Source: Acidobacteriota bacterium (lineage in GTDB: Bacteria; Acidobacteriota; Thermoanaerobaculia; Gp7-AA8; JAHWKK01). Taken from it: a DNA stretch of 64,000 nt. The stretch spans positions 124,001-188,000 of the forward strand of contig JAHWKK010000004.1 of NCBI GenBank assembly GCA_019347945.1, written 5' to 3'. Under the pieces are notes generated by a model. That model saw only the letters and a list, made by a program, of their open reading frames with translations, did no database searches and was not told the origin of the DNA. Both the position numbers and the translations under genes were made by a program. Below are positions 1 to 64,000 of this stretch, one piece after another; position 1 is the stretch's first letter, and each line of letters opens with the position of its first letter.

Positions 1-1803
1 GGTGGAGCCGAGGGGAAGACCACCAGTCCATCCGGAGTCGAACCCGATGAATGATGCTCCCGTTGCACGCCCCATCAGGTCGAGCAGCATCGCGACGTCG
101 TCCGGGTTCTCGTGGCGCAGGATGACCAGTGAGCCACGAGCGAACTCGCGCTCGCCCAACCGCCCCCGCTCAGAGAGAACACCGAAGCGGATCTGACGGT
201 CGAGCAGTCTTCCGGCGGCCTTGAAAACAGCCGGCTCCGCGCCGTCGAGGACCCATCCGTACCGCGCCGGCGGCGCGCCCCCCGCCGGCTGAGAAGGGCG
301 GGCCGCGCTCGATACCGGAAGCGGTGCGGTCACTCTCCACGAATCGAGATTCAGTGCGAGGGGAAGCGACCAGCCGGTAATGTCGTAGAACTCGGTCGAT
401 TCGTCGAACTCGACCCTCTCCCGCTGTTTCTCGAGAAACTCAGGCGAAACTTCCGGCGAACGCTCGAACAATGTGTTGACGAGCCCCCCGGCAGGTTGCG
501 CGACCGGGATGACGAGCGCCCCGGCGGGGAGCGACGTCGAGACGACACGCGCGGTCTCGACGGCCTGCGCGCGGACGGTCCTCGAATCCGCGAGAAACGA
601 GTACTCGATCCCCTGGACGTCGAGAAGCCGGATGAGATCGCCGAAGAAACGAGAATCGGGATCGATGACGAACTGGGTCGGGTCGTCGAGCAACCTGGCG
701 CGCGCGTTCCACGTATGCTCGAGAAGGCTCGCAGCGTTTGCCGAAGCCGTCCGGACCGTCGTGATCGCCGCAGTCGTGTGCTTCTGGATCCGGTCGCTCA
801 ACGTGACGAGCCGCTCGTCCTCGGTCTCGACGATTGTCCCGGCTGCTCCATGTCCCCCGACCTCGTAGGTCATACCGATGGAGCCTCGAAGGCTCGGCCA
901 TGAGTCGCCGTAGCCGGGATAAAACAGATCGAAAGCCTCGCCGACGAAGAACGGCCACCCATGCTCCGAGAAGGCCTCGGCATTCTCTCGTCCGAATCGG
1001 TCGAGCCACGCGGTGGTGTCGGGATGAATGTTGGTGTTGACGGGGCTCGTCGCCGGCGGGAAGAAATACGTGTCTTCGTAGTACATCTCGTGAAGGTCGA
1101 CGACGACCTGAGGCTGCCAATCGCGATAGACGGCGATGCGACCGCGCGTTTCCGGCTGAGTTGCCCACGCCCAGTCTCGATTCATATCGAAGAGATAGTG
1201 GTTGTATCGCCCCCCGGGCCATTGCTCACGATGCTCGACCGCTTCCGGATTCGGATTCGGACGCACACCCTGCGTCTGGTGATACCAGCCGACATAGCGT
1301 TCGCGGCCATCGGGGTTCTGGACCGGATCGATCAGCAGGATCGTATTTCCGAGGATCTCTTCCCCCGCTTCGCTCACGGCCCACCAGGCGACGCGCATCG
1401 CCGCCTCGGACGATGACGACTCGTTGCCGTGAACACCGAACGCCAGCCAGACCACGACCGGCTCCTCTTCCGCGGTGCGGCGAAGCGCCGAGAAAGTCGT
1501 TTTGCGCGGGTTGAGGAGCTGACGGTGACGGAGGCGGATCTCGTCGATGCGCGCCTGGTTCGATTCGGTCGTGATGACCGCGAGGGTGAGCGGGCGCCCT
1601 TCCCACGTTTCGCCGTACTGCTCAATCGAGACCTTCCCCGACTCCGCGGCGAGATGATCGAAATAGTCGACGATCCGGTGGTGAGGCGTGAACCTCGTTC
1701 CGAGCTCGTAGCCGAGAAACTCCGAAGGGGCAGTCGGCTGTGCGAGAAGCGGAAGAGCGAAAAGGGAGAAAAGAAGAGCTCTGCTGCCGAGTGTACGCAT
1801 CAT
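1..1803 (-). CDS. Secreted M14-family zinc carboxypeptidase, C-terminus cut by window edge
   Basis: A reading frame of 601 codons runs off the left edge. It opens with two consecutive ATG codons and a short hydrophobic signal peptide ending near AQPTAP. The M14 zinc site is visible: HGNE (His125, Glu128) and a later His in VVVDLHEM (about residue 238). The likely catalytic Glu sits in GMTYEVGG (about residue 314). The C-terminal half has the FYDITGWSLPLA stretch, which I associate with large exported M14 peptidases. The role is probably release of C-terminal amino acids from peptides in the periplasm or outside the cell. It lies 30 bases downstream of the TonB-like gene and is probably co-transcribed with it and argF. 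Function beyond family level is not known. Confidence 0.9.
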   Translation of the reverse strand, partial: MMRTLGSRALLFSLFALPLLAQPTAPSEFLGYELGTRFTPHHRIVDYFDHLAAESGKVSIEQYGETWEGRPLTLAVITTESNQARIDEIRLRHRQLLNPRKTTFSALRRTAEEEPVVVWLAFGVHGNESSSSEAAMRVAWWAVSEAGEEILGNTILLIDPVQNPDGRERYVGWYHQTQGVRPNPNPEAVEHREQWPGGRYNHYLFDMNRDWAWATQPETRGRIAVYRDWQPQVVVDLHEMYYEDTYFFPPATSPVNTNIHPDTTAWLDRFGRENAEAFSEHGWPFFVGEAFDLFYPGYGDSWPSLRGSIGMTYEVGGHGAAGTIVETEDERLVTLSDRIQKHTTAAITTVRTASANAASLLEHTWNARARLLDDPTQFVIDPDSRFFGDLIRLLDVQGIEYSFLADSRTVRAQAVETARVVSTSLPAGALVIPVAQPAGGLVNTLFERSPEVSPEFLEKQRERVEFDESTEFYDITGWSLPLALNLDSWRVTAPLPVSSAARPSQPAGGAPPARYGWVLDGAEPAVFKAAGRLLDRQIRFGVLSERGRLGEREFARGSLVILRHENPDDVAMLLDLMGRATGASFIGFDSGWTGGLPLGST

Positions 1804-1833
1804 CGCGGGCGATTCTATCGCGCCCCGCAGCGC

Positions 1834-2904
1834 TCAACGCGATCGGAGGCTGAAGTTCACCGTGACGGTGTAGTAGACATCGATCGGGCGGCCGCGGTAT
1901 GTGGCGGGTCGGAATGTCCAGCGTTCCACGGCGCTTCGGGCAGCCTCTCCGAGACCCTGCGGCTGATCCTTGAGGATCTGTGCGCTCTCGACGCGGCCAT
2001 CGCGCGTGACGATGGCGCGGATGACCACCGGACCCTCGACGCCGGCGCGGCGTGCTGCGCTCGGATAGCGGGGCGATGGCTTGCGGATCGGAATCGGCTC
2101 GGTTCCTCCCGGAGGAACGGTGGCGTAAACGCCGCCCGCCGGAGCAGCTTCGGGAGCCGGTGGGGCGGGAGCCGGCTCCGGCTCAGGCTCGCGCTCGTCC
2201 TCGCGTTCCCGCTCGCGCTGGATCTCTTCCCAACGGTCGGCAAAATCCTCGAATGGCCTCCGCTCGTCTTCGAGCGGCTCTTCCTCCTCGAGATCGATCG
2301 AGGATTCGTCGCCCGCGGCGACCGTCATTTCGGGCGAGCCGGCAACCGACAGCTCGACGCTCCCGACATCGACCCAGACGATCGACCCGCCGATCGAGAC
2401 CGCGTAGAAATCCTGCTCCCGCGTTCGGACCTCGACCCGCTGACGCGCCGGAAGATCTCCGACGACCGGATAGAAATATCCCGGACCTGCGTAGAGAGGA
2501 GCTTTCTCAGTCATGTGACCAGCGATGGTCGGCAACTGCAGAATCTGCTCGTTTTTCGCGAGACGCGCCTCCCGCTCGGCATTCCGCTCGAGCGCGGTCC
2601 GCTCCACGAACCCTTCGACCGCGCGGGCAGTTCGAATACGGGCCCAGGTCCCCTCGGATCCCATCAGCGTCACCTGGTCTCCGGAGTGGATCGTCGCCGC
2701 GACGGCGGCCTCCGCATCCGGACGCGATCGCACCTTCAGCTCGAGAGGAATCACGTAGAGAGCGTCGGCTCCAACGTCATCAGCGGCTCGATCCTCACCG
2801 CGAGGCCAGTAGAGAAGAAGGAGCGCGAGAAGGACGAAAAAAACCGCGGCCAGCCCGAAAACGAGCAGCAATCCTCGCCGGCTCGAGTCGGTCCGTTCCT
2901 TCAT
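1834..2904 (-). CDS. TonB C-terminal domain protein with SH3-like region
   Basis: A 356-residue protein. It has a short charged N-terminus and one membrane segment (about residues 11-33, LLLVFGLAAVFFVLLALLLL). Two SH3-like stretches follow (about 50-110 and 125-185, containing ALYVIPLELKVRSRPD and APLYAGPGYFYPVVG). Next comes an acidic region and a Glu/Pro repeat (REREREDEREPEPEPAPAPP), and then a TonB C-terminal fold (about 270-356, PSPRYPSAARRAGVEGPVVI). This is the layout of an inner-membrane TonB-family energy transducer or envelope adaptor. No ExbB/ExbD genes are adjacent, so energising a receptor is not shown. Its start overlaps the argF stop by four bases (ATGA), which suggests coupled translation. 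Confidence 0.85.
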   Translation of the reverse strand: MKERTDSSRRGLLLVFGLAAVFFVLLALLLLYWPRGEDRAADDVGADALYVIPLELKVRSRPDAEAAVAATIHSGDQVTLMGSEGTWARIRTARAVEGFVERTALERNAEREARLAKNEQILQLPTIAGHMTEKAPLYAGPGYFYPVVGDLPARQRVEVRTREQDFYAVSIGGSIVWVDVGSVELSVAGSPEMTVAAGDESSIDLEEEEPLEDERRPFEDFADRWEEIQREREREDEREPEPEPAPAPPAPEAAPAGGVYATVPPGGTEPIPIRKPSPRYPSAARRAGVEGPVVIRAIVTRDGRVESAQILKDQPQGLGEAARSAVERWTFRPATYRGRPIDVYYTVTVNFSLRSR

Positions 2905-3830
2905 TCAGCGTCCTTTTTCATCAGAAGGTACATCAGCGCTTTCTGCACGTGCAATCGGTTTTCCGCCTCGTCGAAGATCACCGACTGCGGTCCGTCCGCG
3001 ACGGCTGCGGAAACCTCTTCTCCACGATGCGCCGGAAGACAATGCATGAAGATCGCCTGCTCATTCGCCATCGACATCACGCGCTCGTCTACGATCCATC
3101 CCTCGAACGCAGCCTTCCGCCGCGCATCCTCGTCCTCCTGCCCCATCGAGACCCAGACGTCGGTCTCGACGACATCGGCACCTCCGGCTGCCTCTTCAAG
3201 TGAATTGGTCAGCGTGATCGTGGTTCCTGCGGCTTTCGCATCCTCCATCGCTGATTTGACGACCGAAGGGTCCGGTTCGAAACCCTTCGGTGTCGCAACG
3301 GCGATGTTCATCCCCACTTTCGGCGCACCGTACATGAGCGAATGCGCCATGTTGTTCCCGTCACCGATCCATGCGAGCTTTTTTCCGCGAAGGTCGCCCA
3401 GCTTTTCCCGGGCCGTGAAGTAATCCGTCAGTCCCTGGCAGGGGTGGAGGAGATCCGTCAGCCCGTTGATGACCGGCACCGTCGCGTGTTTCGCGAGCTC
3501 GGTGACGGTTGCATGGGCGTAGGTTCTCGCCATGATTCCGTCGACGTAACGGGAAAGGACCTTAGCCGTGTCCTCGATCGTCTCACCGCGACCGAGTTGA
3601 ATGTCACGAGAAGAGAGAAAGAGCGCGTGTCCGCCGAGCTGAAACATCCCGACCTCGAACGAGACACGCGTGCGGGTCGAGGACTTCTCGAAGATCATCC
3701 CGAGCGTCTTGCCGCGGAGAGATCCGCTGAACTCACGCGGGCTCTTTTTGATGTCCGTTGCGACCTGGAAGATGTGGTCGACCTCTTCAGCGGTGTAATC
3801 GTGGATCGAAACGAGGTCCTTGTTGGTCAA
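2901..3830 (-). CDS. argF: Ornithine carbamoyltransferase
   Basis: Makes citrulline from ornithine and carbamoyl phosphate in arginine synthesis; cytosolic trimer in the family. The 309-residue product shows the carbamoyl-phosphate motif SSTRTRVSFE, the HPCQGLTD motif and the ornithine/catalytic MHCLPAHRG motif. The open frame extends far upstream, but homology begins at TNKDLVSIHDY. I therefore chose the TTG at 3830, which is preceded by GGAAAGGAA about nine bases upstream. No other arginine gene is adjacent. It leads a minus-strand set with a TonB-like protein and an M14 peptidase, an unusual grouping for argF. Confidence 0.95.
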   Translation of the reverse strand: MTNKDLVSIHDYTAEEVDHIFQVATDIKKSPREFSGSLRGKTLGMIFEKSSTRTRVSFEVGMFQLGGHALFLSSRDIQLGRGETIEDTAKVLSRYVDGIMARTYAHATVTELAKHATVPVINGLTDLLHPCQGLTDYFTAREKLGDLRGKKLAWIGDGNNMAHSLMYGAPKVGMNIAVATPKGFEPDPSVVKSAMEDAKAAGTTITLTNSLEEAAGGADVVETDVWVSMGQEDEDARRKAAFEGWIVDERVMSMANEQAIFMHCLPAHRGEEVSAAVADGPQSVIFDEAENRLHVQKALMYLLMKKDAE

Positions 3831-3929
3831 GTGATGGATTCCTTTCCTGAAACGTGTCGCGCACGATAACCGAGTCGCTCGCCGATCGCTATTCCGCCCG
3901 GCACCGAATCGGCACGCCGTCTCTGCTGC

Positions 3930-4790
3930 ATGAGCGAGCTCGCAACGAAGATCCGGACGTTCCCCGTGCCGCCCCCGCACTGGGTCGGCGACGGTTTCCC
4001 GGTCCGCAGTCTGATCACGCCGCAGGACCCGGCCCGGATCAGCCCCTTCCTTCTCCTCGACTACGGGGGGCCTGTGGACTTTCCTCCGACCACCGAAAAG
4101 CGGGGCGTCGGGCCCCATCCACACAAGGGGTTCGAGACGGTGACGATCGTTTTTGACGGCGGCGTTGCGCACCGCGACTCGAGCGGAGCGAGCGGAGAGA
4201 TCGGTCCGGGCGATGTGCAATGGATGACGGCAGGAGCCGGCCTGATCCACGAAGAGCTGCATTCGGAGTCATTCCGCAGCAGCGGCGGACCGTTCGAGAT
4301 GGTCCAGCTCTGGGTGAACCTTCCGTCCGCGTCGAAGTCTCTGCCGCCGCGGTACCAGACGATTCTGTCGTCCATGATCCCTTCGATCGAGCGCGACGGA
4401 ACGACCGTCCGGGTCATCTCGGGAGAGCTCGAGGGCCATCGCGGTCCGGCCGAAACGCAGACGCCGGTCAACGTGCTCGACGTCCGGCATCACGAGGCGG
4501 CGTCGCGCGACATCGAGCTTCCGGAAGGACACACGAAGCTCGTCGTCGCGCTGCAGGGATCGCTCGACGTTGAAGGCGTCCGCGTAGACGCGCCGATCAC
4601 GGTCGAGCTCGGCCGTGCCACCACCAGCATCACGATCCGCTCCGAGGCCGCAGCGCACTACCTCGTGCTCACCGGAGAGCCGATCCGTGAGCCCGTTTTC
4701 GCATGGGGACCGTTCGTGATGAGCTCCCGCGCCGAGATCGCGGAAGCGGTCGAGATGTACGAGGCCGGACGGCTCGGATCGCTCAGCTGA
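3930..4790 (+). CDS. Pirin family protein (cupin)
   Basis: A 286-residue bicupin. The N-terminal pirin motif with metal-binding histidines is present (HPHKGFETVTIVFDG, then GDVQWMTAGAGLIHEE about 45 residues later), and the C-terminal pirin domain ends in EPVFAWGPFVMSSR. Family members bind Fe(II); some have quercetin dioxygenase activity and others act as redox sensors, so the role here is open. Divergent from argF with 99 bases between, and 27 bases upstream of the aldehyde dehydrogenase gene, with which it probably forms a transcript. Confidence 0.93.
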   Translation: MSELATKIRTFPVPPPHWVGDGFPVRSLITPQDPARISPFLLLDYGGPVDFPPTTEKRGVGPHPHKGFETVTIVFDGGVAHRDSSGASGEIGPGDVQWMTAGAGLIHEELHSESFRSSGGPFEMVQLWVNLPSASKSLPPRYQTILSSMIPSIERDGTTVRVISGELEGHRGPAETQTPVNVLDVRHHEAASRDIELPEGHTKLVVALQGSLDVEGVRVDAPITVELGRATTSITIRSEAAAHYLVLTGEPIREPVFAWGPFVMSSRAEIAEAVEMYEAGRLGSLS

Positions 4791-4817
4791 GCGAAGACAA
4801 CTGAAAGGATTCTGCCG

Positions 4818-6179
4818 ATGATCGCCACCGTCAACCCGGCAACGGGGAAGCAGGAAAAGATGTTCGACGAGCTCACCGACCAGGAGCTCGAAGCCAGACT
4901 CGATCTTGCAGCGCGGACGTTCGAACGCTACCGGAGGACGTCATTCGCCGAGCGAAGCGGGTGGATGGCGCGCGCAGGAGACATTCTCGAGGAGCGCACA
5001 GACGAGCTCGCCCGGATGATGACCCTCGAGATGGGAAAGCCGATCGGACAGGCTCGTTCCGAGATCGAAAAGTGCGCCTGGGTCTGCCGGCACTACGCCG
5101 AGCACGCCGAGGATTTTCTCGCGGACAAGGTCGTCAAAACAGACGCGAAGAAGAGCTTCGTCGCCTATCAGCCCCTCGGCGTCGTCCTCGCGATCATGCC
5201 GTGGAACTTTCCGTTCTGGCAGGTCTTCCGGTTCATCGCGCCGTCGATCATGGCCGGCAACGTCGGCCTGCTGAAGCACGCCTCGAACGTGCCGCAGTGC
5301 GCGCTCGCGATCGAGAAAGTGATGCACGATGCGGGCTTCGAAAAAGGGGTGTTCCAGACCCTGTTGATCGGCTCGAAAAAGGTGAAGAAGATCATTGAGG
5401 ACGACAGGATCGCGGCCGCGACGCTCACCGGCAGCGAGCCGGCCGGGCGCGACGTCGCGGCGACGGCCGGATCGAAGATCAAGCCGGTCGTGCTCGAGCT
5501 CGGCGGCAGCGATCCGTTCGTCGTCATGCCGAGCGCCGATCTCGACGAGGCCGTCAAAACGGCGGTCAAGGCACGGACAATAAACAGCGGCCAGTCGTGC
5601 ATCGCAGCCAAGCGATTCATCGTGCACGAGGCGATCGCGGACGAGTTCACGAAGAAGTTCGTCGAGCGGATGAAGGGGCTGAAGGTCGGGGATCCGGCCG
5701 ACGAGAGCGTCGATGTCGGCCCGCTCGCCGGCGAGGATCTGATGGACGATCTTCACGAGCAGGTACAGAAGACGGTCGACGCGGGTGCGAAGATTCTCAC
5801 CGGGGGAAAGAAGCTCGACCGGGACGGCTGGTTCTACGAGCCGACGGTGCTGAGCGAGATCCCCGACGGCTCGCCCGCCGACGAGGAGGAGCTCTTCGGA
5901 CCGGTGGCGTCGGTGTTCGTCGTGAAAGATCTCGAGGAAGCGATCGCCAAAGCCAACGACACGACCTTCGGTCTCGGAGCGTCCGCCTGGACCACCGACG
6001 AAAGTGAGACTGAGCGCTTCGTACGCGAGCTCGCCGCGGGACTCGTCTTCATCAACTCGATGGTCGCATCGAACCCGAACCTTCCATTCGGCGGGGTCAA
6101 GCGGTCCGGTCTCGGCCGTGAGCTCGGGGAACACGGCATCCACGAGTTCGTGAACATCAAAGCGGTCTGGCAGGACTAG
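4818..6179 (+). CDS. NAD(P)-dependent aldehyde dehydrogenase, succinate-semialdehyde type
   Basis: Oxidises an aldehyde to the acid, probably succinate semialdehyde to succinate. The 453-residue protein carries the Rossmann region, the Glu motif ELGGSDPFVV and the catalytic Cys in NSGQSCIAAKRF. The MPWNFPFWQVFRF and MTLEMGKPIGQARSE stretches resemble GabD/Sad-type enzymes, which start with a short ATVNPATGK segment as seen here. The C-terminus PFGGVKRSGLGRELGEHGI is intact. It follows the pirin gene closely. Substrate is inferred from family resemblance only; no gabT is nearby. Confidence 0.92.
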   Translation: MIATVNPATGKQEKMFDELTDQELEARLDLAARTFERYRRTSFAERSGWMARAGDILEERTDELARMMTLEMGKPIGQARSEIEKCAWVCRHYAEHAEDFLADKVVKTDAKKSFVAYQPLGVVLAIMPWNFPFWQVFRFIAPSIMAGNVGLLKHASNVPQCALAIEKVMHDAGFEKGVFQTLLIGSKKVKKIIEDDRIAAATLTGSEPAGRDVAATAGSKIKPVVLELGGSDPFVVMPSADLDEAVKTAVKARTINSGQSCIAAKRFIVHEAIADEFTKKFVERMKGLKVGDPADESVDVGPLAGEDLMDDLHEQVQKTVDAGAKILTGGKKLDRDGWFYEPTVLSEIPDGSPADEEELFGPVASVFVVKDLEEAIAKANDTTFGLGASAWTTDESETERFVRELAAGLVFINSMVASNPNLPFGGVKRSGLGRELGEHGIHEFVNIKAVWQD

Positions 6180-6200
6180 GTTCTCCGGCCCGGAGACCTA

Positions 6201-6232
6201 AAGAAAAACGGCCACCCCTGAGGAGTGGCCGT
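6201..6232 (-). terminator. Rho-independent terminator of tRNA-Asn (minus strand)
   Basis: On the minus strand a 7-bp GC-rich stem (CGGCCAC/GTGGCCG, loop about nine bases, 6209-6231) is followed by TTTTT. It lies just after the tRNA-Asn CCA end. On the plus strand the same hairpin lacks a T run, so it is a weaker candidate for the aldehyde dehydrogenase transcript. Confidence 0.75.
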
Positions 6233-6243
6233 GGCTCGTGATC

Positions 6244-6318
6244 TGGCTCCGGCAGCAGGATTTGAACCTGCGACAAACGGATTAACAGTCCGCTGCTCTA
6301 CCGCTGAGCTATGCCGGA
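6244..6318 (-). tRNA. tRNA-Asn (anticodon GTT)
   Basis: 75 bases including an encoded CCA. The acceptor arms TCCGGCA and TGCCGGA pair, the discriminator is G, the anticodon loop reads CTGTTAA and the T arm has GGTTCAAATCC. It lies alone on the minus strand between two plus-strand genes and is followed by a terminator. Confidence 0.97.
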
Positions 6319-6417
6319 AAATGGCCGGATTACCCGGTTTTCGGGGTTTCTTAACTCACCTCATGCCGGTTTTATTCACCCTCCCCCGCTCACCGCTGCG
6401 ATATCCTCTGGACCCGC

Positions 6418-7911
6418 ATGCCGACCGACATCATCATCAACGCCGGACGCCACGAGTCGCGAATTGCCGTCCTCGACGAGGGGCGCGTGGTCGAGCTCTG
6501 GATCGAGCGGAAGCGCCACAACACCATCGTCGGAAACATCTACAAGGGTCGGGTCACGAAGGTTCTCCCGGGGATGCAGTCGGCGTTCGTCAACGTCGGA
6601 CTCGACCGGGATGCGTTCCTCTACGTCTCCGACGTGCAGGAAGAAGTCGAGATCGACGACGAGGAGAGCGACGAGCTCGCGCTCGAGGAAGTCCATCAGC
6701 TGAAAGCCGAGACCTCCATCGCCGACCTCCTCCGGGAAGGCCAGGAGGTCATGGTCCAGGTCATCAAGGACTCGATCGCCGCCAAGGGCGCGCGCGTAAC
6801 GACGCACATCACCCTCCCCGGCCGCTTCCTGGTCTACATGCCGACGATCCGACACGTCGGCGTCTCTCGGAGAATCGAGGAGGACGCCGAGCGGGACAGG
6901 CTCAAGGCGATCCTCGAGATTCTCGATTCAGGCGACGGCGGACTGATCGCCCGCACGGCGGGAGAAGGGCGTGAGGCCGAGGACTTTCAGGCTGACTTCG
7001 ATTACCTCTCGGCGCTGTGGGACCGAATCCGTCACCGGGCGGAAAAGCAGAGCGCTCCGTCGGTGGTCCATCGCGATCTCGACCTCGTGCTGAGGACGAT
7101 CCGGGACGTTCTGTCGGTCGACGTGAAGTCCGTCTGGATCGATTCGGTCGACGAATACGAGCGGGTCGTCGAGTTCCTCGATCAGATCCAGCCCAGGCTT
7201 ACCGGTCGCGTCCGTCTTTACTCGCGGGAGAATCCGATCTTCGACGAGTTCGGCATCGAACCGGAGATCGAGAAGGCACTCCGTCCGAAAGTCTGGCTCA
7301 AATCCGGCGGCTACATCGTGATCAATCAGACCGAAGCGCTCGTGTCGATCGACGTCAACACGGGAAAGTTCGTCGGAAAGAGCAACCTCGAAGAGACGGT
7401 CTTCAAGGCGAACATCGAGGCCGCGAAAGAAATCGTCCGGCAGATCCGGCTGCGGGATCTCGGTGGAATCATCGTGGTCGACTTCATCGACATGGAGGAT
7501 CCCGACAACCGCGACGCTCTGTTCAGGGAGTTCGAGAGCGAGATCCGGAAGGACCGGTCGAAGACGAGAATCCTGCAGATCTCGGAGTTCGGGCTGATCG
7601 AGATGACCCGCAAGCGCGTCCGGCAAAGCCTCGAGCGCTCGCTGACTCAACCGTGCCCGTATTGCGCCGGCACCGGCAGGATCTCGTCGAACCTGACGAT
7701 CATGCTCGAGATCTGGCGGCAGCTGGTCAAGCTGCGCGACATCAGAGAAACCCAGGAGCTGGTCATCCGGGTAAACTCCGATATTTACGAAGCGGTCAAG
7801 TCGGACGAGGACCATATTTTCGACGAGATCGAGGGGTTGCTCGGGACACATATCGCCTTCACACCGGACCCCGCGTTGCACCGCGAACAGTTCGAGATCG
7901 TACGCTCATGA
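6418..7911 (+). CDS. rng: Ribonuclease G (RNase E/G family)
   Basis: A 497-residue endoribonuclease of the RNase G type, processing 16S rRNA 5' ends and mRNA. The N-terminal S1 domain is visible (GNIYKGRVTKVLPGMQSAFV), followed by the catalytic DNase-I-like region with ALVSIDVNTGKFVGK and IIVVDFIDMED (metal-binding Asp). The Zn-link motif is CPYCAGTGRI. It lacks the long C-terminal degradosome scaffold of RNase E. The gene downstream is a small zinc-ribbon protein. The ATG at 6418 starts right at the conserved N-terminus. Confidence 0.96.
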   Translation: MPTDIIINAGRHESRIAVLDEGRVVELWIERKRHNTIVGNIYKGRVTKVLPGMQSAFVNVGLDRDAFLYVSDVQEEVEIDDEESDELALEEVHQLKAETSIADLLREGQEVMVQVIKDSIAAKGARVTTHITLPGRFLVYMPTIRHVGVSRRIEEDAERDRLKAILEILDSGDGGLIARTAGEGREAEDFQADFDYLSALWDRIRHRAEKQSAPSVVHRDLDLVLRTIRDVLSVDVKSVWIDSVDEYERVVEFLDQIQPRLTGRVRLYSRENPIFDEFGIEPEIEKALRPKVWLKSGGYIVINQTEALVSIDVNTGKFVGKSNLEETVFKANIEAAKEIVRQIRLRDLGGIIVVDFIDMEDPDNRDALFREFESEIRKDRSKTRILQISEFGLIEMTRKRVRQSLERSLTQPCPYCAGTGRISSNLTIMLEIWRQLVKLRDIRETQELVIRVNSDIYEAVKSDEDHIFDEIEGLLGTHIAFTPDPALHREQFEIVRS

Positions 7912-7964
7912 TGTCGTCTCCGTGGCATGTGCTGTGCAGCCTCGGCCCTTGCCTCAGGTGACTC

Positions 7965-8305
7965 ATGGCTCTCGAAGACGCCTTTCAAAATCTCAGTGAA
8001 TTCTTCTCCAGCCTCGACGAGGAAGGGGAGCAGGAGCTCGAGCTTTCCCACAATCTCGTCATCGTCTGTCCGGACTGCGGAAAGAATGTGGCCTTCAGAA
8101 AGCGCTGCCCGAAATGCGGCGGCGACAGCTGGATTCCAGCAGGCCATGCCGGCGGCATCTTCGAGCGGATGAAGGTTTCCCGGATGCGCGAGCGAATCAC
8201 CGAGGACGAAGAGATCGAAGAGCTCTCGGCGGACGCGGCCAGCCCGGATGAAGACGAGGACGAGGACGACACCGACGCGCCCACCTCCCGGGAATCCGGA
8301 TCGAT

Positions 8306-8309
<4 letters not shown>
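7965..8309 (+). CDS. Small zinc-ribbon protein of unknown function
   Basis: A 114-residue hydrophilic protein with one four-Cys zinc ribbon ([20 protein letters not shown], about residues 33-53) and a very acidic C-terminal tail ([14 protein letters not shown]). The N-terminal 30 residues are also acidic. No enzyme motif is seen. It lies 53 bases after RNase G and is probably co-transcribed, so an RNA-related role is possible but is only inferred from position. Its stop codon overlaps the gyrA stop tail to tail by four bases. Confidence 0.75.
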
Positions 8310-10825
<2,516 letters not shown>

Positions 10826-10830
10826 AGTGA

Positions 10831-13281
<2,451 letters not shown>

Positions 13282-13415
13282 TCACGGCCAAACCGTCGAA
13301 ACGTGCGCAGACATCCCAAAGGAAAAATGGCGGGATGCGCTGCCCGGAAGAACGTCTCATTTTACCAGAAAATTCTTCAACCTGAACGGTTTACGCCTCT
13401 GTAAAGCCCGGTTTT

Positions 13416-14522
13416 TCAGGCGATGTCACGCATTCGGGAGACCCGCCCCCCGGAGATTGTGAGAATCCGGTGGGAACCGAGGTTCAGGGCTTCCAAAACC
13501 GTGTGTTTTGCGGAGGAGGTCAGGATCTGGCCTCCATTCCGGAATCGCAGGAAGAGCCGTTCGATCACCCCGAGGTCGAGCTCGGCGTCGACATCGTCGA
13601 GAATGAAGATGGGAGGCGAGCCGAATCGCTCGATCTGCAGCTCGATCTTTGCCATTTTGAGAAACAGCACGAGCATCTTGATCTGCCCGCTCGAGAGCAG
13701 CTCCGCAGCGATTTCGCCGCCGGTCCCGAACCAAAGCTCGTCCCGATGGGCTCCCCGCAGGGTGTGGCCCACACGGAGCTCCCTCGATCGGATATCGCGG
13801 AGGCCGGACAGGTCGCCGGACTCCCCTTCCGGAACCGAGGGGCGGTACTCGATCTCGATTTCCGGCATGCTCCCACCGTGGTCGCGGATCAGCCGGCGGA
13901 CGACTTCCGCGAGCCGCGAGACGAACTCGGCACGGGACTTCCGGATTTGCGCGGAATTGCGGATGAGCTCGAGGTCCCAGGGGTCGAGAGCGCTGGCTCG
14001 CTCGCGTGATTCGGCAATGGCCTGGATCATTGCGTTCCGCTGCCGGACGGTGCGCTGGAATCTCCCGAGCTCCTCCAGATATGCGGGATCGAGATGGGCG
14101 ATGCCTCGATCGAGGAATCGCCTCCGTTCGATCGGACCGCCACGAAGAATGGCGAGCCGGTCCGCTGAGTAGGCGATCACCGGGACCTGCCGGAGGTATT
14201 CGTGAAGCGTCACGGCGTCGCCGTTGACTTCGAGCCGGCGGCGCCGTGGCGGGCCGAGCTCGATTCCCACGGAGATGGAACGGTTCAGCTTGCCTTCAAC
14301 GACGTCGCCCGACGCGTAGATCAGCCCGCTGCCGGTTCTCGAAAGGCTGGCGATGCGCGAGGTCCGGAACGAGCGCGTGGTGGCGAGGAAGTAGACGGCC
14401 TCGAGGAGGTTCGTCTTTCCTTCTCCGTTGTCGCCGGCTACGAGATTGACCCCTTCGATGAGCTCGACGGTTCCGGGCTCCAGGTTTCTGAAGTTCCGGG
14501 TCGTGAACGAGCCGAGAAACAC
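13416..14522 (-). CDS. recF: DNA replication and repair protein RecF
   Basis: 368 residues; an SMC-like ATPase that helps load RecA at gaps. The Walker A motif GDNGEGKTNLLEAVYF is near residue 30, the signature region is LLSSGQIKMLVLFLKMA, and Walker B is PPIFILDDVDAELD. It starts two bases after the dnaN stop, so translation is probably coupled. A gap of about 190 bases separates it from gyrB, where a gyrB promoter is likely although I could not assign one. Confidence 0.96.
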   Translation of the reverse strand: MFLGSFTTRNFRNLEPGTVELIEGVNLVAGDNGEGKTNLLEAVYFLATTRSFRTSRIASLSRTGSGLIYASGDVVEGKLNRSISVGIELGPPRRRRLEVNGDAVTLHEYLRQVPVIAYSADRLAILRGGPIERRRFLDRGIAHLDPAYLEELGRFQRTVRQRNAMIQAIAESRERASALDPWDLELIRNSAQIRKSRAEFVSRLAEVVRRLIRDHGGSMPEIEIEYRPSVPEGESGDLSGLRDIRSRELRVGHTLRGAHRDELWFGTGGEIAAELLSSGQIKMLVLFLKMAKIELQIERFGSPPIFILDDVDAELDLGVIERLFLRFRNGGQILTSSAKHTVLEALNLGSHRILTISGGRVSRMRDIA

Positions 14523-14524
14523 GT

Positions 14525-15649
14525 TCAGCTTATTTTCATCGGCATGATGACGTAGAGGTACTCGTAAGCGAGCTCATCCTCTCCCATCGGCCGGGCGATG
14601 CACTGCGACTCTTCGTCGCGCAGATCGAGCACGACCTTTTCGGTATCGGTCGCCGCGAGGAAATCGGAAACGTAGGTCGCATTGAGGCCGATCCTGAAGT
14701 CGGGTCCGGAGTACTCGATCGGTACGGTTTCATGGGCATCGCCGAGATCGGAGCTCATCGACGAAACGGTGAGCTGACCCTTCTCGAACTCGAGCTTCAG
14801 CGCGCGCATTCGCTCGGTCGATACGAGCGAGATCCGGCGTATCGTGCCGAGCAGCCGCTCGCGATCCACCGTCACGCGCTTGTCGTTGTCGCGGGAGATC
14901 ACGTCGTTGTAATTCGGAAAGTTCACATCGATCAGCCGGGCGAGAATTCTTCGCGATCCGGTCTCGAAAAAAATGTGGCTTTCGGCGAGACCCACCTTCA
15001 CCATCTCCTCGCCCGTTGATTCGATCTTCGCAATCTCCTGCAAGGCCTTTCTCGGGATCAGGATCTTCAGCGGCGAATCCGATGCTGCCTCGAGTCCCTC
15101 CTGCGGGTAGGTGATCAGCGCCATCCGGTGCCCGTCGGTCGCAACCATTTCCATGTCGGAGCCGTTGAGCTTGAGGAGCGCTCCGTTGAGCTGAAAGCGA
15201 GTTTCCTCGTGTGTGATCGCGAAGATCACCTTCTCGATCATGGTCTTGAGGTCGTCGAACCTCACCTCGAACGTTCGCGACGCGTCGACCTCCGGTATGG
15301 CGGGAAAGTCTTCTGCCGCCCGGCCGAGCAGACGGAAGACCGCGGACCCGCTCTGGAGCTGAATCGAATCGTTGTCGCCGAGCTTGATCCGCACCTCATC
15401 GTCGGGCAGCGCGCGAACGATGTCGAAAAGACGTTTTGCCTCGATCGTGATCGCGCCGTCTTCCTTGATCTTCGCAGGACACGAAGCCTCGATGGTGACA
15501 TCGAGATCCGTGGCGGTCAGATCGATGCGATCGCCATTCGCCCGAAGGAGAACATTCGACAGCACCGGTATGGTCGATCGCCTCTCGACGACCGCCTGGC
15601 ACAACTGCAACTCTCTCTGAAGATCGGTTCGGTTGACGACCAACTCCAT
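14525..15649 (-). CDS. dnaN: DNA polymerase III beta sliding clamp
   Basis: 374 residues, usual length. The three-domain clamp is recognisable from MELVVNRTDLQRELQLCQAV, the FRLLGRAAEDFPAIPEV stretch and the C-terminal YLYVIMPMKI segment that forms part of the protein-binding pocket. It follows dnaA after 285 bases that hold the proposed origin element, and it leads directly into recF. Confidence 0.97.
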   Translation of the reverse strand: MELVVNRTDLQRELQLCQAVVERRSTIPVLSNVLLRANGDRIDLTATDLDVTIEASCPAKIKEDGAITIEAKRLFDIVRALPDDEVRIKLGDNDSIQLQSGSAVFRLLGRAAEDFPAIPEVDASRTFEVRFDDLKTMIEKVIFAITHEETRFQLNGALLKLNGSDMEMVATDGHRMALITYPQEGLEAASDSPLKILIPRKALQEIAKIESTGEEMVKVGLAESHIFFETGSRRILARLIDVNFPNYNDVISRDNDKRVTVDRERLLGTIRRISLVSTERMRALKLEFEKGQLTVSSMSSDLGDAHETVPIEYSGPDFRIGLNATYVSDFLAATDTEKVVLDLRDEESQCIARPMGEDELAYEYLYVIMPMKIS

Positions 15650-15934
15650 TGCTCGCGAAGCTCCTTTGCTACGGTCTGGAAAGACTTTTATTTCTCTTTA
15701 GTAGTAGTAGTAACAGGCCCTGTGGAAACCGCGGAGGGCCGCCGTAAGTGACGGCGAGTATAGCAGTAGAAGACGATCCCGCCTGTGAGGAAGCGGCGGA
15801 TAACCCGGCGGTGTACGAGCCGACATTTCCACATGCGAACCCCTTCTCCGAAGCTCCCGTTCGCTTTTCCGCGAACCGTCCGCAGAGCTTTCCGGTCGTA
15901 TTCCGAAGCCGTTGCGGAAAAAGGCTCGTTCCAC
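15650..15934. other. oriC: Candidate oriC in the dnaA-dnaN intergenic region
   Basis: A non-coding stretch between dnaN and dnaA. It has an AT-rich run (about 15680-15713) that ends in four TAG and one TAA trinucleotides, a GC-rich spacer, and a DnaA-box-like 9-mer at 15721-15729. A second near-match, ATTTCCACA, lies at 15825-15833. This order matches the basal unwinding system described for bacterial origins (Richardson and co-workers). The flanking dnaA-dnaN-recF-gyrB and rpmH-to-parB arms independently point to an origin here. Confidence 0.72.
15699..15729 (+). promoter_or_regulatory. DnaA-trio plus DnaA box (basal unwinding element)
   Basis: TAG occurs four times and then TAA (15699-15713). 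Read 3' to 5' away from the box this is AAT-GAT-GAT-GAT-GAT. A seven-base GC-rich spacer (15714-15720) and TGTGGAAAC (15721-15729) follow. The reverse complement of the last is GTTTCCACA, one mismatch from TTWTNCACA. Confidence 0.68.
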
Positions 15935-17260
15935 TCATCGGAAGTGCCTCGTGAGCATGTCGACAGTCGATTCAACGGAGGGATCCTCGGACTTGAGCCG
16001 CTCGATTTTTTCGACCGAGTAGATGACGGTCGAATGGTGCTTGTTTCCGAAGAGCTTTCCGACCTCCGGGTAGGAAAGATCGGTCAGTTGCTTGCACAGA
16101 TACATCGCAACCTGGCGGGGATAGGCGATCGGCCTCGCATTCGATTTGGACTTGAGATCCGAGACTTTCAGGCCGTAATGAGAGGCGACGACCTTGATGA
16201 TCTCAGCCGGGGTGATCGGCTTGTTTTCCTTGGCGAGAATGTCCCGTAGCGCTTCTTTGGTGAGGTCGAGGTCGATCGGATGCCCGGTGAGAGAGGCGAA
16301 GGCGGCGATTCTGTTCAGATGACCCTCGAGCTCGCGCACGTTGGACCGGACGCGCTCGGCCACGAAGAGGGCGACCTGCTGTGGCATCGGGATTCCCCGC
16401 TCCTCCGCCTTTTTCCTCAGAATGGCGACTTTGGTCTCCAGGTCGGGCGGCTGGATGTCGGCGATCAGTCCCCATTCGAATCGTGAGCGGAGGCGGTCCT
16501 CGAGGTTCGGCATCTCCCGGGGTGGGGCATCGGAGGTGAAGACGATCTGCTTCTGGTTCTCGTACAGAGCGTTGAAGGTGTGGAAGAACTCCTGCTGCGT
16601 CCGCTCCTTTCCAGCGAGAAACTGGATGTCGTCGAGGAGGAGTGCGTCGACCGAGCGGTAACGTTCCCGGAACGAGGCCATTCGGTCGTAGCGGATCGAG
16701 CTGATCAGATCGGTCACGAAGTTGTCGGCCGACATGTAGACGACGCGGTTGTCCGGCCTGTCGGCGAGGATACGATGACCGATGGCCTGGATCAGATGAG
16801 TTTTTCCGAGCCCCGCTCCCCCGTAAATGAAGAGGGGGTTGAACGATCCGCTCGGATTCTCTGCGATCGAAACGGATGCCGCGTAGGCGAGCTGGTTCGA
16901 CCCGCCGACCACGAACTTGTCGAATGTATATCGCGGATTGAAAACCGGCTGGGGCGGAGCGGCTTTGGACGATCGCGGAGACGACTCCAAGTCGCCGGTT
17001 GCCGATTTGAACCGATCGGAAGGGGCGGCGTCGGCGACGAAATGGACGCGGGTCGTTTCGGAATTGAGATCGAGGAGTATCTCGCGGATCTGGGGGCCCC
17101 AACGCTGGGAAATCTGATCGACGAAGCGGGTGTCTGGAACTCTGACGTCGACGGTATCCGCGTGCTCGCCAAGGAATTCAGTCGGCTCGAACCACTTGTC
17201 GAAGTCGTCTTCAGTCAGTTCTTCGCGAAGGCGCTCGAGAACTTGACTCCATACGTTCAT
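15935..17260 (-). CDS. dnaA: Chromosomal replication initiator DnaA
   Basis: 441 residues. Domain I starts MNVWSQVLERL, a variable linker follows, then the AAA+ domain with Walker A GGAGLGKTHLIQAIGH and Walker B ALLLDDIQFLAG, and the C-terminal DNA-binding helix-turn-helix with LFGNKHHSTVIYSVEKI. The frame is open upstream, but the ATG at 17260 gives the usual N-terminus. A cluster of DnaA-box-like sites lies 38-68 bases upstream, consistent with autoregulation. Divergent from rpmH. Confidence 0.97.
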   Translation of the reverse strand: MNVWSQVLERLREELTEDDFDKWFEPTEFLGEHADTVDVRVPDTRFVDQISQRWGPQIREILLDLNSETTRVHFVADAAPSDRFKSATGDLESSPRSSKAAPPQPVFNPRYTFDKFVVGGSNQLAYAASVSIAENPSGSFNPLFIYGGAGLGKTHLIQAIGHRILADRPDNRVVYMSADNFVTDLISSIRYDRMASFRERYRSVDALLLDDIQFLAGKERTQQEFFHTFNALYENQKQIVFTSDAPPREMPNLEDRLRSRFEWGLIADIQPPDLETKVAILRKKAEERGIPMPQQVALFVAERVRSNVRELEGHLNRIAAFASLTGHPIDLDLTKEALRDILAKENKPITPAEIIKVVASHYGLKVSDLKSKSNARPIAYPRQVAMYLCKQLTDLSYPEVGKLFGNKHHSTVIYSVEKIERLKSEDPSVESTVDMLTRHFR

Positions 17261-17297
17261 TTTCCAGAATCGATCAGATCCGGGATCCCGGAGGGGG

Positions 17298-17328
17298 TAT
17301 TCCACAGTTTTTCCACATTTGTGGAAAA
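17298..17328. promoter_or_regulatory. Cluster of three DnaA-box-like sites upstream of dnaA
   Basis: TATTCCACA (17298-17306), TTTTCCACA (17309-17317) and the inverted TGTGGAAAA (17320-17328). The last two match TTWTNCACA exactly and form an inverted pair; the first differs at one position. The location suggests DnaA autoregulation or a second origin-associated binding cluster. Confidence 0.75.
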
Positions 17329-17520
17329 GTCCTCGGTCCGAAAGGGGTCGGAGTCTAGCACACGCTCCCGGCTTCCGGCAACAACCTCAAAATATCGCCC
17401 CGATCGGGGATTCGGCAGGGGTGGAATGCACGCTGTGCGGAGCTGCGTTAGGGGGCCTTGGCGAGCACGTGTCGCGCGCGACGGAGCCGTGCAAACCGGA
17501 GAAAGCAGAGGGAGCTCACG

Positions 17521-17655
17521 ATGAAACGGACGTTTCAGCCAAACAGAAGACGGCGTGCGAAGACGCACGGTTTTCGTATCCGCATGAGAACGCGAGCGGG
17601 CCGGGCTGTAATCTCGCGACGCCGGCGGAAGGGCCGCAAACGCCTGGCCGGTTGA
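17521..17655 (+). CDS. rpmH: Ribosomal protein bL34
   Basis: 44 residues, starting [19 protein letters not shown] and ending [12 protein letters not shown], complete and canonical. It is preceded by a purine-rich GAGGGAG about nine bases before the ATG. It starts the plus-strand arm and overlaps the rnpA start by four bases (TTGA). An uninterrupted second frame, continuous with rnpA, runs through the whole gene. Confidence 0.97.
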
Positions 17656-18053
17656 ACGGTCCGGCCGGTGAGTCGAACGACTCGGAACCGGCACCCGAGA
17701 CCTTCTCGAAGGATCAGCGGATCCGGAGGCGGTCGGATTACAATCGCATCTATGAAGAGGGCAGGAAGCTGCACGGCAGATATGTCGTCATCTTCGTAAT
17801 ACCCGGTGGGACCAGCCGGAGCCGTCTCGGAATCACCGTAACGAAAAAGGCTGGCCGGGCCCATGATCGCAACCAACTCAAGCGTCGGGTTCGAGAGATT
17901 TTCAGACGAGCCCCGGCGCGGAAAGAGCTCGACGAGAGCCCCATCGATATCGTCGTCAACGTCAAGCCGGCAGCGAAGGTCGCCACTTTCGAGGATCTGG
18001 AAAGAGACCTGATCGGTGCCATCCGAAGGGCAAAGCGACATGGAGAAAGCTGA
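17652..18053 (+). CDS. rnpA: Ribonuclease P protein component
   Basis: About 133 residues from the chosen TTG. It is the protein subunit of RNase P, which matures tRNA 5' ends. The core begins [20 protein letters not shown], and the RNR-like signature reads [20 protein letters not shown]. No ATG or GTG lies in frame between the rpmH stop and the core. I therefore chose the TTG that overlaps the rpmH stop (TTGA), although it has no clear Shine-Dalgarno sequence. The frame is also open back to 17319, through all of rpmH, so an N-terminally extended form as reported in Thermus cannot be excluded. Confidence 0.88.
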
Positions 18054-18292
18054 TGATCGGACGGATGCTCGTCGCACTGCTCGTCGCTTACAAGCGATTT
18101 CTCTCTCCCCTCCTCCCTCCCGCCTGCCGATTCGAGCCCACCTGCTCCGTCTATGCTCGCATCGCCATCCAGCACCATGGGGCGTTGCGCGGAACCGGGC
18201 TCGCCATACGGCGCCTTCTCCGATGCCAGCCTTTCAGCTCGGGTGGCTGGGATCCGGTGCCAGGAACTGAAGAATGGAACGACGCTTACTGA
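18053..18292 (+). CDS. yidD: Membrane protein insertion efficiency factor YidD
   Basis: 79 residues with the conserved core [20 protein letters not shown] followed by [15 protein letters not shown] and [14 protein letters not shown]. Small membrane-associated helper of YidC. Its ATG overlaps the rnpA stop by one base (TGATG), and it overlaps the yidC start by 19 bases. Confidence 0.95.
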
Positions 18293-19977
18293 TCGCGGTA
18301 CTCGTCTCGATCGCCTTCCTGGTCCTCTGGAGCGCGATCGCACCGAGAATCTTTCCGGCGCTGTCGCCTCCGCCACCCGCGGATCTTCCTCTCTCCGGGG
18401 CCGCGGAACCTTCCGACGAGCCTTCCGAGCTCGGGACCACTCCCGGCGCGCCGACTCCCGCGCAGACGCCGCCGCTCCAGACGGAAGCGGAAACCGCGAT
18501 CGAGGAATCGGCAACAGCGGAACCGGTCAGCGCGGCCAGGGAAGAGATTTTCACCATGCGGGGGGAAGGGTACCGCGCGCGAGTCACGAATCGCGGCGCT
18601 CGGATCGTCTCCTTCCGGTTGCTCGACGAGCCCGATGTCGAGACGGGCGAACCGTGGGAGCTGGTGAACCAGGCGGCGGAGGGCGAAGGACCCCTCTCGA
18701 TTTACTCGGAGGACGGATCGTTTCGGGACGAGGTGAACCAGGCGCTCTATGTGGTCGAACGGACCGGTTCCGGTTCGGTGGAGCTTTCGTACCGATCGGC
18801 CGATGGCCGGAGTGTCGTCAAGAAGCTGGAGTTCGAGCCCGACCGCCCGGTGGTCAATTATGAGGTCCGGGTCGCCGGCACCTCCTCCCCCTGGGGTATT
18901 CTGGTCGGCCCGGGGATCGGCGCGGCCGGAAGCACCGCGGACGACAGATTTGCGCTGAGTGGAACGGTCGTGGTGGAAGAGGGCGGCGACGCGGATTCGG
19001 TCGCCCGGAAGAAGGTCGATGAGACCCACCGCTGGAGCGGCGCCCGCTACGTCGGTCTGGTCGACCACTATTTCGTCTCGGTTCTCCTCCCCTCCCGCCC
19101 CGCCGAAGCGCGCGCATGGCCGGTCGATACTCCCGGCGATGGCCCGGAGTTCGAGCCGATGGTCGCGATGATGGCCGAAGGGAGCGTGGCTTCCGGGCGC
19201 GCGCTCTTCGCGCCCAAGCGCCGGTCGCTTCTCGACGAGTACCAGCTCAGCGCTCTGCTCGACACCGGATTCTTCGGCCCGATTGCAAACATGCTTCTCG
19301 ATGCGCTCATCCTGATCTACGGCTGGGTGGGCAACTACGGGTGGGCCATCGTACTCCTGACGATCGTGATCAAGATCGTCTTCTTTCCGCTTCAGCACAA
19401 GAGCATGGTGTCGATGAAGCGGATGCAGAAGGTTCAGCCGAAGATGAATGCGATCCGGGACAAGTACAAAAAGTCGAAGGCGGATCCGGCCCAACGACAG
19501 AAGATGAATCTCGAAATGATGCAGCTTTACAAGGACGAGAAAATCAGTCCGGCCAGCGGCTGCGTTCCGATGCTTCTTCAGCTGCCGATTCTCTGGGCGT
19601 TCTACGTCGCGCTTTCTCATGCGATCGAGCTGCGCGGCGAACCGTGGGTGCTCTGGATCACCGACCTCTCAGCCAAAGACCCGCACTACATTCTCCCGAT
19701 CGTGATGACTGGTACGATGTTCATTCAGCAGCTCGTGACGCCGATGGCCGGCGATCCGATGCAGCGGAAGATCATGCTCGCGATGCCCATCGTGTTCGGG
19801 TTCATATTCAAGGAGTTCCCTGCCGGGCTCGTTCTCTACTGGCTCGTGCAGAATGTTCTGACGATTATTCAGCAGGGCCTGCTCAATCGATGGTGGAAGC
19901 TCCATCCCGAATCGCTCGAGGTCGGAAAGGGCCAGCTCGCCACAGTCCCTGCGAGACAAGGACGAGGAAAACGATGA
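18274..19977 (+). CDS. yidC: Membrane protein insertase YidC
   Basis: 567 residues. An N-terminal membrane segment ([18 protein letters not shown]) is followed by a Pro/Ala/Glu-rich linker, a large periplasmic beta domain (about 90-330) and the conserved five-helix insertase core from about residue 345 ([20 protein letters not shown]). This includes the [20 protein letters not shown] loop and the terminal [14 protein letters not shown] helix. It is the Gram-negative long form. It acts with YidD and the Sec translocon in the inner membrane. Confidence 0.96.
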
Positions 19978-20999
19978 AGCGCTTTGAAGGGAAGAATCTG
20001 GAAGAGGCTCTCGACGCAGCAGCAGCGGCGCTCGGTGTCGAACGATTCCGCATCAAGTACAACGTGGTGAGCGAGAAGCGAGGCTTTCTCGGCGGCGTCA
20101 AGCGCGTCGTGATTGAAGCTTCGGTGCGGAGCGAAAGCGATCCGGCTCCGGTCGAGCCGGAGAGTCCCCCGAGCGAGAAGGCGAAAGCGGCGAGTCCGGC
20201 CAGAGCCACCCCTGGAGCCGACCGACCACAGAGGCCGAAGCCGTCCGGGCGACGACCGAAAGCGGCAAAGAAGGAACCGAGGGTCGTTGAGTCTGTCGCC
20301 GGCGATGACGGCGAGGATGAGTGGGTGACGATCGGTGAGCGAGGCGAACAGGAAGCGCCGAGGCCCGCGCGGGGAGAAAAGAAGCAGGGAGAGAAAAAGG
20401 AGGGGGGCGGCCGGCGTTCGCGCGGTCGACGGAAGAAGGGGTCTCCCAGGAGCGAAGAGCCGCAGCCAGCGCAGACCGAAGTCGTCGTACCGGAGCAGGC
20501 AACGCGAGGCGAGGCCGAGGAGCGGGTGGCCGCCTGGTTCACGCGCGTTTTCGAGCTTGCGGGATTCGATCTCGTCGTTCGCACCTCGGAGTCGGACGAG
20601 AATCTCGACGTAACCCTGTACGGAAGGGATATCGGCCTTTTGCAGCAGAGTGGGGGAGAGCTCCTCGACTCATTGCAAGTGCTTGCAAACAAAGCACTTG
20701 CAGGTCGGGAGATGGAGAAGAGGATCGAGCTCGACGTCGAGGCGTTCAAGAAGGAGCGGGAAGAGCGAATCTCCCGTAAGGCACTCGAGCTCGCCGACGA
20801 GGTACGGCGTGAGGGGAAAGTCCGGACGATGCGCTCGATGACTCCGATCGAGCGGAGGATCGTTCATGTGACGCTTCGTGACGAAGAGGGCGTGACGACC
20901 GAGTCTCGAGGCCGAGGCTTCCACAAGCGCGTGGCGATCCTCCCCGATGACGGCTCCTCGGAGATTGAACCGGAGGAGCTGGCAACTCACTCTTCGTGA
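19974..20999 (+). CDS. khpB: Jag/KhpB-type RNA-binding protein
   Basis: 341 residues. The Jag-N domain is at 1-50 ([20 protein letters not shown]). A long low-complexity basic/acidic linker (about 55-180, rich in KKEGGGRRSRGRRKKGS) follows, then a KH domain (about 185-265) and an R3H domain (RRIVHVTLRDEEGVTTESRG). RNA-binding partner of KhpA in other bacteria, tied to cell division and sRNA biology. The linker is longer than in Firmicutes homologues. ATGA overlap with yidC and GTGA overlap with mnmE indicate one transcript. Confidence 0.93.
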   Translation: MKRFEGKNLEEALDAAAAALGVERFRIKYNVVSEKRGFLGGVKRVVIEASVRSESDPAPVEPESPPSEKAKAASPARATPGADRPQRPKPSGRRPKAAKKEPRVVESVAGDDGEDEWVTIGERGEQEAPRPARGEKKQGEKKEGGGRRSRGRRKKGSPRSEEPQPAQTEVVVPEQATRGEAEERVAAWFTRVFELAGFDLVVRTSESDENLDVTLYGRDIGLLQQSGGELLDSLQVLANKALAGREMEKRIELDVEAFKKEREERISRKALELADEVRREGKVRTMRSMTPIERRIVHVTLRDEEGVTTESRGRGFHKRVAILPDDGSSEIEPEELATHSS

Positions 21000-22315
21000 T
21001 TCCTACGATCGTAGCATCGGCGACCCCGAGGGGGCGATCGTCGGCGCTGGCGATCGTCCGGATTTCCGGCCCGAAGGCGTTCGAGATCGCGCTCGGGCTC
21101 TGCTCACTCGAGCGATTCGAGCCGAGAAGGGCGACTGTGGTTCGACTGAGGGACGCGCTCGGACCGATCGACCAGGCCGTGGTGACAGCATTCGAGGGAC
21201 CGGAGACGTACACGGGGGAGGATCTCGTCGAGTTTTCGACCCATGGATCGGAGTGGGTAGTGGAGCGGTTGATCGATGCGGTTGTGCGGCGGGGGGCGCG
21301 AATCGCGCAGCCGGGCGAGTTCACTGAACGGGCGGTCGCGAATGGCCGGATCGATCTGGTTCAGGCGGAGGCGGTGGGAGATCTGATCGCGTCGCGGACG
21401 GAGATGCAGGCGCGGTTGTCGATGGCGAATCTCGAGGGGAGAATCGGTGAGCTCAGCCGGTCGATCCGGCAGGATCTCGTCGAGCTCGAGTCGCGGCTGG
21501 AGGCGGAGCTGGACTTCGCGGACGAAGGGGTCGAGTTCATCGCCGCGGCGGAGGGGATCGAGCGGTTGTCACGGCTCGAGGCGAAGCTGGAGGATCTGGC
21601 GGGGACACACGATCGGGGGAGGGCGATCCGCCGCGGGGTAACGGTGGCGATTCTCGGGAGGCCGAACAGCGGGAAGTCGACTCTGATGAACGTGATCTGT
21701 GGTGAGGCGCGGTCGATCGTGACCGAGATTCCGGGAACGACGCGGGACGTGGTATCGGAGACGGTCGAGATCGGCGGTTTCGCGGTGAGACTTCTCGATA
21801 CGGCGGGTTTGCGGGATTCGGAGGACGTGGTCGAGCGGATCGGGGTCGAGCGGGCGCGGGCAGCGGGGGTGGGTGCCGATGTGGTCCTTTACCTGATCGA
21901 TTCGACGGTCGGGAAGGCCGGGGTGGACGAGGAGGAGCTTTCTGCGCTCCGGATGCCCGCGATGGTGGTCTACTCGAAAGCGGATCTCGGTCAGCCACCG
22001 GCGGGTGCGCTGGCGGTTTCCGCGCTGGAGGCTGGGGGGTTGAGCGGGGTGATCGAGGCTCTGGAGGTAGAGCTTCGGGAGCGGTTCGGAGGGGAGGATG
22101 AGGGGGCGCTGGTGAACGAGCGGCAGCGGGAGGCGGTCGTTCGGGGGGCGGAGGCGGTGGGTCGGGCGATCGCGGCGTGGAAGGGGGGGGATTCGGTGGA
22201 GTATGTGGCGTCCGAGGTGCGGGAGGCGAGCGAGGCACTTGGGGAGTTGACGGGGGAGATCACGAGGGCGGAGGTGATTCGCTCGATTTTTGCGTCGTTC
22301 TGCATAGGAAAGTGA
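20996..22315 (+). CDS. mnmE: tRNA uridine-5-carboxymethylaminomethyl modification GTPase MnmE
   Basis: 439 residues from a GTG that overlaps the khpB stop. The N-terminal formyl-THF-binding domain starts IVASATPRGRSSALAIVRIS. The GTPase domain has G1 GRPNSGKSTLMN, G2/G3 IPGTTRDVV and DTAGLRDSE, and a G4 variant YSKAD. The C-terminal FCIGK motif is intact. With MnmG it modifies U34 of several tRNAs. The gene is noticeably richer in runs of G than mnmG, which is rich in C runs on the same strand. Confidence 0.96.
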   Translation: MIPTIVASATPRGRSSALAIVRISGPKAFEIALGLCSLERFEPRRATVVRLRDALGPIDQAVVTAFEGPETYTGEDLVEFSTHGSEWVVERLIDAVVRRGARIAQPGEFTERAVANGRIDLVQAEAVGDLIASRTEMQARLSMANLEGRIGELSRSIRQDLVELESRLEAELDFADEGVEFIAAAEGIERLSRLEAKLEDLAGTHDRGRAIRRGVTVAILGRPNSGKSTLMNVICGEARSIVTEIPGTTRDVVSETVEIGGFAVRLLDTAGLRDSEDVVERIGVERARAAGVGADVVLYLIDSTVGKAGVDEEELSALRMPAMVVYSKADLGQPPAGALAVSALEAGGLSGVIEALEVELRERFGGEDEGALVNERQREAVVRGAEAVGRAIAAWKGGDSVEYVASEVREASEALGELTGEITRAEVIRSIFASFCIGK

Positions 22316-22324
22316 AGCAGGGAT

Positions 22325-22473
22325 CAGGAGCCAGGATTCAGGATCCAGGATGGACAGACGGGAGACATTCTTTACCCGAGAGGAAGGGCTCCAGAGCCTG
22401 ATTTTAGGTTGATGTTCCACGTGAAACATGACCCGGCGTAGCGCCGCCCCTGGCTCCTGAATCCTGGCTCCTG
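22325..22473. repeat. Long inverted repeat in the mnmE-mnmG gap
   Basis: CAGGAGCCAGGATTCAGG (22325-22342) recurs exactly inverted at 22456-22473. Pairing extends to 25 bases with one mismatch (22325-22349 with 22449-22473). Short GATTCAGGATCC/CTAATCCCTGATCC-like repeats fill the flanks. One parS-like site lies in the loop. Confidence 0.8.
22413..22428. promoter_or_regulatory. parS site 1
   Basis: TGTTCCACGTGAAACA matches the bacterial parS consensus TGTTTCACGTGAAACA at 15 of 16 positions. It lies about 3.3 kb upstream of parB. Probable ParB centromere site. Confidence 0.9.
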
Positions 22474-22541
22474 CTTTTCCGCTAATCCCTAATCCCTGAT
22501 CCATGACCCCTGACCCCACCGAATAGAACCAATCCCCTTCG

Positions 22542-22557
22542 TGTTCCACGTGGAACG
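22542..22557. promoter_or_regulatory. parS site 2, overlapping the mnmG start
   Basis: TGTTCCACGTGGAACG contains the perfect 14-base palindrome GTTCCACGTGGAAC and matches parS at 13 of 16 positions. Its last base is the first base of the mnmG GTG codon, so ParB binding could interfere with expression of mnmG. Confidence 0.75.
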
Positions 22558-24455
22558 TGTACGACCTGATCGTCATCGGGGGTGGCCACGCCGGCGCTGA
22601 AGCCGCCTGGTTCGCCTCCCGCGCCGGCCTCCGCGTGGCCCTCCTCACCCTGTCGAAAGAGTCGATCGGCCGGATGTCCTGCAACCCCGCCATCGGCGGT
22701 CTCGCCAAAGGCCACCTCGTCAGGGAGATCGACGCCATGGGGGGGCTGATGAGCCTCGCCGCCGACGCCGCCGGGATCCAGTTCAAAACCCTCAACCGAT
22801 CCAAAGGTCCCGCCGTCCAAGGCCCCCGCGCCCAATGCGACCGAACCCTCTATGCCGCGTTCGTCCGTACCACCCTCGAGCGACTCGAAAACCTCGCTCT
22901 CTTCGATGCACGCGTCTCCCGAATCCTCGTCAGGCGCGACCGCGTCGAGGGCGTCGCGCTCGACGGCGGTCAGACACTCCATGCTCCCGCCATCATCGTG
23001 ACCACCGGCACCTTCCTCCGGGGCCTCATGCATACTGGCGAAACCCGCACAGAGGGGGGACGCTACGGCGAACCCCGCTCCGAGGGACTCTCCGACTCCC
23101 TCCGCACACTCGGGTTGCGACTCGGCCGGCTCAAGACCGGTACTCCACCCCGCATCGAAGCATCGTCGGTCGATTTCACCCTCCTCGCACCCGATCACGG
23201 CGACCCGGATCCCCGGCCCTTCTCCATCGAATCGAAGACCCCCCCCATCAATCAGGCCCTCTGCTGGATCACCCATACCAACGAGCAGACACACCAGGTA
23301 ATCGTCTCGAACCTCCACCGATCCCCGATGTTCTCCGGACAGATCGAGGGAACAGGACCTCGGTATTGTCCCTCGATCGAAGACAAGGTCGTCCGCTTTC
23401 GAGACAAAACCAGCCACCATGTCTTCGTCGAGCCCGAAGGCCTCCACGAGCCGTGGCTCTATCTCAACGGCATCTCGACGTCACTTCCCGCCGACGTGCA
23501 GGACACCGTCGTCCGATCCCTCCCGGGCTTCGGGAACGCCGCCATCGCGCGGTACGGCTACGCCGTCGAATACGATTTCGTCAACCCGAATCAGCTCGCC
23601 CCGACGCTCGAAGTGCACGGAATTCGAGGGCTCTTCCTCGCCGGTCAGATCAATGGAACCTCCGGCTACGAGGAGGCTGCCGCCCAGGGTATGATCGCAG
23701 GCATCAACGCCGTCCTTCAGCATCACGACCGCGACCCCCTCATCCTCTCCCGCGATCTCGCCTACACCGGCGTTCTCGTCGACGATCTCATCACCCTCGG
23801 AACCGAAGAACCCTACAGGATGCTCACCTCCCGCGCCGAATACCGCCTCCTGCTCGGATGCGACACCGTCTACCAGCGCCTCTCCCCTCTGGCGATGTCG
23901 CTCGGAATCCTCTCCGGACGACGCGCCGGGCTCATCCGGGATCGCCTCGAGCGGGAAGCCGCCGGCAGCAGGGCCGTCGCCGAAACCAGCTTTCGACCCG
24001 ACCAGGAGACGAGCGCCTGGCTCGAAAGCCTCGAGCTCCCCATCAGCTCCGAAACGACCCTTTCTGCGCTTCTGCAGCGCCGAAATGCATCGCTGGACCG
24101 CCTGATCGAGTCCGCCCGCTCCACCGGGCGCCTCGAGGAACTGCGTAAAGCCCTCGAGCCTCTCTCCCGCGAAGAGCTCGACGGCGTCGTCAATCAGGCG
24201 AGATACAGCGGATATATCGAGCGCCAGAAAAAGGATGCCGAACGCGTCCGACGGGATCATGACCTACCGATTTCGGAACCATTCGAGTTCAATCGCCCCG
24301 GCCTTTCCGCCGAAGTCGTCGAGAAACTGAATGCCTTCAGACCTCGCACTCTGGGACAAGCTGCCAGAATCCCCGGAGTCACTCCTGCTGCCGTCTCCAT
24401 CCTTCGGATGCATCTCGCAAGAAATGAACAGAGCCGCGCAGCAAGCCAGGTTTGA
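22557..24455 (+). CDS. mnmG: tRNA uridine-5-carboxymethylaminomethyl modification enzyme MnmG
   Basis: 632 residues, FAD enzyme that works with MnmE on wobble U34. The N-terminal dinucleotide fold is YDLIVIGGGHAGAEAAWFAS. Signature stretches SCNPAIGGLAKGHLVREIDA and the Cys-containing RYCPSIEDKVVRF are present, as is GQINGTSGYEEAAAQG. The GTG at 22557 leaves only one residue before the fold, and the likely ribosome-binding region lies inside parS site 2. It overlaps rsmG by about 32 bases. Confidence 0.97.
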   Translation: MYDLIVIGGGHAGAEAAWFASRAGLRVALLTLSKESIGRMSCNPAIGGLAKGHLVREIDAMGGLMSLAADAAGIQFKTLNRSKGPAVQGPRAQCDRTLYAAFVRTTLERLENLALFDARVSRILVRRDRVEGVALDGGQTLHAPAIIVTTGTFLRGLMHTGETRTEGGRYGEPRSEGLSDSLRTLGLRLGRLKTGTPPRIEASSVDFTLLAPDHGDPDPRPFSIESKTPPINQALCWITHTNEQTHQVIVSNLHRSPMFSGQIEGTGPRYCPSIEDKVVRFRDKTSHHVFVEPEGLHEPWLYLNGISTSLPADVQDTVVRSLPGFGNAAIARYGYAVEYDFVNPNQLAPTLEVHGIRGLFLAGQINGTSGYEEAAAQGMIAGINAVLQHHDRDPLILSRDLAYTGVLVDDLITLGTEEPYRMLTSRAEYRLLLGCDTVYQRLSPLAMSLGILSGRRAGLIRDRLEREAAGSRAVAETSFRPDQETSAWLESLELPISSETTLSALLQRRNASLDRLIESARSTGRLEELRKALEPLSREELDGVVNQARYSGYIERQKKDAERVRRDHDLPISEPFEFNRPGLSAEVVEKLNAFRPRTLGQAARIPGVTPAAVSILRMHLARNEQSRAASQV

Positions 24456-24987
24456 GGAGCTCCTCCGCGAGTGGGCCGCTCGCGTGAGCCTCATCGGCCC
24501 TGCTGCGCTCCGACAGCTCGACCTCCACATCGAGGAAGCGAGGCTCGCTGGTTCTCTCCTCCAGCCGAGCGGTGAGGTGCTCGACTTCGGCAGCGGAAAC
24601 GGACTCCCCGGAATCCCGATGGCGATCGATCATCCGGAAGCGCGCTTCCACCTGGTGGAATCGGATCAGAAGAAATGGGCGTTCCTCAAACACGTCGTCC
24701 GGGAGTGCGGGATCAACGCCGAGGTGCACGGAGTGCGGCTCGAGCGGATGATCGAAAAAGGCGAGCTCGAATCGCGGATCGACCTGATCGTTTCGCGTGC
24801 GGTCGGAAGACCGCGCGACTGGATGCCCGCGGCGCGATCCCTGCTTCGACCCGGCGCGCGCGTGGCACTGCTCGCAACCTCGGCGACCGCGCCACAGGTC
24901 GACGGCTATGAGATCGTTCGGCGTGAACCGCTGCCGAGGGGAGACAAACAGGAGCTCGTAATCTACGAGCTCGACGGGAAGCGATGA
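24424..24987 (+). CDS. rsmG: 16S rRNA (guanine527-N7)-methyltransferase RsmG
   Basis: 187 residues from the ATG at 24424; the AdoMet motif is VLDFGSGNGLPGIPMAI, with the conserved VSRAVG segment later. The N-terminus is shorter than in E. coli RsmG (about 207 residues). An earlier in-frame ATG at 24331 would deepen the overlap with mnmG and adds no recognisable homology. The stop overlaps the parA start (ATGA). Loss of this enzyme is known to give low-level streptomycin resistance. Confidence 0.92.
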   Translation: MNRAAQQARFEELLREWAARVSLIGPAALRQLDLHIEEARLAGSLLQPSGEVLDFGSGNGLPGIPMAIDHPEARFHLVESDQKKWAFLKHVVRECGINAEVHGVRLERMIEKGELESRIDLIVSRAVGRPRDWMPAARSLLRPGARVALLATSATAPQVDGYEIVRREPLPRGDKQELVIYELDGKR

Positions 24988-25748
24988 CGAGAATCATTTC
25001 GATCACGAATCAGAAGGGTGGCGTGGGAAAGACGACCACCGCCATCAATCTCGCCGCCTCGCTCGCGGTCCTCGAACGGAAGGTGCTACTGGTCGATCTC
25101 GACCCCCAGGCGAACGCGACATCCGGACTCGGATTTCCAAAGGACGAGGCCGACTCGATCTACCCCGTTCTCCTCGGTGAGATCGATGCGGATCAGGTGC
25201 TCCTCCATACTGATCTCGAGTTTCTGATGCTCCTTCCGTCGTCGACGGGGCTGGTCGGGGCCGAGCTCGATCTGGCCCGGATGGAGAATCCCCAGTTCCG
25301 GTTGCAGAAGGCGCTGAGGTCTGTCGCAGCAGCGTTCGAATTTGTGATCATCGATTCGCCTCCATCGCTTAACCTACTGACTATAAATGGTTTATGTGCT
25401 GCCGATGGGGTGATGGTACCGATTCAAAGCGAGTACTTCGCGCTCGAAGGAGTCTCCCAGCTGGTCCAGACAGTGGAGCGGGTCAGGGAGGTTCTGAACC
25501 CGGAGCTCGAGATCGAGGGGGTTCTCATCACCATGGAAGACGACCGGATGAATCTGTCACGGCAGGTGGGCATCGAGATCCGTGAGTTCTTCGGGGAGAA
25601 AGTGTACGAGACCGTAGTGCCGCGGAACGTCAAGCTCGCCGAGGCTCCGAGCTTCGGTAAACCGGTGGCGCTGTACGACATCAGGTCGCGCGGCGCCGAG
25701 GCGTATCTGGGCCTGGCGCGGGAAGTGATCGCGGGGGTTCGCGGATGA
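24984..25748 (+). CDS. parA: Chromosome-partitioning ATPase ParA (Soj)
   Basis: 254 residues. Deviant Walker A KGGVGKTTTAINLAASL at residue 11, Walker A' VLLVDLDPQANAT and Walker B FVIIDSPPSLNLL are all present. The short N-terminus without a helix-turn-helix marks a chromosomal Soj-type ParA. It acts with ParB and the two nearby parS sites in origin segregation. ATGA overlaps on both sides. Confidence 0.97.
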   Translation: MTRIISITNQKGGVGKTTTAINLAASLAVLERKVLLVDLDPQANATSGLGFPKDEADSIYPVLLGEIDADQVLLHTDLEFLMLLPSSTGLVGAELDLARMENPQFRLQKALRSVAAAFEFVIIDSPPSLNLLTINGLCAADGVMVPIQSEYFALEGVSQLVQTVERVREVLNPELEIEGVLITMEDDRMNLSRQVGIEIREFFGEKVYETVVPRNVKLAEAPSFGKPVALYDIRSRGAEAYLGLAREVIAGVRG

Positions 25749-26689
25749 AGGAGAGAAAAGGCGTGACGAAGAAAACGAGAACGGCGAAGAAAGAGGCGAA
25801 GGGCGGGTCGGGATCAGCGCGGGGACGGAAGGCGCTCGGAAGAGGCCTGAGCAATCTCATCCCATCGGCGGGCTCGAGTGCCGGTTCGGCCAGAATCGGA
25901 TCGCCGACGACCGTGCGGATCGACCAGGTGGAGACGAACCCGCTGCAGCCGCGAACGCAGTTCGACGAATCCTCGCTCGAGGAGCTCACGGCCAGCATCG
26001 CCGAGCACGGCGTCATCCAGCCGGTGGTCGTCACGAAGGTCGGCGCCGGCCGGTACCGGTTGATCGCCGGTGAGAGGCGGCTGCGGGCCGCTGCCCGCGC
26101 GGGGCTGAAGGAAGTTCCGGTCGTGGAGCGGCCGGACAAAGGCGAGGCGGAAAATCTCGCCGTGGCCTTGATCGAGAACGTTCAGCGCGAAGGGCTGAAC
26201 GCGATCGACGAAGCGCGGGCGTACGAGCGGCTGCACGACCAGTTCGGGCTGACCCAGGAACAGATCTCCGCGCGGGTTGGCAAGAACCGTTCGACAGTCG
26301 CCAATCTCGTCCGGCTCCTCAAGCTTCCGGTCGGTGTGCAGCAGATGGTGGAGTCGGGCGAACTTTCGAGCGGGCATGCACGCGCACTTCTGGCGATCGA
26401 TTCGGCCTCGAAGCAGCAGGATCTGGCCCGGCAGATCGTGAGGCGGGGACTCAACGTCCGACAAACCGAAGCGCTCGTTGCCGAGTCCGGTTCCTCACCT
26501 CGCAAAGCCACAGCCCCGGAAAAGGATGTCCATACGCGCGATGCCGAGGAGCGGCTGACGCGAGCCCTCCAGACGAAGGTCGAGATCGATCGTCGCCGAA
26601 AAGGGGGTACGATAAAGGTCCGTTTCGGCAGCGAGGAAGAGCTGATCCGGCTCTTCGAAAAACTGACGGGTCAACGGAGGAACCGATGA
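25745..26689 (+). CDS. parB: Chromosome-partitioning protein ParB (Spo0J)
   Basis: 314 residues. A basic N-terminus (KKTRTAKKEAKGGS) with the LGRGLSNLIP ParA-contact motif is followed by the CTP-binding ParB/Srx region, with IEQ-like ERRLRAA and LIENVQREGLNAIDEA. The helix-turn-helix is GLTQEQISARVGKNRSTVAN, and a C-terminal dimerisation domain closes the protein. It binds parS and loads SMC in other bacteria. Its stop overlaps the bactofilin start. Confidence 0.96.
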   Translation: MKERKGVTKKTRTAKKEAKGGSGSARGRKALGRGLSNLIPSAGSSAGSARIGSPTTVRIDQVETNPLQPRTQFDESSLEELTASIAEHGVIQPVVVTKVGAGRYRLIAGERRLRAAARAGLKEVPVVERPDKGEAENLAVALIENVQREGLNAIDEARAYERLHDQFGLTQEQISARVGKNRSTVANLVRLLKLPVGVQQMVESGELSSGHARALLAIDSASKQQDLARQIVRRGLNVRQTEALVAESGSSPRKATAPEKDVHTRDAEERLTRALQTKVEIDRRRKGGTIKVRFGSEEELIRLFEKLTGQRRNR

Positions 26690-27066
26690 AAGGCAAAACA
26701 GGGGAGCTCAACGGATTTCTCGATCGGGGCTCAGCCTTCAGGGGCGAGCTCGAGTTCGAGGACACGATGCGTATCGACGGGAAGTTCAACGGCAAGATCG
26801 TTTCGAAGAACGAGCTCATCGTTGGCGAGAGCGCATCGATCGAAGGGGAAGTGCATGTAGGCCGCATCGCGATCGGCGGCACTGTGAACGGGAAGATCAT
26901 CGCGGCGGACCGGATCGAGATCCACCGATCGGGAAAAGTATACGGCGACATCCGCACGCCCAAGCTGATCATCGAAGAGGGAGCGATCTTCGAGGGGAGC
27001 TGCAGCATGGGCAAGCAATCGCTCGAAGCCGTTCCGAGGGTCGAAAACCGACACGCAGCGAACTGA
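26686..27066 (+). CDS. Bactofilin family polymer-forming cytoskeletal protein
   Basis: 126 residues with the right-handed beta-helical DUF583 core (FEDTMRIDGKFNGKIVSKNE, then VGESASIEGEVHVGRIAIGG). Bactofilins polymerise without nucleotide. In Myxococcus, bactofilin filaments position ParAB at the cell poles, so the ATGA coupling to parB here fits a role in origin placement; that is inference. The N-terminus is short and has no membrane segment. Confidence 0.94.
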   Translation: MKGKTGELNGFLDRGSAFRGELEFEDTMRIDGKFNGKIVSKNELIVGESASIEGEVHVGRIAIGGTVNGKIIAADRIEIHRSGKVYGDIRTPKLIIEEGAIFEGSCSMGKQSLEAVPRVENRHAAN

Positions 27067-27207
27067 TTCGGCTAGAGGAATTTGTCCGCAGAACGGGAGA
27101 TTTAGGAAGTGCGCTCGGGGGGAGCCGCGGCCGGCTGCTCACCCTCGAAATCACCATCGTCCGGCGCTCAGCCCCGACAAAACCGAGCAACAACCTTTTC
27201 GTCAATA

Positions 27208-27636
27208 ATGGACCTGAAACCTGACCTCACGCTGCTCGTGATCGCCGCGATCTTCATCGCGACGTACTTCATCGTGAAGCGTTTTCTGGTGGAGCCCATC
27301 ACCGAAGTCCTCGACTGGCGCGCCTCCAGAGTTCACGAAGCGGATGAGATGTACGAGGATGCGATCGCGCGTCTCCACGAGTCCACCGAGGAAGCATCGA
27401 AGAAGTTGGGGGAAGCGAGACGCGAAGCAGCCGAGGTTCGCGACCGGCATCGCAGCGAAGCCGGCGCGCTCCGGGACTCTCGACTGGGAGAAGTTCGGGA
27501 GGACGCGACTCGAATGATCGATCAGGCCGACAGCGAGCTCTCCCAGGAAGTCTCGTCGATTCGTTCCTCTCTCGAGAGCGAGTCCGAGAACCTCGCCGCC
27601 GAAATGGTGCAGCGCATCCTCGGGAGGAAGTCTTGA
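27208..27636 (+). CDS. ATP synthase F0 subunit b'
   Basis: 142 residues from ATG 27208. One N-terminal membrane helix (LTLLVIAAIFIATYFIVKRF) is followed by a long charged coiled coil, as in peripheral-stalk b-type subunits. A second b-type gene follows at once, so this is the shorter b' partner of a heterodimeric stalk. The frame is open upstream to 27109, but that part lacks stalk-like sequence. It opens the ATP synthase cluster 141 bases after the bactofilin gene. Confidence 0.88.
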   Translation: MDLKPDLTLLVIAAIFIATYFIVKRFLVEPITEVLDWRASRVHEADEMYEDAIARLHESTEEASKKLGEARREAAEVRDRHRSEAGALRDSRLGEVREDATRMIDQADSELSQEVSSIRSSLESESENLAAEMVQRILGRKS

Positions 27637-28319
27637 CCCGGCGGCTGATCGTCTCCATCGCTCTTGTCGCCTGTCCCGCCTATGCCGTCATGGCGCAGGA
27701 GACCGTCGAGCAGGACGTCGAGCTCGTCGCTCCCGAATCCGAGCAGACAGGCAGTATTGCTCATGGCTCCGAGCAGGAAGCTCGCGAGGAGTTTCTCGGC
27801 GAGGAACATGCTGACGAGGCGCATGGATCGGAGACATTTCTCGGCATTCCGGTCTGGATCTGGAAGCTCGCCAACATGATTCTGTTCATCTGGGTGCTCT
27901 GGCGGCTGCTCAGGAAGCCGTTCTGGACCTTTTTTGCCAACAGGAAGAAGGACATCGCAGAATCGCTGGAGACCGCCGCCGAGCGGAAGGAACGCGCCGA
28001 GCGGATGGAGAGTGAGATCCGGGAGCGACTCGACAAGCTGGAAGAGGAGATCGAGGGGATTCGTCAGCGCGCGGCCGAGGATGGCGAGCGGATCTCGCGC
28101 GAGATCGCGGCCAACGCGGAACGCGACACCGAAAAGGTCCGGCGGGCTGCACAGGCGGAGATCGAACAGCGGCTTCGAAACGCCCGGCAGGAGCTGCGCT
28201 CCGAGGCGGCGAGGCTCGCCGCTGAGCGCGCCAGCCAGATCGTCGAAAGCACAATTACCGAATCGGATCGCCGGAAAGCCTTCGAAGCCGGAATCGAGCA
28301 GCTCGAGGTGAAGGGATGA
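27633..28319 (+). CDS. atpF: ATP synthase F0 subunit b with signal peptide
   Basis: 228 residues from a TTG that overlaps the b' stop and follows GGGAGGAAG. A predicted signal peptide (LIVSIALVACPAYAVMA) is followed by an acidic, His-containing exported segment of about 50 residues. A membrane helix comes next (VWIWKLANMILFIWVLWRLL), then the stalk coiled coil. The N-terminal exported extension is absent in the E. coli b subunit. The protein would span the inner membrane with the coil in the cytosol, bound to the delta subunit. Confidence 0.9.
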   Translation: MTRRLIVSIALVACPAYAVMAQETVEQDVELVAPESEQTGSIAHGSEQEAREEFLGEEHADEAHGSETFLGIPVWIWKLANMILFIWVLWRLLRKPFWTFFANRKKDIAESLETAAERKERAERMESEIRERLDKLEEEIEGIRQRAAEDGERISREIAANAERDTEKVRRAAQAEIEQRLRNARQELRSEAARLAAERASQIVESTITESDRRKAFEAGIEQLEVKG

Positions 28320-28849
28320 TCCGCTCTTTCGCGCGACCGTATGCGAAGGCGGTTCTCGACGTCGCCGGTTCGACCGACGCCGCCGCTTCACTGTCGGCGG
28401 AGATAGCGACCTTCCGGGATTCGCTCGAGCGATCCGAAGATCTTCGCGGTGTGTTTGCGACTCCCGGGATCGACATCGAGCGGAAGGAATCGCTCGTCCG
28501 AGAGATCGCATCGCGTCTCGGCCTGTCGGACCTCGCGCAGCGCACGCTGATCGTTCTGACGCGAAACCGCCGGATCAACGACGTTGGAGCGATTCTCGAT
28601 GCGCTGACCGCACTGATCAACGAAAAACGTGGAATCGTCATCGCCGACGTCGTCGCTGCGGAAGAGTTGGACGAGGCGGGGAAATCCCGCCTCGCGAAAG
28701 CGCTGTCGAAGCGCTTCGGGCGGGAGGTCGAGTTGCGCCTCTCGACCGATCCGACGCTGCTGGGCGGTTTCGTGGCGAAGCTCGAAAGCGAAGTTTACGA
28801 TGCCTCGGTCAGAGGGCGAATGACCCGCATGCGCGAGAGCGTGAGCTGA
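28316..28849 (+). CDS. atpH: ATP synthase F1 subunit delta
   Basis: 177 residues, usual length. The N-terminal domain starts [16 protein letters not shown], and the C-terminal domain has [20 protein letters not shown], the family signature. It links the peripheral stalk to F1. ATGA overlap with atpF, 19 bases before atpA. Confidence 0.94.
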
Positions 28850-28868
28850 GGAGCTCAAGGAGAGTCAG

Positions 28869-30419
28869 ATGGCAGTGGACCTGAAAGCAGAAGAGATCAC
28901 CGAGATCATCCGCCGGCAGATCGCCGGGTTCGACGAAGGTGTCGATGTCGCGGAGGTCGGCACGGTGCTGTCGGTCGGCGACGGCATCGCACGCATCTAT
29001 GGACTCGATCGCGTGATGGCGAACGAGATGCTCGAGTTCCCTCACGGCGTTTTCGGCCTCGCGTTGAACCTCGAGGAGGACAACGTGGGAGCCGTGCTCA
29101 TGGGCGAAACCAGCCACGTTCGAGAAGGCGATCAGGTCCGCCGCACGGGCAAGATTATCTCGGTTCCGGCAGGCCCCGCGATGGTGGGACGGGTCGTCGA
29201 CCCGCTCGGGCAGCCGATCGACGGCAAGGGGCCCATCGAAGCCACCGAGCAGTATCCGATCGAGCGGATCGCGCCGGGCGTCATCGACCGGCAGCCCGTC
29301 AAGGAACCGATGCAGACCGGGCTCAAAGCGATCGACGCGATGATTCCGATCGGACGAGGCCAGCGTGAGCTGATCATCGGAGACCGCCAGACCGGGAAAA
29401 CCGCCATCGCAATCGACACCATCATCAATCAGAAGGGACAGGGACTCATCTGCGTCTACGTCGCGATCGGCCAGAAGAAGTCGACCGTCGCGCAGGTGGT
29501 CCGCACCCTCGAAGAGTTCGGCGCGATGGAGCACACGATCGTCGTCAGCGCCTCGGCCTCCGAGCCCGCCCCTCTGCAGTTCCTCGCACCCTACGCCGGA
29601 TGCGCGCTCGGCGAGTACTTCATGTACAACGGCCAGCACGCCCTCTGCATCTACGACGATCTTTCCAAGCACGCACAGGCATATCGCGAGATTTCGCTGC
29701 TGCTTCGTCGTCCCCCCGGCCGTGAGGCCTACCCAGGCGACGTTTTCTATCTTCACTCGAGACTGCTCGAGCGCGCTGCCAAGCTCAGCGATGCCAATGG
29801 AGGGGGATCGCTCACCGCTCTGCCGTTCATCGAGACCCAGGCGGGCGACGTGTCGGCGTATATTCCGACCAACGTCATCTCGATTACCGACGGCCAGATC
29901 TATCTCGAGACCGACCTCTTTCACTCCGGAGTGCGGCCGGCGGTCAACGTCGGCCTGTCGGTCTCCCGGGTCGGCGGGGCCGCGCAGATTCGAGCGATGC
30001 GCCAGATCTCGGGCACGCTCCGTCTCGATCTGGCGCAGTACCGCGAGCTGGCTGCATTCGCCCAGTTCGGGTCGGACCTCGACAAGGCGACCCAGTCGCA
30101 GCTGAATCGTGGTAAGCGACTCGTCGAGATTCTCAAGCAGAAGCAATACTCGCCACTCCCCGTCGAGCTCCAGGTCATGTCCGTTTTCGCAGGCACCCAG
30201 GGATTTCTCGATGACCTCGAGGTCGAGAAGGTCCTTCCGTTCGAAGCCGACCTGCACCGCCACCTTCAGGATGAGAGGAGCGATCTTCTCGAGCGCGTCC
30301 GCACCGCGAAGAAGGTCGACGACGACATGGTCGCCGAGATGAAGGACACGATCAGCGACTTCAAGCAGACATGGGTTGCGGACAACGCGGATCAGGAGGC
30401 GGTCGCCGCGAGTGCCTAG
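28869..30419 (+). CDS. atpA: ATP synthase F1 subunit alpha
   Basis: 516 residues, complete. Walker A is [15 protein letters not shown], and the alpha-specific arginine region [17 protein letters not shown] and [20 protein letters not shown] are present. SD-like AAGGAGAG lies just before the ATG. Together with beta it forms the catalytic hexamer. Confidence 0.98.
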
Positions 30420-31263
30420 TACGATCGACATCAGACGCCGGATCCGCAGCGTCAAGAACACGCAGCAGATCACGAAGGCCATGAAGATGGTCGCAGCGGC
30501 GAAGTTGCGTCGCGCCCAGGAAAGAATCACGTCGGCGCGTCCTTATGCCGCCGCGCTGCACGAAGTGCTCAGCTCCGTGACCGCGCGGGCCGATCTCGAT
30601 GAACATCCGCTTCTGAAGGTCCGACCGGAGCAGAACGTCCTGCTCATCATCGTGAGCGGAGACAAAGGTCTCGCAGGCGCATTCAACGCGAACGTCATCA
30701 AGCAGGCGCAGAAGGCGATCACCCAGCGTGGCTGGGAGACGGTCGAGCTGATGCCGATCGGCCGAAAAGGGGCGGACTTCTTTCGTCGCCGCACCATCCC
30801 GATCCGACATCAGGAGACGAATCTCTTTCAGGCGTTCTCGATCGAGAATGCGCGGGAGCTCGCCCAGATCGCGATCGACGACTACGCCGAAAGCAAGTAC
30901 GACGCAGTCTACGTTGCATACAACGAATTCCAGTCGGTGATCGCGCAGGTCGTGCGGATCGAGAAGCTCCTTCCGGTCGAGCGCGTCGAATCCGAAACCC
31001 CCGAAGTCGACTATCTCTATGAGCCCTCGCCCAGGGAAATCCTCGAGCAATTGCTCCCCAAACATATCGAGTTTCAGATCTACAAGGTCCTGCTCGAGTC
31101 GGCGGCCGCGGAACAGGGCGCGCGGATGACCGCGATGGACTCGGCGTCGAAGAACGCCGGCGAGATGATCGAAAGCCTGACGCTGCAATACAACAGAATC
31201 CGGCAGGCGTCGATCACGAATGAAATCATTGAAATCGTGTCCGGGGCCTCGGCTCTCGGATAG
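30412..31263 (+). CDS. atpG: ATP synthase F1 subunit gamma
   Basis: 283 residues from the GTG at 30412, which overlaps the end of atpA by eight bases. The conserved N-terminus [20 protein letters not shown] begins one residue after the Pro that follows the start. The C-terminal rotor helix is [20 protein letters not shown]. It is the central rotating shaft. Upstream in-frame codons lie inside atpA and were not used. Confidence 0.96.
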
Positions 31264-32778
<1,515 letters not shown>

Positions 32779-32782
32779 GACG

Positions 32783-33199
32783 ATGGCCGACGGAAATCAG
32801 AGTCTCTCCCTGACGGTGGTGACGAGGGAGCGCCAGGTCCTCGAGGCCGAGGTCGAGGAGGTCGTCCTCCCGGCATACCACGGCTATCTCGGAGTATTGC
32901 CGGGTCATACTCCGCTGCTCGCGGCGCTGCGCGTCGGCACGATGACCTACCGGCAGGGAGGTAAAGAGGAGCACCTGGTGATTCGCTGGGGGTTCGCCGA
33001 GATCCTTCCGAATAGAGTGATCGTTCTCGCCGAGGGAGCGACCCGTCCCTCGGAGATCGACGTCACCACCGCGGAACGGATGAAAGCGGAGGCGGAAACG
33101 GAGCTCGCCGATCTCGCCTCGCATGATGAGGGATTCAACGCAGCTCAGGCCAAGCTCGAGGAATCGGTCAGCATGATCTCGCTGGCGCGGCGCGGCTGA
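32783..33199 (+). CDS. atpC: ATP synthase F1 subunit epsilon
   Basis: 138 residues. The beta-sandwich N-terminal domain has LPAYHGYLGVLPGHTPLLAA and a helical C-terminus follows. It regulates rotation. Four bases after the atpD stop. The last gene of the cluster; the a and c subunit genes are not in the window. Confidence 0.95.
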   Translation: MADGNQSLSLTVVTRERQVLEAEVEEVVLPAYHGYLGVLPGHTPLLAALRVGTMTYRQGGKEEHLVIRWGFAEILPNRVIVLAEGATRPSEIDVTTAERMKAEAETELADLASHDEGFNAAQAKLEESVSMISLARRG

Positions 33200-33209
33200 C
33201 CGGAGCCGA

Positions 33210-33863
33210 ATGTCTCGCCCCCCTCAAAGCTGGGACACGACCATCCGAAGGCGGAGCAAAGACGTCGCTCACGACATCAAGACTCCGATCAACATTGCCG
33301 TGCTCAATCTGGAGCTCCTCCGGATGTCGCTGCTTCGCGAGCCAGATCCCGATCAGAAGCGTCTCGAACATTGCGCTTCGGCGGAACGCGAGCTCCGGCG
33401 CATTGCGCAGATCATGGACGCTCTGTTCTCGCTCCTCGGAGTCGAGCACGATGAATCCGAGTCGCGTGTCTCGCCGATTATTTCGGAGGTTGCCCGGGAG
33501 CTGGGCATCTCACTGAAGGTCAGTCGTGAATCCAGTAATGAATTCAAGGCGCGGGTCCCCGAGGCGGTTCTGAGGAAGCTGGCTGAGAATGTTCTCTCGG
33601 GGGGAGGAGATGCGCTCGAGGGCGCGGAGGCCACCTTCGAGGCTGAACAGGAGCAATTTCGGCTGACGATCCGTGGAGCTCCGCGCGATTCAGCGGAAAT
33701 AGGAAAGATTTTCAAGTTCTACTACACTGACGCTTCGCAGAAGCCCCGGCTCGAGCTTGCAACGGCGCGCTTGATGGCGGAGGCGTTTGGTGGTTCCTTG
33801 CAAATGGAACATGCCGAGGACGAAACGGCTTTTATTCTCGAGATGCCGGGAAGGGCGGAATGA
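33210..33863 (+). CDS. Degenerate histidine-kinase-like protein
   Basis: 217 residues, no membrane segment and no sensor domain. An H-box is present at about residues 18-27 (VAHDIKTPIN), followed by a helical dimerisation region. In the ATPase part the N-box is lost (LAENVLSGGGDAL in place of an NAxK core) and the DxGxG motif is missing. Only a late G2-like LELATARLMAEAFGGSL remains. It may act as a phosphotransfer or phosphatase partner rather than an active kinase. It overlaps the following response-regulator gene by four bases (ATGA), so the two are surely one system. Confidence 0.8.
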   Translation: MSRPPQSWDTTIRRRSKDVAHDIKTPINIAVLNLELLRMSLLREPDPDQKRLEHCASAERELRRIAQIMDALFSLLGVEHDESESRVSPIISEVARELGISLKVSRESSNEFKARVPEAVLRKLAENVLSGGGDALEGAEATFEAEQEQFRLTIRGAPRDSAEIGKIFKFYYTDASQKPRLELATARLMAEAFGGSLQMEHAEDETAFILEMPGRAE

Positions 33864-35362
33864 AACGAGTTCTGATCGTTGATGATGATCGCGCGACGAC
33901 CGCCGGCATGGCAGACGTCGTCGAGGAGTGGGGATACGAGGCAGAAGTCGCGTATGACGTCAACACTGCGCGGAAGGCGATCGATCATCTGGTACCCGAC
34001 GTCGTGCTGCTCGACCTGGTTCTTCCCGACGGGGACGGGCTCGATCTGCTGCGGGACGTCCAGTCTCGGTATCCAGACCTGCCGATGATCATCCTGACGG
34101 GGCATGCGAGCGTCGACACGGCGGTCGATGCGCTCAAGGAAGGCGCGGAGGATTACCTCACCAAGCCGGTCGATCTGCAGAGGCTTGAGGTGATGCTTCG
34201 AGGCATTACCGACCGCCAGGACCTGAAACAGGAAGTGCTCGAGCTCCGACGCCAGCTTCAGAAGATGGGAACTCTCGGGCATCTGGTCGGCCGCTCGTCC
34301 GCGATGCAGCGGCTTTTCGAAGAGATCGAGATGGTCGCCGATACCGATGCGAACGTCTTCATCGTCGGCGAATCGGGGTCGGGGAAGGAGGTCGTGTCGA
34401 ACACGATTCACTCGCTCTCCCGCAGGAAGAACAAGCCGTTCATCGCCTTCAACTGCGGAGCCATCTCGCCGACTCTGATCGAATCGGAGATTTTCGGTCA
34501 CGAGAAAGGGGCGTTCACCAACGCGATCAAGCGACGTGAAGGCTACTTCGAGACCGCGAAGGGAGGAACGGTCTTTCTCGACGAGATCACCGAGATGCCG
34601 CTCGACCTTCAGGTCAAGCTTCTGCGGGTACTCGAAGAGGGGAAGTTCCGTAGGGTCGGTGGAAACGAGGAGATCGCGATCGACGCGAGAATCATCGCGG
34701 CCTCGAACCGCGATCCTCTCAAGGCGATCGAAGAAGGAAGGCTCCGCGAAGATCTCTACTACCGGCTGAACGTTTTTCCGATCGAGGTCCCTCCACTCCG
34801 CGAGCGGAAGGAAGACATCCCGACATTCGTCTGGTACTTCATTGAGAAGCTGAGCGAAGATGAAGAGAAGAAGGTCGAGAGAATGGACCCCGACTTTCTC
34901 GAGGCGCTCGAGCGCTACGACTGGCCCGGTAACGTTCGCGAGCTCCGGAACGTGGTCAATCGAGCCTACATCCTTGCTCGCAACGAATCGCTGACGGTCG
35001 ACTCGCTCCCTGCGAAGATGGTGACCGGCGAGATGAGACGCCGGCGCAGCACGAGCATCTCCGTTCCGATGGGCCGTCCGCTCGCCGAGATCGAAAAGAT
35101 GGTCATCGACGAAGTCCTCGCGGTTCACGGTGGCGATACCGATGCCGCCGCCGAGGCGCTCGGCATCAGCAGGCAGGAGCTCGAGGAGAAAGCGGAAGTG
35201 GAGCGCGAGCCGGTCGAGAAGCCCGAACCGCCGAAGGTCGCCGCTTCCGCGGCGAAGGCTTCTCGGAAAACTGCCAAGAAGGCGGCGAAACGGAAGAGCG
35301 GCAGGAAAAAGGCGGCATCCAAGCGGTCGACGGGCCGCAAAACGAAGAAAAAGAAAGCCTGA
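33860..35362 (+). CDS. NtrC-type response regulator with altered GAFTGA loop and Lys-rich tail
   Basis: 500 residues. The receiver domain (1-120) has Asp52 in VVLLDLVLPDGDG and the TKP loop. The AAA+ domain shows Walker A GESGSGKE, and the GAFTGA loop reads GAFTNA (residues 217-222), so the second Gly is Asn. Walker B is GGTVFLDEI and the R-finger region is REDLYYRLNVFPIEVPPLRE. The Fis-type helix-turn-helix is short (DTDAAAEALGISRQELEEK). The last 50 residues are rich in Lys, Ala and Arg, like a histone H1 tail (KKAAKRKSGRKKAASKRS). It may be a sigma-54 activator with a changed loop, or a regulator that no longer depends on sigma-54. Confidence 0.9.
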   Translation: MKRVLIVDDDRATTAGMADVVEEWGYEAEVAYDVNTARKAIDHLVPDVVLLDLVLPDGDGLDLLRDVQSRYPDLPMIILTGHASVDTAVDALKEGAEDYLTKPVDLQRLEVMLRGITDRQDLKQEVLELRRQLQKMGTLGHLVGRSSAMQRLFEEIEMVADTDANVFIVGESGSGKEVVSNTIHSLSRRKNKPFIAFNCGAISPTLIESEIFGHEKGAFTNAIKRREGYFETAKGGTVFLDEITEMPLDLQVKLLRVLEEGKFRRVGGNEEIAIDARIIAASNRDPLKAIEEGRLREDLYYRLNVFPIEVPPLRERKEDIPTFVWYFIEKLSEDEEKKVERMDPDFLEALERYDWPGNVRELRNVVNRAYILARNESLTVDSLPAKMVTGEMRRRRSTSISVPMGRPLAEIEKMVIDEVLAVHGGDTDAAAEALGISRQELEEKAEVEREPVEKPEPPKVAASAAKASRKTAKKAAKRKSGRKKAASKRSTGRKTKKKKA

Positions 35363-35394
35363 TCCGCTGTTCTCTCTCGCGCCCGCAAAATATT

Positions 35395-35411
35395 CGCAGC
35401 CTTCGGCTGCG
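35395..35411. other. GC-rich hairpin after the regulator gene
   Basis: CGCAGCC, a TTC loop and GGCTGCG form a perfect 7-bp stem 32 bases after the regulator stop. No T run follows on either strand, so it could aid termination or RNA stability but is not a clear intrinsic terminator. Confidence 0.4.
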
Positions 35412-35501
35412 GCGGTCGCTTCCAAAGATTGCCCGGAATAACCCGATGGACCGGTCCCGTTCGTCTCGAACGTTTCGACTCAGGAGAAAGGAGCCGACTT
35501 T

Positions 35502-37928
35502 TTGGCCAGGAATCTCGTCATCGTCGAGTCGCCCGCCAAGGCGAAGACCATTGGCAAGTACATAGGGAAGGACTACACGGTCAAAGCGTCCGTCGGCCAC
35601 ATCCGCGACCTGCCCAAGAACGAGCTGGGCGTGGACGAAGAGACGTACATACCCAAATACGTCACCCTCAAGGGGAAGGAGAACGTCGTGCGGGATCTTC
35701 GCAAGGCGGCGAAGGCAGCCGACGCCATCTACATCGCTTCCGACCCGGACCGCGAGGGAGAAGCCATCGGGTGGCACGTCCAGAACATCCTCGGCAAGGA
35801 CGCCGGCAAAGTTCGACGCGTCCGCTTTCACGAGATCACGAAGTCCGCTGTGCAGAAGGCTCTGGAGGCTCCGACCGAGCTCGACATGAACAAGGTCAAT
35901 GCGCAGCAGGCGAGACGCGTCCTCGACCGGCTCGTCGGATACAAGCTCTCTCCGCTGCTGTGGGACAAGGTGAAGCGCGGCCTTTCCGCCGGTCGCGTTC
36001 AGTCGGTCGCGCTCAAGATGATCGTCGACAGGGAGCGGGAAATTGAGGCGTTCGTCGCGGAGGAGTACTGGACGATCGCCGCAACTCTCGCCGCCCAGGA
36101 GCCCCCGAAGTTCATCGCTAAACTGGCAAAGGTCGACGGAAAGAAAGCCGTCATCGAGAACGAGGCGTCCGCGAGGGCAATCGAGAGCGACCTCGAGCAG
36201 GGATCCTTCTCGGTTTCCGAGATCAGGAAGAAGGAGAAGACGAGGAGGCCCCAGCCTCCCTTCACGACCTCGAAGCTTCAGCAGGAAGCGGCCCGGCGCT
36301 ATCGCTATCCGGTCCGGAAGACGATGTCCGTAGCACAGTCGCTCTATGAGGGCGTCGAGCTCGGATCACGCGGTCTGACCGGCCTCATCACCTACATGCG
36401 TACCGATTCGATGCGCGTCTCCGACGAGGCGATCGGCGAGGTTCGCGATACGATCGGCGCGAAGTTCGGCCCGGATCATCTTCCCGAGAAACCGAACGTT
36501 TACAAATCGAAAAAGGCGGCGCAGGAAGCCCACGAAGCGATCCGCCCGTCATCGATGGAGCTCGACCCCGAATCGATCAGGCAGTACCTTTCGAAGGACG
36601 AGTACAACCTCTACCGCCTGATCTACGAGCGGTTCCTCGCCTCGCAGATGAAACCCGCGCTGTTCGACGTCACGGACGTCTCCGTACAGAACGGCAACTA
36701 CATCTTCAAGTCCTCCGGCGAGGTGCTTCGGTTCGAAGGATTTCTCCTGGCCACGGGAGAGGCGCAACAGCTGAAGGAAGCGACCGACGAGAGCGGGTCG
36801 GACGATTCACCGGCATCGCTGCCGAATCTCACCGAAGGTCAGGCTCTCGAGCGCGTCGGTCCTCTCGACACCCGGCAGAATTTCACACAGCCTCCGCCAC
36901 GATTCACCGAGGCGACGCTGGTGAAGGCTCTGGAAGAGAATGGAATCGGCAGACCTTCCACCTACGCCTCGATTCTGCAGACGATCCAGTCGCGCGATTA
37001 CACGACCAAAGATCAGGGGAAGTTCACGCCGACGAACCTCGGAATCGTCGTGACGGACCTGCTGCAGGAGTCGTTCAGCGATCTCATCAACGAAAGTTAC
37101 ACGGCGAAGCTCGAAGACGAGCTCGACGAGATCGAAGAGGGAAAGGCGGACTGGCAGAAAGCTCTCTCGGTGTTCGGCGCGAAGTTCGGAAAGGACCTCG
37201 ATACCGCCGAAAAGAAAATGCCGATGGTCAAGACCGGCATCGCCACCGAGGAGAAGTGCGAAACCTGCGGCTCCGACATGGTCATCAAGTTCGGTAGATA
37301 CGGCGAGTTTCTCGCCTGTTCCGCCTATCCGGAGTGCAAGACCACACGGGAGATCGGCGAAGAACCCGGAGATAGCGAACAGGAAGAAGAGATCGAGTGC
37401 GACAAGTGCGGCAAGCCGATGACCTTGAAGCGATCCCGCTTCGGTAAGTTTTACGCCTGCACCGGCTACCCCGATTGTAGGAACACGAAAGACCCGCAGC
37501 TTCTGAAGGCCGGCATCGATGAAACGCCCCAGCCCCCCTGCGAGAAGTGTGGAAGCGACATGACGCTCAAGAGCGGCCGATACGGCCCCTTCTACAGCTG
37601 CTCGGCCTATCCTGAATGCCGGAACATCCGCAAGATCGGTGGAGAAGCGTCGAAGTCCGCCTCGGAGCCGACCGGCGTTAAGTGCCCCGAATGCGGCGAG
37701 GGCGACATCGTCAGCCGGCAGTCTCGCCGAGGAGTGTTCTACGCGTGCAACCGCTATCCGAAATGCAAGTTCTCGCTTTCGGCCAAGCCGGTGCCGCGCC
37801 CCTGCCCGCAATGCGACAAGAAGTTTCTCGTCGAGAAGCATCTCAAGCGCGAAGGCCACATCGAGCAGTGCTCCGACAAGGAGTGCGGCTATCGGGCGCA
37901 GGTCTCGGAAGAAGTCGCCACGAGCTGA
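35502..37928 (+). CDS. topA: DNA topoisomerase I
   Basis: 808 residues from a TTG with AGGAGAAAGGAG upstream. The TOPRIM domain starts NLVIVESPAKAKTIGKYIGK and has the DPDREGEAIGWHV acidic motif. The catalytic Tyr is in ITYMRTDSMRVSDEA. Four type IA C-terminal zinc ribbons are visible (starting CETCGSDM, CDKCGKPM, CEKCGSDM, CPECGEGD), plus a final CPQCDKKF/CSDKECGY pair. It relaxes negative supercoils, opposing gyrase. It is preceded by a gap of 139 bases. Confidence 0.97.
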   Translation: MARNLVIVESPAKAKTIGKYIGKDYTVKASVGHIRDLPKNELGVDEETYIPKYVTLKGKENVVRDLRKAAKAADAIYIASDPDREGEAIGWHVQNILGKDAGKVRRVRFHEITKSAVQKALEAPTELDMNKVNAQQARRVLDRLVGYKLSPLLWDKVKRGLSAGRVQSVALKMIVDREREIEAFVAEEYWTIAATLAAQEPPKFIAKLAKVDGKKAVIENEASARAIESDLEQGSFSVSEIRKKEKTRRPQPPFTTSKLQQEAARRYRYPVRKTMSVAQSLYEGVELGSRGLTGLITYMRTDSMRVSDEAIGEVRDTIGAKFGPDHLPEKPNVYKSKKAAQEAHEAIRPSSMELDPESIRQYLSKDEYNLYRLIYERFLASQMKPALFDVTDVSVQNGNYIFKSSGEVLRFEGFLLATGEAQQLKEATDESGSDDSPASLPNLTEGQALERVGPLDTRQNFTQPPPRFTEATLVKALEENGIGRPSTYASILQTIQSRDYTTKDQGKFTPTNLGIVVTDLLQESFSDLINESYTAKLEDELDEIEEGKADWQKALSVFGAKFGKDLDTAEKKMPMVKTGIATEEKCETCGSDMVIKFGRYGEFLACSAYPECKTTREIGEEPGDSEQEEEIECDKCGKPMTLKRSRFGKFYACTGYPDCRNTKDPQLLKAGIDETPQPPCEKCGSDMTLKSGRYGPFYSCSAYPECRNIRKIGGEASKSASEPTGVKCPECGEGDIVSRQSRRGVFYACNRYPKCKFSLSAKPVPRPCPQCDKKFLVEKHLKREGHIEQCSDKECGYRAQVSEEVATS

Positions 37929-37998
37929 CGAGCGCCTTCGCAGCTCGGCGCGGCCCGGGCGGTGGGCCGGAAGAAGCAGTGCCTTACGATGCGCCATA

Positions 37999-38382
37999 AT
38001 GAGATCGATCCCAGTTGCGCATGAACAGAGCAGCGAGTGGGTCGCGGAGTTCGAGGCAGCCGCTTCGCGCCCTCTTCGGCAGAGGATGAAGTATGCATTC
38101 ATCCGGACGTACAAGCCGGTCATGGACGATGCCGAGTTCCGATCGTTCGACTCAATGGCGGATTATCGGGAATGGTGCGAAACCAACCTTCCCGACTGGC
38201 TGGGTTACGGAAGAGGCATGCCGCGCGCCTTCGAATACCGCCAGGCGGAAGAAATTCGCGAACGGTTCGCGGCTCAAGGTGTCCGCTACCTCTTCATCGG
38301 AAAATCCGGCGCGATTCTTCTCGGTTTTCCGGATACGATGCGGAAAGGCGACGGTAAGTCATGCGTGACGAGCTCACGCTGA
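37999..38382 (+). CDS. Hypothetical protein ending in a nucleotidyltransferase-like fragment, probably truncated
   Basis: 127 residues from ATG 37999. The first two thirds contain MKYAFIRTYKPVMDDAEFRS and WCETNLPDWLGYGRG, which I do not recognise. Near the end GVRYLFIGKSGAILLGFPDT resembles the start of AbiEii/MNT-type nucleotidyltransferase domains, where the acidic active site would follow. Here the frame ends 15 residues later without it. I infer a truncated or frameshifted relic of a longer gene. It lies next to a vapBC pair and a complete nucleotidyltransferase. Confidence 0.55.
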   Translation: MRSIPVAHEQSSEWVAEFEAAASRPLRQRMKYAFIRTYKPVMDDAEFRSFDSMADYREWCETNLPDWLGYGRGMPRAFEYRQAEEIRERFAAQGVRYLFIGKSGAILLGFPDTMRKGDGKSCVTSSR

Positions 38383-38403
38383 AGGCGCCGGATGCGACTG
38401 ACG

Positions 38404-38799
38404 CTACGCGTGAAGACGTCTCGCGCGGAGACCCGATACCCGCGCCAGGCCGTCGAAGTCGCGATCGGAGTGTAGTACCTCGAGTCCGTTACGCAGTGCG
38501 CACGCCGCGATGAGGCAGTCCACGCTCGACCGCACCGAGATACCCAGCCGCCTTGCGCTCCGATAGAGGCTGATCGCGTCGTCGAAGACCTGCGACGACA
38601 GCGGATTCTCGACGATCGGCAACGCAACCACGGCGCTCTCGGCACGACGGAAGGCGCGCTCGTCGTCGATTCCCTGAAGGACTTCCTGAATGACCGGGAG
38701 GCAGGTCACGATCTCGTCGAACGAAACGACGGATTCCAGATCGAGCGGCGCGGTGGATCGAAACATCTCGATCCAGACACTGGTGTCGACGAGGATCAC
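38404..38799 (-). CDS. VapC-type PIN-domain toxin
   Basis: 131 residues with the PIN acidic set: Asp in ILVDTSVWIEMF, Glu in LPVIQEVLQG, and later Asp residues in SVDCLIAACALR and HSDRDFDGLA. Predicted Mg-dependent RNase of a type II toxin-antitoxin pair. Its start overlaps the antitoxin stop (ATGA). The domain is complete. Confidence 0.9.
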   Translation of the reverse strand: MILVDTSVWIEMFRSTAPLDLESVVSFDEIVTCLPVIQEVLQGIDDERAFRRAESAVVALPIVENPLSSQVFDDAISLYRSARRLGISVRSSVDCLIAACALRNGLEVLHSDRDFDGLARVSGLRARRLHA

Positions 38800-39020
38800 T
38801 CCCCTGAGCGCTCCGAGCCGGGGGTGGAGTCACCGCGCATCGCGGCGAGATCGCCCCGCCATGCACCGCTGCCCCGCAGTTCCAGAATCGTGCGGGCGTG
38901 CGCCCGCCGGACGAAGTCCCGGAGAGCCCGATCGACGGTGGCCGAGTACGTTCGCTCTTCACTGAGGCGCACAGCCTCGGCAAGCAGCTCCTCATCAACC
39001 ATAAGAGTCGTACGTTTCAT
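38796..39020 (-). CDS. VapB-type ribbon-helix-helix antitoxin
   Basis: 74 residues from ATG 39020. The N-terminal ribbon is KRTTLMVDEELLAEAVRLSE, and a C-terminal toxin-binding segment has LRGSGAWRGDLAAMRGD. The family usually binds its own promoter. The frame is open 22 codons further upstream, but the family start is MKRTTL. Confidence 0.88.
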   Translation of the reverse strand: MKRTTLMVDEELLAEAVRLSEERTYSATVDRALRDFVRRAHARTILELRGSGAWRGDLAAMRGDSTPGSERSGE

Positions 39021-39187
39021 ATGGTTGACAACGCGTTGGGTACGGGCGTCCATTCCCGGAGATCGCACTCCGTCGTCCGCAGACAAAACCTGAGCGATGG
39101 GTGGGATGTAAGGCGGTCGGATACTGAAGAGACTGAATGAGTGCCCCTCGAGATTTTCAGGGGCCTCCCTGGCGTTAGAATCGTCAG

Positions 39188-39352
39188 ATGCCAGCCAGCA
39201 GGAAAGAGGGACCGGGGCCCCCTGAAAAGGGAACGGGTGTCGATCGGACGCTGATCCGTCAGCGCCTTGCGCTCACGCCGGCGCAGCGGGTCCGTCTGGC
39301 AGTCAGGGAAGCCCGCAACCTGCAGGCGTTCCGAGAGCGGCTGCCAAAGTGA
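39188..39352 (+). CDS. Small protein paired with nucleotidyltransferase, possible antitoxin
   Basis: 54 residues from ATG 39188, ending at a TGA that overlaps the next start by four bases (GTGA). The core VDRTLIRQRLALTPAQRVRL followed by AVREARNLQAFRERL is the pattern I recall for short helical proteins encoded directly before this kind of nucleotidyltransferase. The basic N-terminal 18 residues are less conserved-looking. The role is unknown; an antitoxin or adaptor is the natural guess given the coupling. Confidence 0.68.
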   Translation: MPASRKEGPGPPEKGTGVDRTLIRQRLALTPAQRVRLAVREARNLQAFRERLPK

Positions 39353-39852
39353 CCGCGCCCTTCGATCCTCTGGGCCTGCTCTCGACCCTGAGGCGCTTCG
39401 ACGTGAGATTCATCATCGTCGGCGGCTTTGCCGGAAACATCCTGGGATCGCCAACCATCACGAACGATCTCGATATCTGCCATGACCGGAGCGACGCGAA
39501 CGCACGCGAATCGCTGGCTGGAGCGCTGAAGGCGCTCGACGCTCGACCACGCGAATGGCCTGCCGAGCTGCCGTTTCAGCTGGACGAGCGAACGATCAGG
39601 CTCGGCGACAGCTTCACATTCGAGACGAGTTGCGGAAACCTCGACTGCCTCGCGACACCAAGCGGTACGACGGGCTACGCCGACCTGCGGACGAATGCGG
39701 AGGAGATCGACCTCGGCGAAGGGCTGGTCATTCTTGTCTGTTCCCTGGACGATCTCATGCGGATGAAAGGAGCCGCGGCGCGCCCGAAGGATTTGATCGA
39801 GCTGGAAATTCTCCATGCGCTGCATCAGGAGCGTTCAGATCCGAAGGAGTAA
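39349..39852 (+). CDS. Nucleotidyltransferase of the AbiEii/MNT-like superfamily
   Basis: 167 residues from a GTG. The fold signature RFIIVGGFAGNILGSPTITN followed by DLDICH gives the Gly-Gly and the D-x-D catalytic acids, with a third Asp likely in NLDCLATPSGT. The C-terminus LDDLMRMKGAAARPKDLIEL is typical of the family. Such proteins are toxins or stand-alone NMP transferases. It is encoded with the 54-residue protein above and stands near vapBC. Confidence 0.82.
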   Translation: MTAPFDPLGLLSTLRRFDVRFIIVGGFAGNILGSPTITNDLDICHDRSDANARESLAGALKALDARPREWPAELPFQLDERTIRLGDSFTFETSCGNLDCLATPSGTTGYADLRTNAEEIDLGEGLVILVCSLDDLMRMKGAAARPKDLIELEILHALHQERSDPKE

Positions 39853-39893
39853 GCGAGTGTTGCCGTGCCGATACTCGACGATGTTCTGAGCCT

Positions 39894-40649
39894 TCAGCGT
39901 GGGTCGAGCTCGAACTCGGCGTTCGAACGCCTCACCAGGCCCCGCCGCTCGAGGTCTTCGAGATGCGCGCCGATCTGGGTTTCCGCCGCGCCGTGCAGGC
40001 GCGGGTCGAGGTCGAGATAGACGGCTTCGCGCAGAGCGCGTACACCGGCTGGTCCGCTCTTCAGCGCATCGAGGATCTCCCTCGATCGCATCTCGCGATG
40101 TTCGATGTACTCCCGAATCAGCTCGATCGCATCGTGACGCGCCGGACCATGACCGGGATAGATGACTGCCGGTTCTCGCGAAAGCAGCAGCGCGAGACTC
40201 TCGAGATAGTCGGTCATGTTTCCGTCGGGTGGAAAAATCGTTGTCGTCCCCGCTCCGAGGATCGTGTCGCCCGTGAACAGCTCTCCTCGTGAGGTCAGAT
40301 AGCAAACGTGCTCGCCGGTATGGCCGGGAGTCGCCACGACCTCGATCGTGATTCCGGCCAGCTCGAGAAACTCTCCGCCACGAACCACGCGCGCATCCGC
40401 AACGGCACCCTCGGGCGCATGGACCGGTGCGCTCACCCTGGAACGGAGCAGCGGGATCGCGCCGGCATGGTCGGCGTGACGGTGCGTCACGAGAATCGCT
40501 TCGGGATCGGGGACCGCTTCGAGCAGCGCATCGACGTGGCGATGGTCGGCAGGACCCGGATCGACGATTACCGCATCGCCGATGATCCAGGTTCGGGTGC
40601 CGTCGAGAGTGAACGGCCCCGGATTGTCGGCACGAATATCCCGGATCAC
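39894..40649 (-). CDS. Metallo-beta-lactamase-fold hydrolase
   Basis: 251 residues from GTG 40649, with GGGAGA just upstream. The zinc motif is VTHRHADHAG, then PGHTGEHVCYL, GDTILG and a final His in YPGHGPARHD. A C-terminal winged-helix-like segment (about 190-251) makes it resemble the LACTB2 group, whose human member is an RNA endonuclease; glyoxalase II is another possibility. The GTGA overlap with the Nudix gene makes them a coupled pair. Confidence 0.88.
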   Translation of the reverse strand: MIRDIRADNPGPFTLDGTRTWIIGDAVIVDPGPADHRHVDALLEAVPDPEAILVTHRHADHAGAIPLLRSRVSAPVHAPEGAVADARVVRGGEFLELAGITIEVVATPGHTGEHVCYLTSRGELFTGDTILGAGTTTIFPPDGNMTDYLESLALLLSREPAVIYPGHGPARHDAIELIREYIEHREMRSREILDALKSGPAGVRALREAVYLDLDPRLHGAAETQIGAHLEDLERRGLVRRSNAEFELDPR

Positions 40650-41356
40650 GGTTCTCCCGGGAGCTCGATGCGGGTGCGGCCGTTCTCCACGACGAGAACG
40701 GGCCGAACCGGTCGAATGACGAAATCTTTTCGTGACTGCAGGAGCTCGCGCGGCGAGCTGAACCCGGCGATGGCCTCGAGATTCCGCAGCGTCGGAAAGA
40801 GCATCGGCATCTCTCGCGAGCTCGCTTTCTCGAGTGCGTCGGAGGGTGTGATCCACCGATGGTCGACGCCTTCGATCTCGTCATGAACCGCATCGGTACC
40901 AGGGGGAACCTCGAAGAGATAGAACCACGTATCGAATCGCTTCGGTACGCCGACCGGCGTAATCCATCGCGACGTCGGCACGAGTCGGTCGAGCAACTCC
41001 CTGGTGAGGTCGGGAAAGCGGGTCGCGAGAAATGCGTCCCGGCGTTCGACGGGGATCGCCCCGTCCGGACCGATCGAGACCTCCTCGATCAGCTCGCGCA
41101 GAGCGCAAACCCTGTGCGCCATCGTCTCGTCTCCACCGAGCCGTGCGGCGATGTCGCGGTCCGAGGGCTCGACGGCGCCGCCGGGGAAGATCCAGGCGTT
41201 CGGGACGAAGGTGCTCTGCGGAGTTCTGCGCATCATGAGAACCTCGAACGGGTCGTCGCGCAGGACGATCACGCTGGAGGCCGGGCGGGCCGGGACCTCC
41301 TCGTCGAAGCTCTCACCGGAGCGGGGAGGGAGCTGCTCGCGGTCGACTTCAGGCAT
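40646..41356 (-). CDS. Nudix hydrolase with insertion in the Nudix box
   Basis: 236 residues from ATG 41356, overlapping the moaE stop by eight bases. The Nudix box begins WIFPGGAVEPSDRDIAARLG and ends RVCALRELIEEVSIG, so about 14 extra residues lie between the Gly-rich start and the REx2EE core. This is the NUDT19-like arrangement. Family members with this insert often act on CoA derivatives. The substrate here is not known. Confidence 0.86.
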   Translation of the reverse strand: MPEVDREQLPPRSGESFDEEVPARPASSVIVLRDDPFEVLMMRRTPQSTFVPNAWIFPGGAVEPSDRDIAARLGGDETMAHRVCALRELIEEVSIGPDGAIPVERRDAFLATRFPDLTRELLDRLVPTSRWITPVGVPKRFDTWFYLFEVPPGTDAVHDEIEGVDHRWITPSDALEKASSREMPMLFPTLRNLEAIAGFSSPRELLQSRKDFVIRPVRPVLVVENGRTRIELPGEP

Positions 41357-41780
41357 TCGTTTTACCGGCCTCCTCCCCCTGCCAGCCAACCCACCGCTCG
41401 CCGTCCGGACCGTACTCCTTCTTCCAGATCGGAACCGTCTCCTTGACCCGATCGATGACTTCCCGGCAGACGGCGAAAGCCTCGGCGCGGTGGGAAGCGA
41501 CCGCAACGATCGCGACCGCAATCTCTCCGATGCGAAGCGAGCCGGTGCGATGCCTGATCTCCACAGCGACGCCGGGGTACTTTGTGTGGATCGACTCGAG
41601 AATCGTCTCGATCTCGCGCTCGGCCATCGAACCGTAGGCCTCGTACTCGAGATGGGATACGGCCCGGCCTTCATGATGATCCCTGACGATTCCCTCGAAC
41701 ACTACGACGGCTCCGTCGGTCGTTCTCACGAGAGCTGAACGGAGCGCGGCCGTATCGATCGGGTGGGACGTGAGTCTCAC
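41349..41780 (-). CDS. moaE: Molybdopterin synthase catalytic subunit MoaE
   Basis: 143 residues. VVVFEGIVRDHHEGRAVSHL and LEYEAYGSMAEREI give the typical fold, and the active-site Lys region is VKETVPIWKKEYGPDG. It transfers sulfur from MoaD thiocarboxylate to precursor Z to form molybdopterin. The MoaD gene lies one base upstream. Confidence 0.95.
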   Translation of the reverse strand: MRLTSHPIDTAALRSALVRTTDGAVVVFEGIVRDHHEGRAVSHLEYEAYGSMAEREIETILESIHTKYPGVAVEIRHRTGSLRIGEIAVAIVAVASHRAEAFAVCREVIDRVKETVPIWKKEYGPDGERWVGWQGEEAGKTNA

Positions 41781-41781
41781 G

Positions 41782-42024
41782 TCATCCTCCCGAGACCGGG
41801 GGAATGAAGGCGAGCTCGTCGCCGTCGCTGAGCTTCACATTCTCTCGCTCATATTGTTCGTTGACGGCGGCGGGTGGCTGAGGAACTGCGCGCAGAGCGG
41901 GGTTCCGTTCGGCGAGCAGCTCCCAGACGTCGGTGACGGTCGAGCCCGCGGGGATCTCGAAGGGAAGCTCGCGGGCGCCCAGAACGTCCTGGAGCCCCGC
42001 GAAGGCGAGGAGTCGGATGCGCAT
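41782..42024 (-). CDS. moaD: Molybdopterin synthase sulfur carrier MoaD
   Basis: 80 residues, ubiquitin-like fold, ending in FIPPVSGG with the terminal Gly-Gly needed for thiocarboxylation. Starts MRIRLLAFAGLQDVLGARE. Works with MoaE. moaA, moaC and moeA are not in the window. Confidence 0.94.
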   Translation of the reverse strand: MRIRLLAFAGLQDVLGARELPFEIPAGSTVTDVWELLAERNPALRAVPQPPAAVNEQYERENVKLSDGDELAFIPPVSGG

Positions 42025-42072
42025 CGGTCCCGAGTTTACACCCGAGCAGGATGGCGGTTCGATCCGCCCGAA

Positions 42073-42195
42073 TCAGTTACACTCGGCATGGCCGCAGGCG
42101 CACTTCCCTCCATCGGTCTTGCCCTGCTGACAGGACTCGCTGCAGTAACCGTCGAGCTTCGTGTTGTGACAGCTGCATCCTTCGTGTTTGCACAT
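42073..42195 (-). CDS. SmtA-like small metallothionein
   Basis: 40 residues with eight Cys (positions 2, 7, 9, 18, 22, 32, 34 and 39) and three His. It starts MCKHEGCSCHNTKLDGYCSE and ends GGKCACGHAECN. The YCSEsC and CxCGHxxC blocks match bacterial metallothioneins of the SmtA/BmtA family, which bind Zn, Cd or Cu. GGAGA lies eight bases before the ATG. It is placed between moaD and the divergent tungsten oxidoreductase gene. Metal identity is not shown by sequence. Confidence 0.85.
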   Translation of the reverse strand: MCKHEGCSCHNTKLDGYCSESCQQGKTDGGKCACGHAECN

Positions 42196-42266
42196 GGCGA
42201 ATCTCCTTTCGGTTTCTGGTTGAATTGCAGCGCCCGCGCCAACTGTTGTTAGATAGAGAACGAGAC

Positions 42267-44222
42267 ATGTCTATCCACGAAAAGATCGAAAAGCTGACCA
42301 GACGGCTCGCGAGCGGCCAGCAGTATCCGACGCAGGGAGCAACGCTGTTCATCGACCTGGCTGCCCGGACGGTCACCCGGGCGTGGATTCCACTTTCGAT
42401 CGCCGAGCGGTTTCTCGGAGGACGAGGCGTCAACATGTTCCTCCTCTACAATCTCCTCGACGAAACCCTCGAGCCGATGAGCGAGGAGACTCCGCTGATC
42501 TTCGGATCCGGGATCCTGACCTCTCTCCTTCCGTCTGCATCGCGCGGCAACGTCACGTCCTGGTCGCCCGAGAGCGGTGTCATCCTCGATTCGAACGCAG
42601 GCGATTACTTCCCCAGCTTCATGAAGCTCGGCGGAATCGATCACATCGTCCTGTACGGAAGAGCTCGGTCGCTGACGATGCTGAAGATCGAGCGAGGCGA
42701 AGTCGAGTTTCAGGATGCGTCACGCTGGGCCGGCCTCGACAACATCGACTTCCGCCAGCGGATCTCGGAGGAGCACGGCAAGGAGGGGCGCGACTTCGGC
42801 CTCGCCTCGATTACCAAAGCCGGCGAGAACCTCGTTCTCTGCTCGGGGATCATGGCGGGCCCGAAGTCGATCTGGGCGCGCGGCGGACCCGGCGCCAAAA
42901 TGGGCTCGCTCAACCTCAAGGCGATTCTGCTGAAGGGGCGCGGCCACGATCTCACTCCCCGGGTTCCGCACAAGGGAACGAATCGCGACATTGCGATGAA
43001 GCTCCTCGGAACCTCCGTCGTGAAGAATGCATTGAAGACGCGCGGTACACCGTTCCTCTACAAGCCATCGCGAATGATGTCGGCGATGGGGACCAAGAAC
43101 AACATGGAAACGACCTGGACCGACGCGCTCGACGCGGAGAACATCGACGACTACCGGCCCGGAATGGTCGGATGCTTCGCGTGTCCGGTCAATTGCCGCC
43201 CGTTGAACGATCTCACCGGCGTCTCGGGCATCAAACAGGACCGTTACGTTAAGGGTGATGGGCCGGAGTACGTGACGCTCGGAAAGTTCGGCCCGAATGT
43301 CGGGATCTCCGAGGTGACCGACGTCCTGCGCCTCAACAACATCTGCAACGATCTCGGGCTCGACACATCTTCGACCGGATCGGCGATCGCATGGGCGATG
43401 GAGTTGTGGGAGAAGGGACTCATCGACGCGGAGAAGGTTGGCGATCTCGATCTCAGCTGGGGTAACGCGGAGAGCATCGAACGACTTCTCTTCATGACCG
43501 CGGCGAGACAAGGCTTCGGCAATGTCATCGCGGACTCGACGCGCGCGGTCGAGAAGGGCCACTATCCCGAGGAGGCGCTCGATTCGCTGATGGCCGTCAA
43601 GGGGCTCGCCCAGAGCGATCCGCACGACGCGAGAATTTTGAAGGCATTCGCGCTGGGTCTCGCCGTGGCGACACGCGGCATGGACCATCTCCGGAACCGC
43701 GTCACTCTCGAGATCAACGCGAAGATCAACGACGATGCCGAGTTCAAGCGGAAGCTCTACTGGGGCGAGGTGAGCTCCGAGCCCAACAGCTATGACGGCA
43801 AGGAGATCGGCGTCCGCCGCTGCGAGAACATTTACGGGGTGGGCGATTCCGTCGGTATGTGCAGGTTCACGACGAAGCTTTTCAACTCTCCCTCGCTCCC
43901 GGGGTACGAGGAGTTCTCGGCGCAGCTGTCGAACGTTGCGGGGATCGAGAAGTCAGTCGAAGATCTCGACCATATCGGTCTGGAGATCAATGCCGTCGAA
44001 CGACTGATCAATGCCCGGCTCGGCGTGCGGCGGGCCGCCGATACTTTGCCGCGGCGCTGGTTCGAGGAGCCGATCGAGACAGGACCCTTCGCCGGCGAGC
44101 TGATCGACCGCGCGGAGTTCGACGCGATGCTCGATCGCTACTACGAAGTGTCGGGCTACACGAACGAAGGGCTGCCGGTTCCCGAATGGCGCAGCGAGCT
44201 CGAACAGGTTCTCGGAGCGTGA
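42267..44222 (+). CDS. Tungsten-containing aldehyde:ferredoxin oxidoreductase
   Basis: 651 residues from ATG 42267. The N-terminal AOR domain has YPTQGATLFIDLAARTVTRA and FLGGRGVNMFLLYNLL. The [4Fe-4S] ligands are CFACPVNC (C-x2-C-x3-C) plus a late Cys in GVGDSVGMCRF. The GIMAGPKSIWARGGPGAKMG stretch lies in the bis-pterupterin-binding region. It oxidises aldehydes to acids with ferredoxin, or runs in reverse. The specific AOR subtype is uncertain. Translation of the following MoaD-like gene is coupled (GTGA). Confidence 0.94.
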   Translation: MSIHEKIEKLTRRLASGQQYPTQGATLFIDLAARTVTRAWIPLSIAERFLGGRGVNMFLLYNLLDETLEPMSEETPLIFGSGILTSLLPSASRGNVTSWSPESGVILDSNAGDYFPSFMKLGGIDHIVLYGRARSLTMLKIERGEVEFQDASRWAGLDNIDFRQRISEEHGKEGRDFGLASITKAGENLVLCSGIMAGPKSIWARGGPGAKMGSLNLKAILLKGRGHDLTPRVPHKGTNRDIAMKLLGTSVVKNALKTRGTPFLYKPSRMMSAMGTKNNMETTWTDALDAENIDDYRPGMVGCFACPVNCRPLNDLTGVSGIKQDRYVKGDGPEYVTLGKFGPNVGISEVTDVLRLNNICNDLGLDTSSTGSAIAWAMELWEKGLIDAEKVGDLDLSWGNAESIERLLFMTAARQGFGNVIADSTRAVEKGHYPEEALDSLMAVKGLAQSDPHDARILKAFALGLAVATRGMDHLRNRVTLEINAKINDDAEFKRKLYWGEVSSEPNSYDGKEIGVRRCENIYGVGDSVGMCRFTTKLFNSPSLPGYEEFSAQLSNVAGIEKSVEDLDHIGLEINAVERLINARLGVRRAADTLPRRWFEEPIETGPFAGELIDRAEFDAMLDRYYEVSGYTNEGLPVPEWRSELEQVLGA

Positions 44223-44494
44223 GCAGCACTGCCGCAGGCGTACGTTCGATTCGGCTGCGACTTCCGGAGACGCTGGCGCCCCGTGCGGACGAGCGCGTGA
44301 GAACCGTTAGGACCGATGCGGGCACACTCGGGGAGCTGATCGACTTTCTCTCCCGGGAGATAGACGGCTTCGATCCGAATGACGAGCTCTACAACTTCGC
44401 CGTGAATGGAGCGATGATTCTGCACGGCGAACGCGCAAAGACGATCGCCGACGGCGACGAGATCGAGATGCTCGTCGCTTTCAGCGGCGGCTGA
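44219..44494 (+). CDS. MoaD/ThiS-family sulfur carrier coupled to the AOR gene
   Basis: 91 residues from a GTG that overlaps the AOR stop. It ends VAFSGG, so the terminal Gly-Gly is kept. The middle part TLGELIDFLSREIDGFDPND is typical of ubiquitin-like sulfur carriers. It differs from the MoaD beside MoaE, and could be a dedicated donor for tungstopterin synthesis. That specialisation is inferred from position only. Confidence 0.88.
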   Translation: MSSTAAGVRSIRLRLPETLAPRADERVRTVRTDAGTLGELIDFLSREIDGFDPNDELYNFAVNGAMILHGERAKTIADGDEIEMLVAFSGG

Positions 44495-44517
44495 GCCGGG
44501 CCGACGCCGGCGGGCGA

Positions 44518-44931
44518 TCATTCATCCGGCGTCGCGTCGTCTGTCTCGCCGGGAGTCATCCCCGTCATTGTTCCCGGCGGCATCGGAGCGCCGATCGAGA
44601 TGTCGGTCAGCCAGTACTCGGTGCCGCTGACGTTGACCGTCCCGGTGATCGTCTCACCATCGGCCGGCAGGTCACCGACGTCGGCTCCCCGTACGGGAAA
44701 GCTCATCGTCATCGCTCCCATCCAGTCACCGATGGCCTCGTGATCGACGGTCACGGTATTCGCCTGCTCGTCCCGACTGACGATCGTTCCGCGAAGCTCG
44801 TAGGTTCGCTGCGCCTCCTGCGTCGCGTCGGGAACGTCCTCGTCCATGACCGGCCGCTCTTCGCACGAGATCACGATCAGAGCGGAAATTGCGACTACGA
44901 CTGCTGGCAAAATCTGGTTTCTTCTCTTCAC
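44518..44931 (-). CDS. Lipoprotein with CusF-like copper-binding domain
   Basis: 137 residues from GTG 44931, chosen because GGAGG lies six bases upstream. The signal peptide ends with a lipobox (ISALIVISCEE, Cys24). The core VDHEAIGDWMGAMTMSFPV is the CusF pattern, in which His, Trp and two Met residues bind Cu(I). The tail is Met/Pro-rich (GAPMPPGTMTGMTPGE), which could add metal ligands. Predicted periplasmic copper handling; no copper pump gene is adjacent. Confidence 0.87.
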   Translation of the reverse strand: MKRRNQILPAVVVAISALIVISCEERPVMDEDVPDATQEAQRTYELRGTIVSRDEQANTVTVDHEAIGDWMGAMTMSFPVRGADVGDLPADGETITGTVNVSGTEYWLTDISIGAPMPPGTMTGMTPGETDDATPDE

Positions 44932-44968
44932 TGAGTGCCTCCACATGTTCGCCATATACTCTACGCGC

Positions 44969-45796
44969 ATGTTACCTGAGAAGACCTTCGAAAATCGCAT
45001 CGCGGTCGTCACCGGTGGCGGCACCGGACTCGGGTTGGCCATAGCCTCGGAGCTGGCGCGTCTCGGAGCGCGGGTAGTCCTTGCCAGCCGGAGCCGCGAG
45101 CACCTCGAGCCCGCCGTTGAATCGATCAGGGAGGCAACGGGCCGTGCGGACGCAGCGGATTTTCGTGAGCTCGACGTGAGAGATCCGCAAGTGGTCGACG
45201 ATGCGATCGCGAGCGTTTTCTCCGACATCGGACCGGTCGACGTTCTCGTGAACAACGCCGCCGGCAACTTCATCGCGCGTTCCTCCGAGCTCACGCCCAA
45301 CGGGTGGCTCGCGGTCATCGGGATCGTTCTCAACGGAACGTTTTTCTGTACCTCGAGCGTCGGCCGTCGCTTGATCGAGGCCGAGCGCGGCGGCAGCATC
45401 CTCAACATCATCGCCAACTACGCCTGGACGGGCGCGCCGGGAGTCGTGCATTCGGCTTCTGCGAAAGCCGGAGTGCTCGCGATGACCAGAACGCTGGCCG
45501 TCGAATGGGCACGCTTCGGCATCCGGGTCAACGCGATGGCTCCGGGCCCCGCTCAAACGGAGGGCGCCTCGAAGAAACTGTTTCCGGACGAGAGAGTGGC
45601 CGAGGGGATCCGGCAGACGATTCCCCTGCGGCGGTTCGCGGACCCCGGAGAGATCGCCACGACCGCGAGCTGGCTCCTCTCGGACCACGCGTCGTATGTC
45701 ACCGGTGAAAATCTCGTGATCGACGGGGGACAGTGGCTCTCGGGTGCTGATTACTGGGGAAGGATCCGGCAAATGGCCCCGGGAAACGCCAGATGA
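44969..45796 (+). CDS. SDR-family oxidoreductase, 2,4-dienoyl-CoA reductase-like
   Basis: 275 residues. Cofactor site TGGGTGLGLAIASELARLGA, then VDVLVNNAAGNFI, a motif common to mitochondrial-type dienoyl-CoA reductases and YkuF. The usual YxxxK motif reads GVVHSASAKAG, so the Tyr is replaced while the Lys is kept, as I recall for YkuF-type proteins. Acts in unsaturated fatty acid oxidation if the assignment is right. Start ATG 44969 is divergent from the CusF-like gene by 37 bases. Confidence 0.85.
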   Translation: MLPEKTFENRIAVVTGGGTGLGLAIASELARLGARVVLASRSREHLEPAVESIREATGRADAADFRELDVRDPQVVDDAIASVFSDIGPVDVLVNNAAGNFIARSSELTPNGWLAVIGIVLNGTFFCTSSVGRRLIEAERGGSILNIIANYAWTGAPGVVHSASAKAGVLAMTRTLAVEWARFGIRVNAMAPGPAQTEGASKKLFPDERVAEGIRQTIPLRRFADPGEIATTASWLLSDHASYVTGENLVIDGGQWLSGADYWGRIRQMAPGNAR

Positions 45797-45911
45797 AAAG
45801 CAGAAGCAGCCGTTCGCGATGCCGCTGACCGGCGTCCCGGCGTGAACATTGCGATGGTTGGAGGCCGTCGGAGTGCCCTTTGCTTTCGACGCTCGCTGGA
45901 GGAGGAGAATG

Positions 45912-46586
45912 ATGAAACAAATTTCGATGGCGGTGATTCTGACCCTGGGCCTGTTCGCCTGTACGGAAGGCACGGATGTCGGCTACACGGAAGAGTATGA
46001 GCCCGCCGACGCCACAGTCACCGATTCCGATACTCAGAACCAGATTACCGCAGCCGCGGAGGAAGAGCAGGTCCAAATGACCGTAGAAGAACTCGAGAAC
46101 ACAATCGTCGATCTGGAAACCGGGGCCGGAACGATCTCGATCCGGTTCTTTCCCGACAAAGCACCGAACCACGTCCGGAACTTCATCGAGCTGGCAGAGA
46201 GTGGCTTTTACGACGGAACGAAGTTCCATCGCGTGATTCCCGGATTCATGATTCAGGGGGGGGACCCGAACACGAAGTCTGGTGCTCCCCATACCTGGGG
46301 GACGGGAGGAGCGGAGGACAATGTGGCGGCAGAGTTCAACGACGTCTCCCACAAGAGAGGGATCGTCTCGATGGCTCGCTCGCAGCATCCCGACAGCGCC
46401 TCCTCGCAGTTCTTCATCGTGGTGAGCGACTCGCCGTTTCTCGACCGTCAATACTCCGCTTTCGGGGAAGTGGTCTCCGGAATGGATGTCGCGGACAAAA
46501 TCGTCAATGCACCACGCGGTGCGCAGGACCGGCCGGATCAGCCGGTCAGCATCGTCAGTGCAACCGTGCGGAAGGCCGACGCCTGA
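45912..46586 (+). CDS. Exported cyclophilin-type peptidyl-prolyl isomerase (lipoprotein)
   Basis: About 224 residues. Two adjacent ATGs (45909 and 45912) follow a GGAGGAGGAG run; 45912 has the better spacing. The signal peptide ends in a lipobox (TLGLFACTE). After an acidic linker comes a cyclophilin domain with FHRVIPGFMIQGGDP and the ASSQFFIVV stretch. Predicted to fold proteins in the periplasm. The Arg and Phe active-site region FHRVIPGFMI is intact. Confidence 0.93.
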   Translation: MKQISMAVILTLGLFACTEGTDVGYTEEYEPADATVTDSDTQNQITAAAEEEQVQMTVEELENTIVDLETGAGTISIRFFPDKAPNHVRNFIELAESGFYDGTKFHRVIPGFMIQGGDPNTKSGAPHTWGTGGAEDNVAAEFNDVSHKRGIVSMARSQHPDSASSQFFIVVSDSPFLDRQYSAFGEVVSGMDVADKIVNAPRGAQDRPDQPVSIVSATVRKADA

Positions 46587-47557
46587 ACAGGCCCGGGCCG
46601 ACCGAAGAAAACTCGACACCCTCCGAGCTGAGGGACTTTCTGGACGCATGGCTGGGAAACGACTGGAGTGCGACGCCGGTGCGAGGTGATGCGTCGACGA
46701 GGACGTACTATCGCGTTGAATCCGAATCCGGACCGTGGATCGTGGCGTTTTATCCCGAACAGATCCGGGACCAGGTGGGATCGTTCATCACCGCCTTCGA
46801 GGCGGTGCGGCAAACGGGGAGCGTTCCCGAGATCGTCCGCCACTGCGAATTTGCAATCGGGCAGCGGGACGCCGGCGACGAAACGCTGTCGAGCATTCTC
46901 CGGGAGGACCCGGTTCGCGGGCGGCGCCTCTACCTCGAGGCGATCGAGACTCTCGTCGAGTTCCAGAAGGCTGCCGGAGACGCGAGCGATCTCAACCCCC
47001 CTTTCAATCAGGAAAAGTTCCTCTCCGAGCTCAGGCTCACCGATGAGTACTACTTCCAGAAGCTCCTCGGAGGCTCGGACGATCAGCTTCACCGGGAGCT
47101 CCGGCGATGGTTCGAGAGCCTCGCCGAGCGCCTCGTCGCGCACCCCTACGTTCTCTGTCATCGCGATTATCACGGCGAGAACATTCATGCTCACGACGGC
47201 CGTATCTACATCATCGATTATCAGGATCTTCGGATGGGTCCCGATACTTACGATCTCGCTTCGCTGCTGCGCGACCGTGGGATGGTCGAGATCCTCGGGC
47301 GAGAATTCGAGCAGGAAGCGCTCGCGAAATACGGTGAGCTCACCTCACTCGACTCCGGGGGCCGCGGCCGATATTACGAAGCGCTGCTGCAGCGGACGAT
47401 CAAGACGCTCGGGACATTCGCCATGCAGGCCGTCACACGAGACAGGAAGCACTACCTCGACTACGTCGGTCCTGCCCTTCGGACGATTCGGGAATGTGCC
47501 GACGAGCTTCCGGAATACGAGGACCTCGCACGCCTCTTTCCGAAGGCCGACGAGTGA
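46583..47557 (+). CDS. Aminoglycoside-phosphotransferase-fold kinase, AmgK-like
   Basis: About 324 residues if it starts at the CTG at 46583, which overlaps the cyclophilin stop as CTGA. The nearest GTG (46679) would cut off the first helix, LRDFLDAWLGNDWS, and leave the start at RGDASTRTYYRV. The kinase motifs are HRDYHGEN and the metal-binding IDYQDLRMGPDTYDLASLL. They resemble AmgK, which phosphorylates N-acetylmuramate in cell-wall recycling, but no murU is adjacent. The start codon is the main uncertainty. Confidence 0.82.
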   Translation: MNRPGPTEENSTPSELRDFLDAWLGNDWSATPVRGDASTRTYYRVESESGPWIVAFYPEQIRDQVGSFITAFEAVRQTGSVPEIVRHCEFAIGQRDAGDETLSSILREDPVRGRRLYLEAIETLVEFQKAAGDASDLNPPFNQEKFLSELRLTDEYYFQKLLGGSDDQLHRELRRWFESLAERLVAHPYVLCHRDYHGENIHAHDGRIYIIDYQDLRMGPDTYDLASLLRDRGMVEILGREFEQEALAKYGELTSLDSGGRGRYYEALLQRTIKTLGTFAMQAVTRDRKHYLDYVGPALRTIRECADELPEYEDLARLFPKADE

Positions 47558-47590
47558 GCGCGGGGGAGCCGTGACGGAGGGGAGTGGACA

Positions 47591-48592
47591 TTGAAACATG
47601 AAATCACGCTGATCAAGGGGGACGGAATCGGACCGGAGGTCGCGGACGCGGTCCTGCGAATCCTCGATTGTGCGGGCCTCGAGGTCGACTGGGACGTCCA
47701 GATCGCGGGCGAAACAGCGGTCCAGCAGGGCCTGCACCCCCTCCCCGAGGCGACGCTCGACTCGATCAGGCGGACAAAGGTCGCCCTGAAGGGTCCGGTC
47801 ACAACGCCGATCGGCAAGGGTTTCACGTCGGTGAACGTCGGGCTGCGAAAGGCGCTCAATCTGTACGCCAACCTCAGGCCCGCGCGGTCTCTCGAGGGGA
47901 TCGAGAGCCGCTACCAGGACGTCGACCTCGTGGTGGTGCGCGAGAACACCGAGAGTCTCTACAGCGGCCTCGAGCACGAGGTCGTGCCCGGCGTCATCAC
48001 ATCGCTCAAGGTCATCACGGAGGTCGCCTCGACCAGAGTGGCGCGGTTCGCATTCGAGTACGCCGTCGCGCACGGGCGTAAGCGTGTGACCGCCGTTCAC
48101 AAGGCCAACATCATGAAGCTTTCGGACGGGCTGTTTCTCAGCTGCTTTCAGAAAGTCGCCGAGGAGTATCCCGACATTCAGGCGGACGACCGCATCATCG
48201 ACGCGCTCTGCATGCATCTCGTGAAGGATCCTAAGCAGTTCGACGTGCTGCTGCTCGAAAATCTCTATGGCGACATCGTTTCGGATCTCACGGCTGGACT
48301 CGTCGGCGGGCTCGGAATCGTCGCGGGAGCGAACATCGGCATCGGTCTCTCCGTCTTCGAAGCGGTGCACGGAAGCGCGCCCGATATCGCCGGACAGAAC
48401 GTTGCGAATCCGACTGCGCTGCTTCAGTCAGCGGTCCTGATGCTGAGGCACATCGGCGAGAACGAGATGGCCGGACGAGTCGAGAGCGCGATGATCGACG
48501 CGATTGCGAAGCGCGACCGAACCACAAGAGACATTGGCGGAGACGGCTCGACCAGCGCGTTCGCCGATGCGGTCTGCGAACGCCTCGGATGA
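47591..48592 (+). CDS. Isocitrate dehydrogenase, NAD-dependent type
   Basis: 333 residues from TTG 47591, with GGAGGGGA about nine bases upstream. [36 protein letters not shown] and the [11 protein letters not shown] substrate region match the IDH/IPMDH family. The substrate loop and the [20 protein letters not shown] segment are like mitochondrial-type NAD-IDH; homoisocitrate or tartrate activity is possible. Oxidises isocitrate to 2-oxoglutarate in the TCA cycle. No leuCD genes adjoin it, which argues against isopropylmalate. Confidence 0.88.
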
Positions 48593-48939
48593 ACGACGAT
48601 CTCGTCCGCACGAACATCGAAACGGGCCGGGCTCTGTTCAACGACGGGCAATACTGGGAGGCCCACGAGGCGTGGGAAGCGGTCTGGCTCGAGTCGGAAG
48701 GGGAGACGAAGCTCGCGCTCCAGGCCTTGATCCAGCTGGCGGCAGCGCACTATCACTTCGAGCGGGACAACGAGGCGGGGGCGCTGCGACTGATCGAGGC
48801 GGCTCGCGAGAAGCTCGCTGGGTACGGCCTCGACTCCATCCACGGCATCGAGCTCTCGAACGTCCGCCGCGCGGTGGACGAAACGCCTTACCGCCGCGAG
48901 GCCCCGACGCTGTCGATCCTCAAAGATGGTTCTGCATGA
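48589..48939 (+). CDS. DUF309 family protein
   Basis: 116 residues, all helical. The DUF309 core FNDGQYWEAHEAWEAVWLES and LIQLAAAHYHFERDN is clear. The function is unknown for the family; some relatives fuse to other domains. ATGA overlap with the isocitrate dehydrogenase gene. Its end overlaps a minus-strand membrane-protein gene tail to tail by 20 bases. Confidence 0.9.
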   Translation: MNDDLVRTNIETGRALFNDGQYWEAHEAWEAVWLESEGETKLALQALIQLAAAHYHFERDNEAGALRLIEAAREKLAGYGLDSIHGIELSNVRRAVDETPYRREAPTLSILKDGSA

Positions 48940-49240
48940 ACGTCCAGTGACCGATTCGGTGGCCGGCGTGCAGATGACGGGTCTGCAGGTATCCGTCCGC
49001 GGCGGTCAGGACGAGAACGAGCGGCACCAGAGGGGCGCCGAGAAACAACGTTCCGACGGTCAGGATGACGAAGCCTGCGAGTACGCTCGCTCCCTTTCTC
49101 CACTGTCCGATGAGAAAGTATCCGACGCAGACGAGCACGGCATTCAGAAAGAGGATCAGCCCGGCAGCCGGAGGCCTCGGTGGCGTTCTGATGGGGAAAT
49201 CGCCGGGCGCGCCGAGATCATGTCCCTCGGAACCCGCCAT
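48920..49240 (-). CDS. Small two-helix membrane protein
   Basis: 106 residues from ATG 49240, with two or three membrane helices (LILFLNAVLVCVGYFLIGQW, then GASVLAGFVILTVGTLFL, and LVPLVLVLTAADGYLQT). No domain recognised. Its start overlaps the upstream gene's stop by one base (TGATG), so the two are co-translated. Confidence 0.7.
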   Translation of the reverse strand: MAGSEGHDLGAPGDFPIRTPPRPPAAGLILFLNAVLVCVGYFLIGQWRKGASVLAGFVILTVGTLFLGAPLVPLVLVLTAADGYLQTRHLHAGHRIGHWTFMQNHL

Positions 49241-49668
49241 CAGAACCGGTCGGCGAGATCGCTGATGAAAGGAATTCTGAGACGCCCGCGCATGAGAGCT
49301 TTGGCCATCGCTGCGATTGAAAGTGCGATGAAAGCGAGCGAATAAATGCAATGAAAGGCGCAGCCGCTGAGGCAGCCGTCTTCGCCGAATACGATACTGC
49401 CGACGATCGTGAGCACAATAGCCCCGAGAATCGCGGCGATGAAGATGCCGAGCCCGTTCTTCGCATGCCAGTGAACTTCCCGATCGTCGCGTTCGGCGAA
49501 GAGGGGAATCACGCTGAAGATTCCGCAGTACGCGAGGATCAGCATGAGCTTGCGATCCGGCGGCATCGCGCCCCGGAAAGGTGGTTCGGACGGCCCGCCC
49601 GGCGGAGGCGGAGGAACGTCGCCGGGTGGCGGAGGCGGTGGTGGTGTCTCGGGCGGCAGCGAGCTCAT
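49240..49668 (-). CDS. DUF4870-like membrane protein with proline-rich N-terminus
   Basis: 142 residues from ATG 49668. A proline-rich start (PPETPPPPPPPGDVPPPPPG) is followed by a membrane core with DRKLMLILAYCGIFSVIPLF and HWHAKNGLGIFIAAILGAI. This layout and the H-W-H-x-K-N-G motif resemble DUF4870/TIC20-like small membrane proteins. Function unknown. Confidence 0.75.
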   Translation of the reverse strand: MSSLPPETPPPPPPPGDVPPPPPGGPSEPPFRGAMPPDRKLMLILAYCGIFSVIPLFAERDDREVHWHAKNGLGIFIAAILGAIVLTIVGSIVFGEDGCLSGCAFHCIYSLAFIALSIAAMAKALMRGRLRIPFISDLADRF

Positions 49669-49832
49669 CGGTCTGTCGAGGACTTTATACGAATCGGAGG
49701 CGATGGTGTTTTGGAAGCATTCTCTTTCAGCCGGCCGCGGTCCCGCGACGCCGCAAAGAGGCCGGCCGCGGCGAAACGTTGGCGTCCCCGGCTTCGGTTG
49801 CAATTTCGATTGAGCGGGATTACAAGACTCTC

Positions 49833-50156
49833 ATGCCGGGCCCCGGGCGCATCGTCGCCGCCGTTCTTGCATCGATCGCTCTCGTGACCGGAGCGGAAGA
49901 GCAGGTCGTCTACCAGTCGGAGTCGTTCACCATCACTCCGACCTCGGTGATCCAGGGCCCGTTCGTCGCGCGAGCCCTCGACCGCGACACGATCGTCAGC
50001 AGCTACCCGCGCGCCGCCGACGAGGTGATGTTCAAGTTCTCCATCAACGGCACCGAGAACGAGCTCGCTCCCGGCACCGACCACCGGATCTATCTCCGGC
50101 CGAACGACGGGAAGATCGTCACGCCGGCCGGCGCCGGTGAAGTTCGCATAGCGTGA
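49833..50156 (+). CDS. Short exported protein of unknown function
   Basis: 107 residues from ATG 49833 with a predicted signal peptide (RIVAAVLASIALVTGAEE). The mature part, FTITPTSVIQGPFVARALD and VMFKFSINGTENELAPGTDH, looks like the start of a longer beta-rich exported domain. The sequence stops soon after PAGAGEVRIA. It may be truncated, but no frameshift can be pinned. No close neighbours on the same strand. Confidence 0.6.
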   Translation: MPGPGRIVAAVLASIALVTGAEEQVVYQSESFTITPTSVIQGPFVARALDRDTIVSSYPRAADEVMFKFSINGTENELAPGTDHRIYLRPNDGKIVTPAGAGEVRIA

Positions 50157-50216
50157 TTCGAGAGGCGCAGCCGGCTCCACGATCCGTTCGCCTTCCTCGA
50201 GCAAAAATCCGAGGCG

Positions 50217-50603
50217 TCACTTTCCCTTGAATGCAGAGTCGAGAGATTTGTCGAAGGTCTTGATTCGGTCGACGCCTCGGCGGCGGCAGCAGGCCAGGTA
50301 GAGCAGATCTCTGGCTCCGAGCGTTCCGTGGTCCCGGATCAAAGCACGGGCAAACCTGACGTCTTCCGGCTCGAGCGGCCAGATCTCGGAAACGGTTCGC
50401 GCGACGAGCTCCAGCGCTGCATCGAGGGTGGAGACCCGGCCGACCGACACGTACGCATGCATCAGTTCCTGAAGCACTTCGGCTGAGATCACGAAACGAC
50501 TCTCACGGCGCATTGCATCCAGAAAGAACTTCTGCGCACGGGCCCGTAACGGGTGCTCTCGCCCCACCGCATACATGAATACGTTCGTGTCGACGAAGAT
50601 CAG
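50217..50603 (-). CDS. VapC-type PIN-domain toxin, likely CTG start
   Basis: 128 residues if it starts at CTG 50603, which overlaps the antitoxin stop as CTGA. The usual PIN opening IFVDTNVFMYAVG lies between this codon and the first ATG (50576); starting there would lose the catalytic Asp. Later acids are in ISAEVLQELMHAYV and GARDLLYLACC and TFDKSLDSA. AAGGGG lies six bases upstream. Predicted RNase toxin. Confidence 0.85.
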   Translation of the reverse strand: MIFVDTNVFMYAVGREHPLRARAQKFFLDAMRRESRFVISAEVLQELMHAYVSVGRVSTLDAALELVARTVSEIWPLEPEDVRFARALIRDHGTLGARDLLYLACCRRRGVDRIKTFDKSLDSAFKGK

Positions 50604-50857
50604 GAATGACCCCTTCTCGAGCGATCGATCACGGCGAGATGATCCTCCCAGTCCGGCTCGGGGCCATGTTCCTCATCTTCTCGAGCTGAAAAAAACTCCG
50701 CCAGCTCTTCGGTGGACGCCGTCGTCTGATCGACGCTCTCGAGCTTCCCCATCGCAGCCTCTCGAATCCATCCGCTCAGAGACTGTCCATCCCGCTCAGC
50801 CCGGTGACGAAGCGCTTCCCTCTCTTCCTCGGTGAGTAGAACCTGAACTCGTACCAT
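50600..50857 (-). CDS. CopG/RHH-type antitoxin
   Basis: 85 residues from ATG 50857. A ribbon-helix-helix is seen in MVRVQVLLTEEEREALRHRA and GQSLSGWIREAAMGKL, followed by an acidic toxin-binding tail (EFFSAREDEEHGPEPDWED). It is encoded just before the PIN toxin. A GTGTGTA/TACACAC inverted repeat lies just upstream of its start and is a likely self-binding site. Confidence 0.86.
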   Translation of the reverse strand: MVRVQVLLTEEEREALRHRAERDGQSLSGWIREAAMGKLESVDQTTASTEELAEFFSAREDEEHGPEPDWEDHLAVIDRSRRGHS

Positions 50858-50860
50858 GTG

Positions 50861-50881
50861 GTGTGTAACGATACTACACAC
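50861..50881 (-). promoter_or_regulatory. Palindromic operator candidate of the second vapBC
   Basis: GTGTGTA (50861-50867) and TACACAC (50875-50881) form a perfect 7-bp inverted repeat with a 7-base spacer, three bases upstream of the antitoxin ATG. Position and symmetry suit ribbon-helix-helix autorepression. Confidence 0.65.
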
Positions 50882-51117
50882 ACCTCGATTTCAGAAGCCG
50901 TTCCGACCGGAGCGCCGTTTGTCGGGGACCTCAGCTCGGACCTCGTACCGATAAGGGCGTGACGCTGAAAAGGGGGGGATTGTACAGCCAGAGAGTCTGG
51001 TCACGAAGCGATGGGCGCGGAGAATCCGCGGGACGGTTCACTCGGAGGAATGACGCCAGCCGAGCGTGCGGAACGTCTGCGGCGTTTGCCTGATCACGAT
51101 CGCTGTCAGGGCGCAGC

Positions 51118-52773
51118 TCAGGTGCGGTCGAGCCGCTTCGCCGAACCTTCGATCGGAAGAATCGTGAGAACGAGCGAGATTGCGAGCGCGGCCACGATCG
51201 GAATGACGACGGCGGCGATCGATCCGCGGGTCTCGACGGCGAACACGATCTTCAGAACGAATCGCTGCATCGGCCGCGCGAAGAGCACCATCATCAGGCC
51301 GACGTAGAGAAGCGAGATCGCCATGTAGCCGAACCCGCCGAGCGAGAGCGCCACCTCGAGCGGATTGTCCGAGTCGAGTCTCGGGTTCCTCGCCCCCATC
51401 CCCACACCGAGGGCAACGAGGGTGAACGTGATCACGACGGACGACGGAATCGTGTACGCCCAGATCAGAGGACTCGCATCGAGCAGCGTGTTTGCGAAAA
51501 CTGTCAGCAGCAGAGCCAGAACGGTGAGTGGCGCCGCGTATGCGAGAGCCTTCACCCAGAGCAGGCGCCGCATCGACAGCGGAGAGCTGCGGATCAGCCA
51601 GAACTGCCGCCCCTCCGCGGTCAGCGAGGGATACGCGAAGCGAAGACAGATCGCCGCGATCACGAATCCGCTCATCCCGAGATTGAGCCAGGCGAGAATC
51701 GCCGCGCGGGCATCCCCTTCGAGCGGCATCATCTGAATGTTGTAGAGATAAATGATCAGAAGCGCCGCCATCATCATTAGCTGTGACCATTGCGCCGCGT
51801 CTCGTGTGACGACCTTCAGCTCCTTGCCGAGAATTGCCCTCGTCGCGGGCTTCAGTCCCTGGGCGAGCCTGTCGAAGACCCTCGAGATCGGACTCGCTCC
51901 GATCATCTGCGGAGAAGAGGTCTCCCGCGCGCGAACCCACGCGTCGAAGTACACACGCCATGAGATCAATCCGTAGATGACGAAAAGCAGCAGGGCGAGA
52001 ACGAGCAGATCGTAATCGAATCGCCAGCTCGAACCTGCGAGCAGCCGTCCTTCGATCGAGCTCGCCAGCCAGTGGCCAGGCCATCGCTGCGCCTCGGGAA
52101 AGGTGATCGTCTCGAGAACGACGCGAAGCTCATCGGTCTGAATGTCGCCGAACAGCCGTTCTGGTCGCGCGAGCCGGAAGCCGATCACCGCGAGCGAGAT
52201 GACTACGATTCCGAGCGTGGCCGCGATCTGCTGCACGTGACGCACCGGGAAAAACCGGACCAGAACGACGATCAGAATGGCCGCGAGACTGACGGGAATC
52301 GTGAGCAGGACGAGCAGCTCGATCGTCGTCATCAGAACGAAAGCGAATCCGGCCGAGTATTGAATGCCGAGAGCAACGATCGGAGGAAGCAGAAAGAAGA
52401 ATACGAGCCAGGAGCTCTGAATGAACGTCGTTGTCCACCGTCGCAGCGCGATTGCCAGCGGTGTAGTCGGTGAGGAGTGATAGAGCTCGAGCGAGAGATC
52501 GTTGAAGAGCGAACCGATCGAGGTCGTCATCGCCGAGAACAGCAGCGTCATCGTGGCGATGAGGAAGAGAAGACCCAGAATGTTCTCCAGAAGGCCGATC
52601 GCGAAGAAGGGCGTCGCCGCCTCGATTCCCGCGACGAGATCGAACAGCTTTCGAAAAAGAGCGAAGTCCGCCACGAGAAAGAGTGCGAACATCGCGGCCA
52701 CGAGACTCACCCGCGTGGCCATTGCCGCGTCAGCGGGACGGAATCGAGCCAGGGCGAGTCGAAGCGGCCACAT
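51118..52773 (-). CDS. ABC-2-type exporter permease without adjacent ATPase
   Basis: 551 residues with about twelve hydrophobic segments in two halves, for example VSLVAAMFALFLVADFALF and LVVLALLLFVIYGLISWRVY. The stretch YPSLTAEGRQFWLIRSSPLS is typical of putative ABC exporter membrane subunits. No ATPase gene flanks it on either side in this window. Upstream lies a repeat-rich gap; downstream a 260-base gap precedes vapBC. The export substrate is unknown. Confidence 0.82.
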   Translation of the reverse strand: MWPLRLALARFRPADAAMATRVSLVAAMFALFLVADFALFRKLFDLVAGIEAATPFFAIGLLENILGLLFLIATMTLLFSAMTTSIGSLFNDLSLELYHSSPTTPLAIALRRWTTTFIQSSWLVFFFLLPPIVALGIQYSAGFAFVLMTTIELLVLLTIPVSLAAILIVVLVRFFPVRHVQQIAATLGIVVISLAVIGFRLARPERLFGDIQTDELRVVLETITFPEAQRWPGHWLASSIEGRLLAGSSWRFDYDLLVLALLLFVIYGLISWRVYFDAWVRARETSSPQMIGASPISRVFDRLAQGLKPATRAILGKELKVVTRDAAQWSQLMMMAALLIIYLYNIQMMPLEGDARAAILAWLNLGMSGFVIAAICLRFAYPSLTAEGRQFWLIRSSPLSMRRLLWVKALAYAAPLTVLALLLTVFANTLLDASPLIWAYTIPSSVVITFTLVALGVGMGARNPRLDSDNPLEVALSLGGFGYMAISLLYVGLMMVLFARPMQRFVLKIVFAVETRGSIAAVVIPIVAALAISLVLTILPIEGSAKRLDRT

Positions 52774-52897
52774 CGGGAGGAGAGTCTAAGCGGGCTGTTC
52801 CGCAAATCGAAAGCCCGAGAGAACCGGTTGAGGTCGCGCCAGCCTCTTCAACCGCGATTTACGAGCTTCCCCGGACACGGTCGACGCCTTCACAACT

Positions 52898-53009
52898 CGT
52901 CATTCTGCGCCCTGCGCAGCGCCGGCGAAGAATCTGGGCGGGGGATCGTGAGTCACATTGCCGCTCACTCGCCACTTTCTCTCACGAGCCTGCCCCCAGA
53001 TCCTTCGCC
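52898..53009. repeat. Decayed palindromic intergenic element
   Basis: CGTCATTCTG (52898) and GAAGAATCTGGGCGGGGG (52927-52944) face CCCCCAGATCCTTCGCC (52993-53009), which is nearly its reverse complement. This resembles the dispersed elements with GTCATTCTG and CTCAGGATGAC ends that recur in several phyla. About 50 bases separate the arms. No coding sequence is seen in the whole 52774-53366 gap. Confidence 0.6.
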
Positions 53010-53090
53010 GTCGGACTTCGACCTTTTGCAGCGCTTCGCTTGGCCTGATGTCCCACCCTGCAAGGTCCCTCGCTTGCCCACCCGACCGCC

Positions 53091-53290
53091 CGCTCGGGAC
53101 GACGTCGGTTGGAGTATGGGGTGCGGAGTTTTGCGGGCTCCGGTTTTTATTTCCGCTTCACGGGCGCGTTGCGTCGGTCAATCGCTCAGGATGATGTTGG
53201 TTTGAGTACGCGAGTTCGGTTGTTTCTGCAATCACGGGTGTCATTTCCGCTTCACCGGCGCGTTGCGTCGGTCAATCGCTCAGGACGACG
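53091..53290. repeat. Tandem 94-bp repeat, about two copies
   Basis: A 48-base block, TTTCCGCTTCA...CGCTCAGGA, occurs at 53149-53196 and again at 53243-53290 with three mismatches, 94 bases apart. Each is preceded by GACGACGTCGG or GATGATGTTGG, and the CGCTC(A/G)GGA core also starts near 53091. The first half of each unit is more diverged. Confidence 0.75.
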
Positions 53291-53366
53291 AGGGGAAAGC
53301 TTTTCGACGCTGCTGCCGCTGCCGGGCTCGCGGCGATAGCTTCCCTTTGGCGCGATCGGGGGCATA

Positions 53367-54461
53367 ATGGCGACTCGGCGGGCGACCGAAGAGAAGACGA
53401 TGGCTACGACCTGCGTACTCTGCAGCAACCCGGTCTCGGGCGGACGGATCCTGTGCGATTCCTGCGATCGGCCGCGCAGAAAGGCACCGCCCGTCCTGGA
53501 TCCGACTCCGGCGGCTGCGCCGGGGACCGGCCGGCTCGAGGGGCTGGTCGAGGTCCTCAATGCGGGGCGTGTCGCCGCGCTCCTGATCCGGTCGGGGGAC
53601 GTCGTTGCCGCGACGGAGATGGCGCGCCAGCTCTTTTCGGAGCTCGAGGGAGGGATCAGCGCGGAGTCTCTGAGGGCTGGTCTCTCGCTCGACGTGAGCA
53701 CGCTCGTCGATGGACGCCGCAGCGCCGTCGTGCACGGTCGCCCTCGACGGCTCCACGTGGTGTCGCTCGACGCTGACACCCGCGTCGTCGTCTTCGAGCC
53801 GGACGAGCCCGTCGACGTGGCGACGGCCGGGCTCGAGTTCATCCGGGAGGCGGTCGTGGTGCCGCTGAGGTCCCTCAGTCAGTCGCTCGAGGCCGCGGGG
53901 AAGCGACCGGGCGCTCCCCAGCTGTTGCGCGACGCCGCCACGGTGATCGATCAGTCGCTGTCGACGCTGGAGTTGTCGACCGATATCGGTGAGCAGCGGG
54001 GCGAGCCGGACTCGCTTCCGACGCTCCTCGAAAATCTCCGGGAGCGATTCCATTCGGTCGCCGAGCGGAAGCAGACGACGATCCGGATCGATATGCCCGC
54101 CGAGCCCGCAAAGTTCGCCGACATCCGCGGGCTCGGAGAGGCGCTCGCAATCTATGTCGAAAATGCGCTCCGCTACGTTCCTTCGGGCGGGCAGATCGTG
54201 CTCGGTGTCCGGACGATGGACCACAAGGGCTCGCCGATCCTCCTCTTCTTCGTCATGGACAACGGCCCGATCGTTCCGGAGGAGTATCGCGATGTGATCT
54301 TCGACCCCGGGTTCGTCTGGGATCCGAAGTCCGACGTCAGGACCGGGAAGGATCTGGACCAGTGTCGCCGCTTCGTGAGAAAACACGGCGGCAAAGCGTG
54401 GGTGGAATCCCGGACGGGAAAAGCTTGTACATTTTTCATGAGCGTACCGAATCAGGCATGA
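53367..54461 (+). CDS. Zinc-ribbon protein with HATPase_c domain (histidine-kinase-like)
   Basis: 364 residues from ATG 53367; a second in-frame ATG at 53400 would remove 11 residues and start at ATTCVLCSNP. The N-terminus has a C-x2-C...C-x2-C zinc ribbon (CVLCSNPVSGGRILCDSC). A PAS-like or sensory region is possible at about 60-160. A GHKL ATPase follows (LGEALAIYVENALRYVPSGG N-box, VMDNGPIV G1 box). No H-box is clear. It may be a kinase without transmembrane segments; its partner is not adjacent. Confidence 0.78.
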   Translation: MATRRATEEKTMATTCVLCSNPVSGGRILCDSCDRPRRKAPPVLDPTPAAAPGTGRLEGLVEVLNAGRVAALLIRSGDVVAATEMARQLFSELEGGISAESLRAGLSLDVSTLVDGRRSAVVHGRPRRLHVVSLDADTRVVVFEPDEPVDVATAGLEFIREAVVVPLRSLSQSLEAAGKRPGAPQLLRDAATVIDQSLSTLELSTDIGEQRGEPDSLPTLLENLRERFHSVAERKQTTIRIDMPAEPAKFADIRGLGEALAIYVENALRYVPSGGQIVLGVRTMDHKGSPILLFFVMDNGPIVPEEYRDVIFDPGFVWDPKSDVRTGKDLDQCRRFVRKHGGKAWVESRTGKACTFFMSVPNQA

Positions 54462-54940
54462 GAAACAGGCTGAAAATCCTCGTCGTATTGCTCGTCGCGG
54501 GCTCCTGCGCCGCGACAGCCGCGACCGATCGGGCCCCGATCACGGTCCAGTCGATCGTCGAAGAGATCAACCTCCGGCGGGTCGGAGAGGGCCTGCCGCC
54601 GCTGAGAGCCGACGAGCGGCTTCACCTCGCCGCGATGGATCGGATCGAGGATATGGAAGACCGCGTCTACTGGGGGCATCGTCACCCGATCGAAGGGGGA
54701 AGCCCCTTCGTCTGGCTCCACCCTCGCGGCTATCTTTATCGTACGGCGGGTGAGAATCTTGCCGCGGGATTCGAAACCGCGGAGGTTCTGGTGGACTCGT
54801 GGATGGCCTCGCCGGGGCACCGGGACAACATTCTCTCTCCCCTCTTCGAGGATGTCGGTGTCGCCGAAATCGATGGGGGGACCATCGGAAGGCTCAACGG
54901 AAAGTCGATCGTCGTCCTCTTTGCCAGCGAAAAGCGCTGA
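54458..54940 (+). CDS. Secreted CAP-domain (SCP/PR1) protein
   Basis: 160 residues from ATG 54458, which overlaps the previous stop by four bases. A signal peptide (LKILVVLLVAGSCAATA) precedes a CAP domain: IVEEINLRRVGEGLPPLRAD, the His in YWGHRHP, and SWMASPGHRDNILSPLFEDV, which is the family's most conserved stretch. Bacterial CAP proteins are exported, with unknown or peptidase-like roles. Confidence 0.88.
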   Translation: MRNRLKILVVLLVAGSCAATAATDRAPITVQSIVEEINLRRVGEGLPPLRADERLHLAAMDRIEDMEDRVYWGHRHPIEGGSPFVWLHPRGYLYRTAGENLAAGFETAEVLVDSWMASPGHRDNILSPLFEDVGVAEIDGGTIGRLNGKSIVVLFASEKR

Positions 54941-54979
54941 TTTTTGCAGTCTACGGCGTGAGAACCTCCGATTTTGGGG

Positions 54980-55007
54980 GTGACAATCCGAACGAGGGGG
55001 ATATAAT
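54980..55007 (+). promoter_or_regulatory. Sigma-70-type promoter
   Basis: GTGACA, 16 bases, then a perfect TATAAT (55002-55007). It lies in a 310-base gap between the CAP gene and tRNA-Arg; the transcript could carry the small reading frame below, the tRNA and tadA. Confidence 0.65.
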
Positions 55008-55029
55008 ACGGGCTGAAGGGAGACGGGCC

Positions 55030-55152
55030 TTGAGCAGACTCGCGATGGTCGAAGAGGAGCAGCCGGGGTGTCCGTCGACCAGCCTGAAGGTCTCCTTCCA
55101 CCGACGTTTCGACTTCAATCTTGCGCGGCACCTACGGTTGGTCACTGCCTGA
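55030..55152 (+). CDS. Possible 40-residue protein or leader
   Basis: A TTG with GAAGGGAGA eight bases upstream opens 40 codons (RLAMVEEEQPGCPSTSLKVS...). No family is recognised. It follows a good promoter, so it may be a small gene or a leader of an unknown RNA. Weak evidence. Confidence 0.3.
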   Translation: MSRLAMVEEEQPGCPSTSLKVSFHRRFDFNLARHLRLVTA

Positions 55153-55250
55153 ACACCCGACCCTTCCCTGGCCAACCGTGGGACCGCGCAGGCTTTTCTT
55201 CCAGGGGAATTCCGACTTGCGGCTGACGGGTTAAGTGTCGCTGCGCCAGG

Positions 55251-55326
55251 GCACCCTTAGCTTAATGGATAGAGCACCTGACTACGGATCAGGAGGTTCC
55301 AGGTTCGAGTCCTGGAGGGTGCACCA
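55251..55326 (+). tRNA. tRNA-Arg (anticodon ACG)
   Basis: 76 bases with encoded CCA. GCACCCT pairs with AGGGTGC; the anticodon loop is CTACGGA. ACG needs conversion of A34 to inosine to read CGU, CGC and CGA. The gene for the enzyme, tadA, begins 26 bases downstream. Confidence 0.97.
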
Positions 55327-55351
55327 ACTTCCCTGAGAGGCGGCAAACTCA

Positions 55352-55855
55352 TTGAAAGCTGAACCCCCCCTGGCCCAGGACCCTCGAGATGTCCGATGGC
55401 TGGAGCAGGCCCTGGATCTCGCGCTCGAGGCGGCTGCTGCCGGCGAGGCACCCGTCGGTGCGATCATCGTCGACGCTTCGGGGGAGGTGATCGGCCGGGG
55501 GCGCAACCGGCGCGAGGCCGACGGAGATCCTCTGGCGCACGCGGAGCTGATCGCCATTCATGAGGCTTCGCGACGCGTCGGAGACTGGAGGCTCGACGGC
55601 TCGACGATGTACGTCACGCTGGAGCCGTGCGCCATGTGCGCAGGAGCGATCGTCAACGCGCGGATCCGCAGGCTGGTTTTCGGGGCATCGGATCCGAAAG
55701 CGGGCTTCTGCGGGTCGCTCGGCAACCTCGTTCAGGACCCTCGTTTGAATCATCGCGTGGAGCTTCTGGGGGGTGTCGAGGCGGAGCGCTGCGGCGCGAT
55801 TTTGACCGAATTCTTCAGGAAGCTCAGAGACTCCGGAAGAGCCTCCGAGAATTGA
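55352..55855 (+). CDS. tadA: tRNA(adenine34) deaminase TadA
   Basis: 167 residues from TTG 55352. The cytidine-deaminase zinc motifs are AHAELIAIHEA (HAE) and LEPCAMCAGAIVNARI (PCxxC). DPKAGFCGSLGNLVQDPRLN is typical of TadA. It makes inosine 34 in tRNA-Arg(ACG), the tRNA gene just upstream. There is no better start near; GAGAGG lies 11 bases upstream. Confidence 0.95.
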   Translation: MKAEPPLAQDPRDVRWLEQALDLALEAAAAGEAPVGAIIVDASGEVIGRGRNRREADGDPLAHAELIAIHEASRRVGDWRLDGSTMYVTLEPCAMCAGAIVNARIRRLVFGASDPKAGFCGSLGNLVQDPRLNHRVELLGGVEAERCGAILTEFFRKLRDSGRASEN

Positions 55856-55893
55856 ACGGGCCTCGGTTCCGTTGACGGCTGACTGACGGTTGC

Positions 55894-55986
55894 GGAGAGA
55901 TGGCAGAGTGGTTGAATGCGGCGGTCTCGAAAACCGTTGTGCGGGAAACCCCCGTACCGAGGGTTCGAATCCCTCTCTCTCCGCCA
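55894..55986 (+). tRNA. tRNA-Ser (anticodon CGA)
   Basis: 93 bases with encoded CCA. GGAGAGA pairs with TCTCTCC, the anticodon loop is TCTCGAAAA, and the long variable arm is that of a serine tRNA. Confidence 0.97.
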
Positions 55987-56012
55987 GTTTTTTCATTGGA
56001 TCTTTGAAGTGC

Positions 56013-56103
56013 GGAGAGATGTCCGAGTGGCTTAAGGAGCACGCTTGGAAAGCGTGTGTAGGGTAACCCCCTACCGTGGGTTCGAATCCCACTCTCTCCG
56101 CCA
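56013..56103 (+). tRNA. tRNA-Ser (anticodon GGA)
   Basis: 91 bases with encoded CCA. The same GGAGAGA acceptor as the previous tRNA, anticodon GGA in CTTGGAAAG, long variable arm. It is 26 bases after the first tRNA-Ser. Confidence 0.97.
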
Positions 56104-56122
56104 TTCCGATCTTCGCTGGAAT

Positions 56123-56222
56123 GAGTCCGGGCCCTGTGCAGCGGGAGCGCCGAACCTCGTCAGGTCCGGAAGGAAGCAGCGATAAGGCAGCCAACCCGCG
56201 TGCCGCAGGCTAACCCGGGCTC
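56123..56222 (+). ncRNA. ffs: Signal recognition particle RNA (4.5S type)
   Basis: About 100 bases. The SRP apical-loop signature GTCAGGTCCGGAAGGAAGCA (with GCGATAAGG) is present, and the outer arms pair (AGTCCGGGCC with ACCCGGGCT). Small bacterial form without an Alu domain. It lies between tRNA-Ser and dnaX, a common location. Ends are approximate. Confidence 0.93.
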
Positions 56223-56255
56223 TTTCGAACGAAGATCAGCGGATCCAACAACACG

Positions 56256-57797
56256 ATGAGCTACCAGGCGCTCGCCCGAAAATACCGACCACAAACCTTC
56301 GAGGACATCCTCGGGCAGGAATCGGTCGTCCAGACGCTCCGCAACTCGATCGAAGGAGACCGGATTCATCAGGCCTACCTCTTTTCCGGAGTGCGAGGAG
56401 TGGGAAAAACCAGCGCGGCGCGCATCTTCGCCAAGGCGCTGAACTGTCGGAAGGGCCCGACCGCCACCCCCTGCAACGAGTGCGTTGCCTGCCGCGAGAT
56501 CACCGAGGGGATCGACCTCGACGTACGGGAGATCGACGCTGCCACGTATACACAGGTCGAAAGCATCCGGGATCTCCGGGAGGTCTCGCAGTTCCAGCCG
56601 GCCCGCGACCGCTACCGGATTTTCATCATCGATGAGGCACACATGCTCTCGACGGCGGCGTGGAACGCGCTGCTCAAGCTGATCGAAGAGCCCCCGCCGC
56701 ACGTCATTTTCGTTCTTGCGACGACCGAGCTCCAGAAAGTTCCGCAGACGATCACCTCCCGCGTGCAGAAGTTCACATTTCGCCGGATCTCGCGTGAAGA
56801 GCTGCATCAGCGTCTGGCGGACATCTGCCGGACGGAAGGGATCGAAGTCGAGGATGAAGCGCTCGCCATCCTCGCCAGGAGAGGTGACGGCAGCGTCCGG
56901 GATGCGATCTCTCTCCTCGATCAGGCGATCGCATTCAGCGGATCGTCACTTTCCGCACCGGAAGTCGCGCAGGCCCTCGGTCTGTCGGATCAGGGCTTCT
57001 TCGGGCGGCTGCTCGACTCGATCGACCGTGGCGACATGCCGGCGATCGTCGAGCAGATGGACGAAGCCGCCGAGGCAGGACGGGACTTCAAGCTGCTGTA
57101 CCGGGACCTGCTCGGCTTTCTCCGCACGCTGCTTCTCGTGAGTGTCGGCGCTCCTTCCGGCCCGGAGGAGGATTCGGAGACGGCCTCGTTGCGGGATCTC
57201 TCGAGCCGTTTCGACTCGAGCGAGATCCTGAGGTTGATGAACGTGCTGATCCGGGACGACGAGCTCGTGACGCGCTCGGAGCAGCAACGGCTCGTGGTCG
57301 AGCTGAGCCTTCTCAAGGCAGCGATGCTCCCGCGGCTGCGCGAGATCGAGGAAGCGGTGTCCGGCTCGCCCGCGCCGCAGCCGCGGCGGGAACGTCCGGC
57401 GAAAGCGGATGCGGCGGTAACAGCGGCTCGTCCGGGCAGCAAGGCGACCCGCGCTACGGGACCGTCGCTGCAGACCTTCATCGCGAAGGTCTCGGAAGAG
57501 AAGAGGCTCGCCGGGCAGTACCTCGGTATGGCCGCGTCATCCCGAGTGGACGAAGATACGATCGAGCTCCTCTTCGATGAACAGAATGAGATCGCCCGCG
57601 AAACGCTTGCCGCCGATGACACGAGCGAAGTGCTGACCCGGGTCGCTGCGGAAGTTTTCGGGCGGCCGATGAAGATCGTGATCGGGAGCAGGGAACAGAT
57701 CGAGAAGAAGGCGGAGGCGGATCGGGCTGCTCCGGACGACGATCCGGTGCTCAAGGCATTCGCACGGCATCTCGGTGGCGAAGTCGTCAGAGAGTGA
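56256..57797 (+). CDS. dnaX: DNA polymerase III subunit gamma/tau
   Basis: 513 residues, clamp loader ATPase. MSYQALARKYRPQTFEDILG is canonical. Walker A is GVRGVGKTSAARIFAK, the zinc site is CRKGPTATPCNECVAC and the Walker B is IFIIDEAHMLSTAAWN. The tail after about residue 370 is Ala/Pro/Lys-rich, and the C-terminal domain ends DPVLKAFARHLGGEVV. Length is between gamma and E. coli tau; no obvious slippery heptamer was seen. Confidence 0.96.
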   Translation: MSYQALARKYRPQTFEDILGQESVVQTLRNSIEGDRIHQAYLFSGVRGVGKTSAARIFAKALNCRKGPTATPCNECVACREITEGIDLDVREIDAATYTQVESIRDLREVSQFQPARDRYRIFIIDEAHMLSTAAWNALLKLIEEPPPHVIFVLATTELQKVPQTITSRVQKFTFRRISREELHQRLADICRTEGIEVEDEALAILARRGDGSVRDAISLLDQAIAFSGSSLSAPEVAQALGLSDQGFFGRLLDSIDRGDMPAIVEQMDEAAEAGRDFKLLYRDLLGFLRTLLLVSVGAPSGPEEDSETASLRDLSSRFDSSEILRLMNVLIRDDELVTRSEQQRLVVELSLLKAAMLPRLREIEEAVSGSPAPQPRRERPAKADAAVTAARPGSKATRATGPSLQTFIAKVSEEKRLAGQYLGMAASSRVDEDTIELLFDEQNEIARETLAADDTSEVLTRVAAEVFGRPMKIVIGSREQIEKKAEADRAAPDDDPVLKAFARHLGGEVVRE

Positions 57798-57812
57798 AAG
57801 AAGGAGTCGAAG

Positions 57813-58112
57813 GTGAATATCAAGAAGATGATGAAGCAGGCGCAGCAGATGCAGCAGCAGATGCAGGAGAAGCTCGGGGAGATCAGGGTCGAGGGAACCG
57901 CCGGAGGCGGGATGGTGACGGTCGAGCTTTCGGGGCACCGCGAGCTGCTTTCGCTGAAGATCGAAAAGGAAGCCGTCGATCCGGATGACGTCGAAATGCT
58001 GCAGGATCTCATCGTTGCAGCGATCAACGATGCCGGTCGAAAGGTCGAGGAAGCGGTCGAAGGCGAAATGGGTGGTCTCGCCGGGAGCCTCGGTTTGCCG
58101 GGTATGTTCTGA
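57813..58112 (+). CDS. ybaB: YbaB/EbfC nucleoid-associated protein
   Basis: 99 residues from GTG 57813 with GAAGGAG upstream. The N-terminal helix MKQAQQMQQQMQEKLGEIRV and the SLKIEKEAVDPDDVEMLQDL segment are typical. A dimeric DNA-binding protein, commonly encoded between dnaX and recR, as here. Confidence 0.95.
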   Translation: MNIKKMMKQAQQMQQQMQEKLGEIRVEGTAGGGMVTVELSGHRELLSLKIEKEAVDPDDVEMLQDLIVAAINDAGRKVEEAVEGEMGGLAGSLGLPGMF

Positions 58113-58115
58113 TTC

Positions 58116-58709
58116 ATGGCCGCGCCTCCACTGGCCAATCTCATCAACGAGTTGAGCCGCCTCCCCGGCATCGGATCCCGCAGCGCGCAGCGGCTCGCCT
58201 ACAGCATTCTCAGGAAGCCGAGAGCCGACGCCGAGGCGCTCGCGCACGCGATTCTCGAAGTGCGGGAGAAGATCGTCCGCTGCAGTCGGTGCAACAATCT
58301 GACGGATGTCGATCCGTGCAGCTACTGCACGGATGCGCGAAGGGATCAGACGATACTCTGCGTCGTGGAAGAGGCCTGGGACATCGCATCGATCGAGGCG
58401 GCCTCCGAGTTCCATGGCCTGTATCACGTGCTGCTCGGGGCGCTCTCTCCACTGAAGGGGATCGGTCCGGGGGACATCGACGTGGCCGGTGTCGTCTCGC
58501 GGGTCCGGGACGGAGAGGTCCGGGAGGTGATCGTGGCGACCAACCCGAACGTCGAGGGGGAGGCGACCGCCCATCATCTCGCAGCGGAGCTCCGCGCGGC
58601 GGAGGTGAAGGTGACGCGGCTCGCGTTCGGCCTTCCGGTCGGCGGCGATCTCGAGTACGCGGATCACGTGACGATGTCGCGTGCGCTGTCGGGCCGGAGG
58701 GAGATGTGA
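58116..58709 (+). CDS. recR: Recombination protein RecR
   Basis: 197 residues. Helix-hairpin-helix LSRLPGIGSRSAQRLAY, the four-Cys zinc finger CSRCNNLTDVDPCSYC, and the TOPRIM domain ILCVVEEAWDIASIEA with LLGALSPLKGIGPGDI are all present. It works with RecF (also in the window) and RecO in gap repair. Confidence 0.97.
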   Translation: MAAPPLANLINELSRLPGIGSRSAQRLAYSILRKPRADAEALAHAILEVREKIVRCSRCNNLTDVDPCSYCTDARRDQTILCVVEEAWDIASIEAASEFHGLYHVLLGALSPLKGIGPGDIDVAGVVSRVRDGEVREVIVATNPNVEGEATAHHLAAELRAAEVKVTRLAFGLPVGGDLEYADHVTMSRALSGRREM

Positions 58710-58774
58710 GCTGGTGTCCTCCGACCGCGTCCATGTGTTATAAGTTGACCGCAATTCGTGGGACCCGTAAATAG

Positions 58775-59272
58775 ATGAGCCCTCCTGATCTGGTCATGTA
58801 CGAGGAGGAGTACCAGCAGATTCGGGAGATTCTCGAACGTCTGCGGAGTGACTCCAACGCCAAGTTCACCTTTCTTGTCGACAAGAACGGTCAGCAGATC
58901 GCTTCGTCCGGCGACATGGCGGGAGTCGACGCCACCTCGCTCGCTTCGCTGACCGCCGGCAACGTCGCCGCCACCGACGGTCTGGCCAAGCTGATCGGCG
59001 AGAAGGAATTCTCGATCCTGTTCCACGAGGGCGAGCGGGACAACATTCACATCTCGCTCGTCGCCAGACGCGTCATCCTCGTGGTCATCTTCGATGAACG
59101 CTCGTCGCTCGGTCTGGTCCGGCTCAGAGTCAAAAAAGGATCGCAGGAGCTGGAGCGTGTTTTCGAAGTGCTCGTCGAAAAAGCCGAGAGGGAAGGACCC
59201 GCCGCTGCACACTTCGACTCCCCGTTTGCCGAGATCACCGATGAAGACATCGACAGCTTGTTCAGTGAATAG
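58775..59272 (+). CDS. mglB: Roadblock/LC7-domain protein, MglB-like
   Basis: 165 residues. The roadblock core is FTFLVDKNGQQIASSGD and LGLVRLRVKKGSQELERVF. Homologous MglB proteins are GTPase-activating partners of MglA at cell poles. It lies 21 bases upstream of mglA. The C-terminus has an extra acidic extension (EITDEDIDSLFSE). Confidence 0.9.
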   Translation: MSPPDLVMYEEEYQQIREILERLRSDSNAKFTFLVDKNGQQIASSGDMAGVDATSLASLTAGNVAATDGLAKLIGEKEFSILFHEGERDNIHISLVARRVILVVIFDERSSLGLVRLRVKKGSQELERVFEVLVEKAEREGPAAAHFDSPFAEITDEDIDSLFSE

Positions 59273-59293
59273 GAAGCCTCGGGAAGAACTGTC

Positions 59294-59884
59294 GTGACAT
59301 TCATCAACCTTGCTGCCAGAGAGATCAACTGCAAGATCGTCTACTACGGTCCCGGTCTATGCGGGAAGACGACTAACCTCCAGTGGATCTACGACAAGAC
59401 CAACCCTCAGGCGAAAGGGAAGCTGATCTCGCTCGCCACCGAGACCGACCGGACGCTGTTCTTCGACTTTCTCCCGCTCGATCTCGGAACCGTTCGTGGC
59501 TTCAAGACGCGCTTTCATCTCTACACGGTGCCCGGTCAGGTTTTTTACGATGCCTCGCGAAAGCTCATCCTCAAAGGCGTCGACGGAGTGATCTTCGTCG
59601 CAGATTCTCAGGAAGCCCGGATGGACGCGAACATCGAGTCGCTGCAGAACCTCGAACAGAACCTGAATGAACAGGGGTACGACCTCAAGACGATCCCGTA
59701 CGCGCTTCAGATGAACAAGCGGGATCTTCCTACCGCCATACCCGTGGAAGAGATGTACAAGCAGTTGAATTACAAGGGCGAGCCGTCCTTCGAAGCCGTG
59801 GCCCCGAATGGAGTCGGCGTATTCGATACGCTCAAGGCCGTGGCAAAGCTCGTGCTGACGGATCTCAAGAAGAAGCAGTCCTGA
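59294..59884 (+). CDS. mglA: Ras-like GTPase MglA
   Basis: 196 residues from GTG 59294. P-loop [18 protein letters not shown]; the switch region is [20 protein letters not shown] with [13 protein letters not shown], lacking the usual Ras DTAGQ, as in bacterial MglA; base recognition is MNKRDLP. In Myxococcus it sets leading-pole identity for motility. No motility genes are otherwise seen here, so motility or general polarity could be its role. Confidence 0.95.
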
Positions 59885-59885
59885 G

Positions 59886-60923
59886 ATGCCCCGTTCCACC
59901 ATCAGACTCGTCGCCATAGGCGGCGGAACCGGCCTGGCCACGCTTCTGCGCGGACTCAAGCATTTTGTCCACTCCGAGGGGCCGTGGTCGATCTCCGATC
60001 TGGCGGCAATCGTCACGGTCACCGACGAAGGAGGGAGCTCGGGCGTTCTTCGCCGCGAGTTCTCGATGCTCCCCCCGGGTGACATCAGGAACTGCATCGT
60101 CGCGCTGGCCGAAGAGGAAAAGATCCTCTCGCAGTTGTTCAGCTACCGGTTCGGCTCGGAATCGACCCTGACGGGACATTCGCTCGGGAACCTTCTTCTG
60201 ACGGCGCTGACCGACCTGCGTGGAAGTTTTCTCGAGGCGGTGCGGGAAGTCTCCGAGGTTCTGGCGATACGAGGAACGATTTACCCGGCGGCGCTGGAGG
60301 ACGTTCGGGTGCGGGCGCTCTGCGCCGATGGAACCGTGCTGGTCGGAGAGACCGCGATCGGAGGGGACTGGCTGGCGGAAGAGGTTCCTCCGGAGCATGC
60401 GCGGATCGTACGTCTCGAGCTCGAGCCTGCTTCGCCGGCGCCTCTGCCGGAGGCTCTCGACGCAATCGGAAAAGCCGATGTCATCGTGATCGGCCCGGGA
60501 TCGCTCTACACCTCTGTGATCCCGAATCTCGTCATTCCCGAGCTGGGGGAGGCAGTCCGGAACGCCCGAGGGCTGAAGATCTACATCTGCAACGTCATGA
60601 CACAACCGGGAGAAACGGATGGCTACGACGCCGAGGACCATCTGCGGGCGCTGTTCGACCATGCGGGGCTGGTCGCCGAAGCGATGATCGTCAACGGTCT
60701 TCGCCCGACGACACGCTTTCTGGAGGCTTACAAGCGGAGGAGGCAGTTCCCCGTCGAATGTGATCCGGATGCGATCCGAGCGCTCGGGGTCACACCTTTC
60801 TTTGGCGATATCATTGCAGAAGGTAACTATCTGAGACACGATCCAGGCGCCCTCGCCGACACCGTGTTCAGACTCTACGAACGGTACGGGCGAAGGCTTC
60901 AGAAACTCCGTCGAGAACGCTGA
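59886..60923 (+). CDS. YvcK/GlmR-family UDP-GlcNAc-binding regulator
   Basis: 345 residues, CofD-like fold. IGGGTGLATLLRGLKHF, VTVTDEGGSSGVLRREF and MLPPGDIRNCIVALAEEE are all signature segments; the later GPGSLYTSVIPNLVI is also typical. In Bacillus the protein supports gluconeogenic growth and activates GlmS, and glmU is the next gene, so a wall-precursor role fits. Confidence 0.94.
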   Translation: MPRSTIRLVAIGGGTGLATLLRGLKHFVHSEGPWSISDLAAIVTVTDEGGSSGVLRREFSMLPPGDIRNCIVALAEEEKILSQLFSYRFGSESTLTGHSLGNLLLTALTDLRGSFLEAVREVSEVLAIRGTIYPAALEDVRVRALCADGTVLVGETAIGGDWLAEEVPPEHARIVRLELEPASPAPLPEALDAIGKADVIVIGPGSLYTSVIPNLVIPELGEAVRNARGLKIYICNVMTQPGETDGYDAEDHLRALFDHAGLVAEAMIVNGLRPTTRFLEAYKRRRQFPVECDPDAIRALGVTPFFGDIIAEGNYLRHDPGALADTVFRLYERYGRRLQKLRRER

Positions 60924-60955
60924 CGGTCGCACTGCGACGGGAGTCAGGAGACGAA

Positions 60956-62347
60956 ATGCCCCGAACCGAAGTCCTCATCCTCGCTGCCGGTCTCGGCACC
61001 AGGATGAAGAGCGATCTCATCAAAGTACTTCACGAGGCGGCGGGATGTCCGATCATTGACTACGTCCTCGATCTCGCTCACCAGGTCTCCGAAACCGATC
61101 CGATCGTGGTCGTCGGGCATCAGCGCGACAAGGTTCAGGGGCGCTGCGGCAATCGGGCCGTTTACGCAGTTCAGGACCAGCAGCTCGGCACCGGCCACGC
61201 CGTGCTCCAGGCCGAATCGCTTCTCAGGGAACGTGAGCTCGAGGGCACCTCGATCCTCGTTCTCTCCGGGGACGTCCCGCTGACCAGACCGGAAACTCTC
61301 CATGCGCTGCTCGAAGCTCATGAGCGAGAGGGTGCGCTCGCCACGGTGCTCACCATGAAACTCGATGATCCCGCTATGTACGGGCGAATCGTTCGAAACC
61401 CGGATGGCGGTATCTCGAAAATCGTCGAAGCGAAGGATGCCGATGCCGGGACTCTCGCGATCGACGAGGTCAATGCCGGGATTTACGTCTTCGATGGGGA
61501 GTTCCTTTTCGATGCGCTTCACCGTACTTCGTCCGACAACGCGCAGGGGGAGTACTACCTCCCTGACGTGGTCGCCATGGCCGCCGAGCAACCGGGCGGC
61601 GCCGCCGCTGTGGTCGTCGACGATCCGATCGAGGCTCTCGGAGTGAACTCCCGCGAGGATCTCTGGCGGGTCGAGCGGGAGCTTCGCCGGAGGAAAATCG
61701 CCGAGCTGATGGTGGCCGGAGTCACTTTCCGCGACCCGGAGTCGGTCATCATCGACCATCCCGTCCGGATCGGTCCCGATACGATCATCTATAACGGCGT
61801 CTGTCTCGAAGGGGCCACAACGATCGGACGGCAGTGCACGATCGGCCCGGGCAGTCATCTCGAGAGTTGCGTCCTCGGCGACCGCGTGACCCTCAAGGCC
61901 GGAACGGTCGCTTCCGAAGCCACAATCGAGGCCGACGCGACGATTGGGCCATACGCTCATCTCCGGCCCGGAACGGTCGTTGCCGAGTCCGTGAAGATCG
62001 GCAATTTCGTCGAGACCAAGAAGGCGATCTTCGGAAAGGGAGCGAAAGCCTCTCACCTCTCCTATATCGGTGACGCTGAAGTCGGGGAAGGAGTCAACAT
62101 CGGCGCCGGAACGATCACCTGCAACTACGACGGAAAGAGCAAACACAAGACGATCATCGAAGACGGTGCGTTCATCGGCTCGGACTCCCAGCTGGTCGCG
62201 CCGGTCAGGATCGGACAGAACTCCTATGTCGGCGCCGGCTCGACGATCACGAAGGACGTACCGCCCGATTCGCTGGCGCTCTCACGCGCCGGACAACGAA
62301 ACATCGAAGGTTGGGCGAAAAGGAAACGGGAGGAAGACGATCAGTGA
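60956..62347 (+). CDS. glmU: Bifunctional GlmU: GlcN-1-P acetyltransferase / GlcNAc-1-P uridylyltransferase
   Basis: 463 residues. N-terminal uridylyltransferase LAAGLGTRMKSDLIKVLHEA, with the SGDVPLTRPETL metal region. The C-terminal left-handed beta-helix carries acetyltransferase residues in NFVETKKAIFGKGAKASHLS and TITCNYDGKSKHKTIIEDGA. It makes UDP-GlcNAc for peptidoglycan and LPS. GTGA overlap with mobB. Confidence 0.96.
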   Translation: MPRTEVLILAAGLGTRMKSDLIKVLHEAAGCPIIDYVLDLAHQVSETDPIVVVGHQRDKVQGRCGNRAVYAVQDQQLGTGHAVLQAESLLRERELEGTSILVLSGDVPLTRPETLHALLEAHEREGALATVLTMKLDDPAMYGRIVRNPDGGISKIVEAKDADAGTLAIDEVNAGIYVFDGEFLFDALHRTSSDNAQGEYYLPDVVAMAAEQPGGAAAVVVDDPIEALGVNSREDLWRVERELRRRKIAELMVAGVTFRDPESVIIDHPVRIGPDTIIYNGVCLEGATTIGRQCTIGPGSHLESCVLGDRVTLKAGTVASEATIEADATIGPYAHLRPGTVVAESVKIGNFVETKKAIFGKGAKASHLSYIGDAEVGEGVNIGAGTITCNYDGKSKHKTIIEDGAFIGSDSQLVAPVRIGQNSYVGAGSTITKDVPPDSLALSRAGQRNIEGWAKRKREEDDQ

Positions 62348-62850
62348 CGGCGGCAGTTCGAGCTCTTCCGGACGGACCGCCGCGGATTCTCGGCCTGGTC
62401 GGGGCATCCGGCTCGGGCAAGACGGAGCTCGCCTGCCGGCTGATCGAAAAGCTCGCGGCCGGGGGTGTACGGGTCGCCTTCGTCAAGCACACGCATCACC
62501 CTCTCAATGACGACCGGCATCGCGGCGACACGGCCCGCGCACTCGATGCCGGTGCCACGACCGCCTGGCTGATCTCCGGGGACGAAGCCGTGAAGTTCGT
62601 CGCGACGGCCGAAACGGGCCATCGAACGGCGAAACCCGACCCTTTCGAGATCGACGCGGACGTCGTGATCGTCGAGGGAGCACGAGACGATGACCGCTGG
62701 CCGCGATTGCGGGTCGAGACGATGAAAGCGGACGACCGCGCCGGCGAAGTCGACGGCGTCGTCGATGCGAGAGCTTCGCAGTCCAGGCTCTCCCGCCTCT
62801 CTTCGGACGATCTCGAATCGATACTCCGATTTTTCGAGGTGAGGTCTTGA
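62344..62850 (+). CDS. mobB: Molybdopterin-guanine dinucleotide biosynthesis protein MobB
   Basis: 168 residues from GTG 62344. The P-loop is GLVGASGSGKTELACRLIEK, and the TGHRTAKPDPFEIDADVVIV and KHTHHPLNDDRHRGDTARAL segments match MobB. It binds GTP and helps MobA; mobA is not seen. It complements the moaD/moaE genes 20 kb away. Confidence 0.9.
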   Translation: MTAAVRALPDGPPRILGLVGASGSGKTELACRLIEKLAAGGVRVAFVKHTHHPLNDDRHRGDTARALDAGATTAWLISGDEAVKFVATAETGHRTAKPDPFEIDADVVIVEGARDDDRWPRLRVETMKADDRAGEVDGVVDARASQSRLSRLSSDDLESILRFFEVRS

Positions 62851-63509
62851 GCCGCCGCTACGATGCGGTGATCTTCGATCTCGACGGAACGCTCATCGAC
62901 TCGTGGGAAGCGCTGCACGACGCCGTCAACGAAGCGCTCCGAAGTGCCGATCATCGCCCGGTATCGAAAGCGGAGGTCGTGACGAGGGTCGGCGACGGAA
63001 TCGAGGCGCTTCTCGAACGATGCATGGGACGACGCCCGACGAGCGACGTTCTGGATGTTTTCATCGCACGGTACGATCAGGTCTGCTGCGAAAAGTCGCG
63101 CACGCTGGATGGCGTCGAGTCGACGCTGCTCGCCCTCTCGAGCGGCGGGGTGGCGATGGCGGTCTGCACGAACAAGCCGACCGGCTTCTCTCGAAAGATC
63201 GTCGACGCGCTCGGCCTGGGTGGCTATTTCGAGCACGTCGTAGGACCCGACCTGGCAGGATGTCGAAAGCCGGATCCCCGGCACGTCATGGCCGCCGTCG
63301 ACCGCACCGGCGCCGATGCCGCCCGCAGTCTCTTCGTCGGAGACATGCCGGTCGACATCGAAGCCGCGAGTGCAGCGGGTCTCCACGTCGCGGCGATCCC
63401 GACGGGCTCGGTCGCTTCCGACGTTCTCCTCTCCTGCGGCTCCGACTACATGCTCGAGCGCTTCGATGATCTGGTCGGCATCGTTTTCGGAGAGAAATCC
63501 GCGGCATGA
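62847..63509 (+). CDS. HAD-family phosphatase, phosphoglycolate-phosphatase-like
   Basis: 220 residues from a TTG that overlaps the mobB stop (TTGA). HAD motif I is FDLDGTLIDSW, motif II is CTNKPTGFSRKIVDAL, motif III/IV are KPDPRHVMAAVDRTG and FVGDMPVDIEAASAAG. It resembles Gph, which recycles 2-phosphoglycolate from DNA repair, but HAD phosphatases overlap in substrate. Confidence 0.85.
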   Translation: MSRRYDAVIFDLDGTLIDSWEALHDAVNEALRSADHRPVSKAEVVTRVGDGIEALLERCMGRRPTSDVLDVFIARYDQVCCEKSRTLDGVESTLLALSSGGVAMAVCTNKPTGFSRKIVDALGLGGYFEHVVGPDLAGCRKPDPRHVMAAVDRTGADAARSLFVGDMPVDIEAASAAGLHVAAIPTGSVASDVLLSCGSDYMLERFDDLVGIVFGEKSAA

Positions 63510-64000
63510 AGCCGCGATTCAGTATCGTCTGCTTCGACGTCGATTCGACGATCGTCGAAATCGAGGGGATCGACGTCCTCGCGGAGGGTCACGCCGAGGT
63601 CGTGAAAATGACGGAGCTGGCGATGCAGGGGATGATTCCGATGGAGGAAGTGTACGGCCGGCGGCTCGATATCATTCGCCCCGATCAGGCGGCCGTTCAC
63701 GCGCTCGCGGATCGCTATCTCCAGTCGATCGTTCCGGGCGTGGACGATCTCTTCGGCTTCCTCCATGCGGCGGGAGTCGACATTCACCTCGTCACGGGAG
63801 GAATCGAGCAGGCAGTCGCACCGCTGGCGGAAAGGCTGGGCGTGCAACGCCGAGCCGTGCACGCCGTGGCCCTCCGGTTTGGGCGGGACGGCTCCTATGA
63901 GGGCTGGGACGAGACCGCGCCGACGGCTCGCGCCGGTGGAAAAGGAACGGTCTGCCGCGACATCCGCGTGAGGAACAAGGGGGCGATGGCGTTCGTCGGA
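63506..64000 (+). CDS. serB: Phosphoserine phosphatase SerB-like, cut by window edge
   Basis: 165 codons in the window from ATG 63506. HAD motif I is CFDVDSTIVEIEGID, where the DxDST and EG features are typical of SerB. The cap loop MTELAMQGMIPMEEVYGRRL and the motif II region VDIHLVTGGIEQAVAPLAE follow. The last step of serine synthesis. Starts as ATGA in the previous stop; the 3' end lies outside. Confidence 0.88.
   Translation, partial: MKPRFSIVCFDVDSTIVEIEGIDVLAEGHAEVVKMTELAMQGMIPMEEVYGRRLDIIRPDQAAVHALADRYLQSIVPGVDDLFGFLHAAGVDIHLVTGGIEQAVAPLAERLGVQRRAVHAVALRFGRDGSYEGWDETAPTARAGGKGTVCRDIRVRNKGAMAFVG

Follow-up and report, generated by a model that had tools for sequence, protein, structure and literature searches.

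A highly probable replication origin with a predicted basal unwinding system in the dnaA-dnaN gap of an uncultured acidobacterium

The window, a 64-kb stretch of DNA, lies on a 201-kb contig of an Acidobacteriota draft assembly of 3.72 Mb in 49 contigs. It carries the only full-length dnaA match in the whole genome, and the nearest named relatives of the encoded DnaA are found in Acidobacteriota metagenome-assembled genomes. The gene order gyrB-recF-dnaN-dnaA, proposed in a first-pass annotation of the letters alone, is borne out by NCBIfam models, which extend it to gyrA-gyrB-recF-dnaN-dnaA, with all five genes on the minus strand. To the right of dnaA, on the plus strand, NCBIfam models identify yidC and mnmE as well as the parA and parB genes of the earlier proposal; rpmH, named for the same flank, was read from the sequence only. 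The features of the locus are as follows.

14525..15649, minus strand: dnaN, DNA polymerase III subunit beta (NCBIfam TIGR00663, 304 bits)
15650..15934, 285 bp: dnaA-dnaN gap, predicted oriC unwinding region, with trios and with DnaA-boxes packed more tightly than anywhere else on the 201-kb contig
15679..15713: 35-mer with the lowest nearest-neighbour stability in the 64-kb window, covering trios 2-6 and the AT-rich tract towards dnaN
15699..15716, plus strand: six in-phase DnaA-trios, 5'-TAGTAGTAGTAGTAACAG-3', read from the box as 3'-GAC AAT GAT GAT GAT GAT-5'
15717..15720, minus strand: four-base GC spacer GGGC (GGCC or GGCA in many Blastocatellia)
15721..15729, minus strand: trio-proximal DnaA-box GTTTCCACA, from the sequence and aligned in 16 order relatives
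15757..15765, minus strand: TGCTATACT, an extended -10-like element and probable promoter of dnaN, in 17 of 17 aligned order gaps (once as TGATATACT)
15795..15803, minus strand: DnaA-box-like TTATCCGCC (one-mismatch box scan)
15825..15833, plus strand: DnaA-box ATTTCCACA (box scans)
15865..15873, plus strand: DnaA-box-like TTTTCCGCG (one-mismatch box scan)
15913..15921, minus strand: DnaA-box TTTTCCGCA (box scans)
15935..17260, minus strand: dnaA, 441 amino acids from the ATG at 17260 (NCBIfam TIGR00362, 552 bits)
17298..17328: three DnaA-boxes upstream of dnaA, without trios, at 17298 (plus), 17309 (plus) and 17320 (minus) (box scans)

In the orientation of dnaA, the gap runs from the dnaA stop through several boxes, TGCTATACT, GTTTCCACA, GGGC, CTG TTA CTA CTA CTA CTA and AAGAGAAATAAAAG to the dnaN start. 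Direct reading confirms the tract TAG-TAG-TAG-TAG-TAA and the box on the opposite strand: TAG occupies 15699-15701, 15702-15704, 15705-15707 and 15708-15710, followed by TAA (15711-15713), CAGGCCC (15714-15720) and the plus-strand TGTGGAAAC (15721-15729), which is GTTTCCACA on the minus strand. The polarity ascribed to this tract also holds, as the TAG-repeat DNA beside the box runs in the same direction as the DnaA-trios of Bacillus subtilis. The box has one mismatch to TTTTCCACA and two to TTATCCACA, within the two mismatches allowed for a DnaA-box.

The seven GC-rich bases first described as the spacer are present. However, relatives suggest a better reading, since many Blastocatellia have GGCC or GGCA as the spacer and CTG is in phase with the following triplets. 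A four-base GGGC spacer is then followed by six in-phase trios starting at CTG, and the seven-base spacer would therefore include the first trio. The site passes the rules of the prediction program of PMC8287927, which call for a box with at most two mismatches, a spacer of at most 16 bp and at least three NAN trios. Between the box and the first trio there are 4 bp (7 if CTG is not counted), and the six consecutive trios, where at least three are required, have the central adenine and the right polarity, four of them being the consensus 3'-GAT-5'. Adjoining the proximal box at 15730-15738 is CCCTCCGCG, a possible weak second box, which by direct reading has five mismatches to TTATCCACA. An inverted repeat, CGCCGTcacttACGGCG, was noticed by eye at 15739-15757, where in the dnaA orientation it closely follows the -10-like element.

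Several properties distinguish this gap from the DNA around it. The 14-base trio core TAGTAGTAGTAGTA occurs once in the 3.72-Mb genome, in the dnaA-dnaN gap, and the 35-mer at 15679-15713 has the lowest nearest-neighbour stability of the 63,966 in the window (z = 4.9). When one mismatch to TTWTCCRCA is allowed, five boxes lie in the 285 bp, where the density over the contig, 0.48 per kb, would predict about 0.14; they form the cluster beside dnaA that is looked for in a bacterial oriC. The gap contains the densest 300 bp for DnaA-boxes on the 201-kb contig, and the second densest lies upstream of dnaA. Exact TTWTCCRCA has three copies on this contig, all between dnaN and rpmH, while TTATCCACA was not found anywhere on it. 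The best box-spacer-trio score of the gap is 14.1, a value reached by 0 of 100 dinucleotide shuffles; this is an optimistic estimate, since the score was weighted towards CTA after the window had been seen, and the p values of relatives are less affected.

Conservation of the gap was followed in 17 genomes of the order (that of the window and 16 relatives; aligned loci L014-L030) and in about 85 other loci, nearly all of them acidobacterial. In the order alignment, a TTTTCCGCA-type box is followed, after a short spacer, by six triplets that share one phase. The first position of triplets 1-6 is C in 15, 15, 16, 14, 17 and 17 of the 17 sequences and the central position is T in 13, 17, 14, 7, 10 and 10, with the pattern stopping at triplet seven. 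The distal trios of the order thus hold G better than the central A. In trios 4-6 guanine is kept and the central adenine often lost, unlike the published motif, in which the central A is the fixed base (PMC8287927). The box-spacer-trio score has a shuffle p of 0.01 or less in 14 of the 16 relatives; in the other two, L023 and L024, it is not clearly above the shuffles.

Among the other loci, Blastocatellia often have TTTTCCACATTTCCACAGGCMCTACTACTACTACTA, a pair of boxes, four spacer bases and five copies of CTA, and clear tandem boxes are present in other Acidobacteriota; trios are degenerate in Vicinamibacteria, Terriglobia and one large family of the window's class. A spaced pattern of box plus CTACTACTA matched in 17 of 297 phylum genomes, adjoining dnaA in 12 of these 17. 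A reversed control pattern also matched scattered genomes in this search, so that position beside dnaA, and not the raw number of matches, is informative. In a further sample of the phylum, CTACTACTA-type runs were found in about half of the gaps. Within the order, box and trios are thus conserved in a single polarity, and they are found again in much of the phylum; a lack of conservation in close relatives, one of the two refuting outcomes named at first, was not seen. The description of the trio tract as unusually regular is true within the order but not across the phylum, where 11 other loci have five CTA/TTA in a row.

GC skew, on which the other refuting outcome turned, agrees with the origin reading as far as the local contig allows. 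Over the full 201 kb it is mostly negative to the left of the locus and mostly positive to the right, changing sign across the gyrA-to-dnaA block. The cumulative minimum is shallow and lies at 4.1 kb of the window, about 11 kb from the gap, within a flat stretch from 1 to 15 kb; third-codon-position skew on the contig did not locate an origin. In a class relative with a one-contig genome (G050), skew was taken from 20 sampled stretches; it is mostly negative up to dnaA, at 2.727 Mb, and mostly positive beyond, with a sharp change of sign within the 20 kb that include the gene. Skew thus favours the locus, although for the genome of the window, a 49-contig draft, this support is coarse.

The window DnaA was compared with the B. 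subtilis protein (8btg), in which N187, I190, I193, R202 and E228 hold or flank trio bases and R264 serves as the arginine finger that oligomer formation requires (PMC10721633). I190, I193, R202, E228 and R264 are kept and Thr stands at N187, giving T, I, I, R, E, R at the trio-capture and oligomer positions; the base-contact residues are not universally conserved (PMC10721633). Both E228 and R264 are invariant across 146 loci. The box-reading helix of the window DnaA, residues 407-412, is KHHSTV, with His-His at E. coli positions 433-434. His replaces the Asp of B. subtilis in 145 of the 146 DnaA loci, the sole exception being a locus titled as a Bdellovibrio genome (L110). The Asp-His dyad has been called highly conserved (PMC5043019), and among the papers searched none on the base contacts of Asp433 was found. 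His-His may be a mark of the phylum and may be connected with the TTTTCCRCA form of the box.

The gap also holds a promoter-like element that may serve the expression of dnaN. In the order, TGCTATACT is its most conserved element, lying 98-116 nt upstream of dnaN, and extended -10 elements in the dnaN direction were found in 26 of 102 gaps against 2.7 expected, with none in the reverse direction. A sigma-70 scan, which needs a -35 hexamer, did not report TGCTATACT, so it is conservation that argues for this element as the probable dnaN promoter. In addition, boxes lie upstream of dnaA as well, and the conserved elements could then serve mainly dnaN, with TGCTATACT as promoter, the box and repeats as a DnaA-responsive 5' leader, and opening upstream of dnaA. 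Yet no trio run was seen upstream of dnaA in the 17 order members, and for this reason a main opening site there was rejected; the trio-free box cluster is probably a second binding site or a dnaA autoregulatory site. Nor does a leader role explain why the triplets keep one phase, why the stability of the duplex is low or why the trios start next to the box, and a dnaN promoter and an origin can share one place. An explanation by dnaN expression is therefore considered very improbable.

A different alternative takes the repeat for a trinucleotide microsatellite, or for some other chance feature of a leader region, with no role in replication. Slippage can create trinucleotide repeats, and the run in the window is more regular than those in other members of the order. 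Against this stand the single occurrence of the core in the genome, the phase, polarity and post-box position shared in the order and recurring across the phylum, and the concentration of exact-pattern matches beside dnaA. On conservation and uniqueness this origin of the repeat was rejected, and it is scarcely credible.

The boxes upstream of dnaA are 11 bp apart and lie downstream of a -10-like TGTGCTAGACT, an arrangement similar in relatives. Several Acidobacteriota of other classes have a -10 similar to TGCTATACT that lies directly within the trio tract or immediately behind it. At L078, L081, L083 and L092, whose DnaA proteins are 46-48% identical to that of the window, a TTATTACTGTTATAAT-like sequence follows the box, and the trio tract and -10 element thus appear to overlap.

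The preferred reading, that the dnaA-dnaN gap is the oriC of an uncultured acidobacterium with a predicted basal unwinding system, is held with high confidence, and the skew change and the conservation of box and trios support the candidate origin with DnaA-trios put forward at first. It is founded on what was observed: the anatomy and low stability of the gap, the uniqueness of the trio core, the conservation of box and trios, the skew and the DnaA residues. By analogy with B. subtilis, we infer that DnaA binds here and forms a growing oligomer, that the duplex is unwound and that helicase is loaded. DnaA would occupy the cluster of TTTTCCRCA-type boxes, and a DnaA-ATP oligomer would grow from the box at 15721-15729, cross the GGGC spacer and continue on the plus strand. 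With one subunit per trinucleotide over the six trios, the plus strand would be stretched, and the weak duplex at 15679-15716 would open towards dnaN for helicase loading.

It can be further proposed that Acidobacteriota carry a lineage-specific version of the system, in which a DnaA with His for the base-contacting Asp433 (E. coli numbering) reads a shifted TTTTCCRCA box. In the order of the window, the distal trios would be constrained at guanine instead of the central adenine, and a conserved dnaN promoter beside or inside the trios would be coupled to opening. As a joint claim this is tentative and rather unlikely. The change in box and helix and the relaxed distal central adenine would nevertheless probe how general the B. 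subtilis model is. Sequence conservation extends the box and trio architecture to an uncultured order and much of the Acidobacteriota, and the locus supplies exact origin coordinates and a ready strand-separation test. Among the papers searched, none names both the DnaA-trio and Acidobacteriota. Basal unwinding systems have been predicted in 1755 of 2070 bacterial species; Acidobacteria are not mentioned in the main text of that study, and its supplements may already list acidobacterial examples (PMC8287927).

As the site is built like the strand-opening site of B. subtilis, it is a new example of a known device and not a new kind. In B. subtilis, the basal unwinding system is incC of oriC, comprising DnaA-boxes 6/7 and the DnaA-trios (PMC6669920; PMC8287927; PMC10721633); its activity is known, whereas that of the window site is predicted from sequence. 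Unlike incC, the window has one clear trio-proximal box and not two, a tandem second box being the commonest arrangement and not an obligatory one, and it has a promoter-like element between the distal and proximal boxes. The box takes the form TTTTCCRCA in the window and TTATCCACA in B. subtilis, and the DnaA recognition helices are KHHSTV and RDHTTV, respectively. In both organisms, the site lies between dnaA and dnaN, with a box, a short spacer and trios of polarity 3'-(G/A)A(T/C)-5' towards dnaN, a duplex of low stability, further boxes nearer dnaA, and a DnaA carrying the ISM residues and the arginine finger. The number of trios is also the same, with six in the window and six held by seven subunits in the cryo-EM structure of the B. 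subtilis complex (PMC10721633).
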